Shown here piece by piece: positions 1-61,117 of a stretch of DNA of 61,117 bases. Where the stretch lies: assembly GCA_009773315.1 (NCBI GenBank), contig WRPE01000026.1, positions 1-61,117 of the forward strand, in the 5' to 3' direction. Within the stretch, counting starts at the first letter, position 1. The number at the start of each line of letters is the position of its first letter. The stretch comes from Syntrophaceae bacterium. Its GTDB lineage: Bacteria > Desulfobacterota > Syntrophia > Syntrophales > Smithellaceae. The notes under the pieces are model-generated. The model ran no database searches. It saw only the letters and a list, made by a program, of their open reading frames with translations, and was not told the origin of the DNA. The translations under genes and the position numbers were made by a program.

Positions 1-196
1 AATGAGTAAAGGGAAAAGGATTTTTTAAACAACGTGCAGGCTTATTGAACACACCTTAACTTTGTATATTTTTTGTCTTGACAATGGGGAGGGGTTCATT
101 TTGCAACATCCCGACCGTAAAACACTCATCGAAAAATTGCCCGAAGAAATCTGATAGTCAGATTCTTATCATCCATATGTCCGCAGGAGGTGTAAT

Positions 197-1690
197 ATGT
201 CAAGATTCACCGAATATGAAAAATATGATGGTCTGGGACTGGCCGAACTGGTCAGAAAGAAAGAAGTCACCGCGTCGGACTTGTGTGAAGAAGCGATCAC
301 GCGCATCGACGGCATCAACCCGAAGATCAACGCGGTCATTTACCGCATGGATGATGCAGCGCGCGCGGCGGCCGCCGGCCTGATTCCGCAAGGGCCATTT
401 ACCGGAGTGCCCTTTTTGTGCAAGGACCTTGTCTCCGCCATCGCGGGCATCCCTATGAACAAGGGCAGCAAATCCTGCCGCAATTATGTGCCGACTGAGG
501 ACAGTGAAATGGCCAGGCGCCACAGAGCCTCAGGACTCATCGTTCTGGGAAAAACCAACACGCCGGAATTCGGTCTGATGGGTGTTACCGAGCCGGAACT
601 GCACGGCCCGACACGCAATCCCTGGAATCTCGATCATACGCCCGGCGGTTCCAGCGGCGGATCGGGAGCAGCTGTCTCTTCAGGCATTGTGCCCATGGCC
701 TCCGGGGGCGACGGGGGTGGATCGATCCGTATTCCCGCGTCATGCTGCGCGTTGTTCGGCATGAAGGTCACACGCGGCCGCAATCCGCTTGGGCCCGAAT
801 CGGGAGAAATCTGGCAGGGCGCGGTGGTGGAAGGCGTGCTTACTCGTTCAGTACGCGACTCGGCAGCCGTGCTGGATGTGACCAATGGCGCGGACCGCGG
901 CTCGCCCTACATTATTCCCCCGCCAAAGCGGCCTTTTCTGGAAGACACAAAGCAAGACCCATCCCGGTTGAAAATCGCTTTCACGGTTCAATCGCCCTTA
1001 AAAGCCGATGTTCATCCCGAATGCGTAGAAGCCGTTCTCAACACGGCAAAGCTTTTGGAAAGTCTCGGGCATATTGTGGAAGAAGCCGAGCCCGGCATTG
1101 ACGGAGAAGTTTTGGGCAAAAGCTACATCATGATGTACTTCGGCGAAGTCGCGGCGGACATCGAGGAACTGAAAAGCGTCGTCGGCAGGCCGCTCAATCA
1201 TCATGATACCGAAGAAGCCACCTGGGCGTTAAACCTGCTGGGGCAGGCTTTTTCGGCGGGTGATTTCGTCCTTGCCATACGCCAGTGGAACACCTTCTCG
1301 CGGCAGATGGCGAAATTTCACGAAACCTATGATCTTTATCTGACGCCCACCATCGCCTCCCTTCCGCCGCGAATTGGCGAATTTCAGCAGAAACCCGCTG
1401 AACAACTCTTTTTGAAAATCATTAACACCATGAATATGGGCAAGCTGCTCAAGGCAACAGGCATTGCCGATATGATGGCCACCAAAGGCCTTGCTAAAAT
1501 GCCTTTTACTCAACTGGCCAATCTGACTGGCCAACCAGCCATGTCGGTGCCGCTGCACTGGAGCCGGGAAGGACTGCCCTGCGGCGTGCAATTTATCGGA
1601 CGTTTCGGAGAGGAATCGCTATTGTTTCAACTGGCCGGCCAATTGGAGCGGGCTCGGCCCTGGTTTGACCGCAGACCAACTTTTAAGTAG
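197..1690 (+). CDS. Amidase signature family hydrolase
   Basis: A 497-residue protein of the amidase signature family, which hydrolyses carboxamides with a Lys/cis-Ser/Ser triad. The glycine/serine-rich signature [14 protein letters not shown] lies at about residues 150-163. Likely catalytic residues are Lys76 (in FLCKDL), Ser152 in the GGSSGG loop and Ser176 in GGGSIRIP. No signal peptide is seen, so it is probably cytoplasmic. The length is normal for the family. The ATG has a strong ribosome site (AGGAGG at 185-190). It is followed by 277 bp before the acyl-CoA synthetase and seems to stand alone. The substrate cannot be told: aryl or aliphatic amide hydrolase, or a GatA-like enzyme. GatA itself is unlikely because no gatB or gatC is nearby. 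Confidence 0.9.
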
Positions 1691-1721
1691 AATGAATTCG
1701 GACAGACTTATCTCTACCGGC

Positions 1722-1802
1722 TCAGGGGTTCACCGCTTCGTTCCAGATATCCCGGGCGATCTCCCAGCTGCCGTTTGGCTGTTTTTTTGCGTGATAACTC
1801 TC
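1722..1802 (-). pseudogene. Possible 3' remnant of a SnoaL/DUF4440-like gene
   Basis: On the minus strand a short open stretch of about 26 codons ends at a TGA (1724-1722). It reads like the C-terminus of an NTF2-fold SnoaL/DUF4440 protein: it contains KKQPNGSWEIARDIWN, resembling the family's terminal 'rqpdGsWkivrDiwn' pattern. No initiation codon or upstream domain is visible, so it would be a truncated remnant. The match is by eye over a short stretch and could be chance. Confidence 0.35.
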
Positions 1803-1814
1803 ACATAAAATTAA

Positions 1815-1842
1815 TTGACAGAATAAAAAAACAGGCTATACT
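1815..1842 (+). promoter_or_regulatory. Sigma-70 promoter for acyl-CoA synthetase
   Basis: TTGACA at 1815-1820 and TATACT at 1837-1842 are separated by 16 bp. They lie about 125 bp upstream of the acyl-CoA synthetase start in AT-rich DNA, implying a 5' leader of roughly 115-120 nt. Confidence 0.65.
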
Positions 1843-1967
1843 CAACCCAGTTTACGTTAAGTGGTTTTAAAATAGCTCTCAATTGAAATTAAACATTAAG
1901 CCGAAACTAAACAAGGTTCGGAGAAGAACTTAATGCTTAAAATACACTTTATGGCGAGGTGCTTTAT

Positions 1968-3611
1968 ATGTCGGGTTTTGTGAACAAAACGATAGGGGAA
2001 GTGATCAAAGAAACGGCTAATCATTATCCAGACAATCCAGCTCTTATATGTCCTCAATTTAATGTTCGTTATAGTTACAGTCAGTTATATGATCAATGCC
2101 GCAGGACAGCCAGAGGTCTCCTGGCGTTGGGCATTAAGCGCGGTGATCACGTTTCCGTCTGGACGACCAATGTTCCGGAATGGGTTTATCTGCAATATGC
2201 GCTGGGTATGGTCGGAGGTGTTCTGGTCACCATCAATACCAATTACCAGTCGCATGAACTGGAATACATTCTCAAGCAATCCGATTCCACCACATTGTTT
2301 CTCATCGATACGTATCGCGACACCAGTTTTTACAACACGGTGCGTAAAATTATACCGGAACTCGACGCTGCCGAGCCGGGGAAGCTTGTTTTCGGCAAAT
2401 TACCGCTTTTGAAAAACGTCATTTATATTGGGGAAAAAGAAAATCCGACCGGCATGTTCAAATTTTCCGATCTAATTAAAATGGGGGAGAAAATAACGGA
2501 GCAGGAGCTTGACGACCGGATGAACTCTCTCACCGATGATGACGTGATCAATATGCAATACACCTCCGGGACAACCGGTTTCCCAAAAGGTGTTATGCTG
2601 ACGCATCACAACATCGTCAACAATGCCCGTATGGTCGGCGATGTGATGGGCTTGACCGAAAAAGACAGCCTGTTGATTCAGGTGCCTGTCTTTCATTGCT
2701 TCGGCTGCGTCATGAGCACACTCAACTGCGTGTACCATGGTTCGGCCATGGTTCTTCTGGAATTCTTCGATCCGCAAAAAGCGCTGGAAATGATTGCGCA
2801 AGAAAAATGCACGGCTGTCAACGGGGTGCCCACGATGTTTGTAACCATTTTGCATCATCCCGATTTCGATCACTACGATTTGACGTCTCTGCGTACCGGC
2901 ATTATGGCAGGCGCGCCCTGCCCCATCGAAACCATGAATCAGGTAAACACAAAGATGCACTGCTCCGAAATTGTCATTGCCTTCGGCCAGACCGAGTCAT
3001 CACCGGTCATGACGATGACGCGGCGCGATGATCCGGTTGAGCTGCGCGTCGCAACCGTTGGCCGTCTGCTGCCGGATATCGAAGGTAAAATCATTGATCC
3101 CGAAAGCGGCAAAGATTTGCCCGCAGGCACGCAGGGTGAAATCGTCACACGCAGCGCCTGCGTGATGAAGGGATACTACAAAATGCCCGACGCCACGGCT
3201 AACACCATCGATCAGGACGGATGGCTGCACACGGGCGACTTGGGCGTCGTGGACAAAAACGGATATTTTAAAGTAACCGGCCGGATTAAAGACATGATCA
3301 TTCGGGGCGGTGAAAATATTTATCCCCGCGAGTTGGAAGAATTTCTCTTCACACATCCAAAGGTCGTCAACGTCCAGGCCATCGGCATTGCCGACAAAAA
3401 ATATGGAGAGCAGGTTCTGGCAGCCATCCAGTTGAAAAACGGACAGACGGCAACGGCAGAAGAGTTTGTAGAATTCTGCAAAGGAAAAATCGCCCGGCAT
3501 AAGATTCCGAAGTATTGGGAATTTGTGGACAGCTACCCGATGACGGCCAGCGGCAAGATTCAGAAATTTAAGATGAGAGAGCTGTTTGAGGAAAAATATA
3601 AGCAAGACTGA
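1968..3611 (+). CDS. AMP-forming acyl-CoA synthetase (ACSF2/YngI-like)
   Basis: A 547-residue ANL-superfamily ligase that should activate a fatty or aromatic acid to its acyl-CoA with ATP. The AMP-binding P-loop YTSGTTGFPKG is at about residues 198-208. The adenylation signature continues with TGDLGVVDKNGYF and GRIKDMIIRGGENIYP, and the C-terminal catalytic lysine motif ASGKIQK is present, so the protein is complete. It most resembles medium/long-chain acyl-CoA synthetases of the ACSF2/YngI type. ATG 1968 was chosen over the in-frame GTG at 1959 because GAGG (1956-1959) sits 8 bp upstream of it. A good promoter lies at 1815-1842. Its stop codon is inside an AGACTGA heptamer of the downstream repeat. 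Substrate chain length cannot be read from the sequence. Confidence 0.9.
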   Translation: MSGFVNKTIGEVIKETANHYPDNPALICPQFNVRYSYSQLYDQCRRTARGLLALGIKRGDHVSVWTTNVPEWVYLQYALGMVGGVLVTINTNYQSHELEYILKQSDSTTLFLIDTYRDTSFYNTVRKIIPELDAAEPGKLVFGKLPLLKNVIYIGEKENPTGMFKFSDLIKMGEKITEQELDDRMNSLTDDDVINMQYTSGTTGFPKGVMLTHHNIVNNARMVGDVMGLTEKDSLLIQVPVFHCFGCVMSTLNCVYHGSAMVLLEFFDPQKALEMIAQEKCTAVNGVPTMFVTILHHPDFDHYDLTSLRTGIMAGAPCPIETMNQVNTKMHCSEIVIAFGQTESSPVMTMTRRDDPVELRVATVGRLLPDIEGKIIDPESGKDLPAGTQGEIVTRSACVMKGYYKMPDATANTIDQDGWLHTGDLGVVDKNGYFKVTGRIKDMIIRGGENIYPRELEEFLFTHPKVVNVQAIGIADKKYGEQVLAAIQLKNGQTATAEEFVEFCKGKIARHKIPKYWEFVDSYPMTASGKIQKFKMRELFEEKYKQD

Positions 3612-3669
3612 AGGCCGACCCCCTTGCTCACCGAAAGGTGATTCGAGGGGGCACGAGGCCGAAGGATAA
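3605..3669 (+). repeat. Composite heptamer-hairpin repeat
   Basis: Heptamers AGACTGA (3605-3611) and AGGCCGA (3612-3618) are followed by a hairpin at 3619-3651: outer arms CCCCC/GGGGG and inner arms TCACC/GGTGA closed by a GAAA tetraloop. Two more heptamers follow, AGGCCGA (3656-3662) and AGGATAA (3663-3669). The stop codon of the acyl-CoA synthetase is the TGA of the first heptamer. The same order of parts recurs after meaB (5986-6064). Confidence 0.7.
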
Positions 3670-3752
3670 AAGATCACGGGAAGCTTCGCTTAGACATCAA
3701 AAAGATCATTCTACAGGGAAAACCCCAGTATAGGGAAACCGAAGGCTTTCGC

Positions 3753-3780
3753 ATAACCTTCAGCCGTCAGCCTTCGGCCT
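3753..3780 (-). repeat. Heptamer array, reverse orientation
   Basis: Four consecutive 7-bp units on the minus strand, written on the plus strand as ATAACCT, TCAGCCG, TCAGCCT, TCGGCCT. It is the same family as the AGGCTGA arrays elsewhere, but inverted relative to the copy at 3605. It lies just upstream of the decayed acyl-CoA synthetase. Confidence 0.65.
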
Positions 3781-3815
3781 TTGAACCTAAAAATATACTG
3801 AGAGAGGCACTATAC

Positions 3816-4305
3816 ATGAGCAACATTTGCTACAGAGACACTATCGGCGATATGGCCCGGAGGGCCGCAACAAAATACGGCGACAAAACTGCCATCATTT
3901 TCCGCGACCTGAAACTTTCTTTTTATGACCTCGAGCGGCAGGCCAGGCGCTTTGCCAATCTCATGACCAGTTATGGTGTTCAGCAGGGCGACCGGGTGGC
4001 GGTCTACGCATACAACTCGCACTACTACCCCATCAGCATGAGAGGAATTGCTTTACCAGTATCCGGGCATCGAAGAGGTGGCTGTAATCGCCCTGCCCGA
4101 CCCCAAATGGATAGAAATCGTGGCGGCCGTCGTTGTTCCGAAGAAGGGTGTAGTGCTTGGCGAGAAAGAAATTATCACCCATTGCAAGGAAAAACTGGCT
4201 GGATTTAAATGCCCCAAGAAGATCATCATTGTCGACAAACTGCCTAAGAATCCGTCAGGAAAAATCCTGAAGCGGGAACTAAAAGAAAAATACAGCGCAT
4301 CCTAA
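3816..4305 (+). pseudogene. Acyl-CoA synthetase with large internal deletion
   Basis: Two pieces of one AMP-forming acyl-CoA synthetase are fused. Residues 1 to about 74, from ATG 3816 (GAGAGG ribosome site at 3801-3806), match the family N-terminus (ATKYGDKTAIIFRDLKLSF, GDRVAVYAYNSHYYP). From about 4040 a different frame gives the family C-terminus (EELLYQYPGIEEVAV, DPKWIEIVAAVVVPK, LPKNPSGKILKREL). The roughly 350 residues between, including the AMP-binding P-loop, are missing, and the junction also shifts frame. It cannot make a working ligase. The start codon, ribosome site and C-terminal lysine motif remain intact, suggesting recent decay. It sits next to an intact relative at 1968-3611. 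Confidence 0.85.
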
Positions 4306-4308
4306 GAG

Positions 4309-4336
4309 GCAGGGGCACGCAGCAGCGTGCCCCTGC
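4309..4336. terminator. Perfect 12-bp hairpin, terminator-like
   Basis: GCAGGGGCACGC (4309-4320), loop AGCA, and GCGTGCCCCTGC (4325-4336) form a perfect 12-bp stem just after the stop of the decayed ligase. No T-tract follows on either strand, so it may act as a stabilising or REP-like hairpin rather than an intrinsic terminator. Confidence 0.5.
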
Positions 4337-4380
4337 GGTGTGCCCCATATACAAAATATTTCAAAAATCTGGAGCAAACC

Positions 4381-4761
4381 ATGAGTGATGAATTTACGTC
4401 CATTGGAGAGATGTCTAAAAATCTGGAGATGAGCCAGAGAACCATCCGCTATTACGAAGAAATCGGCCTGCTCAATTCCATCAAGCGAGTCGAAGGAGGC
4501 CGCAGAATTTATACGGACGCAGATCTGCGCCGCCTGAAACTGATCAAACGATTGAAAATCATGGGCATGACGTTATCGGAGATGCAGGAACTGGAAGCGA
4601 TGTGGACCTATGAAAAATCAAGCGAAAAAGTACTCAAACGCCTTCTGGAGCTGCTCGGCAGTCACTTGAAGCGACTCGATGACCGCATTGCCGATCTGGA
4701 TATTCTGCGCCACGAAATCAGCGAATATCAGGGCCGGATTCAAGCAAAATTAGAAAAATAG
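4381..4761 (+). CDS. MerR family transcriptional regulator
   Basis: A 126-residue MerR-type regulator. The N-terminal winged helix-turn-helix is at residues 6-45 (SIGEMSKNLEMSQRTIRYYEE, then GGRRIYTDADLRRL). A C-terminal antiparallel coiled-coil dimerisation helix follows (residues about 80-126). It has no cysteine cluster for metal or redox sensing, so the effector is probably organic. ATG 4381 was chosen because GGAG (4371-4374) precedes it; the upstream in-frame GTG at 4327 lies inside a hairpin. Neighbours suggest control of acyl-CoA or propionate metabolism genes, but no operator was identified. The TAG stop overlaps the first heptamer of the downstream array. Confidence 0.85.
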   Translation: MSDEFTSIGEMSKNLEMSQRTIRYYEEIGLLNSIKRVEGGRRIYTDADLRRLKLIKRLKIMGMTLSEMQELEAMWTYEKSSEKVLKRLLELLGSHLKRLDDRIADLDILRHEISEYQGRIQAKLEK

Positions 4762-4807
4762 GCTGTAGGCTTAAGGCTACAGGCTAAGATGAAAGGCGCA
4801 ACGCGCC
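4760..4807 (+). repeat. Heptamer array plus hairpin after MerR gene
   Basis: Four heptamers AGGCTGT, AGGCTTA, AGGCTAC, AGGCTAA run without gaps over 4760-4787. The first overlaps the TAG stop of the MerR gene. A short hairpin GGCGC-AAC-GCGCC follows at 4795-4807. This is the same family as the repeats at 3605, 5986, 6492, 10263 and 44386. Confidence 0.7.
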
Positions 4808-4996
4808 GTCGTTATTCCATATGTAAGTAGTTTAACCGTAACAAACTAAAAGGGAACGGTCGGCATTTTCTCGCAACCGCCCCCTCTGCTTGTTATCTTC
4901 AGACTATCGCCCATCGCCATAAAATATGGATTGCCTGTTATACACCCTTTCGGTATAATCAACAAAAATGCCTTTAAACGAAACGTGAAACAACCT

Positions 4997-5983
4997 ATGG
5001 AAAAAAGAGATGTACATCCCTACATTCAAGGTGTGCTGGATCGGGACCGGCGAATGCTGGCCAAAACGATCACCCTCGTCGAAAGCTCTTTGCCTGCCGA
5101 TCAGGAATTATCAAGGCAAATTCTGGATTCGCTGATGCCATACACGGGCAAGGCTTTGCGTCTGGGCATCACGGGGCTTCCGGGCGCGGGCAAAAGCACA
5201 TTTATCGAAAGCTTCGGAACCATGCTGACGCAGAAAGGTTACCATGTGGCTGTTCTGGCAGTTGACCCCAGTTCTCCCAAAACGGGCGGCAGCATCCTGG
5301 CCGACAAAACGCGAATGGAAAAGCTGGCCGTGAACGATAAAGCCTTTATCCGCCCTTCTCCCTCGGGTAAAACCCTGGGTGGCGTCGCCCGCAAGACACG
5401 TGAATCTTTGCTGGTCTGTGAAGCGGCCGGATTTAACGCCGTGATGGTCGAGACGGTCGGTGTTGGCCAATCCGAAGTCACCGTGGCCTCGATGGTTGAT
5501 TTCTTTCTGGTGCTGATGATTGCCGGAGGCGGCGATGAATTGCAGGGCATCAAAAAAGGCGTTCTGGAGTTGGCCGACGCGGTCGCCATCAACAAAGCCG
5601 ACGGCGATAATATCGAGCGGGCCAAGATGGCCCGACGTCAATATGAAATGGCGTTTCACCTGCTTTCGCGCCCTTACCAGAACTGGTCGCCACCGGTTGT
5701 AACCTGCAGTTCCATCACCATGGCCGGATTGCAAAACATACTCAAAATCATACTTGAGCATCGCGAAAAACTAACGGCAAGCGGCGAACTACAAAAAAAC
5801 CGACAGGAACAAGCCAAAGAGTGGTTGAAATTTATGGTACGTGAAGGGGTTCAGGAATGGTTTTACGAAAGCCCCGCCGCCGCTATAATGGCCGCCTCAC
5901 TTGCAGAGGTTGAAGCAGGAACGGTGACGCCTACCACAGCCGCCGCCCGCATACTGGCGTGCTTGAAGGGGCAGAGGTTTTAA
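4997..5983 (+). CDS. meaB: MeaB/ArgK-type G3E GTPase (methylmalonyl-CoA mutase chaperone)
   Basis: A 328-residue GTPase that in characterised relatives protects and reloads adenosylcobalamin-dependent methylmalonyl-CoA mutase. Walker A is GITGLPGAGKST at about residues 57-68. The switch regions are VDPSSPKTGGSILADKTRM and VETVGVGQSEV (from about residue 150). The guanine-specificity motif NKAD is at about 198. The start at ATG 4997 matches the usual family length; an in-frame TTG at 4931 would add 22 residues and is unlikely. The ribosome site is weak. The methylmalonyl-CoA epimerase follows about 100 bp downstream. No mutase gene is in the window, so the client protein must be encoded elsewhere. 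Confidence 0.9.
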   Translation: MEKRDVHPYIQGVLDRDRRMLAKTITLVESSLPADQELSRQILDSLMPYTGKALRLGITGLPGAGKSTFIESFGTMLTQKGYHVAVLAVDPSSPKTGGSILADKTRMEKLAVNDKAFIRPSPSGKTLGGVARKTRESLLVCEAAGFNAVMVETVGVGQSEVTVASMVDFFLVLMIAGGGDELQGIKKGVLELADAVAINKADGDNIERAKMARRQYEMAFHLLSRPYQNWSPPVVTCSSITMAGLQNILKIILEHREKLTASGELQKNRQEQAKEWLKFMVREGVQEWFYESPAAAIMAASLAEVEAGTVTPTTAAARILACLKGQRF

Positions 5984-5985
5984 AG

Positions 5986-6064
5986 AGGCTGAAGGTTAAA
6001 GGCGGTAAGACCGATCCCCTGATGCCCTAAAGGGCACAGGAGAGGACGCGAGACTGAAGGAATA
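5986..6064 (+). repeat. Composite heptamer-hairpin repeat after meaB
   Basis: AGGCTGA, AGGTTAA and AGGCGGT (5986-6006) are followed by a hairpin TGCCCT-AA-AGGGCA (6023-6036) inside a CCCCT...AGG context, then AGACTGA (6051-6057) and AGGAATA (6058-6064). The order and several sequence blocks (GACCGA-C-CCCT, then GCGAG followed by heptamer and GAAGGA-TAAAA) match the element after the acyl-CoA synthetase at 3605-3669. Confidence 0.65.
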
Positions 6065-6082
6065 AAAAATAGGGAGAAAAGA

Positions 6083-6484
6083 ATGAACATTTTGAAAGTT
6101 GATCACATCGGCATCGCGGTAAAAAATCTGGCGGAAAGCTCCAAGCTTTATGAAATGCTGGGCATCAAATCGGCGGGTGTGGAGGAAGTTGCCGAACAGA
6201 AAGTAAAAGTATCTTTCTTTCCCGTGGGGGATTCGGAAATTGAACTTTTAGAATCCACGTCGCCGGATGGGCCTATAGCCAAGTATATTGAAAAGAACGG
6301 GGAAGGCCTTCAGCATCTGGCGCTGCGCGTGGATGATCTGGAAGCGGCGCTTATCGTACTTAAAGCCAAAGGCGTTCGCCTGATTGATGAAAAACCGCGC
6401 TACGGTGCGGGCGGCGCAAAAATCGCTTTCGTGCATCCCAAATCCACCGGCGGCATTCTGCTGGAACTGAGCGAGAAGAAATAG
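6083..6484 (+). CDS. mce: Methylmalonyl-CoA epimerase
   Basis: A 133-residue single-domain VOC-fold epimerase that interconverts the R and S forms of methylmalonyl-CoA, a step of propionate oxidation or formation. Expected metal-binding residues are visible: His8 (KVDHIGIAV), Glu54 (IELLES), His78 ([10 protein letters not shown]) and Glu128 (ILLELSE). Full length for the family. The ATG at 6083 has AGGGAGA (6071-6077). The gene follows meaB with a short gap filled by a repeat, so the two may be cotranscribed. The alternative of a general glyoxalase-like VOC protein is unlikely given the motif match and the meaB neighbour. Confidence 0.9.
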
Positions 6485-6491
6485 AGATTCT

Positions 6492-6519
6492 AGGCTCAAG
6501 GCTCAAGGCTCAAGGCTCC
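6492..6519 (+). repeat. Heptamer array between convergent genes
   Basis: Three perfect AGGCTCA units and one AGGCTCC occupy 6492-6519. They fill nearly the whole 36-bp space between the stop codons of the epimerase (6484) and the convergent small gene (6521). Confidence 0.8.
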
Positions 6520-6520
6520 G

Positions 6521-6808
6521 CTATTCTCTTATCCTTCTCAATTCCATAATCAATGGGTTTAGGGGGTCAGGGCAGGCTATAGAGGCTGTATCCTTATCTT
6601 CTTCCCAAGGTAGTTCCCCGCCAAAACGGAGAACCCGCCAGTTTGGAAAAGCGGCATAAAACGCAGAAGGGCAAAGAGCCTTCCCGCTGCCTGAGTATCC
6701 CAGGACAAAGTCTTTACTTAAATCAAATTCATCCCCTACTTTGTGCCCTGCTGCACAAGTTCCCTTTACAGACGTAATCTTTAAGACTACTTTCATTGGA
6801 TCGGCCAT
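6521..6808 (-). CDS. TIGR04076 family small protein
   Basis: A 95-residue protein resembling the TIGR04076 family of small, mostly anaerobe-associated proteins of unknown function. The visible pattern is KVVLKITSVKGTCAAGHKVGDEF near the N-terminus, then ALCPSAFYAAFPNWRVLRFGG and a terminal CPDP. The three cysteines at regular positions could bind a metal or a cofactor, but this is not shown. The start ATG at 6808 has a clear AAGGAGAG site about 10 bp upstream. It is convergent with the epimerase and in line with fdhD, 200 bp apart. Confidence 0.75.
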   Translation of the reverse strand: MADPMKVVLKITSVKGTCAAGHKVGDEFDLSKDFVLGYSGSGKALCPSAFYAAFPNWRVLRFGGELPWEEDKDTASIACPDPLNPLIMELRRIRE

Positions 6809-7009
6809 GGCGTTCTCTCCTTGTTAAATTTTCTTGCATCAAATGGATCGGTTCCTTTCAAATTTTAACCATTGGTGATTGTAATCTTGCATGGTTTTCA
6901 AAAGCCGTCAATTAGCGAGTTCAGAAATCTAATGTTTACAGTTCCAGCTTTATACCTGCTGACCGGATAACGTCGTCCCGTCACCCATAATTCATGACCC
7001 GTTTTAGAT

Positions 7010-7789
7010 TTACAGAATAATTTTTTCTCTGCCATTCACGACATAAAACCGGCCGTTCACTGCGCGGATAATGCTCAGAATGTTATACTGCCGCAGGAGC
7101 CTGACGCTCAGCGTAGTTGGCGACGCACGCGTGACCAGAACTGGCGCATGGGCGTTAATGAATTTAAAAGCGATTTCGCTGGAGATGCGTCCGGTCGAGC
7201 AGATCATCTTGTCTTCAGTCGTTAGGTGATTGATCGCTGCATTGCCGATGACTTTGTCGATGGCGTTGTGCCTGCCGATCTCGTCGAAGAAAACCAGGCG
7301 CTTGCCTGTGAGCGAATACAGCGCGGCGCTGTGGACACCGTGCGTGGACTCATGTTCCCGTGAATAGGTCAGGAATTCACTCATGGATTTCAGGATAACC
7401 TCCGCCCGGACCTGCGGCAGATCTTTGCGGATCAGGTCACAGGAAGGCAGATTTTTTCTGCTTCTGCCGCCGGCGGCGGAAATGGTTTTAATGCGTTCGA
7501 GTTTTTCATTGATGATCTTATCTTTGGCCAAAACAGCATTGACTGTTAAATTGGCTTCGTCAATTTCCATTTTTTCAATTTGATCAATGCTGTTGATAAT
7601 TCCTTCCGTTATTAAATAACCGGTAATGTGTTCCTGCAGGTAATTGCCGGAACAGGCCATCGTAATGTAAGCGCTGCCGTTGATTTTGAGGAGTACAGCA
7701 TATTCCGTGGAAAACGGCAGCGACACTTCAGTTAAAGCGCCGTCACGGTATTCATGCAACAGAACATTTTCACAAGTCGGTAAAGTCAT
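7010..7789 (-). CDS. fdhD: FdhD-like formate dehydrogenase accessory protein
   Basis: A 259-residue FdhD homologue. In E. coli, FdhD passes sulfur from IscS to the molybdenum/tungsten cofactor of formate dehydrogenase. The family signature THGVHSAAL, then FFDEIGRHNAIDKVIG and STGRISSEI, is clear. The CxxC loop of E. coli FdhD is replaced by a stretch with a single cysteine (Cys117 in LPSCD), a variation that I believe occurs in other anaerobes. No formate dehydrogenase gene is adjacent, so it must act on an enzyme encoded elsewhere. It is divergent from the isochorismatase-like gene with a 113-bp shared promoter region. Confidence 0.88.
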   Translation of the reverse strand: MTLPTCENVLLHEYRDGALTEVSLPFSTEYAVLLKINGSAYITMACSGNYLQEHITGYLITEGIINSIDQIEKMEIDEANLTVNAVLAKDKIINEKLERIKTISAAGGRSRKNLPSCDLIRKDLPQVRAEVILKSMSEFLTYSREHESTHGVHSAALYSLTGKRLVFFDEIGRHNAIDKVIGNAAINHLTTEDKMICSTGRISSEIAFKFINAHAPVLVTRASPTTLSVRLLRQYNILSIIRAVNGRFYVVNGREKIIL

Positions 7790-7834
7790 TTCTCTTCCCC
7801 ATTTTTTTCATTCTTTTACCAGCAATAATAATGA

Positions 7835-7864
7835 TTGACAAGAATTAAGCAAATTAACTAGATT
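7835..7864 (+). promoter_or_regulatory. Candidate sigma-70 promoter
   Basis: TTGACA (7835-7840) and TAGATT (7859-7864) with an 18-bp spacer, 38 bp upstream of the isochorismatase-like start. It lies in the divergent region shared with fdhD. Confidence 0.45.
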
Positions 7865-7902
7865 GTCTCGTCAACACGAAAATAGATAACGATGGAGGAA
7901 CC

Positions 7903-8442
7903 ATGCTCAGCCGCACCGCCGCCGTATTAATTATGATCGATTTTCAGGGCAATCTGGCCCGGGCCATGGTTGACAAAGAAAACCTTTTTGCCAACAGTGT
8001 CAAGCTGATTCAGGGATTCAAGGCGCTGAATCTGCCAATCATGGTGACGGAACAAATCCCCGAAAAACTGGGGCCGACCATTCCCCAACTGTTAGGAGAG
8101 CTCGAAGGCGTCCGGCCGATTGCCAAGGAATCTTTCAGCTGCTGGGCCAACGCCTTATTTCATGATCAGTTGGAATCCCTCACCCGCCGGCATGTGATCC
8201 TGACCGGCATCGAATGCCACGTTTGCGTTTATCAGACCGCATTGGATTTAATGGCCAACGGTTACACGGTTCATCTGGTCGCGGACGCCGTCTCGTCGCG
8301 CACGCCGGAAAACCGCGAGGTAGGCATTCAGGCCATTAAAAGCGCCGGCGCGCAGATCACCTCTACGGAAATGGTTTTATTCGAACTCCTACGCACTGCC
8401 GCCGACCCGAAAGCCAAAGAAATTTTTAAAATTGTGAAATAA
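7903..8442 (+). CDS. Isochorismatase-like cysteine hydrolase
   Basis: A 179-residue alpha/beta hydrolase of the isochorismatase/nicotinamidase superfamily. The catalytic triad is visible as Asp13 (MIDFQGN), Lys75 (IAKESFSCW) and Cys108 (TGIECHVCVYQTA), with the preceding cis-peptide region. The sequence is closest in style to the short ISOC1/YcaC-type hydrolases, whose natural substrates are mostly unknown. GGAGGA sits just before the ATG. It starts a probable operon: the MBL-fold gene begins 10 bp after its stop. The cysteine hydrolase assignment is firm; the substrate is not. Confidence 0.85.
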   Translation: MLSRTAAVLIMIDFQGNLARAMVDKENLFANSVKLIQGFKALNLPIMVTEQIPEKLGPTIPQLLGELEGVRPIAKESFSCWANALFHDQLESLTRRHVILTGIECHVCVYQTALDLMANGYTVHLVADAVSSRTPENREVGIQAIKSAGAQITSTEMVLFELLRTAADPKAKEIFKIVK

Positions 8443-8452
8443 AGGAACCAAC

Positions 8453-9151
8453 ATGCTCAACATTGAACAGTTTCGATACGGTGACAATCTGGCCTATCTT
8501 CTTTACGGCAAGACCGACGCCCTGGCCATCGACGGCGGCGCATGGCAGGAAATACTGGCTTTTCTGAGCAAGTATTCCCTGACGCTGACTTATGTCACGA
8601 ATACTCATCAGCATTTCGATCACACACCGGGTGACGACTATCTGCTCAGAGAAACAAAAGCCCAATTTCTGGATTGCACAACACTGGCCGATAACGAAAC
8701 CATCCTGATTGACCATGAGCCCGTTGTTGTTTACCGGACGCCCGGCCATTCCAAAGACTCGATTTGCTTTTACGCAGGCAACAATCTGATTACCGGCGAC
8801 ACGTTATTTAACGCGACCATTGGCAATTGTTTTTCCGGTGACCCGAAAGGTTTCTTTGAATCAATCAAACGTCTGATGACTCTGCCGGATGATACCCGGG
8901 TTTTCGCGGGACACGACTATGTCCGCGATTCACTGGCCTTCGCCAGACATCTGGAACCGGATAATAAAGACATCGAGCGTTTCCGGAAATCCTACGACCC
9001 GGACTTTGTCTATTCCACGATGGCTGATGAACGCAAAATCAATCCCTATTTGAGGTTCAATGAGGAACCCATTTTAAAGCTGATTAAAGGCCACGGCCTG
9101 CCGCACGCAACCGAATGGGAACGCTGGCAGTCACTGATGGCAATGGAATAA
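8453..9151 (+). CDS. MBL-fold hydrolase, glyoxalase II-like
   Basis: A 232-residue metallo-beta-lactamase-fold hydrolase. Metal ligands form the motif THQHFDH (His52, His54, Asp56, His57), with His99 (TPGHSKDS), Asp116 (ITGDTLF) and His154 (AGHDY). This is the full binuclear set of hydroxyacylglutathione hydrolase-like proteins. The C-terminal KINPYLRFNEE segment also resembles glyoxalase II. AAGGA precedes the ATG. It lies 10 bp after the isochorismatase-like gene and 24 bp before the old yellow enzyme. The set suggests detoxification of reactive electrophiles or thioesters, which is inference. Confidence 0.85.
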   Translation: MLNIEQFRYGDNLAYLLYGKTDALAIDGGAWQEILAFLSKYSLTLTYVTNTHQHFDHTPGDDYLLRETKAQFLDCTTLADNETILIDHEPVVVYRTPGHSKDSICFYAGNNLITGDTLFNATIGNCFSGDPKGFFESIKRLMTLPDDTRVFAGHDYVRDSLAFARHLEPDNKDIERFRKSYDPDFVYSTMADERKINPYLRFNEEPILKLIKGHGLPHATEWERWQSLMAME

Positions 9152-9175
9152 TAAGACTGAAGAGGAGAGGGCACC

Positions 9176-10297
9176 ATGAAAAACACGCTTTTAAAACCAA
9201 TTAAGATTGGCCACATGGAACTTCCCAACCGGATTTTCATGTCGCCCATGACGCGCAGTCGCGCGGACAACCCCGAAAACAAAGCCACACCGCTGATTGC
9301 CGAATACTATGCCCAGCGCGCTTCTGCAGGCCTGATTATCTCGGAAGGGTCCCAAGTTTCCAAAGAAGCGGTGGGATATATTAACACGCCGGGTATATAT
9401 AGCCCCGCGCAGGTGGAAGGCTGGAAGCTGGTCACGGGCGCAGTCCATCAGAAAGGCGGCCACATCTTTTGTCAACTCTGGCATGTTGGTCGCGTATCGC
9501 ATCCCGATTTTCATGACGGCAAGCCGCCTGTGGCGCCTTCGGCGATCAACCCCAAGGATAAGGCCTTTACGGCGGAAGGCTTCAAGAACACAGTAGAGCC
9601 GCGCGCTCTGACCGTTGCGGAGATTCACAACACCACATATGATTTCCGCAGGGCGGCCCAAAACGCCCTAGCTGCCGGATTTGACGGCGTGGAGATTCAT
9701 TCGGCCAATGGCTATCTCTTCCATCAGTTTTTCGCCAACTGCGCCAACACCCGCACGGACGAATACGGCGGCTCACACGAAAACAAAACACGTTTCTTTT
9801 TTGAAACATTACAAGAAGTCGGTCAGGCCATAGGTTTTGACCGCGTCGGCGTCAGGCTCAATCCCTCCGCGCACGGTTTTTTCGGCATCACAATCGATCA
9901 AGACACAATCCCGACATTCGAACATATCGTCGAGCGTCTCAACGATTACGCCAATCTGGCTTATGTCCACTTCACGGAACCTATGGCGCCAGTGGACAAT
10001 GTTCCCTACGCCGTCAAGGAAGTTGCCAAACATTTCCGGCCACGCTATAAGGGCAAGTTGATTATCAACTGCGGATTCCGGGCCGAAAGCGGTAAACAGG
10101 TCATTGAAGAAGGCCGTGCCGACGCCGTGGCTTTCGGTAAAGCATTTCTGGCCAATCCCGATCTGGTTTTGCGCATTGCCACCGGGGCCAAATGGAATAA
10201 ATGGGACGAGACCACCTTCTACACGGCAGGACCAAAAGGCTATACGGATTATACGATACTCGAGGCTGAAGACCGAAGACTGAAAACTGAAGACTGA
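9176..10297 (+). CDS. Old yellow enzyme, NADH:flavin oxidoreductase
   Basis: A 373-residue FMN ene-reductase of the old yellow enzyme/NemA type, a TIM barrel that reduces activated C=C bonds or nitro compounds with NAD(P)H. The N-terminal LKPIKIGHMELPNRIFMSPMT, the substrate-binding pair His175 and Asn178 in EIHSANGYL, and NTRTDEYGGS are all present. The strong site GAGGAGAGG precedes the ATG. The last residues (EAEDRRLKTED) and the stop codon are encoded by the heptamer array at 10263-10325, so the natural C-terminus seems to have been replaced or extended by repeat DNA. The barrel itself is complete. Confidence 0.9.
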   Translation: MKNTLLKPIKIGHMELPNRIFMSPMTRSRADNPENKATPLIAEYYAQRASAGLIISEGSQVSKEAVGYINTPGIYSPAQVEGWKLVTGAVHQKGGHIFCQLWHVGRVSHPDFHDGKPPVAPSAINPKDKAFTAEGFKNTVEPRALTVAEIHNTTYDFRRAAQNALAAGFDGVEIHSANGYLFHQFFANCANTRTDEYGGSHENKTRFFFETLQEVGQAIGFDRVGVRLNPSAHGFFGITIDQDTIPTFEHIVERLNDYANLAYVHFTEPMAPVDNVPYAVKEVAKHFRPRYKGKLIINCGFRAESGKQVIEEGRADAVAFGKAFLANPDLVLRIATGAKWNKWDETTFYTAGPKGYTDYTILEAEDRRLKTED

Positions 10298-10325
10298 AGG
10301 CCGAAGGTCGAAGGTCGAAGGTGGA
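10263..10325 (+). repeat. Nine-copy heptamer array overlapping a gene end
   Basis: Nine uninterrupted 7-bp units: AGGCTGA, AGACCGA, AGACTGA, AAACTGA, AGACTGA, AGGCCGA, AGGTCGA, AGGTCGA, AGGTGGA. The first five are inside the old yellow enzyme reading frame, and the fifth supplies its TGA stop (10295-10297). It is the longest array in the window. Because 7 is not a multiple of 3, the TGA inside the unit comes up in every reading frame. Confidence 0.85.
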
Positions 10326-10409
10326 GTCCCGCCACAGTGAGACAGAATCCGGCGACTGCCGAACACAAATGTCAAAACACTTGTTCATTCAAACAAAGGA
10401 GAAAATAAC

Positions 10410-10868
10410 ATGGCCAGAATTCAAGTCGGTAATGTATTTGGGGATTTTTCATTAAAGAGTCATACGGAAGCGGCAGTTGATACGGTACAGCTTTCAGGCA
10501 AAAAAATTCTACTCTCTTTTCATCCGCTGGCCTGGACGGAAGTTTGCGCCAAACAGATGCAATCGCTGGAAACCAACTTTGAAACCTTTCAGCTGCTCAA
10601 TACCGTGCCGCTGGGATTTTCAGTGGATTCCGTGCCCTGCAAGAAAGCGTGGGCGAAAAGTCTGGGAATTGAAAAAGTCGATCTGCTGGCGGATTTCTGG
10701 CCGCACGGCGGCATGGCCGCAAAGCTTGGTTTGTTCATCGATAAGTTCGGTTTCTCGGAACGAGCCAACGTCATTCTTGACGAGCAAAGAAAAGCGATTT
10801 TTGTGAAAGTCTATCCGATTCGTGAATTGCCGGATATAAATGAAATAATAGAGTTTCTCAAAAAATAG
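10410..10868 (+). CDS. Peroxiredoxin (AhpC/TSA or BCP-like)
   Basis: A 152-residue thioredoxin-fold peroxiredoxin that reduces peroxides with a cysteine thiol. The peroxidatic motif PxxxTxxC is present as PLAWTEVC with Cys46. A second cysteine in DSVPCKKAW, about 30 residues later, lies where atypical partners can sit, so a 1-Cys or atypical 2-Cys mechanism is possible. AAAGGAG is placed ideally before the ATG. It lies 112 bp after the old yellow enzyme gene, possibly in one transcript of a detoxification set. The active-site codon is Cys, not Sec. Confidence 0.87.
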   Translation: MARIQVGNVFGDFSLKSHTEAAVDTVQLSGKKILLSFHPLAWTEVCAKQMQSLETNFETFQLLNTVPLGFSVDSVPCKKAWAKSLGIEKVDLLADFWPHGGMAAKLGLFIDKFGFSERANVILDEQRKAIFVKVYPIRELPDINEIIEFLKK

Positions 10869-10902
10869 GACCGCTTTCAAATACCCTGAAGGGTACACGG
10901 TC
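10869..10902. terminator. Two-stage hairpin between convergent genes
   Basis: Outer arms GACCG (10869-10873) and CGGTC (10898-10902) enclose a tight inner hairpin TACCCT-GA-AGGGTA (10882-10895). It starts right after the peroxiredoxin stop and lacks a T-tract. It may define the 3' end of that transcript. Confidence 0.4.
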
Positions 10903-10907
10903 AAATA

Positions 10908-10991
10908 TGTAGTGCGAGTCTCGTGTGACCTTTAGACATAATGGTTGTTATCAGACCCGCCGGATTTGGCGCGCTAAAGGCACGCACTACA
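10908..10991. repeat. 84-bp element with 9-bp terminal inverted repeats
   Basis: Perfect terminal inverted repeats TGTAGTGCG (10908-10916) and CGCACTACA (10983-10991), with a second pair CCTTTAG (10929-10935) and CTAAAGG (10974-10980) inside. There is no coding capacity. It sits between the convergent peroxiredoxin and ccsA genes. The structure fits a MITE or repetitive extragenic palindrome. No clear target-site duplication is seen. Confidence 0.5.
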
Positions 10992-11049
10992 ATTATCATT
11001 ATCCTTTGCGCAGATCTGTCGGCATGATGGGTTGATTCGGAAATGTAAA

Positions 11050-11895
11050 TTACGCCATGTAGCTGTGTAGGCTGGGCAGGAAGTTCACGCCCAGATAGGT
11101 GAACAGCACGCAGGCAAAACCAACAATCGCCATGATGGCCATTCTTTTGCCGCGCCAGCCTCGCACCAGCCGGGTATGCAGCATCATGGCATAGACGAGC
11201 CAGGTAATCAATGACCAGGTTTCCTTCGGGTCCCATTGCCAATACGCCCCCCAGGCATAGTGCGCCCAGACGGAGCCGGTCACAATGCCCAGCGTAAGGA
11301 AAATAAATCCCAAAGCGGCGCAGGAATACATCAGTTCGTCCATTTGATGTTCAGAAGGAAGCAGGCGAATAAAAACACTGGATTTGGAAGAATTCGTCCC
11401 CGCCGCTTTCTTGACAAAAAACATAATGCCCAGCGCAAAGGCCACGGTAAACGCGGCATAGCCCATAAAACAGGTCAGCACATGCGAGATCAGCCAGTTG
11501 CTCTGCAGCGCGGGAATCAAAGGCTCGATTTTCTGGTTAATGCCCGGGGCGATGGAGGCGTAGGCCATGATCAGAAACGCCACAGGCACCACAAAAACGC
11601 CGATACTGCGATTTTTCAAACGCCACTCCATCAGCAGATACAAAAGCACAATCGTCCAGGCAAAGAAGACCAGCGACTCATAAAAGTTGGATAGAGGCGC
11701 ATGCCCCATGCCTAGATCGTAAGATGCTATCCAACGGATGATCAGCGCGGCACTCTGGGCGACAAGCCCCGCGAGTGCCGTTCCCGTCGCGAGCTTTCCC
11801 CAGAACTCCCGGCCCAGAATCATCCGGAATAGATAAAAAACAAAAGCGGCAAAATAGACGAAGGTCACCCAACTCAGAATGGTTGTATTGATCAT
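11050..11895 (-). CDS. ccsA: CcsA/ResC-type cytochrome c biogenesis protein
   Basis: A 281-residue integral membrane protein with about eight hydrophobic segments. It is the haem-handling half of the system II (Ccs/Res) cytochrome c synthase. The tryptophan-rich haem-binding WWD motif is WGAYWQWDPKETWSLITW in the C-terminal half. Conserved histidines lie in SNWLISHVLTCF and the terminal LPSLHSYMA. It overlaps resB by 4 bp and is the last gene of the minus-strand cytochrome operon, so haem ligation is coexpressed with its substrates. Confidence 0.92.
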   Translation of the reverse strand: MINTTILSWVTFVYFAAFVFYLFRMILGREFWGKLATGTALAGLVAQSAALIIRWIASYDLGMGHAPLSNFYESLVFFAWTIVLLYLLMEWRLKNRSIGVFVVPVAFLIMAYASIAPGINQKIEPLIPALQSNWLISHVLTCFMGYAAFTVAFALGIMFFVKKAAGTNSSKSSVFIRLLPSEHQMDELMYSCAALGFIFLTLGIVTGSVWAHYAWGAYWQWDPKETWSLITWLVYAMMLHTRLVRGWRGKRMAIMAIVGFACVLFTYLGVNFLPSLHSYMA

Positions 11896-13280
11896 TTGAA
11901 ATTCCCCAGATTATCTTTGAGCTCCGCAATCAGATATCGAACTTCTTTTTGCAGTCCCGCCTGATTTTTATAACTACGTCCCGCGACCCGAATATGCACT
12001 TGATCTTTTTCCCGGTCAATCCGTATCCAGATCTGGCGAGCATACGAAAACAAAATAATCAGCAGGCCGCCAATTAAAAGCAACGCGGCTGTGGCAACCA
12101 CCGGCGTCCCCGGATCGCGGCTCACCTGCAGGCCGGTGTAATATTTTTCCTCCAGGCCCAAGAGCACGAAGGTATAAGGACGAAACAGACCGGGGTTGAA
12201 AACCGGCGTCTGTTGAATGATCTCCGGGTTTGCTTGTTTAATCTCGTCAATCTGCTGAAAAACCCAGAAGGTCACTTCTTCTTTTTTGGATTGAACGGCA
12301 ACTTTAATAGCTGGTCCCATTTTCATCAGGTTTTCTTCCACCCGCAAAACCTGAAATGTCCCCTCTTTTCCCGGAAGATCAAACGCATAGCCCTGCCCGA
12401 CATTGATCACATCGCGGCGGCCGTCCGATCTTAACAAAGCCAGCGTTGCCTTTCCTCCAGGCGCGGCACCGTAACTTGACTGATAAAAACGGAATCCTTC
12501 AAACTCGATGGGATGATTGACGAGAAGTTTTCCCGAATGGGCCACTTTGTTGTCCTTCAGAAAAGTCAGATCCGACTGAAAGGTCTTGGGAGCGCCGGTT
12601 TTGTAGAACTCAACGGTAAACTTGTCGCAGCGCACAGAGAACCGCAGGGGAAGGGCTTGTTTGCCATTGCGCAGGTTGACGACACTCACTGTCTCGCCTT
12701 CCGTGATATTGACATAGGCTTCGATGCCGAAAACCGATCCGATGAGGGCGCCAGCAATTAAGATCAGCAGGCTCAGATGGACGATATAAACGCCGAAAGA
12801 GGAAAAGCGGCCTTTCTGAGCGCAGAGGAAAACGCTGTCTGCCTCATCCGCCCGCGCAAAGTTCCGGTATTTTTTCTTCAGGAGCAAGGCAGCGATATCC
12901 GCTGCTTTGGAGACATCCGACTTGGACAGAAAAGCGCTCTCTTCTGTCAGGTCTTTAAAGGCGTTTTCATTTTGAGGCTCCGGTCGCATACGGAAGCGAC
13001 GCCAGACCATCGGCAAGCGATCCAGCGAACAGATGATGATGCTCACCGCCAGAAGCGCCATCAGAAGGAAGAACCACACAGAGTGATAGAGATCGAAAAT
13101 CTGCAACTTCTGCAGAAAAGAAAACAACCCCGGCGACAGATGTGCCGCCAGTTCCCCTGCGGCTTCCCGCTGCGGGACAAGGGTTCCGATCAGGGCAAAG
13201 AAAGCAAGGAGCGATAAAAGGACGATAGCGAGTCGAACCGATGAAAAGAATGACCAGATGCCGGATTTGTTTTTGCTCAA
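11892..13280 (-). CDS. resB: ResB-like cytochrome c biogenesis protein
   Basis: A 462-residue ResB protein, the partner of CcsA in system II cytochrome c maturation. It has N-terminal membrane segments (SSVRLAIVLLSLLAFFALIG and two more by residue 190), a periplasmic beta-rich domain (about 190-390), then a last membrane helix near 400 (VVATAALLLIGGLLIILF). The start is a TTG at 13280: no in-frame ATG or GTG is nearby, and AGGAG lies 8 bp upstream. It is 28 bp downstream of the 12-haem cytochrome gene, and its end overlaps ccsA, which indicates coupled translation. Confidence 0.9.
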   Translation of the reverse strand: MSKNKSGIWSFFSSVRLAIVLLSLLAFFALIGTLVPQREAAGELAAHLSPGLFSFLQKLQIFDLYHSVWFFLLMALLAVSIIICSLDRLPMVWRRFRMRPEPQNENAFKDLTEESAFLSKSDVSKAADIAALLLKKKYRNFARADEADSVFLCAQKGRFSSFGVYIVHLSLLILIAGALIGSVFGIEAYVNITEGETVSVVNLRNGKQALPLRFSVRCDKFTVEFYKTGAPKTFQSDLTFLKDNKVAHSGKLLVNHPIEFEGFRFYQSSYGAAPGGKATLALLRSDGRRDVINVGQGYAFDLPGKEGTFQVLRVEENLMKMGPAIKVAVQSKKEEVTFWVFQQIDEIKQANPEIIQQTPVFNPGLFRPYTFVLLGLEEKYYTGLQVSRDPGTPVVATAALLLIGGLLIILFSYARQIWIRIDREKDQVHIRVAGRSYKNQAGLQKEVRYLIAELKDNLGNFK

Positions 13281-13308
13281 ATGAATTTTCTCCTGAAGAT
13301 ATTAATAT

Positions 13309-14394
13309 CTAATTCTTGTGGCATCTGGCGCAATCCCGCACGGTAAATGCTTTGCTTCCGTCGTGACACATGCCACAGGTCTTGCCTTGCAGCATCTCGG
13401 ACATGACCATTTTCGTCTGGCCTTTTTTAACGGCAAACGGTTGAGGATGACATGAATGGCATGAAAAGACCGCATGGCTGGCGTGGTGGAAATAGACATT
13501 TTTCATGGGTGTTTTATATTTCAGCGCATCCGGATAATAAGCCGGAGTTTTGGCGGCCGGCTTATCCTTGTGGCAGCGGTTGCAGTCGTAAAAAGCAGAT
13601 CCGCCTTTGGGGGCATGACAGGTAAAGCAGGATTTGCCGCCCACATGATCATTGAAATCAATTCTGGCATCACTTCGGCGATAGGCAAAGGTTTGCGGAT
13701 GGCAGGCCTTGCAGCCGGTTTTCATCTGATGGGTTTCATGCTTAAATGAAACGGCCTTGGCGCCTTTGCCGTACTTGATCGTTTCCGTCGGAGCCGCGGG
13801 TGACTTCTGATGACACCGGCTGCAATCATTAACGGAAAAACCTTTCTTTCCCTGCTGATCGTGACAGCCGAAACAATATTGCTGCCGGTTGTGATCGACC
13901 ATCTTAATTTTGGCCGCTCCCTCTTTCGGCTGAAACAAAGAATTGTGACAGGTTCGGCAGTTCGCTTTCTTCAGGTGTTTTTCATGATGGAAAACAACAC
14001 CTTTATCGCCCTTGCCCAACGTGACGGACATTTTATAGGCCTGCGTTTCCTTTTGCGGCGCCTGGGCGTTGGAACCGATATGGCAGCGCGCGCATTGCGT
14101 GTCCGACGCAAACGCTTTTTTACCATTGTGACAGGCCCCGCAGTATTTTCCTTTGTACAGGGAGTCCATGTTGAAATCTTTTTTATTCTGGACATGCAGG
14201 GCTTCCATTTCAAACAGCCCGCTATGGCAGGTGGCGCAGGTTGTCCCTTTTTGTGCATGTTGCTCATGGCTGAATATGACGGATTCCAGAGGCTTGGTAT
14301 AAAGGATGCCCTTGGCCGGTTGGACCGCCTCGGCAATGAACGATACGGAATAGATCAAAAGCAGATGGATGATGACAATAAATCGTTTTCGCAT
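13309..14394 (-). CDS. Dodecahaem c7-type cytochrome, four triheme modules
   Basis: A 361-residue exported cytochrome with a Sec signal peptide (residues 1-23) and twelve CxxCH haem sites arranged as four tandem triheme modules. Each module has an 'F.HE.H' axial-histidine start followed by three CxxCH sites, as in VIFSHEQH, VVFHHEKH, VSFKHETH and VYFHHASH. This matches the c7-type triheme 'nanowire' repeat family (TIGR04257-like), which forms elongated electron wires in the periplasm. It lies between the ferredoxin/NrfD pair and resB, suggesting it receives electrons from that quinol module. GGGGAA precedes the ATG, 10 bp after the ferredoxin stop. The c7-type module assignment is clear; the redox partner is inferred. 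Confidence 0.9.
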   Translation of the reverse strand: MRKRFIVIIHLLLIYSVSFIAEAVQPAKGILYTKPLESVIFSHEQHAQKGTTCATCHSGLFEMEALHVQNKKDFNMDSLYKGKYCGACHNGKKAFASDTQCARCHIGSNAQAPQKETQAYKMSVTLGKGDKGVVFHHEKHLKKANCRTCHNSLFQPKEGAAKIKMVDHNRQQYCFGCHDQQGKKGFSVNDCSRCHQKSPAAPTETIKYGKGAKAVSFKHETHQMKTGCKACHPQTFAYRRSDARIDFNDHVGGKSCFTCHAPKGGSAFYDCNRCHKDKPAAKTPAYYPDALKYKTPMKNVYFHHASHAVFSCHSCHPQPFAVKKGQTKMVMSEMLQGKTCGMCHDGSKAFTVRDCARCHKN

Positions 14395-14404
14395 TGTTCC
14401 CCAA

Positions 14405-15157
14405 CTACCCCTTCATATAAAAAATATTGGGCCTGGCGTCTGTTTCTTTTTTCAGAACCCAGACGGGCTTCTGCAACTGGTGAATCAGCTTATACACGCG
14501 ATCCTGCGGATTGGACAGATCGCCGAACACACGGACATCTGCCGGACAGTAGACCGAGCAGGCGACGTTTTTCTCGCCTCGCGAAAGTCTCGTACCAAGG
14601 CAAAAATCACACTTGTCGATAGCGCCTTTTTCCTCATTGAAATACCGGGCATTGTATGGACAGGCCACCATGCAGATTTTGCAGCCGATGCATTTCTTAA
14701 TGTCCATCATCACAATGCCATGATTCTTGTCCTTGTAAGTCGCCGTGACGGGACAGGAGCGGACGCAGGGCGGATTGTTACACTGGTTGCAAAGCACCGG
14801 AATAAATTCTCTTTTCTGCCCGATCGCTTCGGGAACTTCTTTCTCCAGAACCTTGGTGCGCCAACCATAGTCCGGCACGGCATTGGCGGCGATACAGCCT
14901 TTTTCGCATTGGCGGCAGCCGATGCATTGATCTACGCGGATCACCATGGCATAATGCGGCCTATAGGGGTACTTCTGGACAATTGAACCGCGCGGGAATA
15001 CCTTTTCGGCGGCGGATGCCACTGACAAAATCGATCCTCCGGCAAACACGCCGGTGATGGCCAGGCCGATTTTCAGGAATTCCCTGCGATCTATCTCGGA
15101 AATCTTTTCAGATTTCCCAAGCATATTTTCTGTGTGCAGAGTTTTGAAAATCATCAT
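14405..15157 (-). CDS. TAT-exported four-cluster ferredoxin subunit (DmsB/HybA-like)
   Basis: A 250-residue electron-transfer subunit with four cysteine groups typical of four [4Fe-4S] clusters: CIGCRQCEKGC, CNQCNNPPCVRSCP, CIGCKICMVACP, and CDFC with the later CSVYC. A twin-arginine-type signal (DRREFLKIG, then a hydrophobic stretch ending ASAAE) points to a periplasmic location. It overlaps the NrfD gene by 4 bp. Together they form the FeS and membrane part of a menaquinol-oxidising or -reducing complex of the CbcSTU, Nrf or Psr type. No molybdopterin catalytic subunit is encoded nearby, so the partner is more likely the adjacent multihaem cytochrome. Confidence 0.9.
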   Translation of the reverse strand: MMIFKTLHTENMLGKSEKISEIDRREFLKIGLAITGVFAGGSILSVASAAEKVFPRGSIVQKYPYRPHYAMVIRVDQCIGCRQCEKGCIAANAVPDYGWRTKVLEKEVPEAIGQKREFIPVLCNQCNNPPCVRSCPVTATYKDKNHGIVMMDIKKCIGCKICMVACPYNARYFNEEKGAIDKCDFCLGTRLSRGEKNVACSVYCPADVRVFGDLSNPQDRVYKLIHQLQKPVWVLKKETDARPNIFYMKG

Positions 15158-16395
15158 TCGCTCTCCGGCTCTGTGCTTTCAACCGCTTCAGCTTCACGGT
15201 TTTCGCTGAATCCATTAAAAATCTTTTCTCCTAGTAAAAACGCCATGCCGCAGAATCCAATACCGCCAAAAGCCACAAGAATCTCTTTCCATTTGGGAGC
15301 GTAGGTATGCAATTGAGAGAACTCTTTGACACCCATATCCCAATACAGCGGAACAATTTGCGCCATCACCACCAGATCCAGGCGCATAAAGAAAATACTG
15401 AAGATCATCAAAGCGGCGGCAACCGTCATCAATCCAAGCCGCCTGCCTCCGGCAAGCAAAAGCAGAAAGAAGGGAATAATTAAGCCACAGGCCACTTCCA
15501 GCACCCAGAAACTGAATGCATGGGACCCACTGATCGTTTCATGCAGCGTAATCAGTCGGGTTTCGCCACCGGTCGTCATGGTAATCATTTTCCAGATGGT
15601 CAGAAAAGCCACAGCGGCAATCATCAGCATGGCCAACTTACTCACGAGCGCAAGCGACTTTTGTTCGTCTTCATTCATGCCTTGCCCGCGGAGTTTCTGC
15701 GCCACGATACTAAAAAGGATAATGAAAGCACTTCCCGTCATCATCGCCGACAATATAAAATAGACAGGAAGAAAAGGCCCGTACCAGACGTCTCTGCCGC
15801 TCAGCATCGCAAAAATGCCGCCCAGATTGCTGTGCGCCGACACACCGGCAAGAACGCTTAAGAATCCAAAAAAAGCGGCAATCCGATGAGATTCGCGCAT
15901 CAGCAAAACAAATTCCACCGCCATGAATATCATGTACAGCATATACAAAGTGCCCATCCACCAGATGTTTGAGGATAAATTAGCAGAAGTAAACAGATAG
16001 AGCATCATGCGGAAGGGGTTTTCGATCTCCAGGCCGATCACGAGAAACCCTGATATGATCGTAATCAGGGCCAGAAGCACGGAACGCTTGGCAATCGGCA
16101 GAAAATCGCGGTTGCCGAACACGTGTCCGATGGAGGAAACTAGGCAAAGCCCAGTGGACGCCACAACGAAAAAAATATACGTGGCAATTAAGAGCGCCAG
16201 CGGAATTTCGCGGTAGGTGCCATAAGCATGGCGGCTGCCTTCAATAAATAAAGAATAAACGCCTGAAACGACACCGGCGAGAAATAGAACAATAAAAAAA
16301 CTCAAGAAGACAAGATACACCGGGCCGCCGTGTATCACGCGGCCAGCTGCATCCTTAACACACCCCGGAAATGTTGATTTTTCCGAACAACCCAT
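15154..16395 (-). CDS. NrfD/PsrC-like quinol-interacting membrane subunit
   Basis: A 413-residue polytopic membrane protein of the NrfD/PsrC family with about ten hydrophobic helices. In such complexes it exchanges electrons between menaquinol and an attached four-cluster ferredoxin, with no haem of its own. The gene order cytochrome - NrfD - ferredoxin - multihaem c7 resembles the Cbc4 (CbcSTU) type menaquinol:cytochrome oxidoreductases of Geobacter in composition; that parallel is an inference. AAGGAAAAAGATC precedes the ATG. The C-terminal end is rich in glutamate and overlaps the ferredoxin start. Confidence 0.88.
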   Translation of the reverse strand: MGCSEKSTFPGCVKDAAGRVIHGGPVYLVFLSFFIVLFLAGVVSGVYSLFIEGSRHAYGTYREIPLALLIATYIFFVVASTGLCLVSSIGHVFGNRDFLPIAKRSVLLALITIISGFLVIGLEIENPFRMMLYLFTSANLSSNIWWMGTLYMLYMIFMAVEFVLLMRESHRIAAFFGFLSVLAGVSAHSNLGGIFAMLSGRDVWYGPFLPVYFILSAMMTGSAFIILFSIVAQKLRGQGMNEDEQKSLALVSKLAMLMIAAVAFLTIWKMITMTTGGETRLITLHETISGSHAFSFWVLEVACGLIIPFFLLLLAGGRRLGLMTVAAALMIFSIFFMRLDLVVMAQIVPLYWDMGVKEFSQLHTYAPKWKEILVAFGGIGFCGMAFLLGEKIFNGFSENREAEAVESTEPESE

Positions 16396-16432
16396 GATCT
16401 TTTTCCTTATGCCGATTTAGATCAGACTCCAG

Positions 16433-16987
16433 TTAGGGAACAATATAGTCGAACTTGTGGCACTGGGCACAAAGATTCTCCGACTTTGCATGCTGATGAT
16501 GACAGAGATTGCAGTCGGCGGACGTGCCATAGTGCGGCGATTCGTGCGGGTTCTGCGGCTTTACCTTCGCCGTCTTTTCCGCCAGTTTAGCCGTCTCGCC
16601 ATGACAGGCCACGCATTTGCTCATCTCCACCGGCGCGGGCTTCTTAACCTTGCCGTGGCACTGTGCACATTTAACACCTTTGAGCGCATGAAGATGGCTG
16701 CCGGGTATTTTGGTTCTGAGTGTACCCGCGTTTTTTTCACCCGGAATATGGCAGACCAGGCAAGCTTCATAAGGCATCTCCTTGATCGGCACATGACTAT
16801 CGGGGAGAACCTTTTTATCCTTGTGGCAGCCTGCACAATCCCAGGCTTTCACGTCGACAGTTTTGGCCTTGGTAACGGATGCCTTTTTTTCTTTTGGCGC
16901 TGCATAAATGCCGCCTGACAAAACAGCAAATAGCAACACTGCGAGCAAAACGGTCAGCAATGGTTTTTTTATTTTTTTGTTTTTCAT
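16433..16987 (-). CDS. Exported hexahaem c-type cytochrome
   Basis: A 184-residue periplasmic cytochrome with a lysine-rich Sec signal (residues 1-30, ending IYAAP) and six CxxCH sites: CAGCH, CLVCH, CAQCH, CVACH, CNLCH and CAQCH. The pattern (PDSHVPIKEMPYEACLVCH, then HLHALKGVKCAQCH) resembles tetrahaem CIII domains that serve flavocytochrome c fumarate reductases, here as a separate protein. The gene for a haem-free flavin reductase lies just upstream, so this is its likely electron donor. GAGGT precedes the ATG. It is the first gene after the terminator at 17053-17107 and probably heads the operon running down to ccsA. Confidence 0.88.
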   Translation of the reverse strand: MKNKKIKKPLLTVLLAVLLFAVLSGGIYAAPKEKKASVTKAKTVDVKAWDCAGCHKDKKVLPDSHVPIKEMPYEACLVCHIPGEKNAGTLRTKIPGSHLHALKGVKCAQCHGKVKKPAPVEMSKCVACHGETAKLAEKTAKVKPQNPHESPHYGTSADCNLCHHQHAKSENLCAQCHKFDYIVP

Positions 16988-17037
16988 CGTTTACCTCAAT
17001 GGATCATATTAGCCACATGATGCTTCCAGGGTTTTTA

Positions 17038-17056
17038 TTGTACTTTTGCCGTACAA
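17038..17056. promoter_or_regulatory. TTGTAC-N7-GTACAA palindrome
   Basis: TTGTAC (17038-17043) and GTACAA (17051-17056) form an interrupted palindrome between the flavoprotein terminator and the hexahaem cytochrome gene, about 50 bp upstream of that start. It is a possible operator, although its right arm overlaps the terminator T-tract. Confidence 0.35.
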
Positions 17057-17107
17057 AAAAAACAAGCGTCAATGGATGATGTTTCTAAAGTCTTCCTCCA
17101 TTGACGC
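17053..17107 (-). terminator. Rho-independent terminator after flavin reductase
   Basis: Read on the minus strand, an 11-bp stem GCGTCAATGGA / TCCATTGACGC (17107-17097 and 17076-17066) with a 20-nt loop is followed by TTGTTTTTTTT. It lies 14 bp after the flavoprotein stop. It separates that gene from the downstream cytochrome operon or attenuates read-through. Confidence 0.8.
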
Positions 17108-17120
17108 CATAGCGCTCCGT

Positions 17121-18674
17121 TCAACCCCATGGTTTTTCTTTTGCTGCGTTGGTACCAGCAACACGGCCGAAGACAATGCAGTCGGCCATGGCTACGCCGC
17201 CCAGGCGAACAGCGCCATGCACACCGCCGGTCACTTCGCCGGCGGCATAAAGGCCTTTGACGGGTTTGAAATCAAAGCCAATGACTTGGGCGTCTGTATT
17301 AATGTTCAATCCGCCCATCGTATGATGAACCTTGGGCCAGAGTCTCGCGGCGTAGAATGGCCCGACGACGGTCGGTTGGGCATCTTTGAAGATCATACAA
17401 TCAAAATCATCGTCCTTCTTCTTTTCCACATAGGAGTTCCATCGCTCGATTTCCTTCAGGAAGACGTCAACGGGAATGTTATATTCCTTAGCCACGGCTT
17501 CGAGCGTATCAAATTTCTTAATGGCGCCAGCTTCCACCCCCTTCTGCAGCGCCATGGGGAATATCTGCTTATTGACAGCATAAGAATCCCCCATAATGAT
17601 GACCGGGTCGCCGATCAGAATAATGGCGTCAGCCCGTTCCTTGCGGTTTCCCGTTTCCTTAAAGAATCTCTTGCCTGTTTTGGGATTGATCATGGGACCA
17701 TAGCCGACCAAACGTTCGCAGAAGAGCGGTACATATCCGAAGCCTTTTTCATCCGGACTTGTCCAGGGACCAAGTTGAATCCAGTCCATCTGAACATCCA
17801 TCGCACCGGCGATACACGCAGCCAGCAGCGCCTCGCCCGTTGCGCCGGGTTGATTGGTGGATTCAAACCGGTCCGTAAGGCGGGGGTCATGAATCTGACG
17901 CAGCTTGATATCCCGTGAAAAACCGCCAGAACTTAGCACGACGGCCTTCTTTGCTTTGATAAAAGCGGGTTTGCCTGAATTATCATCAGGGAATTTATAG
18001 TCCTTGCGGACTTCGATACCGACGATCCGGCCGTCTTTGTTCGAGAGGAATTTTACCAGCTTGGTGCGAAGCTGAATTTTAACACCAATTTCCTTGGCCT
18101 TTGCCAGCTCCTTGTTAACCAGTTCAGACCCCGAAGAATTGATTGTCCCGTGGGCTCTTTTGACGGAATGGCCACCGTGAAAATTGAGTTTTGCATATTT
18201 AGCGCCGATGTAAGACTCCGTCCATTCCAGAGCTCCCTTGGCGTTGTAAGCCACCATTTTGGCCAGATCGGGATGATTCAGGTATGCACCCGCCCTGAGC
18301 ATATCTTTCAACATTAGCTCAGCTGAATCCTGAACGCCATTTTCCTGCTGCAATTTTGTGCCGGGTGCGCAGAAATCTCCGCCGTTGATGATCGAGTTGC
18401 CTCCGTGGAGGACCATCTTATCGATCACCAGCACGCTGGCTCCCGCGTTTTTCGCTTCAATCGCGGCGGCCAGTCCCGCAAAACCGCTGCCGATCACCAC
18501 GACATCGTATGTATCATCCCACTTCTTCGGCAGGGCATAGCCAGCTGCTTCGGCTTTCGCAGGAAGAAGATTAAGGCCTCCCACCATAGCAGCCGCTGTG
18601 GCCGCTACACCGCCCGTTGTCTTTAAAAAATTTCGTCGTGATAATGTTTTTTCTGATTGATCGTCTTTTTTCAT
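17121..18674 (-). CDS. TAT-exported FAD reductase, flavocytochrome c/fumarate reductase-like
   Basis: A 517-residue periplasmic FAD protein of the fumarate/urocanate/3-ketosteroid reductase superfamily. The twin-arginine signal is LSRRNFLKTTGG. The FAD-binding motif is VVVIGSGFAGLAAAIEA. Near the end, HHTMGGLNIN and GLYAAGEVTGGVHGAVRLGG carry the His and Arg positions of Shewanella Fcc3, and the proton-shuttle Arg is in NRKERADAI. The fumarate-binding 'AHPT' segment is replaced by WIQLGPW, so fumarate may not be the substrate. It has no haem domain; the hexahaem cytochrome downstream may supply electrons. ATG 18674 has AGGAGG upstream; an in-frame TTG at 18689 overlaps that site. It has its own promoter and terminator. 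Confidence 0.88.
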   Translation of the reverse strand: MKKDDQSEKTLSRRNFLKTTGGVAATAAAMVGGLNLLPAKAEAAGYALPKKWDDTYDVVVIGSGFAGLAAAIEAKNAGASVLVIDKMVLHGGNSIINGGDFCAPGTKLQQENGVQDSAELMLKDMLRAGAYLNHPDLAKMVAYNAKGALEWTESYIGAKYAKLNFHGGHSVKRAHGTINSSGSELVNKELAKAKEIGVKIQLRTKLVKFLSNKDGRIVGIEVRKDYKFPDDNSGKPAFIKAKKAVVLSSGGFSRDIKLRQIHDPRLTDRFESTNQPGATGEALLAACIAGAMDVQMDWIQLGPWTSPDEKGFGYVPLFCERLVGYGPMINPKTGKRFFKETGNRKERADAIILIGDPVIIMGDSYAVNKQIFPMALQKGVEAGAIKKFDTLEAVAKEYNIPVDVFLKEIERWNSYVEKKKDDDFDCMIFKDAQPTVVGPFYAARLWPKVHHTMGGLNINTDAQVIGFDFKPVKGLYAAGEVTGGVHGAVRLGGVAMADCIVFGRVAGTNAAKEKPWG

Positions 18675-19061
18675 ATGAGGCCTCCTCAATGTATTGTTCT
18701 TTAAGCAACAGACGGTTAAGAGCTGACAATGCGTGACGTGAGCGTTGAATTACGACATGCTTTGCATATGATGCAGGCGCTCAAATTCAAGATCGCCTAG
18801 TTTGTAATGATATACACCCTGATCTTTATTTTTGTCAACGGCATTCTCATGAAACGTCACAAAACATATCATTTAACAAACACTTGGAATCAGGAGAGAC
18901 TGTGCCGACATTCAGGCAAGATGCATTTTGGGATTGGTTAGATTCTTTTCCAGATCATCCGTGGAAACAATTGGGTCGACAATCTGAATCAACGCCACCA
19001 CCGGTAATAAAATTAAACACAGACAAACTTGTCCATAATTTCTTTTTTTATGCTTTTTCTC
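18675..19061. other. 387-bp gap with no gene
   Basis: It lies between the extKL-type gene and the downstream flavin reductase. It holds the minus-strand promoter at 18809-18838 and the AGGAGG site at 18681-18686. A 62-codon plus-strand frame (18884-19072) has no ribosome site and no family pattern and is not called. Confidence 0.6.
18809..18838 (-). promoter_or_regulatory. Sigma-70 promoter for flavin reductase
   Basis: Minus strand: TTGACA (18838-18833) and TATATC (18814-18809) with an 18-bp spacer, about 135 bp upstream of the flavin reductase start. Confidence 0.5.
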
Positions 19062-20321
19062 CTATCGCTTAATTGGTTTCGGTACTATGATTAAAGCCTC
19101 ATTGGCCTTGGAGCCGTCTTTGATCAGCGTTTCTTTGGTCAGGAAATTATTCCTGTCAACATGACAGGCATCACAGGAACGGGTCCGATCCGTTCGCTTG
19201 CGAACATTGTGGGCAGGGGTATCCCAGTAGTTGGGCAGCGCGTCAAAGTTTTCCATTTTGATACCGTCCTTGGCAAAAGTGTCGCGAACCGTCGGCACAA
19301 GCCGCAAAGTGGTCAAAACCTTTTTATTCCTTGGGCTCAAACCCAGGATCATTTGCGGTTTGGCTTTCGCGCCTTCACCTGCGTGGCACTGCTGACAGTT
19401 GCGGTATTCGCCGCCGGAATGACAGCCATAACAGCTCACCTTACCCGCATGGGTCTGATGCGACACCCTGGCTGCCGGATTTTTCTCACTGCCCGGTTTA
19501 TGGCAGTTGCGGCAGGACGGGCGGTCTTTCACCTGGTTTTTTGAAGTATACGCTATGCCATCGCCATGAAGTTGTTCCTTCTTGTGGCAGTCCACACACA
19601 GCATGCCCTTCTGATAATGGACATCCGGCGCGCCGCCGTATTCTCCCGTAAACTCGGGATAGACCCTGCCGCCGTGGCACGATGAGCATGTTTTGCCCTC
19701 ATCTTTCCTCACGAACTTGTGCTTGGCCAACAACCCGGTGCTGATACCGCCCACCGCCGGGGACTTCACATGACAATCTCCGCAAGACGCGTGGCAACTG
19801 CGGCATGATTTTTCAAAGACTTTCCCATCAAATTTCTTCAGCTCTTCTTTGGAGAAACGCGGCATCACGCCATTTCTCTGGCCAGCCGTTGTATAATGGA
19901 GCGACTTTGCATACTTGTCCGTCACCTGCTTGTGGCACATCGCGCAGTTGGACATATTGTCCGATGGTCTTTTGACCAGGCCTTTATGAGCCTGTTCCTT
20001 GCTTAAAATTCCACCGTTTCCCTGATGGCACTGTGGACACGCCAGGATAAAATGTTGATCTTTCTTGAGAAGGCCACGATCTACAATATATCCCTTATAC
20101 ATTTCTTCCGGCCGAACTGGCGGAGGAGCGCCCGCTCACCCCTCGCCTTCTTCTGCGTGAAGTAAAGGAGGCGCCTTGTATAGCGACTTTATCAGAGATT
20201 CGTTCGTATGACAGGTGACACAACTGCTGCTATCAACAGCAGCCAAGATTGCCTGAGTGAAAAACAGTTGCAAAAAAGCGATAAACAGAAGGCTGAATAC
20301 AAATCGTCGTTGATTCCTCAT
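19062..20321 (-). CDS. extKL: 11-haem c-type cytochrome with in-frame UGA, ExtKL-type (seleno)protein
   Basis: Read through an in-frame TGA at 20138-20136, this is one 419-residue exported cytochrome. It has a Sec signal (MRNQRRFVFSLLFIAFLQLF onward, ending ILAA) and the first haem site CVTCH at residues 34-38. Residue 62 is the UGA, in EEGEG-U-AGAPPP. Ten further CxxCH sites follow, including the doublet CRSCHASCGDCH. The parts before and after the UGA are in the same frame, 11 open codons separate the TGA from the next ATG (20102), and that ATG has no signal peptide. A hairpin typical of bacterial SECIS follows the UGA. From memory, NCBI describes a '(seleno)protein ExtKL' multihaem cytochrome family from Geobacter ext/selenite-tellurite reduction loci that was once split at such a UGA. 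GAGG lies 5 bp before ATG 20321. A nonsense mutation is the alternative. Confidence 0.72.
20103..20138 (-). promoter_or_regulatory. Candidate SECIS element after in-frame UGA
   Basis: Directly after the UGA (20138-20136), minus-strand bases 20127-20119 (TCCTCCGCC) can pair with 20113-20104 (GGCCGGAAGA), leaving one bulged C and one mismatch. They close a 5-nt loop AGTTC (20118-20114). The loop begins 17 nt after the UGA and has a G in its first two positions, both as expected for bacterial SECIS hairpins (E. coli fdhF: about 18 nt). The pairing was done by eye. Confidence 0.55.
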
Positions 20322-20689
20322 AAAAACCTCATTTAAATGATAATCATACGAAATATAACTTATTGGCGATTCCGAGCGAACCATCTGTATTTATGATATA
20401 ATATCTTTTATCTGAAAACAACCCTTTTGTTCCAACAGTCTCTTCCTGTTACGAACTTCATCAGATAAACGTCAATATGTCTCCAAAATAATCTGATTAT
20501 CCATGCAATACTTGGGTCGATCGGATATCTGTCGATCTGATATCTTGCATTATTTTCTGTTTATGCTACAGTTACTGCAAGGTTTATGTTTATGTATATG
20601 AAGTCATCTCGTTATCACCGTTCGTCGTTATGGCAAGAAGATGTTCTTTAGCCATCTAACCACAAAAAATAAGATATCGGGAGGAAATT
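20322..20689. other. Divergent promoter region between two reductase genes
   Basis: A 368-bp AT-rich gap between the divergent extKL-type gene and the second flavin reductase. It contains the repeat and palindrome cluster at 20485-20556 and the GGGAGG ribosome site at 20679-20684. No ORF of note. Confidence 0.7.
20485..20556. promoter_or_regulatory. Tandem 15-bp repeat inside an inverted repeat
   Basis: GTCGATCGGATATCT (20516-20530) is followed at once by GTCGATCTGATATCT (20531-20545), with one difference. Around them lie inverted arms AAAATAAT (20485-20492) / ATTATTTT (20549-20556) and ATGCAA (20503-20508) / TTGCAT (20545-20550). The position between divergent redox genes suggests an operator for a shared regulator. 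Confidence 0.5.
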
Positions 20690-22252
20690 ATGGCAGAAGA
20701 CAAAAACATCACAAAATCATTAACCAGACGGAATTTTCTAAAAACCGCAGGCACAGCGGCAGCAGTCGCCGGACTGGCTTCGAGTGGCGTGGCTTTAACG
20801 CCATGGAAGGCGGAAGCAGCTACCCTGCCGAAAAAATGGGACGAAACGTATGATGTCGTCGTTATCGGCAGCGGGTTTGCAGGCCTTGCCGCCGCCTATG
20901 AGGCAAAAAAAGCGGGGGCATCCGTCGTCGTTTTGGAAAAAATGCGGACACCCGGCGGCAATTCGATTATCAACGGCGGTGTTATTTCTGCGGCAGGTTC
21001 ACCCATGGAAGAAAAAGCAGGAATCAAGGATTCACCGGAACTGCTGCTCAAGGACATGTTGACAGCCGGTCTAAATTTAAACCATGTGGAGCTCGCCAAA
21101 ATGGTTGCCGACAATTCCAATGCCACCGTTCAGTGGACGATGACGGAACTCGGTGTTCAGTATAAGGATAAGCTGTCGCAGGAAGGCGGACACTCAGTTC
21201 CCCGGATGTACAGCACTTACAATCAGAGCGGTTCGGCCATTGTCACCCAGCAACTGGTCAAACTCAAAGCACTGGGCGTCGAACCCAAAACGCAAAGTTT
21301 TCTGACTCAGATTTACCGCGATGCAGACGGCCGGGTTAAAGGCGTTCAGATCCGGGATAAGTACGTTTTCCCGAATGCAGACAGCGGCAAGTTGAAAAAC
21401 ATAAAAGCCAGAAAAGCCGTGGTCCTGGCCACGGGAGGTTTCGGAAACGATGTTGCGTTCAGAACCATTCAGGATCCCCGCCTGACGGCTGACTTCCCGA
21501 GTACGAATCAGCCCGGTGCAACCGCGGAAAGCTTACGCGAAGCTCTGCGCATCGGCTGCACGCCGCTGCAGCTGTCCTGGATTCAGCTGGGTCCCTGGGG
21601 CAGCCCGGACGAAAAAGGCATGGGGCTGTCGCCTTTCTTTGCCCAGCTCTGCGCCGCCATGTACGGCCTCTGGATTGACACAAAAACAGGCAAACGTTTC
21701 GTTAACGAATTGGCCGACCGCAAAATCCGCGCCGATGCCATCATTCGCGTCGGCAACAAATGTATCGCCTTTACGGATGCCTATGGCTATTCTTTAGGCG
21801 AGAAGCTGATTGCGGAGTCTCTTCCGAAACTGATGGAAAGAGGCGTGGTCAAAAAATATGAAACCCTTGAGGAAATGGCGGCGGCTCATAATTGCCCTGT
21901 GGAATCCCTCAAAGAGGAGATCGAAAAATTCAACAAGGGTGTTCTGGCGGGCAAAGATGCCGAATGGGGCAGATATTTGCAAAAAAACCAAAAACCTCTG
22001 GGCCCCGGCCCTTACTATGCTCTGCGGCTTACGCCCAAGATTCATCACTGTATGGGCGGTGTCCACATGAATGTCAAAGCGCAGGCCCTAGATATCATGG
22101 CGGATAAACCCATTCCCGGACTTTACGCGGCCGGCGAAGTTACAGGTGGCGTGCATGGTGCAGTCCGTCTGGGCAGTTGTGCTACACTCGATTGCCTCAT
22201 TTTCGGCCGGATCGCGGGTCAAAACGCGGCCAAGGATAAAAGCTGGAGCTAG
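20690..22252 (+). CDS. Second TAT-exported FAD reductase, flavocytochrome c-like
   Basis: A 520-residue paralogue of the reductase at 17121-18674. TAT signal SLTRRNFLKTAG, FAD motif VVVIGSGFAGLAAAYEA, then MRTPGGNSIINGG, and C-terminal HHCMGGVHMN and GLYAAGEVTGGVHGAVRLG. As in the paralogue, the Fcc3 'AHPT' segment reads WIQLGPW, and the Arg-containing helix is DRKIRADAI. The two proteins share long blocks (TYDVVVIGSGFAGLAAA, QPGATAE/GE, LGPW.SPDEKG). It has no haem domain, so it needs a separate cytochrome donor. A strong GGGAGG ribosome site precedes the ATG, and a bidirectional terminator follows. It is divergent from the extKL-type gene. The natural acceptor is unknown: an unsaturated carboxylic acid other than fumarate is the best guess. 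Confidence 0.87.
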   Translation: MAEDKNITKSLTRRNFLKTAGTAAAVAGLASSGVALTPWKAEAATLPKKWDETYDVVVIGSGFAGLAAAYEAKKAGASVVVLEKMRTPGGNSIINGGVISAAGSPMEEKAGIKDSPELLLKDMLTAGLNLNHVELAKMVADNSNATVQWTMTELGVQYKDKLSQEGGHSVPRMYSTYNQSGSAIVTQQLVKLKALGVEPKTQSFLTQIYRDADGRVKGVQIRDKYVFPNADSGKLKNIKARKAVVLATGGFGNDVAFRTIQDPRLTADFPSTNQPGATAESLREALRIGCTPLQLSWIQLGPWGSPDEKGMGLSPFFAQLCAAMYGLWIDTKTGKRFVNELADRKIRADAIIRVGNKCIAFTDAYGYSLGEKLIAESLPKLMERGVVKKYETLEEMAAAHNCPVESLKEEIEKFNKGVLAGKDAEWGRYLQKNQKPLGPGPYYALRLTPKIHHCMGGVHMNVKAQALDIMADKPIPGLYAAGEVTGGVHGAVRLGSCATLDCLIFGRIAGQNAAKDKSWS

Positions 22253-22270
22253 CAACTGATCAGGAAAACT

Positions 22271-22309
22271 AAAAAGAGCTCTTCCCCCGTGAGGGTAAGA
22301 GCTCTTTTT
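22271..22309. terminator. Bidirectional rho-independent terminator
   Basis: AAAAAGAGCTCTT (22271-22283) and AAGAGCTCTTTTT (22297-22309), with an inner CCC/GGG, form a long stem with T-tracts in both directions. It serves the plus-strand flavin reductase and the minus-strand liv operon. Confidence 0.9.
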
Positions 22310-22366
22310 CTATAGGTCTGTTTGGCTGGCGCTTTTCTTCTCGATAGGAACAGTTTAAAGCTATTT

Positions 22367-23071
22367 TCATGTTCCCAGGTAGGCTTTTTTCACTTTATCG
22401 TTATGGATCAAATCCTTGCTCAATCCCTCCAAAACCATATGTCCGTTTTCCAGAACGTAGCCGTGACGCGTAATCATCAGAGCAATTTGTGCATTCTGTT
22501 CAGATAAAAATATCGTAATACCCATTTTATTGAGTTGCGTGATCGTATCGGCAATGCCTTCCACAACCAGCGGCGCCAACCCCATGGATGGCTCGTCCAA
22601 AAGCAGCATCTCCGGCTTGGACATAATCGCCCGTCCAATGGCCAGCATCTGCTGCTCGCCGCCGCTGAATGTGCCGGCCATCTGCTTGTATCTTTCCTTT
22701 AATATCGGAAACAGTGTATAAACTTGCTCCAGCGTCCCCTGAATTTCCTTTTTGTCCTTGCGATGAAAAGCGCCCAACATTAAATTTTTATAAACGGGCA
22801 GCTGCGGGAAAAGCTGGCGCCCCTCAGGACAAAGCGATAAACCTTTGCCCACTATTTTGTGGGCGGGCAGATGGCTGATTTCCTCCCCCTTGAACTCTAT
22901 TTTCCCTTTCGAAGGCGGCAGCACACCGACGATCGTCTTGAATAATGTTGTCTTTCCAGCGCCATTGCCTCCGAGCAGTGCGACAAAATCACCTTGGGCA
23001 ATCTGCATCGACACGTCGTTGATGACCTGGTGTTCGCCTATCATCGTGGTTACATTTGTTAATTTAAGCAT
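22367..23071 (-). CDS. livF: Branched-chain amino acid ABC transporter ATPase LivF
   Basis: A 234-residue ABC ATPase, the second ATP-binding subunit of a LIV-type (HAAT) importer. Walker A is GGNGAGKTTLFK at about residues 35-46, the signature is FSGGEQQMLAIGRAIMSKP, and Walker B is LLLDEPSMGLAP. The short length and the N-terminal LKLTNVTTMIGEHQVINDVS are typical of LivF. It is the last gene of livHMGF and overlaps livG by 8 bp. It ends before the bidirectional terminator at 22271-22309. Confidence 0.93.
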   Translation of the reverse strand: MLKLTNVTTMIGEHQVINDVSMQIAQGDFVALLGGNGAGKTTLFKTIVGVLPPSKGKIEFKGEEISHLPAHKIVGKGLSLCPEGRQLFPQLPVYKNLMLGAFHRKDKKEIQGTLEQVYTLFPILKERYKQMAGTFSGGEQQMLAIGRAIMSKPEMLLLDEPSMGLAPLVVEGIADTITQLNKMGITIFLSEQNAQIALMITRHGYVLENGHMVLEGLSKDLIHNDKVKKAYLGT

Positions 23072-23828
23072 CCTTTTTTCTTCCTAAGTAGGCTTCGATT
23101 ACTTGCGGGTCCGCGGCGACATCCGCCGGTTTTCCTTCAGCAATTTTTTTACCGTAATTTAATACAATAATTCTGTCCGCCAAATCCATAACCATCCGCA
23201 TTTTGTGCTCGATGAGACAAACGGTCACACCCTTTTTGTTGATTCTCTTAATAAGTTGCGTGATCAACTCCGTATCTTCCTGAATCAAACCGCCCGTCGG
23301 CTCATCAATCAAAATCATTTTGGGTTCGCTGATCAGCGCGATGCCAATCGATAAGAGCTTTTGTTCACCCTGAGAGAGCGTCGATACGAAATCGAAGGCC
23401 TTAGCACCCATCCCGAGGAATTCCAGCGTCTCCAGAATCTTGGCTTCCATTGCTTTTTTATCGGAATTCCAGCGCGGCGAGTGAAACAGGGTTCCCCACA
23501 AACTGTTTTTGGTCTTTTTCTGATAACCCAGCGCAAGGTTATGCACGACCTGCAACTGGTCAAAGAGAGCCGTAAGCTGAAACGTCCGCGCTATCCCCTT
23601 ACGGGATATCCGATTCGCACTTAAACCGGCAATCTCTTCACCTGCAAACTTGATACTGCCCGATGTTGGTTTGCCCGAACCGCTAATCAAACTGAAGAGA
23701 ACGGATTTTCCAGCGCCATTGGGACCGATAATGGAGAGGATCTCTCCCTCATTGACTTCGAAGGTCACATCATTGACAGCGATTGTGCCGCCAAAACTTT
23801 TGACCAGATTTTCACCTTTTAGCAGCAC
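23064..23828 (-). CDS. livG: Branched-chain amino acid ABC transporter ATPase LivG
   Basis: A 254-residue ABC ATPase partner of LivF. Walker A is GPNGAGKSVLFSLISG (Val in place of the usual second Thr/Ser), the signature is LSQGEQKLLSIGIAL (Q replacing the usual second G), and Walker B is MILIDEPTGGLI. The C-terminal IEAYLGRKKDA is the usual LivG tail. It overlaps livF by 8 bp and lies 1 bp from livM, so the genes form one operon. Confidence 0.92.
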   Translation of the reverse strand: MLLKGENLVKSFGGTIAVNDVTFEVNEGEILSIIGPNGAGKSVLFSLISGSGKPTSGSIKFAGEEIAGLSANRISRKGIARTFQLTALFDQLQVVHNLALGYQKKTKNSLWGTLFHSPRWNSDKKAMEAKILETLEFLGMGAKAFDFVSTLSQGEQKLLSIGIALISEPKMILIDEPTGGLIQEDTELITQLIKRINKKGVTVCLIEHKMRMVMDLADRIIVLNYGKKIAEGKPADVAADPQVIEAYLGRKKDA

Positions 23829-23829
23829 T

Positions 23830-24807
23830 TTACGCCCCCACCTTTGTTTTCTTTAACTTGTCCCGTAATGTTGTAAACAATCCCATAAAGCCTCTGGGGA
23901 AGTAAATAATCACGATGATCAGCAGCACGCCAAACAGGATCATTTGATAATCCTGGAGGAACTGCAGATATTCCATCAAAATCGGCATAACAAACGCGCC
24001 AATGATCGGGCCGGCCAGCGTTGCAATACCACCCAGCAGCGCATACATCAGGAAGTTGAATGTTATCGCAATAGAAGCGACACTGGGACTGATGCTGCCG
24101 ATCAGGCTTGCATAGATGCCCCCCGCCAGAGCGGCAAAAAAATTGGCGATCACAAACGAAAGCAGCTTGGTGCGAAATGTATTGATTCCCACAGCTTCCG
24201 CCAAGTCTTCATTATTGCGAATCGACATGAAAGTTAATCCTTTTAAAGACTTGACCAGACGATTCATGACGAATAAAGTGACCAGCAGGAAAAATAAAAC
24301 CAGATAGTACTGCATGATTTGAGTTTCAAAAGTAATCCGGCCAACTGCTGGAATAAAAATTGGACTGGGCACCGGAATTCCCACAATACCGTTGTGTCCG
24401 CCCGTCAGCTCTATCCAGTTACCCGAAACAAGATAAATGATTTCCCCCAGACACAGCGTAGTAATGGCAAAGTATGATCCCCGCGTACGCAGCGCCGGCA
24501 TCCCAACCAGAAAGCCGATAAAAGCTGATAACAGCGCCGCTGCCGGGAGAGCCAGCCAGAAATTCCAGCCCAGTGTCTGGGTCAGGATGGCGACGCCGTA
24601 AGCGCCAATGGCGAAAAATCCGCCGTGAGCCAACGAAGCCTGCCCCGTATAGCCCATGATCAGATTTAAGCTCAGAGCGCCGATGGCGAAAAGGCAACTC
24701 ATGGTGATGACCTGGGAGTAATACCGATTCGTTATAACAAAAGGAATGACCAGGGCGATAACCAAAACCATCAGATAAAACCAATTTGCTTTCAACCACT
24801 TCATCAT
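23830..24807 (-). CDS. livM: Branched-chain amino acid ABC transporter permease LivM
   Basis: A 325-residue permease of the LivM type with about nine or ten membrane helices. Family marks include LSLNLIMGYTGQASLAHGGFFAIGAYG near residue 45 and FAALAGGIYA with the downstream GGIATLAGPIIGA, the conserved coupling region. It overlaps livH by 4 bp. Confidence 0.92.
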   Translation of the reverse strand: MMKWLKANWFYLMVLVIALVIPFVITNRYYSQVITMSCLFAIGALSLNLIMGYTGQASLAHGGFFAIGAYGVAILTQTLGWNFWLALPAAALLSAFIGFLVGMPALRTRGSYFAITTLCLGEIIYLVSGNWIELTGGHNGIVGIPVPSPIFIPAVGRITFETQIMQYYLVLFFLLVTLFVMNRLVKSLKGLTFMSIRNNEDLAEAVGINTFRTKLLSFVIANFFAALAGGIYASLIGSISPSVASIAITFNFLMYALLGGIATLAGPIIGAFVMPILMEYLQFLQDYQMILFGVLLIIVIIYFPRGFMGLFTTLRDKLKKTKVGA

Positions 24808-25673
24808 CTGCCCTTAATCTCCTTCCCGAACAAGCCGGTTGGCTTTATAGCGAGGATCAGCACAAGCGCACCAAATCCGAACACATCTTTGTATGCCGCC
24901 GAAAAGTAGCCGCCGCCGATGGCTTCAATCAGTCCCAAAATAATACCTCCGACAATGGCGCCCGGAATGCTGCCCATTCCGCCGAGGATAACAATTACAA
25001 AAGCTTTGACGCCGACCAAAGAGCCCATACTGGGTGAAATCATAAAGATCGGCGCGACCATGCAGGCGGCTACCGCGGCCAGACCGGTGGAAATGGCAAA
25101 GGTCATCGCGGATACGCGGTTAACATTGATACCAACGAGCGTGGCTCCTTCTTTGTTCTGGGCAACTGCTTCAATAGTGCTGCCCATTGTCGTCTTTTTG
25201 ATAAAAAGCTGAAGTAGAAAAATCATCGTAAACGCAACGGCTATCACCAGCAGTCTCTGCTGCGACATGGTGATGCCGATGACGTCGATAATGCCGGGAT
25301 ACGGATTCGGGATGCGGTGACCCTCCGGTCCCCAGAGCACCACGACTGCGTTTTCCAGAATAATCAAGGCTCCGAGCGCGGCGATAAAGGGATTAAGAGC
25401 CGGCGCATTACGCAACGGTTTATAAACCAGAAACTCCAAAACGACTCCGGCCAAAGCCAGTACAATGGCGGAAATCGCCACGGCAGGCCAGTATGCAAAT
25501 CCGAAAATTGTAATGAGAAAGAAACAGACATATGCACCAAGCATATACATATGCCCGTGGGCGAAATTCGGCACATGCAGAATGCCATAAACCATCGTCA
25601 ATCCCAAGGCGACAATGGCATATGTACTGCCCAACATGACTCCATTAAACACCTGTTGTAAAAATAGTTCCAT
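24804..25673 (-). CDS. livH: Branched-chain amino acid ABC transporter permease LivH
   Basis: A 289-residue permease of the LivH type: QVFNGVMLGSTYAIVALGLTMVYG at the N-terminus, and GGMGSIPGAIVGGIILGLIEAI as the C-terminal coupling loop. ATG 25673 was chosen because GGAG lies six bases upstream; in-frame ATGs at 25694 and 25691 would add up to seven residues. It is the first gene of the liv operon, under the promoter at 25785-25813. No livK receptor gene is in this operon; a LivK-like gene is at 41505. Confidence 0.92.
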   Translation of the reverse strand: MELFLQQVFNGVMLGSTYAIVALGLTMVYGILHVPNFAHGHMYMLGAYVCFFLITIFGFAYWPAVAISAIVLALAGVVLEFLVYKPLRNAPALNPFIAALGALIILENAVVVLWGPEGHRIPNPYPGIIDVIGITMSQQRLLVIAVAFTMIFLLQLFIKKTTMGSTIEAVAQNKEGATLVGINVNRVSAMTFAISTGLAAVAACMVAPIFMISPSMGSLVGVKAFVIVILGGMGSIPGAIVGGIILGLIEAIGGGYFSAAYKDVFGFGALVLILAIKPTGLFGKEIKGR

Positions 25674-26054
25674 TGAGACTCCATCGACCATCATAACGCA
25701 TCCTAGCACCTTGTCGGTGAATCATTCAGGGGCATGCAGCGTTCAATTTTTGGCCAAGCTTTAGGTTAAACAACTTTGGCAGCGTTCATAAATGATTGAT
25801 GATTTTTTGTCAAGGGGGAAATTTTTTATTGTAAATTTTTTTATTGACATTTTTCACAAATTTTCAAACCCCACCAATCTCAGAGCCTGCCTGGGATGGG
25901 GCGTGACCAGTGGTCAACAAAAATCTGCTCTTGCTCCCCTATTTCGTGTTAAAATGAGATGGAGACAAATATAATTCACAGTTGACTTCAACCGCGTTAT
26001 CAAGTAAAAAATACAACCTCAGTTTTAAATAACAAGGTCGAGGAAAGAATGTAG
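25674..26054. other. Divergent gap livH / plsC
   Basis: A 381-bp AT-rich gap. It holds the minus-strand liv promoter (25785-25813) and, near the end, the ribosome site for plsC. A plus-strand TTGACA at 25844-25849 has no fitting -10. No gene seen. Confidence 0.6.
25785..25813 (-). promoter_or_regulatory. Sigma-70 promoter for livHMGF
   Basis: Minus strand: TTGACA (25813-25808) and TATGAA (25790-25785) with a 17-bp spacer, about 112 bp upstream of the livH start. Confidence 0.6.
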
Positions 26055-26816
26055 ATGATTCGTTCGGCACTCTTAGTCACTTTAGGCGTAGCGATTACCG
26101 CATTTGTCTCATTCTGGTGCGTCGTCTTTTCTTTTTTTGCCAACGCGGAAAACAACGTCCATAAGGTTGCCAGCCTGTGGAGTAAAATTCTGCTTTTCAT
26201 TTGTGCCACAAAAGTAGAAGTCATCGGTAGAGAAAATATTCTGCGCGGCAAACCGCAGGTGTTCATGGCCAACCATCAGAGCGATTTTGATATTCTCATT
26301 ACGCTGGCTCATGTCACCTGCCAATTCCGCTGGATTGCGAAAAAAGAATTATTCACAATTCCCATCTTCGGCCAGGCAATGAAAGCAGCGGGCTATATTG
26401 AAATCGACCGGCAAAATCACGAAAAAGCCATGCAGAGCCTGGATATGGCGGCACTGCGCATCCGTCAGGGCAAATCTGTCATGACTTTCCCCGAAGGCAC
26501 TCGCAGCCGGAACGGCGAAATCAAAGCCTTCAAACAGGGAACCTTTCACCTGGCCATTCAATCCGGCGTGCCGATTGTCCCGATCAGTATCATTGGCAGC
26601 GGCAACATTATGCCGAAGCGATCGCTGAAGATCAAACCGGGGAAAATAAAACTGGTCATTGATAAACCGATTGCCGTGAAAGGCTACACCTTGGAAGATC
26701 GGCAGGAACTGATCGATAGAGTCCGGCAGGTCATTATTAAAAATTATGACGACTATCGGAATGCCGGCACAGTGAGTATCAAAGACGTCCAGCCAGAAAT
26801 TAAGACGGCGCTCTAA
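26055..26816 (+). CDS. plsC: 1-acyl-sn-glycerol-3-phosphate acyltransferase
   Basis: A 253-residue PlsC-family enzyme that adds the second acyl chain to lysophosphatidic acid at the inner membrane. A membrane anchor is at residues 4-29. The catalytic HX4D motif is NHQSDFD (His74, Asp79), the substrate motif FPEGTRSRNG is at about residue 145, and VPIVPISIIGSG is the last family block. The stop is directly followed by the ftsK start with no gap, so translation is probably coupled. The operon continues through rimO and the polyprenyl synthase. Confidence 0.9.
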   Translation: MIRSALLVTLGVAITAFVSFWCVVFSFFANAENNVHKVASLWSKILLFICATKVEVIGRENILRGKPQVFMANHQSDFDILITLAHVTCQFRWIAKKELFTIPIFGQAMKAAGYIEIDRQNHEKAMQSLDMAALRIRQGKSVMTFPEGTRSRNGEIKAFKQGTFHLAIQSGVPIVPISIIGSGNIMPKRSLKIKPGKIKLVIDKPIAVKGYTLEDRQELIDRVRQVIIKNYDDYRNAGTVSIKDVQPEIKTAL

Positions 26817-29057
26817 ATGGAAGAAAACCCCAAGGATCATCATAAAAGAACCAGAGAGATCAAAGGCGTCGTCTGCCTGGCCCTGGCCATCTTTCTTTTT
26901 TTATGCCTGTTTTCTTACTCGCCGCTGGATCCTTCTTTCACGCGCTTTGTGACGGATGAGCCCTCGACGCATAATCTCACGGGCAAGGTTGGGTCCTATA
27001 CCGCTGATTCCATCATCCGCCTGCTGGGCGTCGCTTCTTTTCTTCTACCTCTGGCGCTTGCACTCTGCGCGTTTCAATACTTTCTGCGTCCGGCTTTTGC
27101 AGTCAACGCCCCCCGCCTCATCGGCTTCTCCTTCTTTACGCTGGCGTGTGCCGGACTGTTTGGCGCATTGATCAAAGGAGGTCTTATTTTTTACGGAGAA
27201 ACACTCAAAGCGGGGGGATTGATCGGCGCGGTCATTGTCCAATTCCTGCTTGGTTATTTCAATCCGGCGGGAACCTATATTATTTTGATTTTTATTTTTA
27301 TTGTTTCGCTTTTCTTTATCATCGAGTTTTCTCTCGTCACCGTTACGGAAAGATTCTCGCAATCGGCCCACGAATTTATTAAAGCAATCAAAGATCGGAT
27401 TTTTTCTTTTTTCCTCCATTTTTTTTCCCGGCTCAAAATTAAAAAAAACCCCCAGCCCGTAATCGAAGAGGTCGATCCACCGCCCAAAAAAGCAAAACCG
27501 AAGAAAGTCGAACAAACGCATTTTGAATTTTCCAAACTCAAGTCCGACGGCAAGTTTCAGCTGCCGCCTTTCACCCTGCTTGCAGAAGCTCCCCAGAAGG
27601 ATACGCGCGTCAAACGCGATCATCTGGTTACCAATTCGCGCATTCTCGAAAAGAAGCTGGCGGATTTTGGCGTTGAAGGACGCGTGGTGGAAGTGATGCC
27701 CGGTCCGGTCATCACCATGTATGAACTGGAACCCGCGTCCGGTGTCAAAATCAACCGTATCACCAACCTGTCAGACGACCTGGCCCTGGCGCTGATGGCG
27801 CCCAGCATACGCATTCTGGCACCGATTCCCGGCAAATCCGTCATCGGCATTGAAATCCCCAACCTCAAAAGAGAACCGGTTTTTCTGAAGGATGTCCTGG
27901 ACAATGACGCTTTTACCGCATCGCCCCTGCGCCTGCCCATCGCGCTGGGGGTCGATTTTGTCGGTACACCGGTCATTGCCGATCTGGCTAAAATGCCGCA
28001 TCTGCTCATCGCCGGGACCACCGGTTCCGGCAAGAGCGTCGCGCTCAACGCCATGATTTGCAGCATCCTTTTTAAAGCGCAGCCCGACGACATCAAGTTT
28101 CTGATGGTCGATCCCAAACGTCTGGAGCTGTCTTCCTATGAAGGTATTCCTCATCTGATGCACCCGGTGGTGGTGGACCCGAAAAAAGCATCGCAGGTGC
28201 TGCGCTGGACGGTCGAAGAAATGGAACGCCGCTATAAAGTCATCAGCGCGCTGGGCGTGAAAAGCATCGATGCATACAACGAAATGATTCTCACCGGTCC
28301 CAAAGGTAAAATGAATGCCGTATTTAAGGATATCAAGAATGAAACCCAGCCGGATGCCGATGTGGCGGATAGTTCCGCCCAAAATACGCCACCGTTCCAA
28401 CACGTCAAGCTTCCCTATATTGTTGTGGTGATCGACGAACTGGCCGACCTGATGATGGTGGCATCGCGGGACGTGGAAGAATCCCTTACCCGGTTGGCGC
28501 AGATGGCTCGAGCGGCGGGCATTCACCTGATTCTTGCCACGCAGCGTCCGTCCGTGGACGTCATCACCGGACTCATCAAAGCCAACTTTCCTACGCGTAT
28601 CTCTTTCAAGGTTTCGTCCAAAATTGATTCACGCACCATTATTGATCAACCGGGCGCGGAACAGCTGCTGGGCGCGGGCGATATGCTCTTTATTCCGCCG
28701 GGCACGTCCAAGCTCTCCCGAATTCACGGCGCGTATGTGTCGGATGATGAAATATCCCGAATCGTCGATTTCATCAAGATGCAGGCCCAACCAACTTACG
28801 ACGCCTCCATTGAAAAATTTGAATTCGAGTCCGCGCAGGCTCAGCATGACGAAGACGGGGATGACGAAAAATATGACGAGGCAGTAGCCTTAGTGGGCGA
28901 ACTGGGACAGGCCTCCATTTCGCTCGTACAGCGTTACATGAAGATTGGTTATAACCGGGCCGCGCGCATGATCGAACAGATGGAACGCGAAGGCATTGTC
29001 GGCCCCTCCGATGGCGCGAAACCCCGCAAGGTTCTCATCAGAAAGCTGCCAAAGTGA
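26817..29057 (+). CDS. ftsK: DNA translocase FtsK/SpoIIIE
   Basis: A 746-residue FtsK. The N-terminal membrane domain has about four helices in residues 15-170, then comes a short charged linker (about 195-250), the alpha/beta motor domain and a C-terminal winged-helix gamma domain (about 685-746, VGELGQASISLVQRYMKIGYNRA). Walker A TTGSGKSVALN is near residue 400 and Walker B VVVIDELADLMM near 535. It pumps DNA during chromosome segregation and recognises KOPS. The linker is short, as in many non-enteric bacteria. It starts immediately after the plsC stop, and its stop overlaps the rimO start (GTGA). Confidence 0.95.
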   Translation: MEENPKDHHKRTREIKGVVCLALAIFLFLCLFSYSPLDPSFTRFVTDEPSTHNLTGKVGSYTADSIIRLLGVASFLLPLALALCAFQYFLRPAFAVNAPRLIGFSFFTLACAGLFGALIKGGLIFYGETLKAGGLIGAVIVQFLLGYFNPAGTYIILIFIFIVSLFFIIEFSLVTVTERFSQSAHEFIKAIKDRIFSFFLHFFSRLKIKKNPQPVIEEVDPPPKKAKPKKVEQTHFEFSKLKSDGKFQLPPFTLLAEAPQKDTRVKRDHLVTNSRILEKKLADFGVEGRVVEVMPGPVITMYELEPASGVKINRITNLSDDLALALMAPSIRILAPIPGKSVIGIEIPNLKREPVFLKDVLDNDAFTASPLRLPIALGVDFVGTPVIADLAKMPHLLIAGTTGSGKSVALNAMICSILFKAQPDDIKFLMVDPKRLELSSYEGIPHLMHPVVVDPKKASQVLRWTVEEMERRYKVISALGVKSIDAYNEMILTGPKGKMNAVFKDIKNETQPDADVADSSAQNTPPFQHVKLPYIVVVIDELADLMMVASRDVEESLTRLAQMARAAGIHLILATQRPSVDVITGLIKANFPTRISFKVSSKIDSRTIIDQPGAEQLLGAGDMLFIPPGTSKLSRIHGAYVSDDEISRIVDFIKMQAQPTYDASIEKFEFESAQAQHDEDGDDEKYDEAVALVGELGQASISLVQRYMKIGYNRAARMIEQMEREGIVGPSDGAKPRKVLIRKLPK

Positions 29058-30394
29058 AAAATAACATCTCGTCCAGGCTTCATATCATTTCATTAGGCTG
29101 CTCTAAGAATCAGATTGATTCGGAAGTCATGGGCGGCCTGGCTTTTTCGTCCGGCATGACGATTGTGGACCATCCCGATCAGGCCGACGTCATCATCGTC
29201 AACACCTGCGCTTTCATTCAACCGGCAAAGGAAGAGGCTCTGGAAGTTATCCTGTCGCTGGCCGAAGAAAAAAAGAAACGCGGGCGCGATCTGAAGCTGG
29301 TCGTGTCCGGCTGCCTGGCCCAACGCTATGGGAAAGAGTTACTTGCCGAAATTCCGGAAGCCGATTTATTTATCGGAACAGGCGAAGTCGGAAACATCGT
29401 CAGCCATTTAAAAAAATCAAAACGCGCCGCCGTAATCACTAAACCTGATTTCTTAATGACCTCGCGGCATGAGAGACTATTGTCTACCAATGCGACAAGC
29501 GCGTATTTGAAAATATCGGACGGCTGCTCCAACTGCTGCGCATACTGCGCCATTCCTTCCATCCGAGGCTCTGCCCGCAGCCGAACGCCTGCCGATATCC
29601 TGCGGGAAGCACAAACGCTGGCAGACAGAGGTATCAAAGAAATTATCCTGATTGGCCAGGACACCACCGCCTATGGCCGAGACTTAAAGAACCGCCCGAA
29701 ATTGTCAGACTTATTGGGCGACATGGCCGCCATCGAAGGCATTTCATGGATCCGCCTGCTTTATGCGCATCCGGCGCATATTACGACCGGTGTGCTCGAA
29801 GCCATCGCCGGCCATAAAAAAATCTGCCGCTATATCGATCTGCCGATTCAGCATATTGACGACAACATCCTTACCGCGATGAACCGTAAAGTGTCCGCCA
29901 GCCGCATTGTGAAAATTATTGGAGAAGCCCGAAGCATTATGCCCGACGTTGCGCTCCGCACATCGTTAATAGTGGGTTTTCCCGGCGAAACGCAAAAGCG
30001 GTTTGAGCGTCTGTTTGATTTCATCCGCGAAATACGATTTGACCATCTGGGTGTTTTTATCTATTCGCGCGAAGAAGGCACTGCCGCGGCAGCACTTCCG
30101 CCACGGATTTCGGAAAAAGAAAAGGAAAGCCGACGTGATATCATCATGAGCGAGCAGGCCGACATCTCACATGCGATCAATCAGAGATTAATAGGGACTA
30201 TTCAAGAAGTCCTGATTGAAGAAATAAACGACCGTGCCGATGACCCGTTTGTCGCGCGCTGCCGCAGGCAAGCCCCGGAAATCGATGGTGTTACTTATAT
30301 CAAAAAAACCGGCGATAAAATCGGCAGGATGGTAAAGTGCAAAATCGTATCCGCCGACGACTATGATCTGTTTGGGGAGATTATAAAAGACTAA
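29054..30394 (+). CDS. rimO: Ribosomal protein uS12 methylthiotransferase RimO
   Basis: A 446-residue radical SAM methylthiotransferase that modifies an aspartate of ribosomal protein S12. The N-terminal UPF0004 domain starts HIISLGCSKNQIDSE and has further cysteines in NTCAFI and SGCLAQR. The radical SAM motif CSNCCAYC (cysteines at about 158, 162 and 165) is followed by AIPSIRG, which marks RimO rather than MiaB. A TRAM domain ends the protein. The start is GTG 29054, overlapping the ftsK TGA. Confidence 0.93.
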   Translation: MKNNISSRLHIISLGCSKNQIDSEVMGGLAFSSGMTIVDHPDQADVIIVNTCAFIQPAKEEALEVILSLAEEKKKRGRDLKLVVSGCLAQRYGKELLAEIPEADLFIGTGEVGNIVSHLKKSKRAAVITKPDFLMTSRHERLLSTNATSAYLKISDGCSNCCAYCAIPSIRGSARSRTPADILREAQTLADRGIKEIILIGQDTTAYGRDLKNRPKLSDLLGDMAAIEGISWIRLLYAHPAHITTGVLEAIAGHKKICRYIDLPIQHIDDNILTAMNRKVSASRIVKIIGEARSIMPDVALRTSLIVGFPGETQKRFERLFDFIREIRFDHLGVFIYSREEGTAAAALPPRISEKEKESRRDIIMSEQADISHAINQRLIGTIQEVLIEEINDRADDPFVARCRRQAPEIDGVTYIKKTGDKIGRMVKCKIVSADDYDLFGEIIKD

Positions 30395-30419
30395 AGCTAA
30401 TAATAGGGAAAACTAAAAT

Positions 30420-31394
30420 ATGCAAATTGCTGATGTCTTCGCCGCCTATTCCGATGAGATGCGCCAAATCGAGGTCCACCTCGACCGCTACATCACGTCC
30501 GACGTCAAATTGATTCCCGAAGTCGCCCATCACCTGATTGACAGCGGGGGTAAAAGGTTTCGGCCTCTGTTGCAGTTGATCAGTTCCAGACTGTGCGGCT
30601 ATTCGGGAGAACATCGTTTTCCGCTTGCTGCCTCTATTGAATTCATCCATACCGCGAGCCTCCTGCACGACGACGTCATCGATGAAGCCGTCATCCGGCG
30701 CGGCAAAACCTCCGCCAACAACGTCTGGGGAAATGCCGCGAGCGTTCTGGTCGGCGACTTCTTGTATTCCAAAGCATTCAAGCTGCTTTCCGAAATCGGT
30801 GATATTAAGATTGTTCAGCTCATGTCGAAAATGACCAACATTATGTCGGAGGGCGAAGTATTCCAACTGATGAAATGCGGCGACACAAGCCTCACGGAAG
30901 CGGAGTATTTGAGCATTGTCGAAAAAAAAACCGCCGTGCTCATTTCCGCCGCCTGCGAAAGCGGCGCCGTCCTGGGCGGAGCGTCACCAACGCAGATTGA
31001 AGCGCTTGAACAATATGGTTACAAAATCGGCATGGCTTTTCAGATCACGGACGACACACTCGATTACATGGCTAAAGAAGAAGATTTCGGTAAGTCCATC
31101 GGCAAGGATCTGGAAGAAGGCAAAATGACGTTGCCGCTGATTTACACACTAGCTAAATGCACTGAGGCCGAACGCGACAAAACGAGAACGATCATCGAGA
31201 AAAAGGCTTTTTCCCCTGATACCATCCGGGATATTTTCACCTTGATACAAAAAACCGGTGGCATTGATTATTCGCTGAATCGTGCACAGCAGTTCATTGG
31301 GGAGGCAAAAGGCGGGCTGAAAGTCTTTGCCGACAACCCGGGAAAAGACCATCTGCTCGCCGTCGCCGAGTATATCCTTTCTCGAAAGATATAA
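30420..31394 (+). CDS. ispB: Polyprenyl diphosphate synthase
   Basis: A 324-residue trans-isoprenyl diphosphate synthase. The first aspartate-rich motif LLHDDVIDEA is at about residues 82-91 and the second, TDDTLDYMA, at about 207-215; GGKRFRPLL is near residue 43. Small residues before the first motif suggest a long-chain product (octaprenyl or longer) for the menaquinone side chain, in keeping with the menaquinol-linked cytochromes here. It follows rimO by 25 bp. Symbol given by similarity to IspB/HepT-type enzymes; product length is not proven. Confidence 0.88.
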   Translation: MQIADVFAAYSDEMRQIEVHLDRYITSDVKLIPEVAHHLIDSGGKRFRPLLQLISSRLCGYSGEHRFPLAASIEFIHTASLLHDDVIDEAVIRRGKTSANNVWGNAASVLVGDFLYSKAFKLLSEIGDIKIVQLMSKMTNIMSEGEVFQLMKCGDTSLTEAEYLSIVEKKTAVLISAACESGAVLGGASPTQIEALEQYGYKIGMAFQITDDTLDYMAKEEDFGKSIGKDLEEGKMTLPLIYTLAKCTEAERDKTRTIIEKKAFSPDTIRDIFTLIQKTGGIDYSLNRAQQFIGEAKGGLKVFADNPGKDHLLAVAEYILSRKI

Positions 31395-31396
31395 TA

Positions 31397-32617
31397 TCAT
31401 ACCTCTTTAGGCATGGCGCGTTTTTTTATTCCAATGGCAAACAGGATTGCAAGAAAACTCATTAAGGCCAGTATAGTAAAAGCCAGGCGATAGCTTGAAG
31501 TCGCATCAAATATTTTACCGGCGACAAATGGTCCAAATGCTCCTGCCCCAATTATAAATAATGTAAATCCGAAGATAGTTCCATGATATTTCAGGCCGAA
31601 GAGTTCAGCCAGATAAGGTGATTGTAAAGCTGCAAATCCCCCATAACCGAAAGCAAAGAATACGGCAAAGACGTAAAGCACCCAGAGGGAATCTGATAGT
31701 TGTATGATGATGAGGGATATAAACATCAGCGAGGCAATTATGATGGCGACCGGTTTATTGCCCAAACGGTCCATAGCTACGCCTAAAGATACTTTGCTGA
31801 TAATGCTGACGCCGCCAATTACGGAGATAATAGTGGCGGCTGTTACTTCCGCTATACCGACGTCTGTGGCATGAGGAACGATATGCACCAATATGGACTG
31901 CAAACATGCTCCCATCATGAGAAAGGCTCCACAGAGCAACCAGAATTGCCTGGTCCGGAGTGCTTCTTTAAAGGTAAAGTGCAGAGAGCTATCTTCATGT
32001 TCTATGGACATGCCCAAAGCGGATTGTCCGATTTCGGATGGGTCACGTTTTAACATCTGTGCACTAATAATGACCAGTGTCATTACAGTGAGGCCGATAA
32101 TGATATACGAAGTGCGCCAACCGAAACTTGATATAAAGTAGCTGGATAAGGGTGGCACAAGCATGACTCCAACACCAACTCCGGCAGCAGTAATGCCGCT
32201 CATCAAGCCTCTTCGGAAAACAAACCATCTGGCTATTGTTGAAAGTAGGGGAACCCAGGTGCCGGCGGCACCAATACTCGCAAGAATTCCAAAAATGATA
32301 TAAATTTGCCAGGCTACCTGTGCCTGGGACATCAATAAATAGCTGATTCCGAGAAGCGACCCGCAGATAGTCACGACTAACCGAGGCCCGTACTTGTCGC
32401 AGAGCTTACCCGTGAAAATACAGGCTACTGACTGTATTACGAGGTTTATTGAATAGGCGCCGGAAAGGACTGCTCTGGAGAGCCCAAATTCATTCAGCAT
32501 CGGCTTGAAGAAGACACCGAAGCTGTATTGTGCTCCCCAAACTATCATCAGGATCAGGAAACTGCACAATACGATTATGTAACCATAGAAGAGTCCAGGC
32601 TTGTTTATTTCAGAAAT
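31397..32617 (-). CDS. MFS transporter, OFA (oxalate/formate antiporter-like) family, probable AUU start
   Basis: A 406-residue major facilitator protein with 12 predicted helices, two halves of six, resembling the OFA family (KPGLFYGYIIVLCSFLILM, then QYSFGVFFKPMLNEFGLSR, and CDKYGPR in loop 2-3). These carry oxalate, formate, lactate or other monocarboxylates, usually by antiport. The frame is open to a TAA just upstream but has no ATG or GTG before helix 1. An ATT codon at 32617 has AAGGAG exactly 7 bp upstream and gives the family's usual N-terminus. A TTG at 32569 would cut into helix 1 and has no ribosome site. Convergent with the polyprenyl synthase gene, 2 bp apart. Confidence 0.8.
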   Translation of the reverse strand: MSEINKPGLFYGYIIVLCSFLILMIVWGAQYSFGVFFKPMLNEFGLSRAVLSGAYSINLVIQSVACIFTGKLCDKYGPRLVVTICGSLLGISYLLMSQAQVAWQIYIIFGILASIGAAGTWVPLLSTIARWFVFRRGLMSGITAAGVGVGVMLVPPLSSYFISSFGWRTSYIIIGLTVMTLVIISAQMLKRDPSEIGQSALGMSIEHEDSSLHFTFKEALRTRQFWLLCGAFLMMGACLQSILVHIVPHATDVGIAEVTAATIISVIGGVSIISKVSLGVAMDRLGNKPVAIIIASLMFISLIIIQLSDSLWVLYVFAVFFAFGYGGFAALQSPYLAELFGLKYHGTIFGFTLFIIGAGAFGPFVAGKIFDATSSYRLAFTILALMSFLAILFAIGIKKRAMPKEV

Positions 32618-32841
32618 TGAGAATCTCCTTTGTCTTCCATTTTATTTAGCCTCTCTAAGCAAGACAAGTCTTTCAAGATTGTTGTTCTTTCAGAAAATGT
32701 CAGGTCCTAAATAGATGATTGATCAGCATTGCTTTTTACAGTTAGAGTGTAAAACAAAGCGGCATTATATGTCAATGAAATAATAACCAACGATTACCAA
32801 TTGTAATAGTGGAGATAGATAAATTACCGGGCGCCTGTCTG

Positions 32842-33642
32842 CTATCTCGCGGTGCTTTGACCTGTCCGCGCTTTGCAAAAAAGTGTAGTTAAATAGAATA
32901 TACTCATTGAAGCGATAATCACCGGCGCGGCGGGCAAATCCCAGCGGTATGACGCAGACAGTCCCAAGAGACTCGACAACCCGCCCAGCGTCCATCCCCA
33001 GACTAAAACGGAAACGTTTCGCGCCGCTATAATTCTTCCGGTCAGCGCCGGAACAATCAGAAAAGCGAAAACCTGCAGGATGCCGGCTATCTGGATGGAT
33101 TTGATCAGCACGGCGGCAAAGCTTAAGAAAAAAAGAAGCTCCCAACCGTATGCGCCTTTCCCGTAGGCGGAGAGGTTCCAGAACTTTGTCCTGAAGATGA
33201 TATGCAGCGCGCCGACGAACGCATAAAGGACCAGTGTGGAGAGAAGTTCCTTGGGCCCCGTCCAGATGATGTTTCCGTTTAAAAGTGTTTTCAACGCTTC
33301 AGTGCCGTGCGGCGAGCGATCCAGAATCAGAACGCCCGCGGACAGGGAAAACACGTATAGTACACCGATAAAGGCTTCGATATTGGTGTGCCGTGCGATG
33401 CGTCGGGAAAAGGACAGGATGAAGGCGCCCAGGGCGGCAAATACCGCCGGATAAATCTGTTTGGTGATGCCTTCCACGCCGAAGAAAACGGAGCAGGCGA
33501 TGCCAATGCCGATAAACTGGGCCAGCGAAAGATCGACGAAGATCAACCCTCTCTCCAGAATATGCATGCCGAAATAAACGTGAATCAGAATCAGCAATAC
33601 ACAGGCGGCAAAAGGGTAGAATAAAAAAAAGAGCGCTTCCAT
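32842..33642 (-). CDS. znuB: Zinc/manganese ABC transporter permease (ZnuB-like)
   Basis: A 266-residue ABC-3 family permease with about eight helices. MHILERGLIFVDLSLAQFIGIGIA and the later IQIAGILQVFAFLIVPALTG blocks are typical of ZnuB/MntB permeases. GAGGAAC precedes the ATG, and the receptor gene ends 12 bp upstream. The C-terminus is short and basic. No ABC ATPase for it is encoded next to it, which is unusual for this transporter class. Metal specificity (Zn or Mn) is inferred only from the neighbours. Confidence 0.85.
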   Translation of the reverse strand: MEALFFLFYPFAACVLLILIHVYFGMHILERGLIFVDLSLAQFIGIGIACSVFFGVEGITKQIYPAVFAALGAFILSFSRRIARHTNIEAFIGVLYVFSLSAGVLILDRSPHGTEALKTLLNGNIIWTGPKELLSTLVLYAFVGALHIIFRTKFWNLSAYGKGAYGWELLFFLSFAAVLIKSIQIAGILQVFAFLIVPALTGRIIAARNVSVLVWGWTLGGLSSLLGLSASYRWDLPAAPVIIASMSIFYLTTLFCKARTGQSTAR

Positions 33643-33654
33643 CTTGTTCCTCTC

Positions 33655-34536
33655 TTACTTGAGTGTGTCCATAATCCGATCCATCAGAGACACCCAGTCT
33701 TGTCCCTCGGGGTCCGCCCCGACATCATGAGGGACAACCAGACTTTTAATACCGGTTCTGTTGGACAGAGCCGCCACATCCCGAGCGTTCTGATAACTTG
33801 TTGTGATGATTGCATCGGGTGGAGATTTCTTCATGCTCTCGACCAGACGGCTGATATAACCGACCGACGGCGGAATGCCCGGTTTCTCTTCAACATAGGC
33901 AACGATCTCAAATCCGCGTTCCGCGGCCAGGTATTCGAAAAACCTGTGATACGCGACAAAGCGCATGCCGTTGAGCTTGACGAATGCCCACCGCTTCTGT
34001 CCTTCCTGAACGCGCGCCCAGAAGGTGGCCAGGTTTGACCGGTAGAATGCGGCATGATCCGGGTCCAGACGGATCATTCGATCGGTCATGCCACCGGCTG
34101 CAGCCAGGATGTTGCGGACGCTTAAATGGTAATGCGGATTGCCATGCGGGTGCACATCGCCCAGGCTCCGATCCGCCGAGGCGAGCTTTTCCATCACGTT
34201 TACAAACTGAGAGCAGTCCAGGTTTCCGGCTTTCCCCGGCGCAATGCGCGGATTACGGGACGATTCGATGAGCACCGGAAGGTAGCCCGCCTCCAGGTCC
34301 AGTCCATTATAGATGAGCAGATCGGCGTTTCTTGCAGCCAGAATCATGCTGGGCCGCGCTTCGATCTGATGCGGGTCCTGTTGAGGTTTCACCAGCGTGC
34401 GAACTTCCACACGGTCTTTCCCCAGCTCTTCGGCCAGGCTTCCGATCCAGGGAAGCGTCGTCACAACCGAAATTCTGGCGTAAACCGGATGCGCCCAGAT
34501 CAGCGCCATCAATAAAATCAGCAATATTTTTTTCAT
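33655..34536 (-). CDS. znuA: Metal ABC transporter substrate-binding protein (ZnuA-like)
   Basis: A 293-residue periplasmic cluster A-I receptor with a Sec signal (residues 1-20). Likely metal ligands are His56 (QDPHQIEA), one of the histidines in HPHGNPHYHL (129-137), His197 (VAYHRFFEY), and Asp near the C-terminus (VGADPEG). The short His-rich loop HPHGNPHYH fits zinc binding, but manganese cannot be excluded. AGGAG precedes the ATG. It lies between the porin-like gene and znuB on one strand. Confidence 0.87.
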   Translation of the reverse strand: MKKILLILLMALIWAHPVYARISVVTTLPWIGSLAEELGKDRVEVRTLVKPQQDPHQIEARPSMILAARNADLLIYNGLDLEAGYLPVLIESSRNPRIAPGKAGNLDCSQFVNVMEKLASADRSLGDVHPHGNPHYHLSVRNILAAAGGMTDRMIRLDPDHAAFYRSNLATFWARVQEGQKRWAFVKLNGMRFVAYHRFFEYLAAERGFEIVAYVEEKPGIPPSVGYISRLVESMKKSPPDAIITTSYQNARDVAALSNRTGIKSLVVPHDVGADPEGQDWVSLMDRIMDTLK

Positions 34537-34551
34537 TGTCGTTGCTCCTGT

Positions 34552-35910
34552 TTAAAATGCGTGAGCGCCGTGAGCGCCGATGCTGAATACCACCTGCAGG
34601 AACAGCTCGTCATTGACTTTTCCCGCGATATCCGACTCGTCATGGTTATACTGGAGGCGCAACAGAGCAAATTCGGAAAACTTGTAACTGACCATGCCGC
34701 CGGCTCTCCAGGGCTTTCGTCCTGCGTCCTGGCGGACTCCGTCGATCAGGTAATCGTTTTTAAACAGTCCCAGCGTATCGTACCTGGCTCCGATTTCAAA
34801 ACGGTCCCACAGAAAAACGCCCTGCAAGTAAAGGCCATCCTGATTGCGGTCGAGACGGACAGACTCCCCGGTTAAGGAATCATTAAGCCGTCCGAACTGA
34901 GTCCGGTACAGATATTCGCTTTGCAATTTGAACCCCAGATGCTTTGAGGGGCGCCACTTCCAGGTGAGCTCCAGACCCGCCAGCGTGCTGTCGCCTGAAA
35001 AAATAGTCTCCGCCACAACCGAATCGGTCAAAGTCTTGCCCGTGATTGCGGACGCGCCGACCAGCAGTGTGCTGGAATCACCGATATCGAAAGAGGCTTT
35101 GACAAAGGCCGAAAAGGCATGAGCGCCAATGGATGCATCCGACCCGAAGAGGACTTCGTTTTCGCCTTGCAGGGCTTCAACGCCCAGGATCGTGTAGAAC
35201 GGAAGTGGCGTTAGATAGGTGTATTGCACGCCTTTTTCAATAAGGCCTTCGTCGCCCGTAAAGGCCCGGTAGGGCAGCGGCGCATCGACAAAATCCCAGG
35301 CATGAGGATGCAGGGCGTTTTGCCTTCCGAACCCGCTTTTAAACTTGCCGCCCTTGATCTGATGCCCCTTCGGCAGAAATGTTGTGACAAAATACGCTTC
35401 TTCCAGTTCAGCGCCTTCCTCCGTAACCGGAACGGTGACATAGAGATTAAAAAACGGATCAACGGGAGCGTAGATAAACAGCTCAGCCGCCTCCAGGTTA
35501 AATCCGTTTTTCCGTTCCAACCCCAAATGCGTGTAACCGGATATTCCCCTGCCCGCCAGCTCTTCATCCGACAGACGCGACGTGTAAGCATAGGAATTGA
35601 GCACGACCGAGAGGTAGGGATTCGTCATTATGGCGCTCATTGACGGAAGCGGCGATGCCTCTTTCGTCTGAACGACTGCCGACTCAACCTTTTTTTCAGG
35701 CTCGGCCGCTTTTTCCGCAGCCGCTTGATTGCCTTTCATGATTTGACTTTTCAGCTCGTCGATCATGCGCTGCTGCGCTTTAATCGTTTCTTCCTGTTTT
35801 TGAATAGCTTGTTCCAACCTCTGTAATTTTACGGCCACATCATCGCTTAAGGCCTGACCCGGGCACACGAGCAAACCAAGCAGCACGAAGGCCAAAATGG
35901 CTTTTTTCAT
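34552..35910 (-). CDS. Outer-membrane porin-like protein of the metal uptake locus
   Basis: A 452-residue exported protein: Sec signal (1-22), a coiled coil at about residues 28-58 (VKLQRLEQAIQKQEETIKAQ), a low-complexity linker, then a long region of alternating amphipathic strands ending in phenylalanine (GAHGAHAF), as in outer-membrane beta-barrels. It resembles trimeric porins with an N-terminal coiled coil (OprO/OprP style), but no family was firmly recognised. The position just upstream of znuA suggests it passes metal or a metal complex across the outer membrane. AAAGGAG precedes the ATG. Confidence 0.7.
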   Translation of the reverse strand: MKKAILAFVLLGLLVCPGQALSDDVAVKLQRLEQAIQKQEETIKAQQRMIDELKSQIMKGNQAAAEKAAEPEKKVESAVVQTKEASPLPSMSAIMTNPYLSVVLNSYAYTSRLSDEELAGRGISGYTHLGLERKNGFNLEAAELFIYAPVDPFFNLYVTVPVTEEGAELEEAYFVTTFLPKGHQIKGGKFKSGFGRQNALHPHAWDFVDAPLPYRAFTGDEGLIEKGVQYTYLTPLPFYTILGVEALQGENEVLFGSDASIGAHAFSAFVKASFDIGDSSTLLVGASAITGKTLTDSVVAETIFSGDSTLAGLELTWKWRPSKHLGFKLQSEYLYRTQFGRLNDSLTGESVRLDRNQDGLYLQGVFLWDRFEIGARYDTLGLFKNDYLIDGVRQDAGRKPWRAGGMVSYKFSEFALLRLQYNHDESDIAGKVNDELFLQVVFSIGAHGAHAF

Positions 35911-35980
35911 GCAATAACTCCTTTTGTCTTAAGAAAGATTCAATATCATAACGGACGTCTCGGGAATGTAGAATCAGGTC

Positions 35981-36286
35981 TTAAGCGGGAGGGGCTCTTG
36001 GCGGGCCGGTTAAGAAAAGTGCCGTTGAAATGAAATGGACACGGTCAATTGAATATACGAGGCCGACAGGCCCGTCAAAGTCACAGCATACCTTGTTTGG
36101 GGAATCAGCCGCGACTGGTTGAGCCAGAAAAACGCAGACCGGACAATCCTGATGTTGATCGGTATCTTTATGATGGTGAAGCGAAGACACAAACAAAGCC
36201 AACAAACAGATCACTACCATAAAAACCGATATTCTTCTGGTCATGATCCGCGAAGCGCTTACTGTTTTGCTCATGTTGTTCATCAT
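35981..36286 (-). CDS. Small membrane-anchored His/Cys-rich protein of the metal locus
   Basis: A 101-residue protein with one hydrophobic segment (about residues 19-37) followed by a metal-ligand-rich stretch, SSLHHHKDTDQHQDCPVC. Similar small proteins lie at zinc-uptake loci of other deltaproteobacteria and have been annotated as zinc chaperones or DUF2946-like; that link is from memory. It is the first gene of the locus porin-znuA-znuB, with two palindromes upstream. The C-terminal half beyond the ligand stretch is nondescript and ends GPPRAPPA. Confidence 0.65.
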   Translation of the reverse strand: MMNNMSKTVSASRIMTRRISVFMVVICLLALFVSSLHHHKDTDQHQDCPVCVFLAQPVAADSPNKVCCDFDGPVGLVYSIDRVHFISTALFLTGPPRAPPA

Positions 36287-36351
36287 CCGATTGCGATAGT
36301 GCCGATTACTTGCAATTCTATATATTATTTAAATTAAGAATAACACGGCAA

Positions 36352-36398
36352 GGTAATCATTACCAAATAAAATCTTCGATAACTTTCATGATTATCAT
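36352..36398. promoter_or_regulatory. Two palindromes, candidate Zur/Fur sites
   Basis: GGTAATCATTACC (36352-36364) is a perfect 13-bp palindrome, and ATGATTATCAT (36388-36398) a perfect 11-bp one, in AT-rich DNA 66 and 102 bp upstream of the first gene of the metal locus. The form resembles Fur-superfamily operators, so zinc-responsive control is plausible. Confidence 0.5.
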
Positions 36399-36496
36399 AT
36401 TGTTGACTGCAGGAAGCTATACGTGCCAACCGGATGAGCCACAGTTGATCCCTTTTTACGGCCTTGTCGGATTGGCTCAAAAAGGCTGGCAGATGG

Positions 36497-36775
36497 TTAC
36501 CGTTCTTCTGTTGTATGCCAGATACGCGACAAATAAATCTTGGATTCCTGGATTTCGCAACGCATCTCGAAATGATTCACAAGGATGCGGCGAACCTCAC
36601 GCGGTTCTAACTCTTCTAATTTTTCTCCGATGCGTGGATACTCCTTGAGACGGGCCTGTGCGGCGGTCAGTGATTGCACGATGCGGGCGGCGACCTGCTT
36701 GTTTACCTGTGCCAGGAAATCGTAAAGTCGCACCAGATAGGAAAGCGCCTTGCTGGTCCATTTCAGTTCCATCAT
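36497..36775 (-). CDS. RelE/ParE-type toxin
   Basis: A 92-residue toxin-like protein: MELKWTSKALSYLVRLYDFLAQV, then a central EYPRIGEKLEELEPREVRRILVNHFEMRCEI and a C-terminal RIWHTTEER. This is the usual ParE/RelE order, with Arg and His at the C-terminal positions used by ribonuclease or gyrase-type members. The ATG overlaps by one base (TAATG) the stop of a short upstream open stretch that could be the end of its antitoxin. No full antitoxin gene is present, so this is an orphan or a decaying module. Confidence 0.75.
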   Translation of the reverse strand: MMELKWTSKALSYLVRLYDFLAQVNKQVAARIVQSLTAAQARLKEYPRIGEKLEELEPREVRRILVNHFEMRCEIQESKIYLSRIWHTTEER

Positions 36776-36846
36776 TACGGTAACGGCAGCGGAGTTTCGG
36801 TGCTAAGACTTTCCGCCCACTCCTGTACAGCCCGTTGAACTGCACG
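36775..36846 (-). pseudogene. Possible antitoxin 3' remnant
   Basis: Minus strand, 23 codons ending VQEWAESLSTETPLPLP-stop, translationally coupled (TAATG) to the toxin. A TAA closes the frame just upstream and no start or ribosome site is present, so only the 3' end of a presumed antitoxin gene would remain. The family cannot be assigned. Confidence 0.35.
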
Positions 36847-36877
36847 TTAGCCACATAGAGGCACAAATTTTGTATCC

Positions 36878-38446
36878 CTACAAAATTACCGGCGGTTCAT
36901 AATATTTTGCATCGATATTCCCCGTCCGGTCATCCTTGAGCGCCAAGGGTAAGTATTCCAAAATATCAGACGCGGTGATGCCGTCCTGGCCTTTTGCTGC
37001 TGCGGCCAGATCCCCGGCATAGCCGTGCAGGAAGACACCTTTACGCGCCGCCAGTTCCGGGCTCAATCCCTGGCCATGCATGGCCGCGACACAGCCGGTC
37101 AGGACATCACCGCTTCCGGCTGTCGCCATGCCGGGATTGCCGCTTAAATTGACATACACCCGCCCGTCCGCCATGCCGATTAGCGTATGCGCACCTTTCA
37201 GCGCGATGACGGCGTTGAGTTTTTGAGCGGTCTGGGTCAAAACACCGATTTTATCAGCATTCACTCCCGTAATCTTTTTGCCGGACAGCCGCGCCATTTC
37301 CCCTGCGTGAGGCGTCAGAATCGTCGCGGCTTTTCTTTTGAGCAAAATTTCGGGCCGCTCTGCGATGGCCGTCAAAGCGTCGCCGTCAATCAAAAGCGGT
37401 CTGGAAATAGCCGCTGCCAGCTCCCGCACCAGCTTCGTCGTTTCTTCCTGTAAAGACAGGCCGGGACCTATCACCACCATGTCGGCCTTTTCTGCATGCG
37501 CGAGCAACTCCGGCTTGGATTTAAGCGACAGACTGAACGCCGCCGTTTCTCTTTGCGGCAGATAAACGATTTCGCGGCCTGACTGTGCGACAAATGGAAT
37601 AATCGATGCCGGTGAAGCAAGCCTTGCGTAGCCTCCACCAGCCTTCAAAAACGACATGGCGGAAAAATACGGCGCACCAAAGTAGTTGGCGCCTCCGGCA
37701 ATAAACAAAACATCCCCCGTTGAGCCTTTGTAAGCTTCGGCAGATCGGGGTGGCAACGAAACCCTGTCATTGGTCTGCACCGTCAGATTCTGCCGGTCAT
37801 AAAGCGACGGCGGAAAAGAAATATGCGTCACGGTGAGCGCCCCGCAATGATCATAGCCGGGGTAGAGCAGATTACCGATTTTCGGCAGGCCAAACGTAAC
37901 GGTGTAATCAGACTTGACCGCGACGCCCATGACGCGTCCCGTATCACCGTTGATGCCGGAGGGGATATCCAGGCTCAGCACCTGCCGTCCGGAAGCATTG
38001 ATCAGCGCGATCACCTCGGCGGCCAGGCCTTTAACATCGCGATCCAGGCCCGTGCCGAAAATCGCATCAACAACGACATCGCAATGTAATGTTTCGATTC
38101 TTGCTTCTTCAGCTTTTGTCAACAGTTGAACATCCAGAGAAATATTGCAGGCTATCTCATAGTTCATTTTAGCGGCACCGGTATATTTTTTAGGCGACGC
38201 CACCAGAAACACTTTTACACGTCCGCCGCAGGAGTTGATCAGGCGCGCCACCGCCAAGCCGTCGCCGCCGTTATTACCCACACCACAGAAGATCACAAAC
38301 TTCTTGCCGCAAATGCCGGTTTGGCTTTTCAACAGCGCCGCGGACGCCAACGCCGCGTTCTCCATAAGGATTTCTTCGGCAATGCCCAATGTTTCGATCG
38401 CGTGGCGATCCATCCCGCGCATTTGTTCAACGGTGGCCAGTTTCAT
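36878..38446 (-). CDS. nnr: Bifunctional NAD(P)H-hydrate repair enzyme Nnr
   Basis: A 522-residue fusion of NAD(P)H-hydrate epimerase (YjeF-N, residues about 1-210, with FCGVGNNGGDGLAVARLI) and ADP-dependent (S)-NAD(P)H-hydrate dehydratase (about 225-505, with ILTPHAGEMARLSG and NPGMATAGSGDVLTG near residue 445). It repairs hydrated nicotinamide cofactors. Both domains look complete. GAGGAAC lies upstream of the ATG. It seems to be monocistronic. Confidence 0.93.
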   Translation of the reverse strand: MKLATVEQMRGMDRHAIETLGIAEEILMENAALASAALLKSQTGICGKKFVIFCGVGNNGGDGLAVARLINSCGGRVKVFLVASPKKYTGAAKMNYEIACNISLDVQLLTKAEEARIETLHCDVVVDAIFGTGLDRDVKGLAAEVIALINASGRQVLSLDIPSGINGDTGRVMGVAVKSDYTVTFGLPKIGNLLYPGYDHCGALTVTHISFPPSLYDRQNLTVQTNDRVSLPPRSAEAYKGSTGDVLFIAGGANYFGAPYFSAMSFLKAGGGYARLASPASIIPFVAQSGREIVYLPQRETAAFSLSLKSKPELLAHAEKADMVVIGPGLSLQEETTKLVRELAAAISRPLLIDGDALTAIAERPEILLKRKAATILTPHAGEMARLSGKKITGVNADKIGVLTQTAQKLNAVIALKGAHTLIGMADGRVYVNLSGNPGMATAGSGDVLTGCVAAMHGQGLSPELAARKGVFLHGYAGDLAAAAKGQDGITASDILEYLPLALKDDRTGNIDAKYYEPPVIL

Positions 38447-38604
38447 ATATCTGTGTTCCTCCGCATCAAAGAATGGTGATGTAAATTTTCGTATTTAGTA
38501 TAGAGTACTAAGCTGTGTGCAACGGGAAAAACGAAATTTTCCAATAGAATCAAATACTGCGCATAACCGTCCGGCAAATCGCAGCCGGTTGCTTTAAAAT
38601 CCGT

Positions 38605-39999
38605 TCAGTTCTTCAGTGCCGCGGGCATTTTCAGCGGCACATCGACCGGCTTTATATACTTGTCCAGGATCGGACGCGTTCCGTTAACTTTCAACTTGTC
38701 AAATAGAAAGGCAAATTGATGCTCCAGTTCGGCGCAGATTTTACTGCGGGTTCCCGCCGGCAGATGCCACAATTCCAGTTTGAACGGTCCGAATCCTTTC
38801 TTCCGGGTTTTGTAGATGAACTGCTCTTCCGTATCTTCTTCCTTCCATTCATTTTTCATGTTGGTTTTCAGATGATCATAAATCTTCGCCCGTAGCTCTG
38901 CCGGGAAACCTTTGCTGTCATAGATCATATTCTGAAAACCGGTCGCCAGATGAATCTCGGCTGTGCCGGTAGCGGGAAAACGGTCAAACGCTTCGTCGGG
39001 CAGTGTGGAGGCGCCATGCTGAACGGCACCGGACAGACCATACTGAGCGCGGGAGGTCTCCGACAATTTTTCCAAAACGTCGAAATCAATTTTAACTTTC
39101 GCAACCGTGCCATCGGCCAGCGGCACGCCGCCATGCGTCGTCCCGGTTTGTACGCTGATCTTACTGATACCCGCAAACCCGTCGCCACGCTTTTTGAGTT
39201 CTTCCAAGTAGCCGTCCATGAAAACCTGCAGCTCTTCGACCGTGCTGTTCTTGCCGCCGACTTCGCCGATCTCGCCGCCTACGGATATGGTAATGCCTTC
39301 CGGCTCCAGATCGCGGATCATGGTGGTCAGTTCCGCCGCAAGCGTAAAGTTGGTTCTTTGTTGATCCTTGACCGTTGGCTGAGACAAATCCACCAGCGTG
39401 GACGTATCAATGTCGATGTTGTAAAATCCGGCTTCGATAGCCTCCCAGATCAAGTTCTTGACCGTCTGTGTTTCCTTTTCCGCGTCCGCGGCAAATTTTT
39501 TGGCGTTCAGCTGAAAGTGATCGCCCTGCAGAAAAACCGGCCCTCGCCAGCCGGATTTGACGGCCGCCGCGATAATGGCGCATGTATATTCATGCGGTCT
39601 TTGCTCCGTGTAATCGATTTCCGAACGGGCTATTTCAAAGAGGACCGGTCCCACTTTTCCTTTCAGCGCGGCACGAAAAACGGCCTGCGCGACATCATAG
39701 CTGATGCCGCGGATATTGATTGCGGGAACAGTGAAACCGCCGATTTCCTTTCGTCCCATCGCCTCATAAAGCGATTGAATCGACGCAGACACAATCCCCA
39801 GCGAGGCGGCGCCCCGGCGAATCAGAAAGCCCGCTGCTTCCTTCGTTCCCGGATCGGGACTAAACACGACGGCATACATCAAATCGTCAATCAATTTATT
39901 CCGAAATCTGCCTTCATCTAAAACACGGACCTCGTCGCCGTCGAAGGCCAGTATCGATTTGCATCCTTTTTTCAACTGATCTTTGTTTTCGTAAATCAT
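38605..39999 (-). CDS. fba: Class II fructose-bisphosphate aldolase-like protein
   Basis: A 464-residue class II aldolase family TIM barrel, longer than the usual 300-350 residues through an N-terminal extension of about 90 residues and a C-terminal one of about 80. Zinc-site blocks are visible: VFLQGDHFQLN, SVGGEIGEVGGKNST, SVQTGTTHGG and GAVQHGASTLPDE. The adjacent FBPase gene upstream (23 bp) makes a fructose-1,6-bisphosphate aldolase of gluconeogenesis the best reading. A tagatose-bisphosphate or other sugar-phosphate aldolase is possible. AAGGAG precedes the ATG. Confidence 0.8.
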   Translation of the reverse strand: MIYENKDQLKKGCKSILAFDGDEVRVLDEGRFRNKLIDDLMYAVVFSPDPGTKEAAGFLIRRGAASLGIVSASIQSLYEAMGRKEIGGFTVPAINIRGISYDVAQAVFRAALKGKVGPVLFEIARSEIDYTEQRPHEYTCAIIAAAVKSGWRGPVFLQGDHFQLNAKKFAADAEKETQTVKNLIWEAIEAGFYNIDIDTSTLVDLSQPTVKDQQRTNFTLAAELTTMIRDLEPEGITISVGGEIGEVGGKNSTVEELQVFMDGYLEELKKRGDGFAGISKISVQTGTTHGGVPLADGTVAKVKIDFDVLEKLSETSRAQYGLSGAVQHGASTLPDEAFDRFPATGTAEIHLATGFQNMIYDSKGFPAELRAKIYDHLKTNMKNEWKEEDTEEQFIYKTRKKGFGPFKLELWHLPAGTRSKICAELEHQFAFLFDKLKVNGTRPILDKYIKPVDVPLKMPAALKN

Positions 40000-40021
40000 G
40001 GTTGCTCCTTATAAACTGTAG

Positions 40022-40960
40022 TTATTGCGACAGGAATTGCCCCGCCATTTTCACTTCCGCTGCAGAGCCGATGTAAATCGGCGCACGTTGATTAACCGAA
40101 GTGACTTTCAGGGACAAAATGTCTTCTTTGCCGTCTGTGGCAAGGCCGCCGGCCTGCTCCATAATAAAAGCCATCGGCTGCAATTCGAACAGCAGCCGCA
40201 ATTTCCCCTGAGGCGATTTTTTCAGCGCGGGATAAGTGAACAGCCCGCCCTTCTTAATCAAAACCTGATTGATGTCGGGAACAAACCCGCCGCTGTAGCG
40301 CAGCTTGTAGCCGTCTTCCTCCAGCTTATCAATGAACTTCAGATGCGCGGCTGTCCAGTCGCGGCGCAGGCCACCGGGTGAAAAGATAGACCCCTTGTCC
40401 TTGAGTTGAATGTTTTCTTCGGAAAGGACGTATTCCCCTTCACGATCCAGGACAAACTCGTGCGTGCCCTTGCCCGCCGAATAGATCATCGTGATCAGCG
40501 GACCGTAGGTGATGTAAAGAGCGGCCACCATCGAATTTCTTCCGCTATCAAAAATGGATTTGTTGTGAATGCCGATGATCGTGCCAATGGACAGATTGGT
40601 GTCCACCAGCGAAGAACCGTCAAGCGGGTCGGCGGTGACAATGTATTTTTCCTGACCGCAGCCTATGGCGACAATGTCTTCCAGTTCTTCGGAAGCATAG
40701 TGGCTGACAAATCCGGAATGCTGCAATTTATTTTTCAGGATGTCGTCGGTCACGCGATCCAGTGCCAGCTGTTCTTCACCGTAGATATTTTTAAAACCGG
40801 CCAGTTTGCGGTTTGATTCATGGATCTTGGCGGAAATGTACTTACCGACCACGGCAATCTGCCAGATCAGTCGGCGCAATTCCACTTCAATGCCGTCCAT
40901 CCACATGTGGCGTCTCAAATCAACAATGTTTTTTGTGTAATCATTTATACCTTCGCCCAT
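40022..40960 (-). CDS. fbp: Class I fructose-1,6-bisphosphatase
   Basis: A 312-residue class I FBPase of gluconeogenesis. The metal and phosphate motif TADPLDGSSLVDTN is at about residues 109-122, and the YGPLITMIYSAGKG and KLRYSGGFVPDINQ blocks belong to the family, as does the substrate-binding end FELQPMAFIMEQAGG. GAGGAG precedes the ATG. It is the first gene of a two-gene unit with the aldolase, fitting growth on organic acids. Confidence 0.93.
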   Translation of the reverse strand: MGEGINDYTKNIVDLRRHMWMDGIEVELRRLIWQIAVVGKYISAKIHESNRKLAGFKNIYGEEQLALDRVTDDILKNKLQHSGFVSHYASEELEDIVAIGCGQEKYIVTADPLDGSSLVDTNLSIGTIIGIHNKSIFDSGRNSMVAALYITYGPLITMIYSAGKGTHEFVLDREGEYVLSEENIQLKDKGSIFSPGGLRRDWTAAHLKFIDKLEEDGYKLRYSGGFVPDINQVLIKKGGLFTYPALKKSPQGKLRLLFELQPMAFIMEQAGGLATDGKEDILSLKVTSVNQRAPIYIGSAAEVKMAGQFLSQ

Positions 40961-41504
40961 AGCTTCTCCTCAATTTCTGTCGTATATTATTAATCAAATA
41001 TCCATGGCCTTTACAAGAAATATTTACAAAAACTTGACTTTCTTGAAAATACAATATTTATGACCTCGTAAAAAGTCATTTTTCTTCACTTTCGTCATTC
41101 CGATGAAAATCGGAATCCAGTAATATCAATGAGTTCTGGATACCGGCCTCCGCCTTTGAGTAAAAACCGCTTTGAAAAATATAACAGGTTTATTTTAGAC
41201 TTGACTAGGAACATCCTTATTTGATGAGGCCATAAACAACACTCAGTAAAATTAATTTTCGATTTCATGTTTATTACATTGACAGATAAGATTGTTTTTT
41301 TTATACTTAAACTCAAATGTAATATACTGAATTAACCTGTTGATAAGATTAAATTTCAAAGAATTTACCGTGGATGCCAAGACAGCTGATTTTGTTCAAT
41401 CCGTAAATTTATTTGACGCGTACAGAATTGTATATTGGCTTTTTTATTGATTTTTTTAGATACTGAAGCAGGGGGACACTAAACAAAGAAGAGGAGGAGA
41501 AGAA
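40961..41504. other. 544-bp divergent gap fbp / livK
   Basis: No gene was seen. It contains a hairpin repeat (41061-41150) and long AT-rich stretches up to the GAGGAGGAG ribosome site of livK. A minus-strand frame (41316-41095) is just the repeat read through. Confidence 0.6.
41061..41150. repeat. Dispersed hairpin repeat
   Basis: It begins TGACCTCGTAAAAAGTCA, then has a perfect hairpin ATTCCGAT-GAAA-ATCGGAAT (41097-41116), followed by TCCAG (41116-41120) and CTGGA (41136-41140). The 'GTCATTCCG...CGGAATCCAG...CTGGAT' form is a common extragenic repeat in deltaproteobacterial genomes, as I recall. A piece of its start, CTGTAAAAAGTCA, recurs at the end of the window (about 61029). Confidence 0.55.
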
Positions 41505-42758
41505 ATGAAGTATTGGAAGAGTATAGTTCTTACACTGGTCAGCTGTTTGGTGATGACATGGGCTGTAGCAGCCAGCGCCGATGACATCTTAATCGGATTT
41601 TCAGGGCCATTGAGCGGTCCCGCCGCCGAGTATGGTCAGGACTGCTTCTTTGGTATCGAAATGGCCGTCAACGAAATTAATGCGGCCGGCGGCATCAACG
41701 TCAAAGGGAAAAATTATAAATTCAAACTTGAAAAATTAGACGACCGGAATGATCCGACGACCGCCGTGAACAATGCCCGCCGGCTGCAATCCGCCAAAGC
41801 CGTCGCCATTTACAATGCCGTATTTACAACCATCGCGGCCATGTCCAAAATCAACGAAGAAAAAGGTAACGAGTTTCTTTTGATGGCCTATACCAGCACA
41901 CCCAAAGTCGTCCAGTTAGGCAACAAGCTCTTAATCGGCACCACGGCACCTGCCTTTACCGTTTACATTCAGCAGTTTGTGGAAATCGCCCTGAAAAAAG
42001 GCTGGAAAAATGTGGCCATGGTCACCACGACCGGTGCTTATGGAGAGGAATGGCGCAAGGCTTTTGGTGATTACTGGGTAAAATCCGGCGGAACCATCAC
42101 AATCGACAAACCGGCTAATTATTACACGGAAACAGACTTTTCCGCACCGCTGACGGCGGCGCTCGCCACCAAGCCGGATGCACTTCTGATAGGCGGCCCT
42201 TCGGCCACCACTGCTCTAGTCATCGAGCAGGCGCGCGGCATGGGCTTTAAAGGCGGATTTATCTGCATCGATCAGTCCAAACTCGACTACATGGGCAATC
42301 TTCTCAGAGGCTATAAGCTGATGAACAACTCCATTGGTGTCGCCGCGCCGCCCAGCGTCCCTGTCCCGGTTTCGGAAGCATTCGACAAGAAATACAAAGC
42401 CACGTACAAACGACTTGTAACCTCTGAGTGCTATAGAAATTACGGCGCCACCCATGCCTTGGCGAAAGCCATTGAAGTGGCAGGCACGCCCTCTGATGTT
42501 CGGGCAATCCGTGCCGCATTCCCGAAAGCTCTGCCGATTCTCGGCGACAAGATTCCCACGGAAATCTTCGGCATTAATCCCAACGGCAGACTCCTGATCA
42601 ATGGTTCCGTCCAGACTATTGAAGACGGCAAGCTGACTCCGCCGAATCAGTATTTCTGGTGGATCAAAAGCGATAAGGAATGGGAAAATATCAAAAAGAT
42701 CTCCAAGAGCAAGGCTAGCATGGTTCGATTCCAACCGAAAATCGATAATGTTGAATAA
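41505..42758 (+). CDS. livK: Branched-chain amino acid-type ABC receptor (LivK-like)
   Basis: A 417-residue periplasmic binding protein of the Leu/Ile/Val (type I) receptor family with a Sec signal (residues 1-26, ending AASADD). ILIGFSGPLSGPAAEYGQD at the mature N-terminus and INAAGGINVKGKNYKFKLEKLDD are family marks. It stands alone, with a strong ribosome site (GAGGAGG) and a strong terminator. It may serve livHMGF (22.4-25.7 kb), which lacks a receptor gene. Many members bind aromatic or other organic acids instead of amino acids. Confidence 0.88.
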   Translation: MKYWKSIVLTLVSCLVMTWAVAASADDILIGFSGPLSGPAAEYGQDCFFGIEMAVNEINAAGGINVKGKNYKFKLEKLDDRNDPTTAVNNARRLQSAKAVAIYNAVFTTIAAMSKINEEKGNEFLLMAYTSTPKVVQLGNKLLIGTTAPAFTVYIQQFVEIALKKGWKNVAMVTTTGAYGEEWRKAFGDYWVKSGGTITIDKPANYYTETDFSAPLTAALATKPDALLIGGPSATTALVIEQARGMGFKGGFICIDQSKLDYMGNLLRGYKLMNNSIGVAAPPSVPVPVSEAFDKKYKATYKRLVTSECYRNYGATHALAKAIEVAGTPSDVRAIRAAFPKALPILGDKIPTEIFGINPNGRLLINGSVQTIEDGKLTPPNQYFWWIKSDKEWENIKKISKSKASMVRFQPKIDNVE

Positions 42759-42767
42759 GTAACAGAG

Positions 42768-42811
42768 ACATCCCTGCGGTTTTGGCAACGAAAGCCGCAG
42801 GGATGTTTTTT
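42768..42811 (+). terminator. Strong rho-independent terminator after livK
   Basis: ACATCCCTGCGG (42768-42779) and CCGCAGGGATGT (42795-42806) form a perfect 12-bp stem, extended inward by GTTTT/GAAA-type pairs, and are followed by TTTTTT. Confidence 0.92.
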
Positions 42812-42871
42812 CCTGCATCCATCCTTCATCCTTTTGTCTTTCCGAGATTGCTTCCCAGCCATACAGATCGA

Positions 42872-43306
42872 CTATTGGGACGATCCAATTTTGGTAATGG
42901 TGCCCTGGGCTGTCGCGCACAGGCTCTCTTTTGCGTCCTTGACGGCAAAAACATCGCAACGGCAGACAGCCTGAGTTTTTCCGACGTAAATCGCCGTCGC
43001 CCGCGCGACAATGTAGTCACCCATCGCCGGCCTCACATAGTTGATTTTAAATTCCGATGTTACGACACCCGGTCCCAATACACTGCCACCCACATAGGTG
43101 AGTGCATTGTCCGCAGCGTAACTGACAACGCCGCCATGCAGGAACCCGTGTTGCTGTTTAAGTTCGTTTTTGATGGGCACTTTTAACTCGGCGCTGCCCA
43201 CGGCAAAACCGATCAGTTCCGCTCCGATCAGCATACTGAAGGGTTGGGCCGTCAGGACCTGTCGGCCCATTTCAAGCATTTCGTCCATAAGCAATTTATC
43301 TTTCAT
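42872..43306 (-). CDS. PaaI-type hotdog thioesterase
   Basis: A 144-residue hotdog-fold thioesterase: QQHGFLHGGVVSYAADNALTY is the PaaI/4HBT active-site helix region, with Asp as the likely catalytic acid. VVTSEFKINYVRPAMGD and AVCRCDVFAV are the following strands. It would hydrolyse an acyl-CoA; the substrate is unknown. The ATG at 43306 has no clear ribosome site; an in-frame ATG at 43288 is an alternative. It is convergent with livK. Confidence 0.83.
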   Translation of the reverse strand: MKDKLLMDEMLEMGRQVLTAQPFSMLIGAELIGFAVGSAELKVPIKNELKQQHGFLHGGVVSYAADNALTYVGGSVLGPGVVTSEFKINYVRPAMGDYIVARATAIYVGKTQAVCRCDVFAVKDAKESLCATAQGTITKIGSSQ

Positions 43307-43364
43307 GAATTAACGACCGCTTTGCGCCGCTTAACCATCTGCAAGAAACGACAAAGGATTTTAC

Positions 43365-44381
43365 TCATAAAGCGCCATGTGGAACCTGGTTTGCAAACCT
43401 GATTTTGCCCAAATCCGGAAAAATGATTCGTTCACCCTCCAGACGGTACCCGAGCACTTCAATGTGTATCCGTTGCATTGGCTGAACATACATATTCACT
43501 TTATCTTCCGGCATGACCAAAATTGCAGACGGATGACCTGCCTCGGCGGATTGCTGCAAAAGCAATTTTGCCGTTGCAGACAGCAGGTTTTGCTCATGGC
43601 TATCAGCCGAAACAGCGAAAACGTGAGATATTTTGTCAGAACCAGGGTGCATCAGAAATAACTCGGAATTCACGTCATTGCCGACTTTAAATTTCTGGCG
43701 TCGCAAAAGCGCCGCCAGATGGCTGACAATTAGGTTATGATCGCAGGCGTAGGTTTCATTATCAAGAGGCGGAGCAGGCGGGCTCCCGACAAGTTCCTCA
43801 TGAAAAGATACTTCAGAAAAATTGAGCAACGTCTGGGGAGATAAAAACGCTTTTGATTTCAGCTTTTCAATTTTGCTGACAAATTGAGCGGTTTGCAAGG
43901 CAAAACGACTGCTGTGGAGGGCGCCAATTACCGCGACCTGCGTCAGTGAACCGCCGTCTTCCATCCAGGCCCAGATACCACGATAGCTCTCTTCAAACAG
44001 GGATTTGCCGATCCCCTTTTTCCCGCCGCCAATTTTACCACGATGAATCGCGTAGATGCGGTCCCACGCGTCTCGGGCAAAAGCCGCGCCGGTTTTACGG
44101 TCGATACCCACCCAGGGGAAATTTATTTCGGCGGTGATGGGCAGATGGCTGCCGGTCTGCGGTTTCCCGATGCCGAAAACGTTCCAATAGCGTACGTCTT
44201 TTGTCGCCTGAGAAAATATCCAGATCCCCAGTCTCTTCGACCAGGAAACTTTCGCCACAAAACTCGCCCCTTGATGCCCCAATTTTACCTTAATGGATTC
44301 ATCAATGAACGGCTTGAAGTTTTTAGCAAACAGCCGCGCATATTTGGCAATCAGTTTTTCATCTTCAATAACCTTCAGCAT
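43365..44381 (-). CDS. Hypothetical protein, 338 residues
   Basis: No family was recognised. It is a soluble protein without signal peptide or membrane segment. The N-terminal part (to about 150) is mixed alpha/beta with an aromatic-rich stretch (WSKRLGIWIFSQATKDVRYWNVFG). A proline-rich spacer at about residues 200-206 (VGSPPAPP) leads to a second domain that looks like a REase-type or protein-binding fold (HNLIVSHLAALLRRQKFKVGNDVNSELFL, then GHPSAILVMPEDK). It lies 72 bp after the ABC permease genes; the gap holds a heptamer-hairpin repeat, whose array ends 4 bp before the start codon. It may be an accidental neighbour of that operon. Confidence 0.7.
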   Translation of the reverse strand: MLKVIEDEKLIAKYARLFAKNFKPFIDESIKVKLGHQGASFVAKVSWSKRLGIWIFSQATKDVRYWNVFGIGKPQTGSHLPITAEINFPWVGIDRKTGAAFARDAWDRIYAIHRGKIGGGKKGIGKSLFEESYRGIWAWMEDGGSLTQVAVIGALHSSRFALQTAQFVSKIEKLKSKAFLSPQTLLNFSEVSFHEELVGSPPAPPLDNETYACDHNLIVSHLAALLRRQKFKVGNDVNSELFLMHPGSDKISHVFAVSADSHEQNLLSATAKLLLQQSAEAGHPSAILVMPEDKVNMYVQPMQRIHIEVLGYRLEGERIIFPDLGKIRFANQVPHGAL

Positions 44382-44385
44382 CCCT

Positions 44386-44441
44386 ATAACCTATCGCCTC
44401 TCGCCTCTAGCCTGTAGGAAGCGGTCACGACCGTTCCCTAC
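44386..44441 (-). repeat. Heptamer array plus hairpin after ABC permease
   Basis: Minus-strand heptamers AGGCTAG, AGGCGAG, AGGCGAT, AGGTTAT (44413-44386) follow a hairpin with 13-bp arms and two mismatches (44414-44441; GTAGG...CGGTC / GACCG...CCTAC). The order hairpin then array lies between the permease stop (44454) and the next gene start (44381). Confidence 0.65.
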
Positions 44442-44453
44442 ATCTTCCTTACA

Positions 44454-45575
44454 CTAATCCAGCCGTTTTTTGAAGCGGGCAATCGCACCCGAAAAAACGA
44501 TCATCCCCAGGATCGCCAGGAAAAGGTATTGAGGCCAAAGGACATTGAGCCCGACGCCTTTGATAAATATGCCCCTCAGGATCACCAGAAAATATCTCAA
44601 CGGGTTAAGATAGGTAAGCCATTGGACAATGACCGGCATGTTGGCAATGGGAAAAACGAAACCACTGAGCATGAAAAAAGGAAGAATAAAAAAGAATGTT
44701 GTCATCATGGCCTGCTGCTGCGTCGTGGATATGGTGGAGATAAAGAGACCAATGCCCAACGTGCTCAGCAGAAATAAGCAGGCGGCGAAAAACAAAAGTG
44801 GAATGCTTCCTGCCAGCGGTATTTGAAACCAGGTGATGGCGATGATAATGACCACCGTCAGCTGGAGTAGTGAAATGATGATATAGGGAATCGTTTTCCC
44901 AAGAATGAATTCATGGGATTTCATAGGCGTGACGATGAGTTGCTCCATGGTGCCCGCTTCTTTTTCGCGAATAATGGCAATAGAAGTTAAAAGCAGGGAA
45001 ATCAGCATGATGACAAACGCCACAATACCGGGCACAAAGAAATACTGACTTTCAATATTGGGGTTATACCAAGTGCGCACGCGCGCGTCGATTCTGCCGT
45101 AGCGCATAGACTGCGGATAGAGTTCACGGAGTGTTTCACTGTTAAATTTCTCGAGGACACTGACCGTGTAGGCCATACGCAGCGCCGCCATGTTGCTCAT
45201 GGAGCCGTCTGCGATAATCTGGATGGCGGACGTCTCCCCCTGGCGGATGACCGCTGCAAAATCGGGGGCTATTTTTATTCCCATATCCACCTGGCCGCGC
45301 AGCAGTAAATCCTCAAGCATTCGTTCATCGGTTAAAGTATGGGTGATGGAAAAAACACGGCTGCCTTCAAAAGCATCAGCGAGTTTCCGGCTTTCCTGCG
45401 TATGGGAATAATCAACAACCGCAACACGGATATAACGAATATCATAATTGACGACATAGCCGAAAACCAGCATCTGAATGAGCGGCGCGATAAAGAGAAC
45501 CAGTCGGTTCCGCTTATCCCGCAGCAGTTGAATAAATTCCTTGCGCACTAATTCCCGAATCCGGAGCCAGCTCAT
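44454..45575 (-). CDS. ABC-2 type exporter permease (YbhR/YbhS-like)
   Basis: A 373-residue ABC-2 membrane subunit: a single N-terminal helix (FIAPLIQMLVFGYVVNYDI), an extracytoplasmic domain (about 45-175), then five helices with the family block TSIAIIREKEAGTMEQLIVTPM. The true start is ATG 45575, overlapping the previous gene's stop by 4 bp; the longer open frame upstream only mirrors that gene. It pairs with the paralogue at 45572-46705, as YbhS and YbhR do. Confidence 0.88.
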   Translation of the reverse strand: MSWLRIRELVRKEFIQLLRDKRNRLVLFIAPLIQMLVFGYVVNYDIRYIRVAVVDYSHTQESRKLADAFEGSRVFSITHTLTDERMLEDLLLRGQVDMGIKIAPDFAAVIRQGETSAIQIIADGSMSNMAALRMAYTVSVLEKFNSETLRELYPQSMRYGRIDARVRTWYNPNIESQYFFVPGIVAFVIMLISLLLTSIAIIREKEAGTMEQLIVTPMKSHEFILGKTIPYIIISLLQLTVVIIIAITWFQIPLAGSIPLLFFAACLFLLSTLGIGLFISTISTTQQQAMMTTFFFILPFFMLSGFVFPIANMPVIVQWLTYLNPLRYFLVILRGIFIKGVGLNVLWPQYLFLAILGMIVFSGAIARFKKRLD

Positions 45576-46705
45576 AAACCTTCCTTTTTCAGCATGAGGT
45601 AGTTGAGCGCAATCAGGATGAGACACATGCCGCTTAATACCGCCATATCCGGCCCAAGATAGCTCATGCCGGTATTGCGCAGATAGACGCCCACCAGAAT
45701 ATCTATGTAATATCTTGCCGGAACAAGATAAGTTATCCATTGCAACACCGTCGGCATATTGAGAATCGGAAAAACAAAATTGGACAAGAGCAATGACGGC
45801 AGATAGGTCAGCATGACCGCCGCCTGGTTGGCCATCAGCTGCGATTTGGTCACGGTTGAAATGAGCAGCCCCAGGGCAAGCGCGCACACCAGATATAAAG
45901 ATGTGGCAAAGATCATCAGCCAGAAATTCCCTTTCAGCACGACGCCGAAAAGAACCTGCCCCAGCAGCATGGCGATGAGCACATCGGCCAGCCCGATGAA
46001 AAAATAAGGAATCGCCTTACCCAGAAGCAACTCGCCCGCGTGAATCGGCAGAGACTTGATCGTCTCCATCGTACCGCCTTCATATTCCCGCGCGATCACC
46101 AGTGACGTCAACATGGCACCGACAATCATAATAATAATGGCGATCATTCCCGGGAGGATAAAGTTGCGGCTCTCCAGATCCTCATTAAACCAGATACGGA
46201 TTCGGCCGTCCACGGGAGGCCTGATGGTCTTCTGTCCCTGGCGGTTGAGGAAAGAAATCAGCAGATTTGAATTGTACGATTCGGTAATGGCCGTCAAATA
46301 CCCGCGCACGGCGCCGGCAAAAATCGGATCACTGCCGTCGATGATGATTTGCATCTGCGCTTCCCGATCCGCCCCGATATTTTTCGTGAAATCAGGAGGA
46401 ATAACGACGGCCACGGAAGCTCCATCATGATCGAGATAATTGGCTATCTGTTGCGATGAATCAAGATTCGCGACAATATGAAAGTAAGGTGAGGCATTCA
46501 ACTTACCCGCAAAATCGCGGCTAAGTGGGGTCTTGTCATAATCCACGACGATGGTTTTGATATGATCTACGTCCAGACTCAGCGCGTAACCAAAAAGGAT
46601 GATCAAAAGCAGAGGAATGGCAAACGCCAGATACAGGCTGCGGTAATCCCGGATCAGGTGATAAAATTCCTTGCGGACAATGGCTTTCAATCTTAAGGGA
46701 TTCAA
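45572..46705 (-). CDS. ABC-2 type exporter permease (YbhS/YbhR-like)
   Basis: A 377-residue paralogue of the preceding permease, with the same layout: first helix LYLAFAIPLLLIILFGYALSL, a periplasmic domain with DIKTI/VVDYDKTPLSRDFAGKL, and TSLVIAREYEGGTMETIKSLPI before the last helices. It follows its ATPase gene by 2 bp. Two different permeases and two ATPases give a heterotetrameric exporter for drugs, lipids or other hydrophobic compounds. Confidence 0.88.
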   Translation of the reverse strand: MNPLRLKAIVRKEFYHLIRDYRSLYLAFAIPLLLIILFGYALSLDVDHIKTIVVDYDKTPLSRDFAGKLNASPYFHIVANLDSSQQIANYLDHDGASVAVVIPPDFTKNIGADREAQMQIIIDGSDPIFAGAVRGYLTAITESYNSNLLISFLNRQGQKTIRPPVDGRIRIWFNEDLESRNFILPGMIAIIIMIVGAMLTSLVIAREYEGGTMETIKSLPIHAGELLLGKAIPYFFIGLADVLIAMLLGQVLFGVVLKGNFWLMIFATSLYLVCALALGLLISTVTKSQLMANQAAVMLTYLPSLLLSNFVFPILNMPTVLQWITYLVPARYYIDILVGVYLRNTGMSYLGPDMAVLSGMCLILIALNYLMLKKEGL

Positions 46706-46707
46706 TC

Positions 46708-47457
46708 CTATGTCCTCTTCATCAACGTAATGAACGCGTCGTTCAGATCAGCGTCAGGCTCACCGGGACAGGCCGCCGCGATAATTTCAGAAGGAGAACC
46801 TGCCGCCACAATGTTACCCGCATTGATCATGACAATCCGTTCACAAAAGCGCGCTTCATCCATATAATGTGTGGTCACGAAAACCGTAATGCCACGGGCG
46901 GCAAGTTGCCGGATAAAGGTCCAGAAATGCTCACGGGTAATCGGATCAACGCCCGACGTCGGCTCATCCAGAAACAGAATTTGCGGTTTATGCAAAAGCG
47001 CGCAGCCCAATGCCAGCCGTTGGCGCCACCCCGGAGGCAATTCCCGCGTGAGGCGATTGCGAACCTCCTGCAGGCGCGTCATATTCAATATCCAGTCCAC
47101 GCGCTCCGGCCATTGATTTTGCGGAACGCTGTAAATACCCAGATAAAAACGTACGTTTTCGTAAGGCGTCAAATCTTCATACAGAGAAAACTTTTGCGAC
47201 ATGTAACCGATGGCCTGTTTAATGTCTTCGGGCGCCCGCATCATGTCGTAACCGGCGACTGTGCCCGTACCGGATGTCGGCGTGATGATGCCGCACAGCA
47301 TGCGGATGGTCGTCGATTTGCCGGAACCGTTCGCCCCGAGAAAACCGAATATTTCGCCTTTTTTGACGGAAAACGTGATTTTATTGACCGCGACAAAATC
47401 GCCGAATTTTTTTTCCAGTTGAGAAACCACGATGGCGTCAGAAGGAGAAAGTGTCAT
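46708..47457 (-). CDS. ABC exporter ATPase (second half of YbhF-like pair)
   Basis: A 249-residue ABC ATPase with Walker A GANGSGKSTTIRML, Walker B ILFLDEPTSGVDP, and a signature changed from LSGGQ to LPPGWRQRLALG, as in the C-terminal half of E. coli YbhF. ATG 47457 was chosen because GAAGGAG-like sequence precedes it; a longer frame to 47562 would cover the upstream gene. It overlaps the other ATPase gene by 20 bp. Confidence 0.88.
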   Translation of the reverse strand: MTLSPSDAIVVSQLEKKFGDFVAVNKITFSVKKGEIFGFLGANGSGKSTTIRMLCGIITPTSGTGTVAGYDMMRAPEDIKQAIGYMSQKFSLYEDLTPYENVRFYLGIYSVPQNQWPERVDWILNMTRLQEVRNRLTRELPPGWRQRLALGCALLHKPQILFLDEPTSGVDPITREHFWTFIRQLAARGITVFVTTHYMDEARFCERIVMINAGNIVAAGSPSEIIAAACPGEPDADLNDAFITLMKRT

Positions 47458-48211
47458 GAGCGAGCTCCTTATCCACTTTCTTGATCCGCGCAATGATGGC
47501 CGCTTCCAGCGATGGGTAATTTTCCCGCATGGCGGCAGGTGAGCTTTGCTCCAGAATAACACCCGAATGCATCAGGGCCAGCTGATCACACTTTTCGCCT
47601 TCATCCAGATAGGCGGTCGAAACCAGGAGCGTCATGCCCGCCTGTTTCATATTACCGAGGATATCCCAGAATTCACGCCGGGAGACCGGATCGACGCCAT
47701 TGGTCGGCTCATCCAGGATCAGCAGTCGGGGCTCATGGACTAAAACACAGGCCAGTCCCAGTTTTTGCTTCATGCCGCCGGAAAGGTTGCCCGCCAGCCT
47801 GTCCACAAAAGGCAGCAGGTTGGAAAAGCCCAGATATTTCTCCTTCAGTTTTTCCCTTTCAACGCGCGGAATACCGAACACATCCATAAAAAAATCCATG
47901 TTTTCTTCAACGGTCAGATCCGGATAAAGGCCGAAGCGCTGAGGCATGTAGCCAATGAGGTGTTTTATTTTTTGCCGCCCGGTGGCCGAGTTCAAACCAT
48001 CAATATAGATTGCACCTTTTGACGGTTTGATCATACCGGCAATGAGCCGCAGGACACTGGATTTGCCGGCCCCATCGGAACCGACCAGTCCGAAGATGCT
48101 TTGGCTTTGCACGCGAAATGAAATATCCCTGACCGCTTCCACCTGTTGGAAAGTGAGAGAAATATTTTTAACGTCCACCACAGAGCGCCGGCTATCGGAC
48201 AGGTCAACCAT
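47438..48211 (-). CDS. ABC exporter ATPase (first half of YbhF-like pair)
   Basis: A 257-residue ABC ATPase with Walker A GSDGAGKSSVLRLIAG, the canonical signature LSGGMKQKLGLACV and Walker B LLILDEPTNGVDP. It corresponds to the N-terminal half of E. coli YbhF; here the two halves are separate overlapping genes. It follows the HlyD gene by 12 bp. Confidence 0.9.
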   Translation of the reverse strand: MVDLSDSRRSVVDVKNISLTFQQVEAVRDISFRVQSQSIFGLVGSDGAGKSSVLRLIAGMIKPSKGAIYIDGLNSATGRQKIKHLIGYMPQRFGLYPDLTVEENMDFFMDVFGIPRVEREKLKEKYLGFSNLLPFVDRLAGNLSGGMKQKLGLACVLVHEPRLLILDEPTNGVDPVSRREFWDILGNMKQAGMTLLVSTAYLDEGEKCDQLALMHSGVILEQSSPAAMRENYPSLEAAIIARIKKVDKELAHDTFSF

Positions 48212-48223
48212 CGCGTTCCTCCG

Positions 48224-49237
48224 TTACGGACGCAGGCGGGCGTCTGCCGGCATGCCCGCTTTGAGCTCGTAGTCGGGATTGGGAATGGATACTTTCACCA
48301 GATAGACCAGTTTGACTCTCTCTTTTTGCGTCTGGATGATTTTGGGCGTGAATTCACCTTCCGGTGAAACGAAGGAAACCGTTCCATGGTAAATCTTGCC
48401 TGGAAAGGTATCGACGCTGACTTCAACTTTCTGTCCAGGTTTGACTTTGCCTATCGCGGTCTGCTCTACAAATATTTTCAAATCGACACGATGAAGATCG
48501 GAAATCGTGATCACTTCCCGTCCGATATTGACCGTCTCGCCCGGCTCAATATTGCGGCTTACGACCACGCCGTCGAGCGGGGATTTCAACTGCGTGTATG
48601 TGAGCTGGATTGCGGCCTGGTTAAGCGATGCCCGAGCCACATCAATCTGCGCGACGGCCGTGGCGATGTCACCCCTGGCCGCGTCAATGCGCGCGAGGTT
48701 GCCCCGAGCAAGCCTCAGTATCGATTCGCTTTCTGCAAGCCGTGATTGAGCGACATCGGCGTTGAGCTTCAGCGTATCGCGTTCCTTTTCCGTGACAACG
48801 TCCTGACGGAACAGGTCCTCAAAGCGCCGGTAATTCTTTTCGGCATCGGCCAATGAATCCCTTGCACTCTTAACACCCGCTTGCGCCCGGGCGACTTCCG
48901 CCGGCAATGTTTTTTTGCTGATTTCGAGAGCCGTTTCCAGTTGCTGTTTCACCTTTTGCGCGCGATCAAGATTGGCTTTGGCCTGTTCATAACGCGATTC
49001 AAATTCCGCCCGGTCCAGCGCGGCGATTATCTGGTTTTTCATGACGGACTGGCCTTCCTGAACGTTGACGTACGCAACACGTCCCGGAATCTGAAAAGAC
49101 AGTTTGGCCTGCGTTGTTTCGATGGTGCCGGAATAAAATAATTCTTTGGACTTTTGATTATTCTGCCCGATATAAACAAATAGCCCTACACCGATAAAAA
49201 GCAATGCAAACAGAATAATAACCAATTTCTTTTTCAC
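48224..49237 (-). CDS. HlyD-family membrane fusion protein (YbhG-like)
   Basis: A 337-residue periplasmic adaptor: N-terminal membrane anchor (residues 4-25), a biotinyl-lipoyl-like segment (ETTQAKLSFQIPGRVAYVNVQEGQSV), a long coiled coil at about 70-190, and a beta-barrel part (SPLDGVVVSRNIEPGETV, then KVEVSVDTFPGKIYHGTV). It links an inner-membrane ABC exporter to an outer-membrane channel. It is first in the hlyD-ATPase-ATPase-permease-permease operon, which equals E. coli ybhGFSR. Confidence 0.9.
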   Translation of the reverse strand: MKKKLVIILFALLFIGVGLFVYIGQNNQKSKELFYSGTIETTQAKLSFQIPGRVAYVNVQEGQSVMKNQIIAALDRAEFESRYEQAKANLDRAQKVKQQLETALEISKKTLPAEVARAQAGVKSARDSLADAEKNYRRFEDLFRQDVVTEKERDTLKLNADVAQSRLAESESILRLARGNLARIDAARGDIATAVAQIDVARASLNQAAIQLTYTQLKSPLDGVVVSRNIEPGETVNIGREVITISDLHRVDLKIFVEQTAIGKVKPGQKVEVSVDTFPGKIYHGTVSFVSPEGEFTPKIIQTQKERVKLVYLVKVSIPNPDYELKAGMPADARLRP

Positions 49238-49271
49238 ATCGCCTTCTCCTTTTCATTTATGATCAAAGTGC

Positions 49272-49740
49272 TTACTTTTGTTTGTCGACCTGAATGAAAG
49301 GCACTGCGCCGCCGGTGACGTTAGGCAATTTACCATCCCCCTTTTCGATGGCTTTGATCTGCGCCTCAATCTGACGCAACTGGAGGAGCTCCGGCGAAAT
49401 AACCTGCCGCTGCAAGCGCAGAGCTTCAGCCTCGGCTCTGGCCGGTTTGAGATTATAGTTCAAAACCATCGTGGTCTCAACCACCTGAAGATCCCGGCTG
49501 GCTGCTTCCGTCTTGGTCGTGGTTTTCTGAACGCGCACGGATATTTGCACCACTTGTTCCACCAGAGGTATTTTAAAATGAGCACCCGGATCAACCACGC
49601 GGTTGACCTCTCCGAAACGCAGCACGATGCCGCGTTCTCCCGCATCCACTTCAAAATAAGTCGCTACGATCAACAAGAGAAGCGGAAGCCCCGCAATACC
49701 GATTAATTATCGTTTCCCCCGGGATTTTCTGTCCATCCAT
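49272..49740 (-). pseudogene. SPFH/prohibitin-family gene, frameshifted and internally deleted
   Basis: An original start is visible at ATG 49740 with a GAGGAGG-type site (rc of 49748-49753), but that frame closes within about 30 codons. The family sequence resumes in another frame: LPLLLLIVATYFEVDAGERGIVLRFGEV, then VQISVRVQKTTTKTEAASRDLQVVETTMVLNYNL. Directly after NYNLKP comes the family C-terminus ARAEAEALRLQRQVISPELLQL, with GDGKLPNVTGGAVPFI. About 130 residues of the SPFH domain and coiled coil are missing in frame. Two lesions make it non-functional. It lies just upstream of the hlyD operon. Confidence 0.8.
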
Positions 49741-49896
49741 CAGCACGCCTCCTCTGTATATATTCAATGATTTATTTTGTAATTTTGTAGCTTTTCAACG
49801 ATAAAAGTAGCGCTGCCGAACAACTGCCAACAACTTAGCAGAATTCACTATCGTGTCAATATTTTTCAGATGGCCGTAAACCGCATGAGAAGACTC

Positions 49897-50193
49897 TTAT
49901 GATGAAATATTGCTTTCCGGACGGCTGCTTTTCAAACAGGCAATCTTTTTTGCTTTTGGCACCTTTTTGACTTTCATTTCCAGACGCAATGCTCCACTTT
50001 TATTCATTTCGACGCTTGTCGCCAGTAAGGTTACCGGCCTTCTGGATCGGGTATACTTGGAGGCCGTTCCCCGGTTGTGGCCCATGAGTCTCTTTTCGAG
50101 ACAATTCGTGGCGCCGGTATAAAAGCTGCCGTCCGAGCAACGTAGGATATACACCAGCCATTCTTCACGCTTTTGTTCATCTTTTTGCTTCAT
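49897..50193 (-). CDS. GIY-YIG nuclease superfamily protein (UPF0213-like)
   Basis: A 98-residue single-domain GIY-YIG protein. The motif reads WLVYILRCSDGSFYTGATNCLEKRL, followed by the HNRG..SKYTRSRRPV block typical of the YhbQ/UPF0213 group, whose in vivo role is unclear. The C-terminus is lysine-rich. ATG 50193 was chosen as the family-like start; a longer frame to 50265 would add a hydrophobic stretch not seen in the family. It is divergent from the acyltransferase gene. Confidence 0.8.
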   Translation of the reverse strand: MKQKDEQKREEWLVYILRCSDGSFYTGATNCLEKRLMGHNRGTASKYTRSRRPVTLLATSVEMNKSGALRLEMKVKKVPKAKKIACLKSSRPESNISS

Positions 50194-50314
50194 ATGGATA
50201 ACTTTATACAACAGGAAGAAAGATATTACTATGGAAAGCGTGATGTATAGTAATGCTTTGACCAATCCGATAACCCGTGTTAAGATTTATACATCGCATA
50301 TGGGGGAGTTGAAA

Positions 50315-51220
50315 ATGTTGAATTTCCTGCCCGACCGGTTGGTGGGCTGTATAGCCATATTCTTACTGGCTTTGAACGTCGTGTTCTGGGTATCGATTTT
50401 GTTTGTTTTTTCCTTTCTGAAATTCCTGTTGCCTCTTCGTCCGCTGACCCGTCTGTTCGATAAAATCCTTCTGTGGATAGCGGAAAACTGGATTGCCGGA
50501 AACGGTTTGTGGATGAAGCTTACCCAAAAAACAACTTGGGATGTGCAGGGATTGGACAACTTAAATTACCGGGGCTGGTATCTGGTGGTCAGCAATCATC
50601 AATCCTGGGCGGATATTTTTATTCTGCAAAAGCTGTTGAGCCGGCGCATTCCGCTCATGAAATTTTTTCTCAAACGCGAATTGATCTGGGTGCCGTTTAT
50701 GGGACTGGCCTGGTGGGCGCTGGATTTTCCCTTTCTGCGCCGCCACAGTGTTGAATATCTAAAAAAACATCCCGGGCAAAAAGGCAAAGATTTTGAAACC
50801 ACACGGAAGGCGTGCGAGAAGTTTACACACATTCCGACCAGTGTAATGAACTTTCTGGAAGGAACACGATTCACTGCAGCCAAATCCGCCCGGCAGAAAT
50901 CACCTTATCAGTACCTGCTGAAGCCGAAAGCCGGCGGCATTGCGCTGGCCCTGAGCGTGTTGGGAGACAAATTCCATTCGCTGTTGAACATTACGATTGC
51001 TTATCCGGACGGCATCCCGACTTTTTGGGGATTTTTGTCCGGCAAGGTGAAAAGGGTCGTTGTGCGGATTTCTTCAACGGAAATACCACCGCATTTTCTG
51101 CACATGGATTATGAGGGTAATAAGGAGTTCCAGGCCGCCTTTCAGCAGTGGGTGCAGGATTTGTGGAAGGAAAAGGATGCACAGATTGCAGTATTAATGC
51201 AGGAGGCCAAAGCACGATAA
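50315..51220 (+). CDS. PlsC-domain acyltransferase (YihG-like)
   Basis: A 301-residue membrane acyltransferase. One or two N-terminal helices (residues about 10-45), HX4D motif NHQSWADI near residue 95, and FLEGTRF near 183. The length and the RRHSVEYLKKHPGQKGKDFETTRKACE block match E. coli YihG-type lysophospholipid acyltransferases rather than the short plsC at 26055. ATG 50315 has GGGGGAG at the right distance; the in-frame ATG at 50231 would overlap the divergent promoter region. Confidence 0.85.
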   Translation: MLNFLPDRLVGCIAIFLLALNVVFWVSILFVFSFLKFLLPLRPLTRLFDKILLWIAENWIAGNGLWMKLTQKTTWDVQGLDNLNYRGWYLVVSNHQSWADIFILQKLLSRRIPLMKFFLKRELIWVPFMGLAWWALDFPFLRRHSVEYLKKHPGQKGKDFETTRKACEKFTHIPTSVMNFLEGTRFTAAKSARQKSPYQYLLKPKAGGIALALSVLGDKFHSLLNITIAYPDGIPTFWGFLSGKVKRVVVRISSTEIPPHFLHMDYEGNKEFQAAFQQWVQDLWKEKDAQIAVLMQEAKAR

Positions 51221-51254
51221 CGCTTTGGGCCTCCCGTATGGTTTGATTTTTTTT
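51202..51254 (+). terminator. Terminator overlapping acyltransferase stop
   Basis: GGAGGCCAAAGC (51202-51213) pairs with GCTTTGGGCCTCC (51222-51234) with one bulge, and an 8-T run follows at 51247-51254. The stem begins inside the last codons of the acyltransferase. Confidence 0.7.
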
Positions 51255-52542
51255 AGGCCGCTTGTGGGGCGCGAGACCAACTCATCCGTCCCGCATCTTT
51301 AAACGACCGTTGACTGGGCCGTCTGGTGGACGGTGTCCGCGATGAAAACAGTTTCCTTCCGTTATTGTTATTAGGTCGCGTAAGCTGTGGGGCGCGAGCT
51401 CCCATCGCTTCACAGACCGACGGGCTGACGGTTAATCCCTCAACATTCTGATATTGTAGCTTATTTCCCAGCATTTTCTTCAGCGAGCGCAACAACTCGC
51501 CATCCTGACCGGTAATAAAAGTAAACGCATCCCCTGTCTTCATGGCGCGTCCGGTTCTGCCGATGCGATGCGTGTAAGCATCCGCGGTAGCCGGCATATC
51601 GTAGTTAATCACATGGGAGATCCGGGTCACATCAATGCCGCGCGCAGCGATATCCGTGGCGATCATCACCTCATAGCGGCCATCCCGAAATCCATCGAGG
51701 GACTGCTTGCGTTTCTGCTGCGTCAGATTACCATGCAGCGAGGTCACTTTATGCCCAACTCTGTTTAATTGCTCGGCCAGACTTTTGGCGCGCGATTTTG
51801 TTCTGGTGAAGACCAGCACCGACTGGGTTTGCGTCTTCTCGAGAATATCCTTGAGCAAAGCTGTTTTCTGCTCCATTTGAACCGGATAAAAACTATGAGA
51901 AACCGTCATCACCGGAGCGGTATCTCCAATCTGAATATGGACAGGATCAGAGAGCAGATCGTTGGCTAGGCTGCGAATCTCGCTGGGCATGGTTGCGGAG
52001 AAAAGCAGGGTCTGGCGATGAGCCGGCAGATGCTTGACAATTCTGCGGACATCCGGCAGAAAACCCATATCAAACATATGGTCTGCTTCATCCAGGACCA
52101 GAACTTCCACCCGTGACAAATCAAGCGTGCCGCGCCCGATATGGTCAAGCAGGCGACCGGGACAAGCCGAGATGATATCGACACGGGAGCGCAATCGGTT
52201 GATCTGGGTGTTGATACTGACACCACCATAGATGGACGTGCTGCTCAGCCCCGTTTTTCGTCCCAATTGCATAATTGATTCATGGGTTTGTTCACTTAAT
52301 TCCCGCGTCGGCGCAATAATCAGGGCGCGAATATGGCCCCGCTTGCCCGACATCAGGCGTTGTAAAATCGGCAAGACGAATGCCGCCGTTTTCCCGGTTC
52401 CTGTCTGAGCCAACCCCATCACATCCTTGCCTTCCATAATGGGAGGGATGGACTGCACTTGAATAGGCGTCGGCTTCTTGTACCCGGCTGCCACAACACC
52501 GGCCATAATTTTTTCATCTAACTTAAACTTCTCAAAACTCAT
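51253..52542 (-). CDS. rhlE: DEAD-box RNA helicase (RhlE-like)
   Basis: A 429-residue DEAD-box helicase: Q motif YKKPTPIQVQSIP, motif I AQTGTGKTAAF, motif II LDEADHMFDMGF, motif III SATMP, motif VI HRIGRTGR. A basic low-complexity tail (about 385-429) may bind RNA. It fits RhlE, used in ribosome assembly or cold adaptation. AAGGAT precedes the ATG. It is convergent with the acyltransferase. Confidence 0.9.
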   Translation of the reverse strand: MSFEKFKLDEKIMAGVVAAGYKKPTPIQVQSIPPIMEGKDVMGLAQTGTGKTAAFVLPILQRLMSGKRGHIRALIIAPTRELSEQTHESIMQLGRKTGLSSTSIYGGVSINTQINRLRSRVDIISACPGRLLDHIGRGTLDLSRVEVLVLDEADHMFDMGFLPDVRRIVKHLPAHRQTLLFSATMPSEIRSLANDLLSDPVHIQIGDTAPVMTVSHSFYPVQMEQKTALLKDILEKTQTQSVLVFTRTKSRAKSLAEQLNRVGHKVTSLHGNLTQQKRKQSLDGFRDGRYEVMIATDIAARGIDVTRISHVINYDMPATADAYTHRIGRTGRAMKTGDAFTFITGQDGELLRSLKKMLGNKLQYQNVEGLTVSPSVCEAMGARAPQLTRPNNNNGRKLFSSRTPSTRRPSQRSFKDAGRMSWSRAPQAA

Positions 52543-52937
52543 TTCTTATCCTTCATTGTATGTTACCAGCATCTATTATTTAAATTTAAACCCGATGCAA
52601 ACCGTTGTAAGGCTGGTAAAGGCAAGCCCTTGCATACGCAAATCCTGCGTCTGAAAGACAAGTCTCAAATACGGCATCCCATCTGGATTCTATAAATGAT
52701 TAGCGGGATTATCCTTAGCAAATTTCTGATTAAGAAAGGTGGGAAGGTCACAATTTATCGCTATTCCTGAGGGGTTTCTACAGGCAATACGGATAAATAG
52801 CAAGCAATATCTTTTTATTTTCTTCGCCTGCCGGCGCTGGAAACAAGCGGCAGAACTTAGGCGCAATAATCATCCCGGAAGACAGTCTTACTTAATGATG
52901 GCGCCCCGTCCCTGATTAAGGAAGAGCCCTGGCATTC
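52543..52937. other. 395-bp gap, nothing recognised
   Basis: Upstream of the helicase and downstream of the DUF3426-like gene. AT-rich with short local palindromes (for example GCAAGGGCTTGC when read on the minus strand), but no ORF, promoter or known riboswitch fold could be supported. Confidence 0.5.
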
Positions 52938-53696
52938 CTAATGTTTCTTAAAATCAGCCGGGAATACCGATAGCTTATGAACCCCCGCCGGTTCGCTGGT
53001 GAAGACAATCATGAAAGGCATTTGTCCTTTGGGCTGAATTCTGTCTTCCATCGTTTTCACGTCTTTAAGCGCCGAAAGAATTTCATTCGCATCCAGACTT
53101 TCCAGTTTCTCATCAATAATGATATTACCGCCGAAAGATTCCGTTGACACCAGCAAGGACCCTTCAGCGTTATAAAGAATCGCAGTAATTTTTATTTTTG
53201 AAACAGGATAAGGCGTTGAATTTTCAGCGATGCCTTCAAGCACTCTGATGCTTCTTCCCAGCTTTACATTGTAAATCAGTTTTTGTTGGACATTAATCAG
53301 ATTTATCCCTTCCACGGATGAAGATGTGGCCCCCTGATCGGTCTTAGAAACGTGTATATACGACTGGATGATCTCCATCGCTTTGCCACCTCTCTCAGGG
53401 TAAAGCCAGAAATATCCGATAAGTAAAGCAACCAACAGGATGATTAAAATCCATATCCACTTGCCTGCTCCAGCGCTTTTCTTTTCGGGCTCGCAATCAT
53501 ATGCACCGTCCTTATCCATTTTCTTTCCCGGCGCAGGTTTCGTTGATTTGTCTTCCGCTAAAGAAGAAGGAGTTTCTTTCGGTTGGACGGCGCCTTTTAC
53601 GGGAAGAGACGCCGCTGTTTCTGCAACTGTGGACAAAAAAGCATCCAACTCCCGCTTCTCTGCTTTTAAATCAAACAACTCTCTTTTGTTTTCCAT
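52938..53696 (-). CDS. DUF3426-like single-pass membrane protein
   Basis: A 252-residue protein with a charged N-terminal cytoplasmic part (1-75), one membrane helix (about 80-102, WIWILIILLVALLIGYFWLY) and a C-terminal domain resembling DUF3426 (RVLEGIAENSTPYPVSKIKIT, then FMIVFTSEPAGVHKLSVFPAD). The zinc-ribbon often found at the N-terminus of DUF3426 proteins is absent. The function is unknown. It lies downstream of another hypothetical gene on the same strand and AAGGA precedes the ATG. Confidence 0.7.
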   Translation of the reverse strand: MENKRELFDLKAEKRELDAFLSTVAETAASLPVKGAVQPKETPSSLAEDKSTKPAPGKKMDKDGAYDCEPEKKSAGAGKWIWILIILLVALLIGYFWLYPERGGKAMEIIQSYIHVSKTDQGATSSSVEGINLINVQQKLIYNVKLGRSIRVLEGIAENSTPYPVSKIKITAILYNAEGSLLVSTESFGGNIIIDEKLESLDANEILSALKDVKTMEDRIQPKGQMPFMIVFTSEPAGVHKLSVFPADFKKH

Positions 53697-53841
53697 TCAA
53701 GCGTCCTTCTTTGCAGTTCGACCCGAATTAATAGGGTACCCGCCTTTACCTTTTAACTCAAAAAATATTGACTTAACTTATAGATACAAATCAACAATTT
53801 ACTCAACATCAGTCATTTAAAAGGTTCATGCCGACGTTTGT

Positions 53842-54846
53842 TTATTTGGCATTTTTAAGGATGCGAATCTCTTTCTTTATAGCATCAAGCTCGACCTGGA
53901 ACGTCTTTTTCATCTCATCGAGCGCATAGGCAAACGCTTCATGAGGCGGTAGATCTTTCATGGCCGCAATCGTTCTCTCCACATTCTTCTCACGTAAAGA
54001 CGGCATGTCGGCAATAGGGGTTGGCTGTATGGGAATAAGAACGTCTTGAACATCAGCCTCCGGGGCTTGAGTCTCTATCTGGTCATTAAGATCAGTGTTT
54101 TCCACCCATGATCTATATTGCTTGATACTGTCGATTAAAAATATGTATTTTTTGGCCTCGGTCATTCCTTCCGAAATCATAACCTTCTCTAGATGGTCGT
54201 AAACAGACAGCAGCAGGTTGATGGCATCCTGATTGGAACTGACACCCCTGATTCGGACATACCTTCCCACAAAGCGCAGAATTCTTAAAAATCCCTGGAT
54301 AATGCAATCGCCCGTATATAACAGGTCTAATTTATTGACCTCATTTTCCAATTGTTCCAGAATCTGATCGTTGATCTCCCATTTAATGGAAAGAAAAATG
54401 CTTTTCATGTTTTTCAAAGGTGCATGAAGTGCAGACGACGCAGGCAAGGAGAGAACCCCCAAGGATTTGTCAGAATCCTTGTTTTCTTCCTTATCGCCCT
54501 GGGTAGTAACTTTGATATTATCCGTTTTTTCAGTCTCTGTAACAGCACTGACGTTTTTGTTGTCATCACCGAATATCGCCGAAAAACGTTTTTCGATTTC
54601 AGAGACAAAGGATGATCTATCTTGCATCTGGCGTTCGCCCGAAAAAACTTCAGCTTTGCCGTCTGCTTCTTTGATGTCTTTAATTTCCCTTATATTCTGG
54701 TTCTTTACATCGGCGGAACCTTCTTCCACAGTCGTTTGGAGAGGATTGATGTCTTTTTCTTTAATCGGTTTCGTGTCTTCAGGAAAAAGACTATCGAGAC
54801 GACTTTCTACTCCCCGAAGAAATGACGATTCTTCCTTAATTGTCAT
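53842..54846 (-). CDS. Hypothetical acidic protein, 334 residues
   Basis: No family was recognised. Residues 1-140 are hydrophilic and probably disordered (rich in Glu, Lys and Asp), with the motif LRGVESRLDSLFPED at the start echoed later by VSEIEKRFSAIFGDD. Residues about 150-260 form an alpha-helical domain (LEQLENEVNKLDLLYTGD onward, IQGFLRILRFVGRYVRIRG). The C-terminal end is a short coiled coil. No signal or membrane segment. AGGAG precedes the ATG. It may be cotranscribed with the DUF3426-like gene 145 bp downstream; a cell-envelope or signalling role is only a guess. Confidence 0.7.
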   Translation of the reverse strand: MTIKEESSFLRGVESRLDSLFPEDTKPIKEKDINPLQTTVEEGSADVKNQNIREIKDIKEADGKAEVFSGERQMQDRSSFVSEIEKRFSAIFGDDNKNVSAVTETEKTDNIKVTTQGDKEENKDSDKSLGVLSLPASSALHAPLKNMKSIFLSIKWEINDQILEQLENEVNKLDLLYTGDCIIQGFLRILRFVGRYVRIRGVSSNQDAINLLLSVYDHLEKVMISEGMTEAKKYIFLIDSIKQYRSWVENTDLNDQIETQAPEADVQDVLIPIQPTPIADMPSLREKNVERTIAAMKDLPPHEAFAYALDEMKKTFQVELDAIKKEIRILKNAK

Positions 54847-55232
54847 TTTATGGCTCCTGTCTCAGTTGCTTTCCAGATTAGTGCATCAGGACTGTCTGGA
54901 CTGTCTGGTCTCTATGCTCTCCCTGCGAGTTAAGAAAAGTCATGGGCTAATTACCCTAAATAACTTACGCAAAAAAGCCAAGAAAATTAAACACAGGCGA
55001 CCAGATGAGTCAAGGTTATTTTTGTTACGAGCTTGTCCGTGAATAACTACCCGATATTGACGAAATTGTACAACGCTTTTCATCATTACCAATACCGTAC
55101 CCCCTATGTTGTGGTCATAATTCAATTGACAGACATGACCGTTCTTCATATACTCAAGCACCAAAAAGCAATGCCTTATCCATTATAAGTGAGGAAGAGA
55201 GGAAGAAAACAGCTGAACTGGCGGTATAAAGC
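54847..55232. other. 386-bp divergent gap
   Basis: No gene was seen. A short tandem GGACTGTCT-GGACTGTCT lies at 54889-54906. A 74-codon minus-strand frame (55164-54940) lacks a ribosome site and family pattern. Confidence 0.5.
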
Positions 55233-55676
55233 ATGTCCGAAAAAAACACTGATCCATTACCGAAAAATGCAACAGAGGCACAGGGGCTTTTAATCAAGGC
55301 CTTCCATGAGAAATGCGGCGATGAAATTTTGCCGGCAATCGACAACATTCTCGGTCGTCAGGGACGCGCTCTGGGTCTTAAGGTCAGGAGCAAGCTGCCC
55401 AATTGTCATCTATCGACTGTTGCCGCGGCTTTTTCGAAAAACTTCGACCCGACAACGATCAATGTGGTCTCCATATCCGATGAAAAGTTCCATATTCAGG
55501 GGACAACATGCCCTTTCGGACTGGAAAACACATCGAGGCAACTCTGCGAAGCAGTCATGGCGATTGATCGCGAATATTTTCTTGCGGCAACAGACGGCAA
55601 GACCACCCTGGAGATTATTAAAACCAGGGCCGCTGGAGATCCGATCTGCGACACCCTTTATACCACCAAAGATTAA
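55233..55676 (+). CDS. ATC-hydrolase/methanogen-output-domain-like protein
   Basis: A 147-residue soluble protein with five cysteines. The layout KAFHEKCGDEILPAIDNILGR, then FHIQGTTCPFGLEN, a helix with LCEAVMAIDREYF, and a final GDPICDTLY resembles the family of L-2-amino-thiazoline-4-carboxylate hydrolase-like or 'methanogen output domain' proteins, where the C...C...C pattern binds a cofactor or metal. The family call is by pattern only. The ribosome site is weak. It is followed by a strong bidirectional terminator and stands alone. Confidence 0.6.
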   Translation: MSEKNTDPLPKNATEAQGLLIKAFHEKCGDEILPAIDNILGRQGRALGLKVRSKLPNCHLSTVAAAFSKNFDPTTINVVSISDEKFHIQGTTCPFGLENTSRQLCEAVMAIDREYFLAATDGKTTLEIIKTRAAGDPICDTLYTTKD

Positions 55677-55712
55677 AAGTGTGGCGACCTCTTCTTTTAC
55701 CGACCCGACCCG

Positions 55713-55757
55713 AAAAAAGGCTCAAGAAGTATTGACCTGCTTGTTGAGCCTTTTTTT
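55713..55757. terminator. Bidirectional rho-independent terminator
   Basis: AAAAAAGGCTCAA (55713-55725) and TTGAGCCTTTTTT (55744-55756) form a 13-bp stem with T-tracts on both strands, between convergent genes. Confidence 0.9.
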
Positions 55758-55773
55758 ACACGCCTTATCAGCC

Positions 55774-57651
55774 TTACAGTGTGGGGAAGAGTAACTGCAT
55801 CTTTTCCTTCATGGCAGAACTCAATTGCACGAAAAGTTCGGCATTGTACGAACCGGTGGGCATTGGATGGATACTCGTATCTGTCCCAACTCTAGCTTGT
55901 GTAGCTGGATCTATAAGAGGGGCATCGGCCTGGTATATATCCGGGGAGTTGACTATCTGCATCGCCGCAACGGCATACTTGCGCGCTGTCGCGGCGGGCG
56001 TTCCTTCTTTGACTGCCGGATCAACGTTGGTCGCAACGATTGAAATGGAATAGTCGCTGTTGAGTTTGATCTCAAACGTGCGCAACTGTTGTGGGAAATC
56101 ATGCATCGATGAGGTTTCAACCTGCCAAAAGCCCCTTTCAGGCTTGCCGGCATCATCTGTGGCAAACGCTTTAACGGCATTGACGTGGCGATGACCAGCG
56201 ATCCACATCAGGAGATTCGGGTGGCTGTGCAGTTCGGCAAGCAGACCCGGCAGGGTTACTGCATTTTGAATACTGGAAGGATTAGCAGAATTATCAAACC
56301 ACTCCATGCAGGAACCCGTAATCGTGACGCATAACGGTACGTGCGCGGCGATGATCATCAGTTGACCGGCAGCATCGCCATCGGCAAGTTCCGATTTCAG
56401 CCAGTTCCAGCGGGCTCGATCAAGAAAGCCATGGCCATGGATGCTGATAGAACCATCGTCTTCCCTTTGGGTATTGTCGAGTACAATAACCTTGATTGGA
56501 ATCGTTGATTTCGGCACGAAGCTGTAGCAGGCAAAACCATCTGCCTGGCCGGAGGGAACCAGATTAAAACCATGACCTACCGGACCAGTGGATGTTTTAA
56601 AAAATTCGTTCACCCACTCTGGTTTGGTCAGTGAGCGGCGGTTCCGGTCGGGTACAACCGTTGGCGGGCTGGTGAAGCCGGGGGTTCCGACTTCACCGGC
56701 TTTAATAATATCACCGTACGAAGTAGCCCCATCGATAACGCCCATGTAATAGTGGGGAGGATCTGTTTTGTATATGTTATGAGGGCTGTACAGAATGTTT
56801 GGCAGGGCAAGGACTTCATGGCTGGTGCAGGTTCTACGCATGTCTCCAGCATCCGGTGGTATTGAACCGAGCCAGAAATGGTCGTGATTGCCGATGGCCT
56901 GATACCAGGGGATTGCCCCATCAAGTCCTGCCGCCTTGAACGGTTTCTGATAATCGATGCTATCGGCTCCCGCATGAGCACCGGAACTGGGGCTAATAAC
57001 CTTGCCGTCAAGGACGTCGATATACCACCTGAGTTCGTTATACTGGGTACTGTTGCAGGCATCCCCCAGTGAAATGCCGAAGTCGATCGGATTTTGTTTG
57101 TGCAGAGCATTGACGGTCTGAACGGCAGCGTCGAGAACCTGCGTTGTGTACATCATGGTTGGAGAATATGATGATGTTTCCAGACCCACGAGTTGTTGTA
57201 AATGGATCGACTGGGAAGGGGACTCCTTGTCGGTGATATGGATATCGGTTATGGCGAAAAATCTCAATAATATTAGATAGTTATTGCCTGCCGGATAGAC
57301 ATATGTCCCCGACATGATGTCTATCCGCTTCTCGGAAGCAAGAGAACCGCCATCACTCCAGACGCCATATCCTTTTGGGTCGTATTCTGAAATCTTTCTT
57401 AGATTAAACTTATTAATCGTTATCGGATCTATCAGAGCCGGTTTGATCGTCTCATCGAGCGTTGTAAAAACATTGGAATCAATCGGATATCCCGCGACCT
57501 GGGCGTCACTGTTGTTGCTTCCACATCCGACGCTAATGGTTCCCAAAGAAATGCACACAGCTGTTCCTGCGGTAAGTTTGATAAAATCTCGCCGCGTCAC
57601 CTCGCTGCTTATTTTTACGTTTTCGCTCTTTTCAGGATCATGGTTAGACAT
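55774..57651 (-). CDS. TAT-exported metallophosphoesterase (TIGR03768-like)
   Basis: A 625-residue calcineurin-type metallophosphoesterase with a twin-arginine signal (EVTRRDFIKLTAG) and a lipobox-like SVGCG, so it may be an outer-leaflet lipoprotein. Metal motifs are in order: FFAITDIHITD (near residue 133), GISLGDACNS, AIGNHDHFW (near 250), AAHVPL and WIAGHRHVNA. The total length and spacing match the TIGR03768 group of unknown substrate. AAGGAG precedes the ATG. It lies alone between a terminator and the acyl-CoA dehydrogenase. Confidence 0.85.
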   Translation of the reverse strand: MSNHDPEKSENVKISSEVTRRDFIKLTAGTAVCISLGTISVGCGSNNSDAQVAGYPIDSNVFTTLDETIKPALIDPITINKFNLRKISEYDPKGYGVWSDGGSLASEKRIDIMSGTYVYPAGNNYLILLRFFAITDIHITDKESPSQSIHLQQLVGLETSSYSPTMMYTTQVLDAAVQTVNALHKQNPIDFGISLGDACNSTQYNELRWYIDVLDGKVISPSSGAHAGADSIDYQKPFKAAGLDGAIPWYQAIGNHDHFWLGSIPPDAGDMRRTCTSHEVLALPNILYSPHNIYKTDPPHYYMGVIDGATSYGDIIKAGEVGTPGFTSPPTVVPDRNRRSLTKPEWVNEFFKTSTGPVGHGFNLVPSGQADGFACYSFVPKSTIPIKVIVLDNTQREDDGSISIHGHGFLDRARWNWLKSELADGDAAGQLMIIAAHVPLCVTITGSCMEWFDNSANPSSIQNAVTLPGLLAELHSHPNLLMWIAGHRHVNAVKAFATDDAGKPERGFWQVETSSMHDFPQQLRTFEIKLNSDYSISIVATNVDPAVKEGTPAATARKYAVAAMQIVNSPDIYQADAPLIDPATQARVGTDTSIHPMPTGSYNAELFVQLSSAMKEKMQLLFPTL

Positions 57652-57752
57652 ACTACTCTCCTTCCAGTTTTGATCGTTGCTTGTTCTAAATTGGCAACGA
57701 TATTAAAAATTATCCGTTTACACAGATTGGTTTACAGCCTCGATGTTTTTCG

Positions 57753-59003
57753 TCATTCGTAAATGATTTCGTCCGCGGCTTCCGCTTCGGCCGCATCCAG
57801 TGCGTAGTCGCGGGTCAAGCCCGCCGCTTTTGCCAGGAAATGCTCCTGGTACCACTCGTGGGCGATGATCATAGACATGACCTCGCTCGTTCCGGTCCAG
57901 ATCGAGGCCAGGCGTATGTCACGGTGTATGCGCTCGATGGGCAGAACGTTCGTGTAGCCGATTCCGCCACAGACTTGCATAGCGTTGTGAACAACCTTCT
58001 GGCAGGCCTCCGTGATGAATTTTTTTGATTCCGACACCATGCGCCGGACACGGTTCATACCGACACCGCTGTCCACGGCGCGGGCCGTTACATAGGCCAT
58101 GGAACGGGCCGCATCAAGGAGCATCACCGCCTCGGCCACCTGAAAACTGACTCCCTCGAACTGGGCAATAATCTGGCCGAAAGCCTTCCTCCGTGAGGTG
58201 TAGTTTGTCGCCACATCCAAGGCGGGGCGGGCGGCCCCGATGGTCATCGCCGCCGTGCCGAGCCGTTCAGGGATCATCATGGTGTTGAAAACGTCAAACG
58301 CGCCGTTTAGTTTTCCAACGATATTGGCCTTCGGCACTTTGACGTCCTTGAAGACAAGGCGGGCGGTTCCGCCGCCCCGACATCCCATGAGGCCATAGAG
58401 ATACTTCGTCTCCACACCCGGTCCGCGGTCCACAATGAACGCTGTAATAGACTTCTGTGGTTTGGTTTTAGGATCAAAGTCAGTCTTGGCGTAAAGAAGA
58501 AAGAAATCCGCGCCCTCGCCTCCGACGATAAAGCGTTTTTGCCCGTTAATGAGGAAATAATCTCCCATATCATCGGCTTTCGTAGTCGCTCCGAAGAAGT
58601 CGGATCCGCCCCGGGGTTCCGTCAGGCATTCGGCGGCGAAAATATCACCACGCAAGAGGGGCTTGACATATTTCTCTTTCTGTTCGTTCGTGCCATGCAG
58701 CATAATCGCGTCGCAGACCAGTTCGCCCCCCACACCGAAGACACAGGCAAATTCATAGCCGAGGGTCCCGATTTCCTCTGTGAGCATGCAGGTCGTGACC
58801 CAGTCCATGTCCCGTCCGCCCCATTGCTTCGGATAACGGCAACCCAACAGATTCCTTTTCCCTGCTTCACTGAGGAATTCCTTGGGGAATTTGATCTTAT
58901 CCGCGTCCATGTCGAGAATCATCTGACGGGGAACCCACTTAACGAGATCTCGTGCCTCATCACGGATTTTGAGTTGTTCCTTGGATAAAAGATAGTCAAA
59001 CAT
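57753..59003 (-). CDS. Acyl-CoA dehydrogenase
   Basis: A 416-residue FAD acyl-CoA dehydrogenase. N-terminal helix domain, CLTEPRGGSDFFGATTKA with the FAD/substrate loop near residue 127, TSRRKAFGQIIAQFEG, and VCGGIGYTNVLPIERIHRD near 350. At the MCAD catalytic Glu position (YEGT) it reads WTGT, so the base is more likely Glu246 in PERLG, as in the isovaleryl- and long-chain types. The substrate is unknown. AAAGGAAC precedes the ATG. It fits beta-oxidation of fatty or aromatic acids. Confidence 0.88.
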   Translation of the reverse strand: MFDYLLSKEQLKIRDEARDLVKWVPRQMILDMDADKIKFPKEFLSEAGKRNLLGCRYPKQWGGRDMDWVTTCMLTEEIGTLGYEFACVFGVGGELVCDAIMLHGTNEQKEKYVKPLLRGDIFAAECLTEPRGGSDFFGATTKADDMGDYFLINGQKRFIVGGEGADFFLLYAKTDFDPKTKPQKSITAFIVDRGPGVETKYLYGLMGCRGGGTARLVFKDVKVPKANIVGKLNGAFDVFNTMMIPERLGTAAMTIGAARPALDVATNYTSRRKAFGQIIAQFEGVSFQVAEAVMLLDAARSMAYVTARAVDSGVGMNRVRRMVSESKKFITEACQKVVHNAMQVCGGIGYTNVLPIERIHRDIRLASIWTGTSEVMSMIIAHEWYQEHFLAKAAGLTRDYALDAAEAEAADEIIYE

Positions 59004-59462
59004 GATATTGTTCCTTTCTATATAATGGCTTATTCTTGCTTGTATTCCTCACGCAGCTTGTATTTAATGATTCCCCTTGGCAGTTGGCACTGTCGGTCGT
59101 ATATCACGGCTATTTCCCACTGCTGACGAGGGTGTAACCCAGCCTGTGCGGCGAATATGTCGAGACTATCGAGACTATGGAAGCAATTGTTTACATAATA
59201 CGATTTAGCACATTTCAGTAAGCTTATCAATGATGTTTCCCGGCGGCAACTATGATATGAATGACATGTGCTAGTGGCACATTTTGTGATTAGTCTTACA
59301 TTGACATATTAGCGAGGCTTCCCTATAATAATCCTTACAATGGAATGGAAAGGGGGTTCTTATTAAATTAAACCACTACAACACAGATTAGGAATGTCGA
59401 GTTTCTTTTAGTAAAACTTTTCCCTTCGGTAACGAATTTAAAAAATAGAGGAGGCAACAAAG
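59004..59462. other. 459-bp divergent gap with a consensus promoter
   Basis: Besides the promoter at 59301-59329, it has a tandem CGAGACTAT-CGAGACTAT (59161-59178). A 66-codon minus-strand frame (59230-59030) has no family pattern. The leader from the promoter to the gene is about 127 nt; no clear riboswitch was seen. Confidence 0.6.
59301..59329 (+). promoter_or_regulatory. Perfect consensus sigma-70 promoter
   Basis: TTGACA (59301-59306), a 17-bp spacer, and TATAAT (59324-59329): an exact match to both consensus boxes with ideal spacing, 133 bp upstream of the exported protein gene at 59463. Confidence 0.85.
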
Positions 59463-60368
59463 ATGAAGAAATATGTTTTGCAAAAATGTTTGGTCGCGTT
59501 TTTAGCTATCTTCGCCATTCAGGTTTTCCTACCGGCGCTTCTGCAAGCACAAGAAGTTCAAAAAACGGATCCCTCCAAAATTGTCCAGAGCGGAGCGATT
59601 CTGACTGTAGCCGAATCCAAGAGGCTGATCGGCAAGGCTGTGGCACAGATGCCGATTGTCAAGAATGCCCTTGCCAACGGCATGGTTATTATCATCAAGG
59701 GGACAACCAATGCCTATGTGGCAGAGGAGATCACTGGACAGAAACCATCGCATGCAGCATTTGTGACGGGAAGAGTTGAGCCCGAGAAAGGGGCCAAAAA
59801 CCTGCCCCAGGTGAAAGCTGTTAACCACATCATTCTGGAGAAAGGCAAAGTAGTTGATATCTCGCTTGAAGATGCCGCGAAGAAGCTGAAAGCGGGCGAC
59901 GTTGTCATGAAGGGGGCGAATGCCCTGGACTATAAGAACAAACTGGCGGCAGTTAATATTCTGCACCCGGCAGGGGGAACGACAGGGATCACAATGCCCT
60001 TCATCGTGGCCCGCAAGGCTCACCTCATCATTCCGGTCGGCCTGGAGAAGTTAGTTGCAGGGGATTTAGTGGCTCAGACATTGATGACGCGTGAGCCGCT
60101 GGAATCGTTGCCTGCCCCCCCCGGTAAGTCGGCGGCGTTTTTCCCCGGTCACATTATTCCCACCCAGTGGATCCTCACTGGAGAAATTGTGACAGAACTG
60201 GAAGCCATTAAAATTCTGACGGGAGCAACTGCCTTCCAGGCCAGCGCCGGCGGCATCAGCGGTGCGGAAGGGTCCGTATGGCTTGTTTTCAGGGGAACCC
60301 GGGATCAAGTAAAGAAAGCCCTCGACTTGGCAAAATCCATCCAAGGGGAACCACCTTACTCTGAATAG
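59463..60368 (+). CDS. Exported protein of unknown function, 301 residues
   Basis: A Sec signal peptide (residues 1-29, ending LLQAQ) is followed by a compact globular sequence. Blocks such as GMVIIIKGTTNAYVAEEITG, GDVVMKGANALDYKN, HPAGGTTGITMPFIVARKAHLIIPVGLEKL recall a conserved family of unknown function seen, as I remember, in archaea and Thermotogae, normally without a signal peptide. It may bind a nucleotide or sugar phosphate, but that is not shown. GAGGAGG precedes the ATG, and a perfect promoter lies upstream, so it is likely highly expressed. A hairpin follows at 60384-60431. Confidence 0.75.
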   Translation: MKKYVLQKCLVAFLAIFAIQVFLPALLQAQEVQKTDPSKIVQSGAILTVAESKRLIGKAVAQMPIVKNALANGMVIIIKGTTNAYVAEEITGQKPSHAAFVTGRVEPEKGAKNLPQVKAVNHIILEKGKVVDISLEDAAKKLKAGDVVMKGANALDYKNKLAAVNILHPAGGTTGITMPFIVARKAHLIIPVGLEKLVAGDLVAQTLMTREPLESLPAPPGKSAAFFPGHIIPTQWILTGEIVTELEAIKILTGATAFQASAGGISGAEGSVWLVFRGTRDQVKKALDLAKSIQGEPPYSE

Positions 60369-60383
60369 GAAATTATTGGTGAA

Positions 60384-60431
60384 CTGACCAGCCCCTTCCA
60401 AATGATCCAGATTTGGGAGAAGGCTGGTCAG
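60384..60431 (+). terminator. Long hairpin after exported protein gene
   Basis: CTGACCAGCC (60384-60393) and GGCTGGTCAG (60422-60431) form a perfect 10-bp outer stem, with further pairing (CTTCCAAAT / ATTTGGGAG) inside. There is no T-tract, so termination strength is uncertain. Confidence 0.55.
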
Positions 60432-60541
60432 CGGAGATGATTACCTAACCCAACGAAACAAATCGCAAAAAACTGGCCGTCCTAGCGGAAAAGGAGATGT
60501 CGGCAACGGTCAATTTCGAAGGCTTTATCCCGTATATTAAA

Positions 60542-61015
60542 ATGAAAAAACTTACTGGATTAAAACTTATTATAATTATTTCTCATTTAATGATAGTGGC
60601 GCCGGCCAGTGCCGCAGGAATTATTTTAAATTGGCAGTTATTCGTTACCAATCCTGATTTGGCATTAGACAATCCAAACAAGAAAGTTTTAATTAAAAAT
60701 TTATCTGCCACTGATATAAGTATGTCCGCCGACGTTGATTCTAGAAATATATTTTCCTTATTTCCTGATCAAAATAATAATTCAACACCAAAATCAGAAA
60801 AAAAGGCCACACTAAGCAAAGTTAAAATCATTTTTTTTGGGAAGAATACGTTTATGCCGACCAATGATGAGGCGTATGCTAATAGCGATGATAAGCAAGC
60901 ATCAAAAATTATCAATACCATGACATCTTTGTTTTACGAGGATTCGAAAATTAAATCATTGGAAACAATAGGCAAAATTATTGAACCGCAAATTAATTTC
61001 TATTTCACATTCTAA
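60542..61015 (+). CDS. Hypothetical exported protein, AT-rich
   Basis: A 157-residue protein with a Sec signal peptide (MKKLTGLKLIIIISHLMIVA, ending ASAAG). The mature part is rich in Asn, Lys, Ser and Ile with no known motif (LNWQLFVTNPDLALDNPNK, then SKVKIIFFGKNTFMPTNDEAY). ATG 60542 was chosen because it starts the signal peptide; an in-frame ATG at 60497 has AAGGAG with no spacing. The base composition is clearly more AT-rich than its neighbours, hinting at acquisition from elsewhere. Function unknown. Confidence 0.6.
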   Translation: MKKLTGLKLIIIISHLMIVAPASAAGIILNWQLFVTNPDLALDNPNKKVLIKNLSATDISMSADVDSRNIFSLFPDQNNNSTPKSEKKATLSKVKIIFFGKNTFMPTNDEAYANSDDKQASKIINTMTSLFYEDSKIKSLETIGKIIEPQINFYFTF

Positions 61016-61117
61016 ATGTGATGAACCTGTAAAAAGTCACCCCGCGCATTTCGCTTCGTGCTCATGATAGCCATGCGGGAAAGCATAAAACTGTTCCAGC
61101 AGCGAAAAAATTGCTGC

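Follow-up and report, generated by a model that had tools for sequence, protein, structure and literature searches.

Octahaem tetrathionate reductase (OTR) is a sulphur-compound reductase, and a relative of the enzyme also reduces nitrite (PMC6449678). In TsdA, an S-thiosulphonate is formed on a haem-ligating cysteine (PMC4423706). In Dethiobacter, a SirA-like multihaem protein, upregulated in thiosulphate-grown cells of one strain, is encoded together with rhodanese-domain proteins in clusters 5-T and 4 (PMC10376724). A cytochrome has also appeared in searches for new readings of stop codons: the five-haem Geobacter cytochrome was the sole new candidate from a 2007 survey of 191 genomes (PMC1914089). 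More recently, a 2026 review has tabulated 119 prokaryotic selenoprotein families, its Table 1 citing the families of Haft and Tolstoy 2025 (PMC13188914).

The DNA analysed here, called the window, is a stretch of 61,117 nucleotides from a Syntrophaceae bacterium. One of its genes, judged by sequence, bears the marks of a selenoprotein, and we refer to its product as the selenocytochrome. An earlier reading of the window, made from the sequence only, had proposed a probable ExtKL-type selenoprotein with selenocysteine (Sec) at residue 62. Taken as a whole, the explanation to which we lean somewhat is that the gene encodes an exported 11-haem c-type cytochrome with Sec62 that constitutes a family of its own and acts as a rhodanese-linked periplasmic terminal reductase.

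The selenocytochrome is not named among the 119 families, by family names and model accessions rather than by sequences, in the available part of the 2026 table, and the available text of the deep-Sep paper (PMC12013277) contains 0 occurrences of the word "cytochrome". Among the matches listed from the open-licence literature, no paper was concerned with this family. Pfam recognizes cytochrome c7/c3-type pieces in the protein, which reaches no NCBIfam family cut-off and has only sub-cut-off matches there, to ExtN, ExtO, ExtM, NrfB- and NrfH-type proteins and a triheme domain. The gene adds a probable selenoprotein family absent from the lists that were checked. Genes of this kind are expected to be truncated at the stop by automatic annotation.

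The gene and its in-frame TGA

The features of the gene, in the order of its transcription, are as follows.

20327-20330, minus strand: GAGG resembling a Shine-Dalgarno sequence, 5 nt before the ATG
19062-20321, minus strand: predicted 11-haem selenocytochrome gene, 419 aa, with ATG at 20321 and stop TAG at 19064-19062
20241-20321, minus strand: signal-peptide-like hydrophobic leader, by inspection
20136-20138, minus strand: TGA read as selenocysteine, residue 62, in the motif GEG-U-AGAPPPV; TGA in 65/65 homologues of the first search that have a stop here
20107-20124, minus strand: SECIS-like hairpin with stem UCCGCC / GG(C)CGGA and loop AGUUC at 20118-20114

With TGA read as U, positions 20321-19062 form a single frame of 419 residues that contains one TGA only and 11 CxxCH motifs, of which the first precedes this codon and the other ten follow it, in agreement with the frame, the coordinates and the haem count of the sequence-only reading. 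Sec62 would lie in the sequence GEGUAG, between the first two haem motifs. All 11 CxxCH motifs are invariant in the 57 rows of alignment A1, which comprises 54 of the 65 Sec loci of the first homologue search, the window and two Sec-less homologues, and also in the 65 rows of alignment A4, which were picked by hand with the Tyr forms left out and reach down to 27% identity. The N-terminal signal peptide proposed earlier looks like one by inspection alone, and the ten-haem piece by itself (19062-20102) is, as had been said, without a signal-peptide-like leader.

The first homologue search retained 80 of 108 relatives. A stop stands at the aligned site in 65 of these 80 homologues, and in all 65 it is TGA, never TAA or TAG; of the remaining 15, two have Pro (L081 and L083), one remote homologue (L087) has Cys, and 12 do not cover the site or are loosely aligned there. 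When 395 genomes from the phylum were searched with a profile, 52 of them gave 58 matches in total, 50 with one TGA and 8 without (5 partial, 2 pieces of one frame-broken copy, and 1 Tyr form). Among 257 genomes from the class of one Sec-less genome, 56 gave a total of 59 matches. One TGA is present in 38 of these matches and absent from 21, of which 12 reach the site (11 Tyr, 1 Cys) and 9 are partial. No other stop was listed inside the matches of either search. Recurrence of the TGA in many separate assemblies also excludes a mapping artefact at this codon. The residues that flank the site are conserved as well: G61, A63 and G64 are invariant in A1, and in A4 G61 is invariant, with residue 62 and G64 kept in at least 90% of the rows.

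The loci gathered in all contain 130 distinct Sec ORFs, which fall by motif into the clades UAG (79), UGG (29) and UGV (22), with ten CxxCH motifs after Sec in 126 ORFs and nine in 4. Because a TGA behind a CxxCH was the condition for entering this set, the uniformity of the TGA within it is no evidence in itself, unlike the TGA-only stops in the first 65 loci and the two genome searches, which do count as evidence. A further copy of the gene (L134, G324:C28:17415-18448) has a broken frame in which the Sec motif is still visible, and is either a decaying duplicate or an assembly error.

The 15 Sec-less homologues that cover the site carry Tyr in 11 cases (one a fragment), Cys in 2 and Pro in 2, so that the Cys expected of Sec-less homologues in the sequence-only reading is found in a minority only. 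With Tyr or Pro in most of them, Sec is dispensable in those branches. In a quick FastTree tree of 143 rows, which gave long-branch warnings and was used only to judge the coherence of the motif clades, the labels change 6 times against a possible minimum of 5, with 1 change for Tyr, 1 for Pro and 2 for Cys. The Tyr-for-Sec lineage consists of L132, L183-L189 and L191-L193 (the class of G339), whose chains are fused to a tandem rhodanese, L193 being a fragment. Two bins hold a Sec form together with a Pro paralogue in which the motif reads GPAG (L053 with L081, and L047 with L083).

The genome to which the window belongs encodes the Sec machinery in full, a point on which the sequence-only reading had left its proposal to depend: selA (604 bits), selB (363 bits), selD (371 bits) and a tRNA-Sec (71.7 bits), which ARAGORN also calls as tRNA-SeC with anticodon TCA. 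Presence of selA does not discriminate between genomes: it passes the cut-off in 42 of the 46 that hold a TGA homologue and in 22 of the 24 others. SelD of the same genome (C50:7440-8366, L099) carries an in-frame TGA in the motif GUACKI and is thus itself a selenoprotein by codon. A second in-frame TGA further upstream probably lies outside the selD gene, and a second match to the tRNA-Sec model in this genome (C16:64274-64365, L003; 48.6 vs a gathering threshold of 47 bits) may be a different tRNA whose variable arm is long.

The hairpin downstream of the TGA

The stem of the window's hairpin starts 11 nt after the UGA and the loop 17 nt after it, with G at loop position 2. The hairpin proposed earlier exists, with its 5-nt loop and its G at position 2, except that the 17 nt given for its start is the distance to the loop. 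The folding energy of the window's 50 nt is unremarkable (z +0.82; 159 of 200 shuffles at least as stable), so the single sequence proves little and the comparison across the family carries the case. Rfam, at the gathering threshold, gave 0 matches over the whole window.

For that comparison, a hairpin was counted when a G stood within the first two loop bases, and the control was a set of synonymous shuffles that keep the protein and the codon usage. A hairpin of this kind is present in 129 of the 130 Sec ORFs vs 41.6 expected, and the excess holds in each clade: 78/79 in UAG (24.3 expected), 29/29 in UGG (7.1) and 22/22 in UGV (10.2). A smaller earlier run of the test gave the same picture (78/79 vs 26.0, and 11/11 vs 3.1). 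Among the Sec-less homologues the count is 4/15 vs 1.8 expected, made up of 2/11 for Tyr (1.0 expected), 0/2 for Pro (0.1), the hairpin being absent by this criterion from both paralogues L081 and L083, and 2/2 for Cys (0.7); both Cys homologues pass, but with different loops.

Covariation of the paired bases was examined by clade. With 20 sequences from the UGG clade, 93.6% of cells are paired vs 78.5 after shuffling, 5 of the 7 pairs have changed on both sides, a number reached or exceeded in 4 of 500 shuffles, and the covariation score is 0.433 vs 0.181 shuffled, with 0 of 500 shuffles as high. The stem occurs there as GGCUCC/GGAGCC, GGAGCC/GGCUCC and GGCGCC/GGCGCC, while the protein alternates between APLEP, EPLAP and APLAP. 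The UAG clade, which includes the window's gene, shows modest covariation: 91.9% of cells pair, 2 of 6 pairs have changed on both sides, and the score of 0.058 is exceeded by two slid controls (0.080 and 0.071). In 78 of the 79 sequences of this clade, the four-fold sites at codons +4, +8 and +9 have entropies of 0.27, 0.00 and 0.10; none of the 144 background sites falls below 0.87. The excess over shuffles, the covariation in the UGG clade and the constancy of the silent sites together are strong evidence of selection acting on the RNA at the hairpin, and a SECIS-like hairpin just downstream would direct the reading of UGA 62 as Sec.

If the TGA were instead an ordinary stop, the locus would have two products: a short exported peptide with one haem and, perhaps by re-initiation at the ATG at 20102, a protein with ten. 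A GGAAG does stand just upstream of that ATG, and TGA ends 13 of the 43 long ORFs in the window. c-type haems are attached outside the cytoplasm, however, and the downstream piece is leaderless, which argues against an ordinary stop, as do the conserved residues around the site, the complete avoidance of TAA and TAG in 65 loci, the 15 homologues that cross the site with a sense codon, and the hairpin count in the Tyr and Pro homologues, which is near the chance rate (2/13); we regard this explanation as very improbable. A pseudogene, a sequencing error or a reassigned TGA code, as the interruption of an otherwise long frame could suggest, has a negligible probability in view of the identical codon and site in 65/65 loci from separate records, the many TGA-terminated ORFs in the window and the canonical Sec codon of SelD. 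Plain stop, pseudogene and reassigned code were rejected on the TGA conservation across genomes, the hairpin excess, the SelD Sec codon and the TGA-ended window ORFs. It is almost certain that the TGA at 20138-20136 encodes selenocysteine, with Sec inserted at residue 62, and the selenoprotein of the sequence-only reading is strongly supported by the TGA conservation, the hairpin and the Sec machinery.

Gene context and proposed role

Among the neighbours in the first 66 loci, the largest cluster (45 loci) is that of a two-domain rhodanese (PF00581), which usually lies just downstream on the same strand. A rhodanese is adjacent or fused in 107 of the 125 Sec loci with enough flank, although the homologues are related and the rhodanese profile was built from neighbours in the first loci themselves, so that these counts are not independent. 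For the 130 Sec ORFs, the rhodanese is downstream on the same strand in 94, fused C-terminally in 9 and upstream in 3; one ORF has a weak N-terminal match (L139), 18 have none, and 5 have too little flank. One locus has an opposite-strand rhodanese nearby, and 9 loci have a farther-off match. The median distance to the matched rhodanese domain is 29 nt (92 non-overlapping cases).

Fused open frames are 706-761 residues long and occur with Sec, Tyr and Cys alike at the site. The second rhodanese domain of the fused chains keeps its Cys in 20 of 20. The first domain has Asp at the usual Cys in 11 of 11 Sec-less fused chains and in 6 of 9 Sec fused chains. No rhodanese lies beside the selenocytochrome gene in the window or in its two nearest relatives (L018 and L019), and the window's genome holds a rhodanese orthologue of 73% identity on another contig. 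From the same-strand adjacency, and from the fusion in one lineage, the selenocytochrome family is very probably partnered with the two-domain rhodanese.

The neighbours in the window itself are the following.

13309-14394, minus strand: multihaem cytochrome, cluster c7; a relative is fused in-frame upstream of the selenocytochrome in 7/65 loci
14405-15157, minus strand: 4Fe-4S subunit, TtrB/DsrO/NrfC-like, all below cut-off
15154-16395, minus strand: NrfD-type membrane subunit (PF03916), possibly the quinol side of the electron path
16433-16987, minus strand: c3-type multihaem cytochrome (PF14537), cluster c11, in 9/66 loci
17121-18689, minus strand: flavocytochrome c-type FAD protein with Tat signal, cluster c2, in 11/66 loci, not widely kept
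20690-22252, plus strand: second flavocytochrome c-type FAD protein, divergent

The module of NrfD, 4Fe-4S and multihaem subunits recurs in part of the family's range, and fusion to the selenocytochrome is through the multihaem part; one fused chain (L124) has 17 haems. The flavin-reductase neighbours noted in the sequence-only reading are present in the window, but their cluster occurs in only 11 of 66 loci, and the widely kept partner is the rhodanese. A cassette that recurs downstream in L036, L043, L044 and other loci consists of a 660-aa multihaem cytochrome, a double-rhodanese protein and a multihaem-cytochrome b fusion (clusters 3, 13 and 8, in 16, 10 and 11 loci). According to their record titles, which may be imperfect as most records are metagenome bins, the homologues come from Deltaproteobacteria (Syntrophaceae, Smithella and Geobacteraceae), Spirochaetes and Bacillota; homologue L055 is in the record of Geobacter sp. 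OR-1, a laboratory strain.

Beyond the 11 haem-motif histidines, nine more His are invariant in 57/57 rows of A1. Eight of these nine are also invariant in A4, where the ninth is present in 90% of the rows or more. Because only nine extra invariant His are available for 11 haems, two haems may lack a His second ligand; if each extra His serves a haem, these two could be active sites. The second structure model has a pLDDT of 83.6. Both models are poor in the Sec loop, where residues 54-67 have pLDDT values below 50 in model 1 and the block means are 58 and 62 in model 2. In a fold comparison with 47 chains aligned, the best match was 1sp3 (Z 8.7, 252 residues, rmsd 4.4), a Z near the tool's middling range and a match that begins at residue 87 and leaves the Sec loop outside; the next row has Z 4.4, and other octahaem and pentahaem enzymes lie at Z 2.5-4.4. 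Foldseek against the PDB gave no match for either model at E up to 0.001, and a profile search of the PDB gave weak cytochrome hits only (best 5ze8_A, 8.6e-6).

These features suggest that the protein may work as a periplasmic terminal reductase. Quinol electrons would enter through NrfD/Fe-S or cytochrome b partners and pass along the haem wire to an active site formed by Sec62 and a haem without His as second ligand. The rhodanese would hand sulphane sulphur, derived from thiosulphate, polysulphide or tetrathionate, or possibly selenium or tellurium from their oxyanions, to Sec62 to give a mixed Se-S adduct, which the haems would reduce with release of sulphide. That the selenocytochrome reduces sulphur species, with sulphane sulphur handled at a Sec-haem site, is suggested by the rhodanese link, the fold likeness to 1sp3 and the TsdA precedent, and we give this role a little under an even chance. 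Sec as a direct haem ligand is rather doubtful, and a complete Sec-haem sulphur reductase, with the selenolate on or over a c-type haem that lacks a His second ligand and with sulphur (or Se/Te) fed by a dedicated rhodanese, is more doubtful still. To our knowledge, such an active site is known nowhere else, and a selenolate haem ligand would be new.

A role like that of the Ext proteins, in which the cytochrome would detoxify or respire selenite, tellurite or arsenate rather than sulphur compounds, is the alternative that survives best, though we hold it to be unlikely. It is favoured by the sub-cut-off similarity to ExtN, ExtO and ExtM, by the remote relatives L088 and L096, which score 326.5 and 213.5 bits against ExtM (cut-off 800), and by the resemblance of one partner rhodanese to ExtH (63.8 bits, cut-off 200), in a system where loss of ExtI impairs selenite and tellurite reduction (PMC5877670). 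However, that system's own selenoprotein, ExtKL, is a different protein with no match in the genome. None of the five window neighbours that were scanned reaches any ext cut-off. Less probable is an electron conduit serving extracellular electron transfer, where Sec would be either structural or a potential-tuning haem ligand, with no chemistry of its own: family members do occur, by record titles, in Geobacter-type organisms, and some branches have lost Sec to Tyr or Pro and retained the haems, but the linkage and fusion to a rhodanese would be unexpected for a plain wire. A peroxidase-like or thiol-redox defence, in which Sec would reduce peroxide or persulphide with haem electrons, fits the frequent use of Sec in peroxide and thiol chemistry (PMC13188914), but the commonest neighbour is a sulphurtransferase and we judge this role the least probable of the three.

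If the reductase reading holds, selenium, multihaem electron transfer and sulphur transfer would be joined in one unit, and the protein would be a candidate, accessible to experiment, for the respiration of sulphur compounds by syntrophic and metal-reducing bacteria. The occurrence of Sec, Cys, Tyr or Pro at this one site provides a natural experiment on the role of Sec near haem.

Comparison with known systems

ExtKL resembles the selenocytochrome in being a c-type multihaem cytochrome with one in-frame TGA from the same phylum, and its cluster encodes the rhodanese-like ExtH (PMC5877670), just as the commonest partner of the selenocytochrome is a rhodanese. ExtKL differs in having 5 haems and a Sec nearer the C-terminal end, well after the haems. 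In nine of the ten ExtKL loci read there are 5 CxxCH, and Sec falls at residue 310-360 of the open frame, in the motif PDGUPTPN; the tenth (L205) was caught in a wrong frame and not counted. Among the 395 genomes of the phylum, the ExtKL model NF040886 is over its cut-off in 39. The model finds nothing in the window's own genome and is not listed against the selenocytochrome at E up to 1. In a profile-profile comparison, ExtKL and A4 share 23 columns around one CxxCH (probability 57.6%, E 1e-4). The ExtKL type assigned in the sequence-only reading is therefore set aside: the model match is missing, there are 11 haems instead of 5, and Sec lies elsewhere in a different motif. Sec-less ExtKL paralogues over the cut-off, with no in-frame stop, occur in G027:C12, G281:C10 and G203:C132, two of them adjoining in G027.

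ExtN and ExtM have a haem-core segment in common with the selenocytochrome, at scores far under the cut-offs (NF040967, E 9.6e-11, 41.1 of 200 bits; NF040943, E 1.2e-7, 30.5 of 800 bits). The GSU2204 family CXXCH selenoprotein (NF041027) is likewise a Sec protein with haem-type motifs, described as an MtrB/PioB-type outer-membrane barrel (PMC13188914); NF041027 is not listed against the selenocytochrome at E up to 1, and the same holds for TIGR04315, the OTR model. One Sec-bearing TIGR04315 member (WP_331457571.1), annotated in GenBank, is mentioned in the same review. OTR (1sp3) is the nearest solved fold of the second selenocytochrome model, with 8 haems in place of 11 and a fold match that starts after Sec62. 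With TsdA and SoxA the likeness is one of analogy only, with no homology claimed: there, a haem-side Cys handles sulphane sulphur, and TsdA is a di-haem protein with Cys where the selenocytochrome would use Sec.
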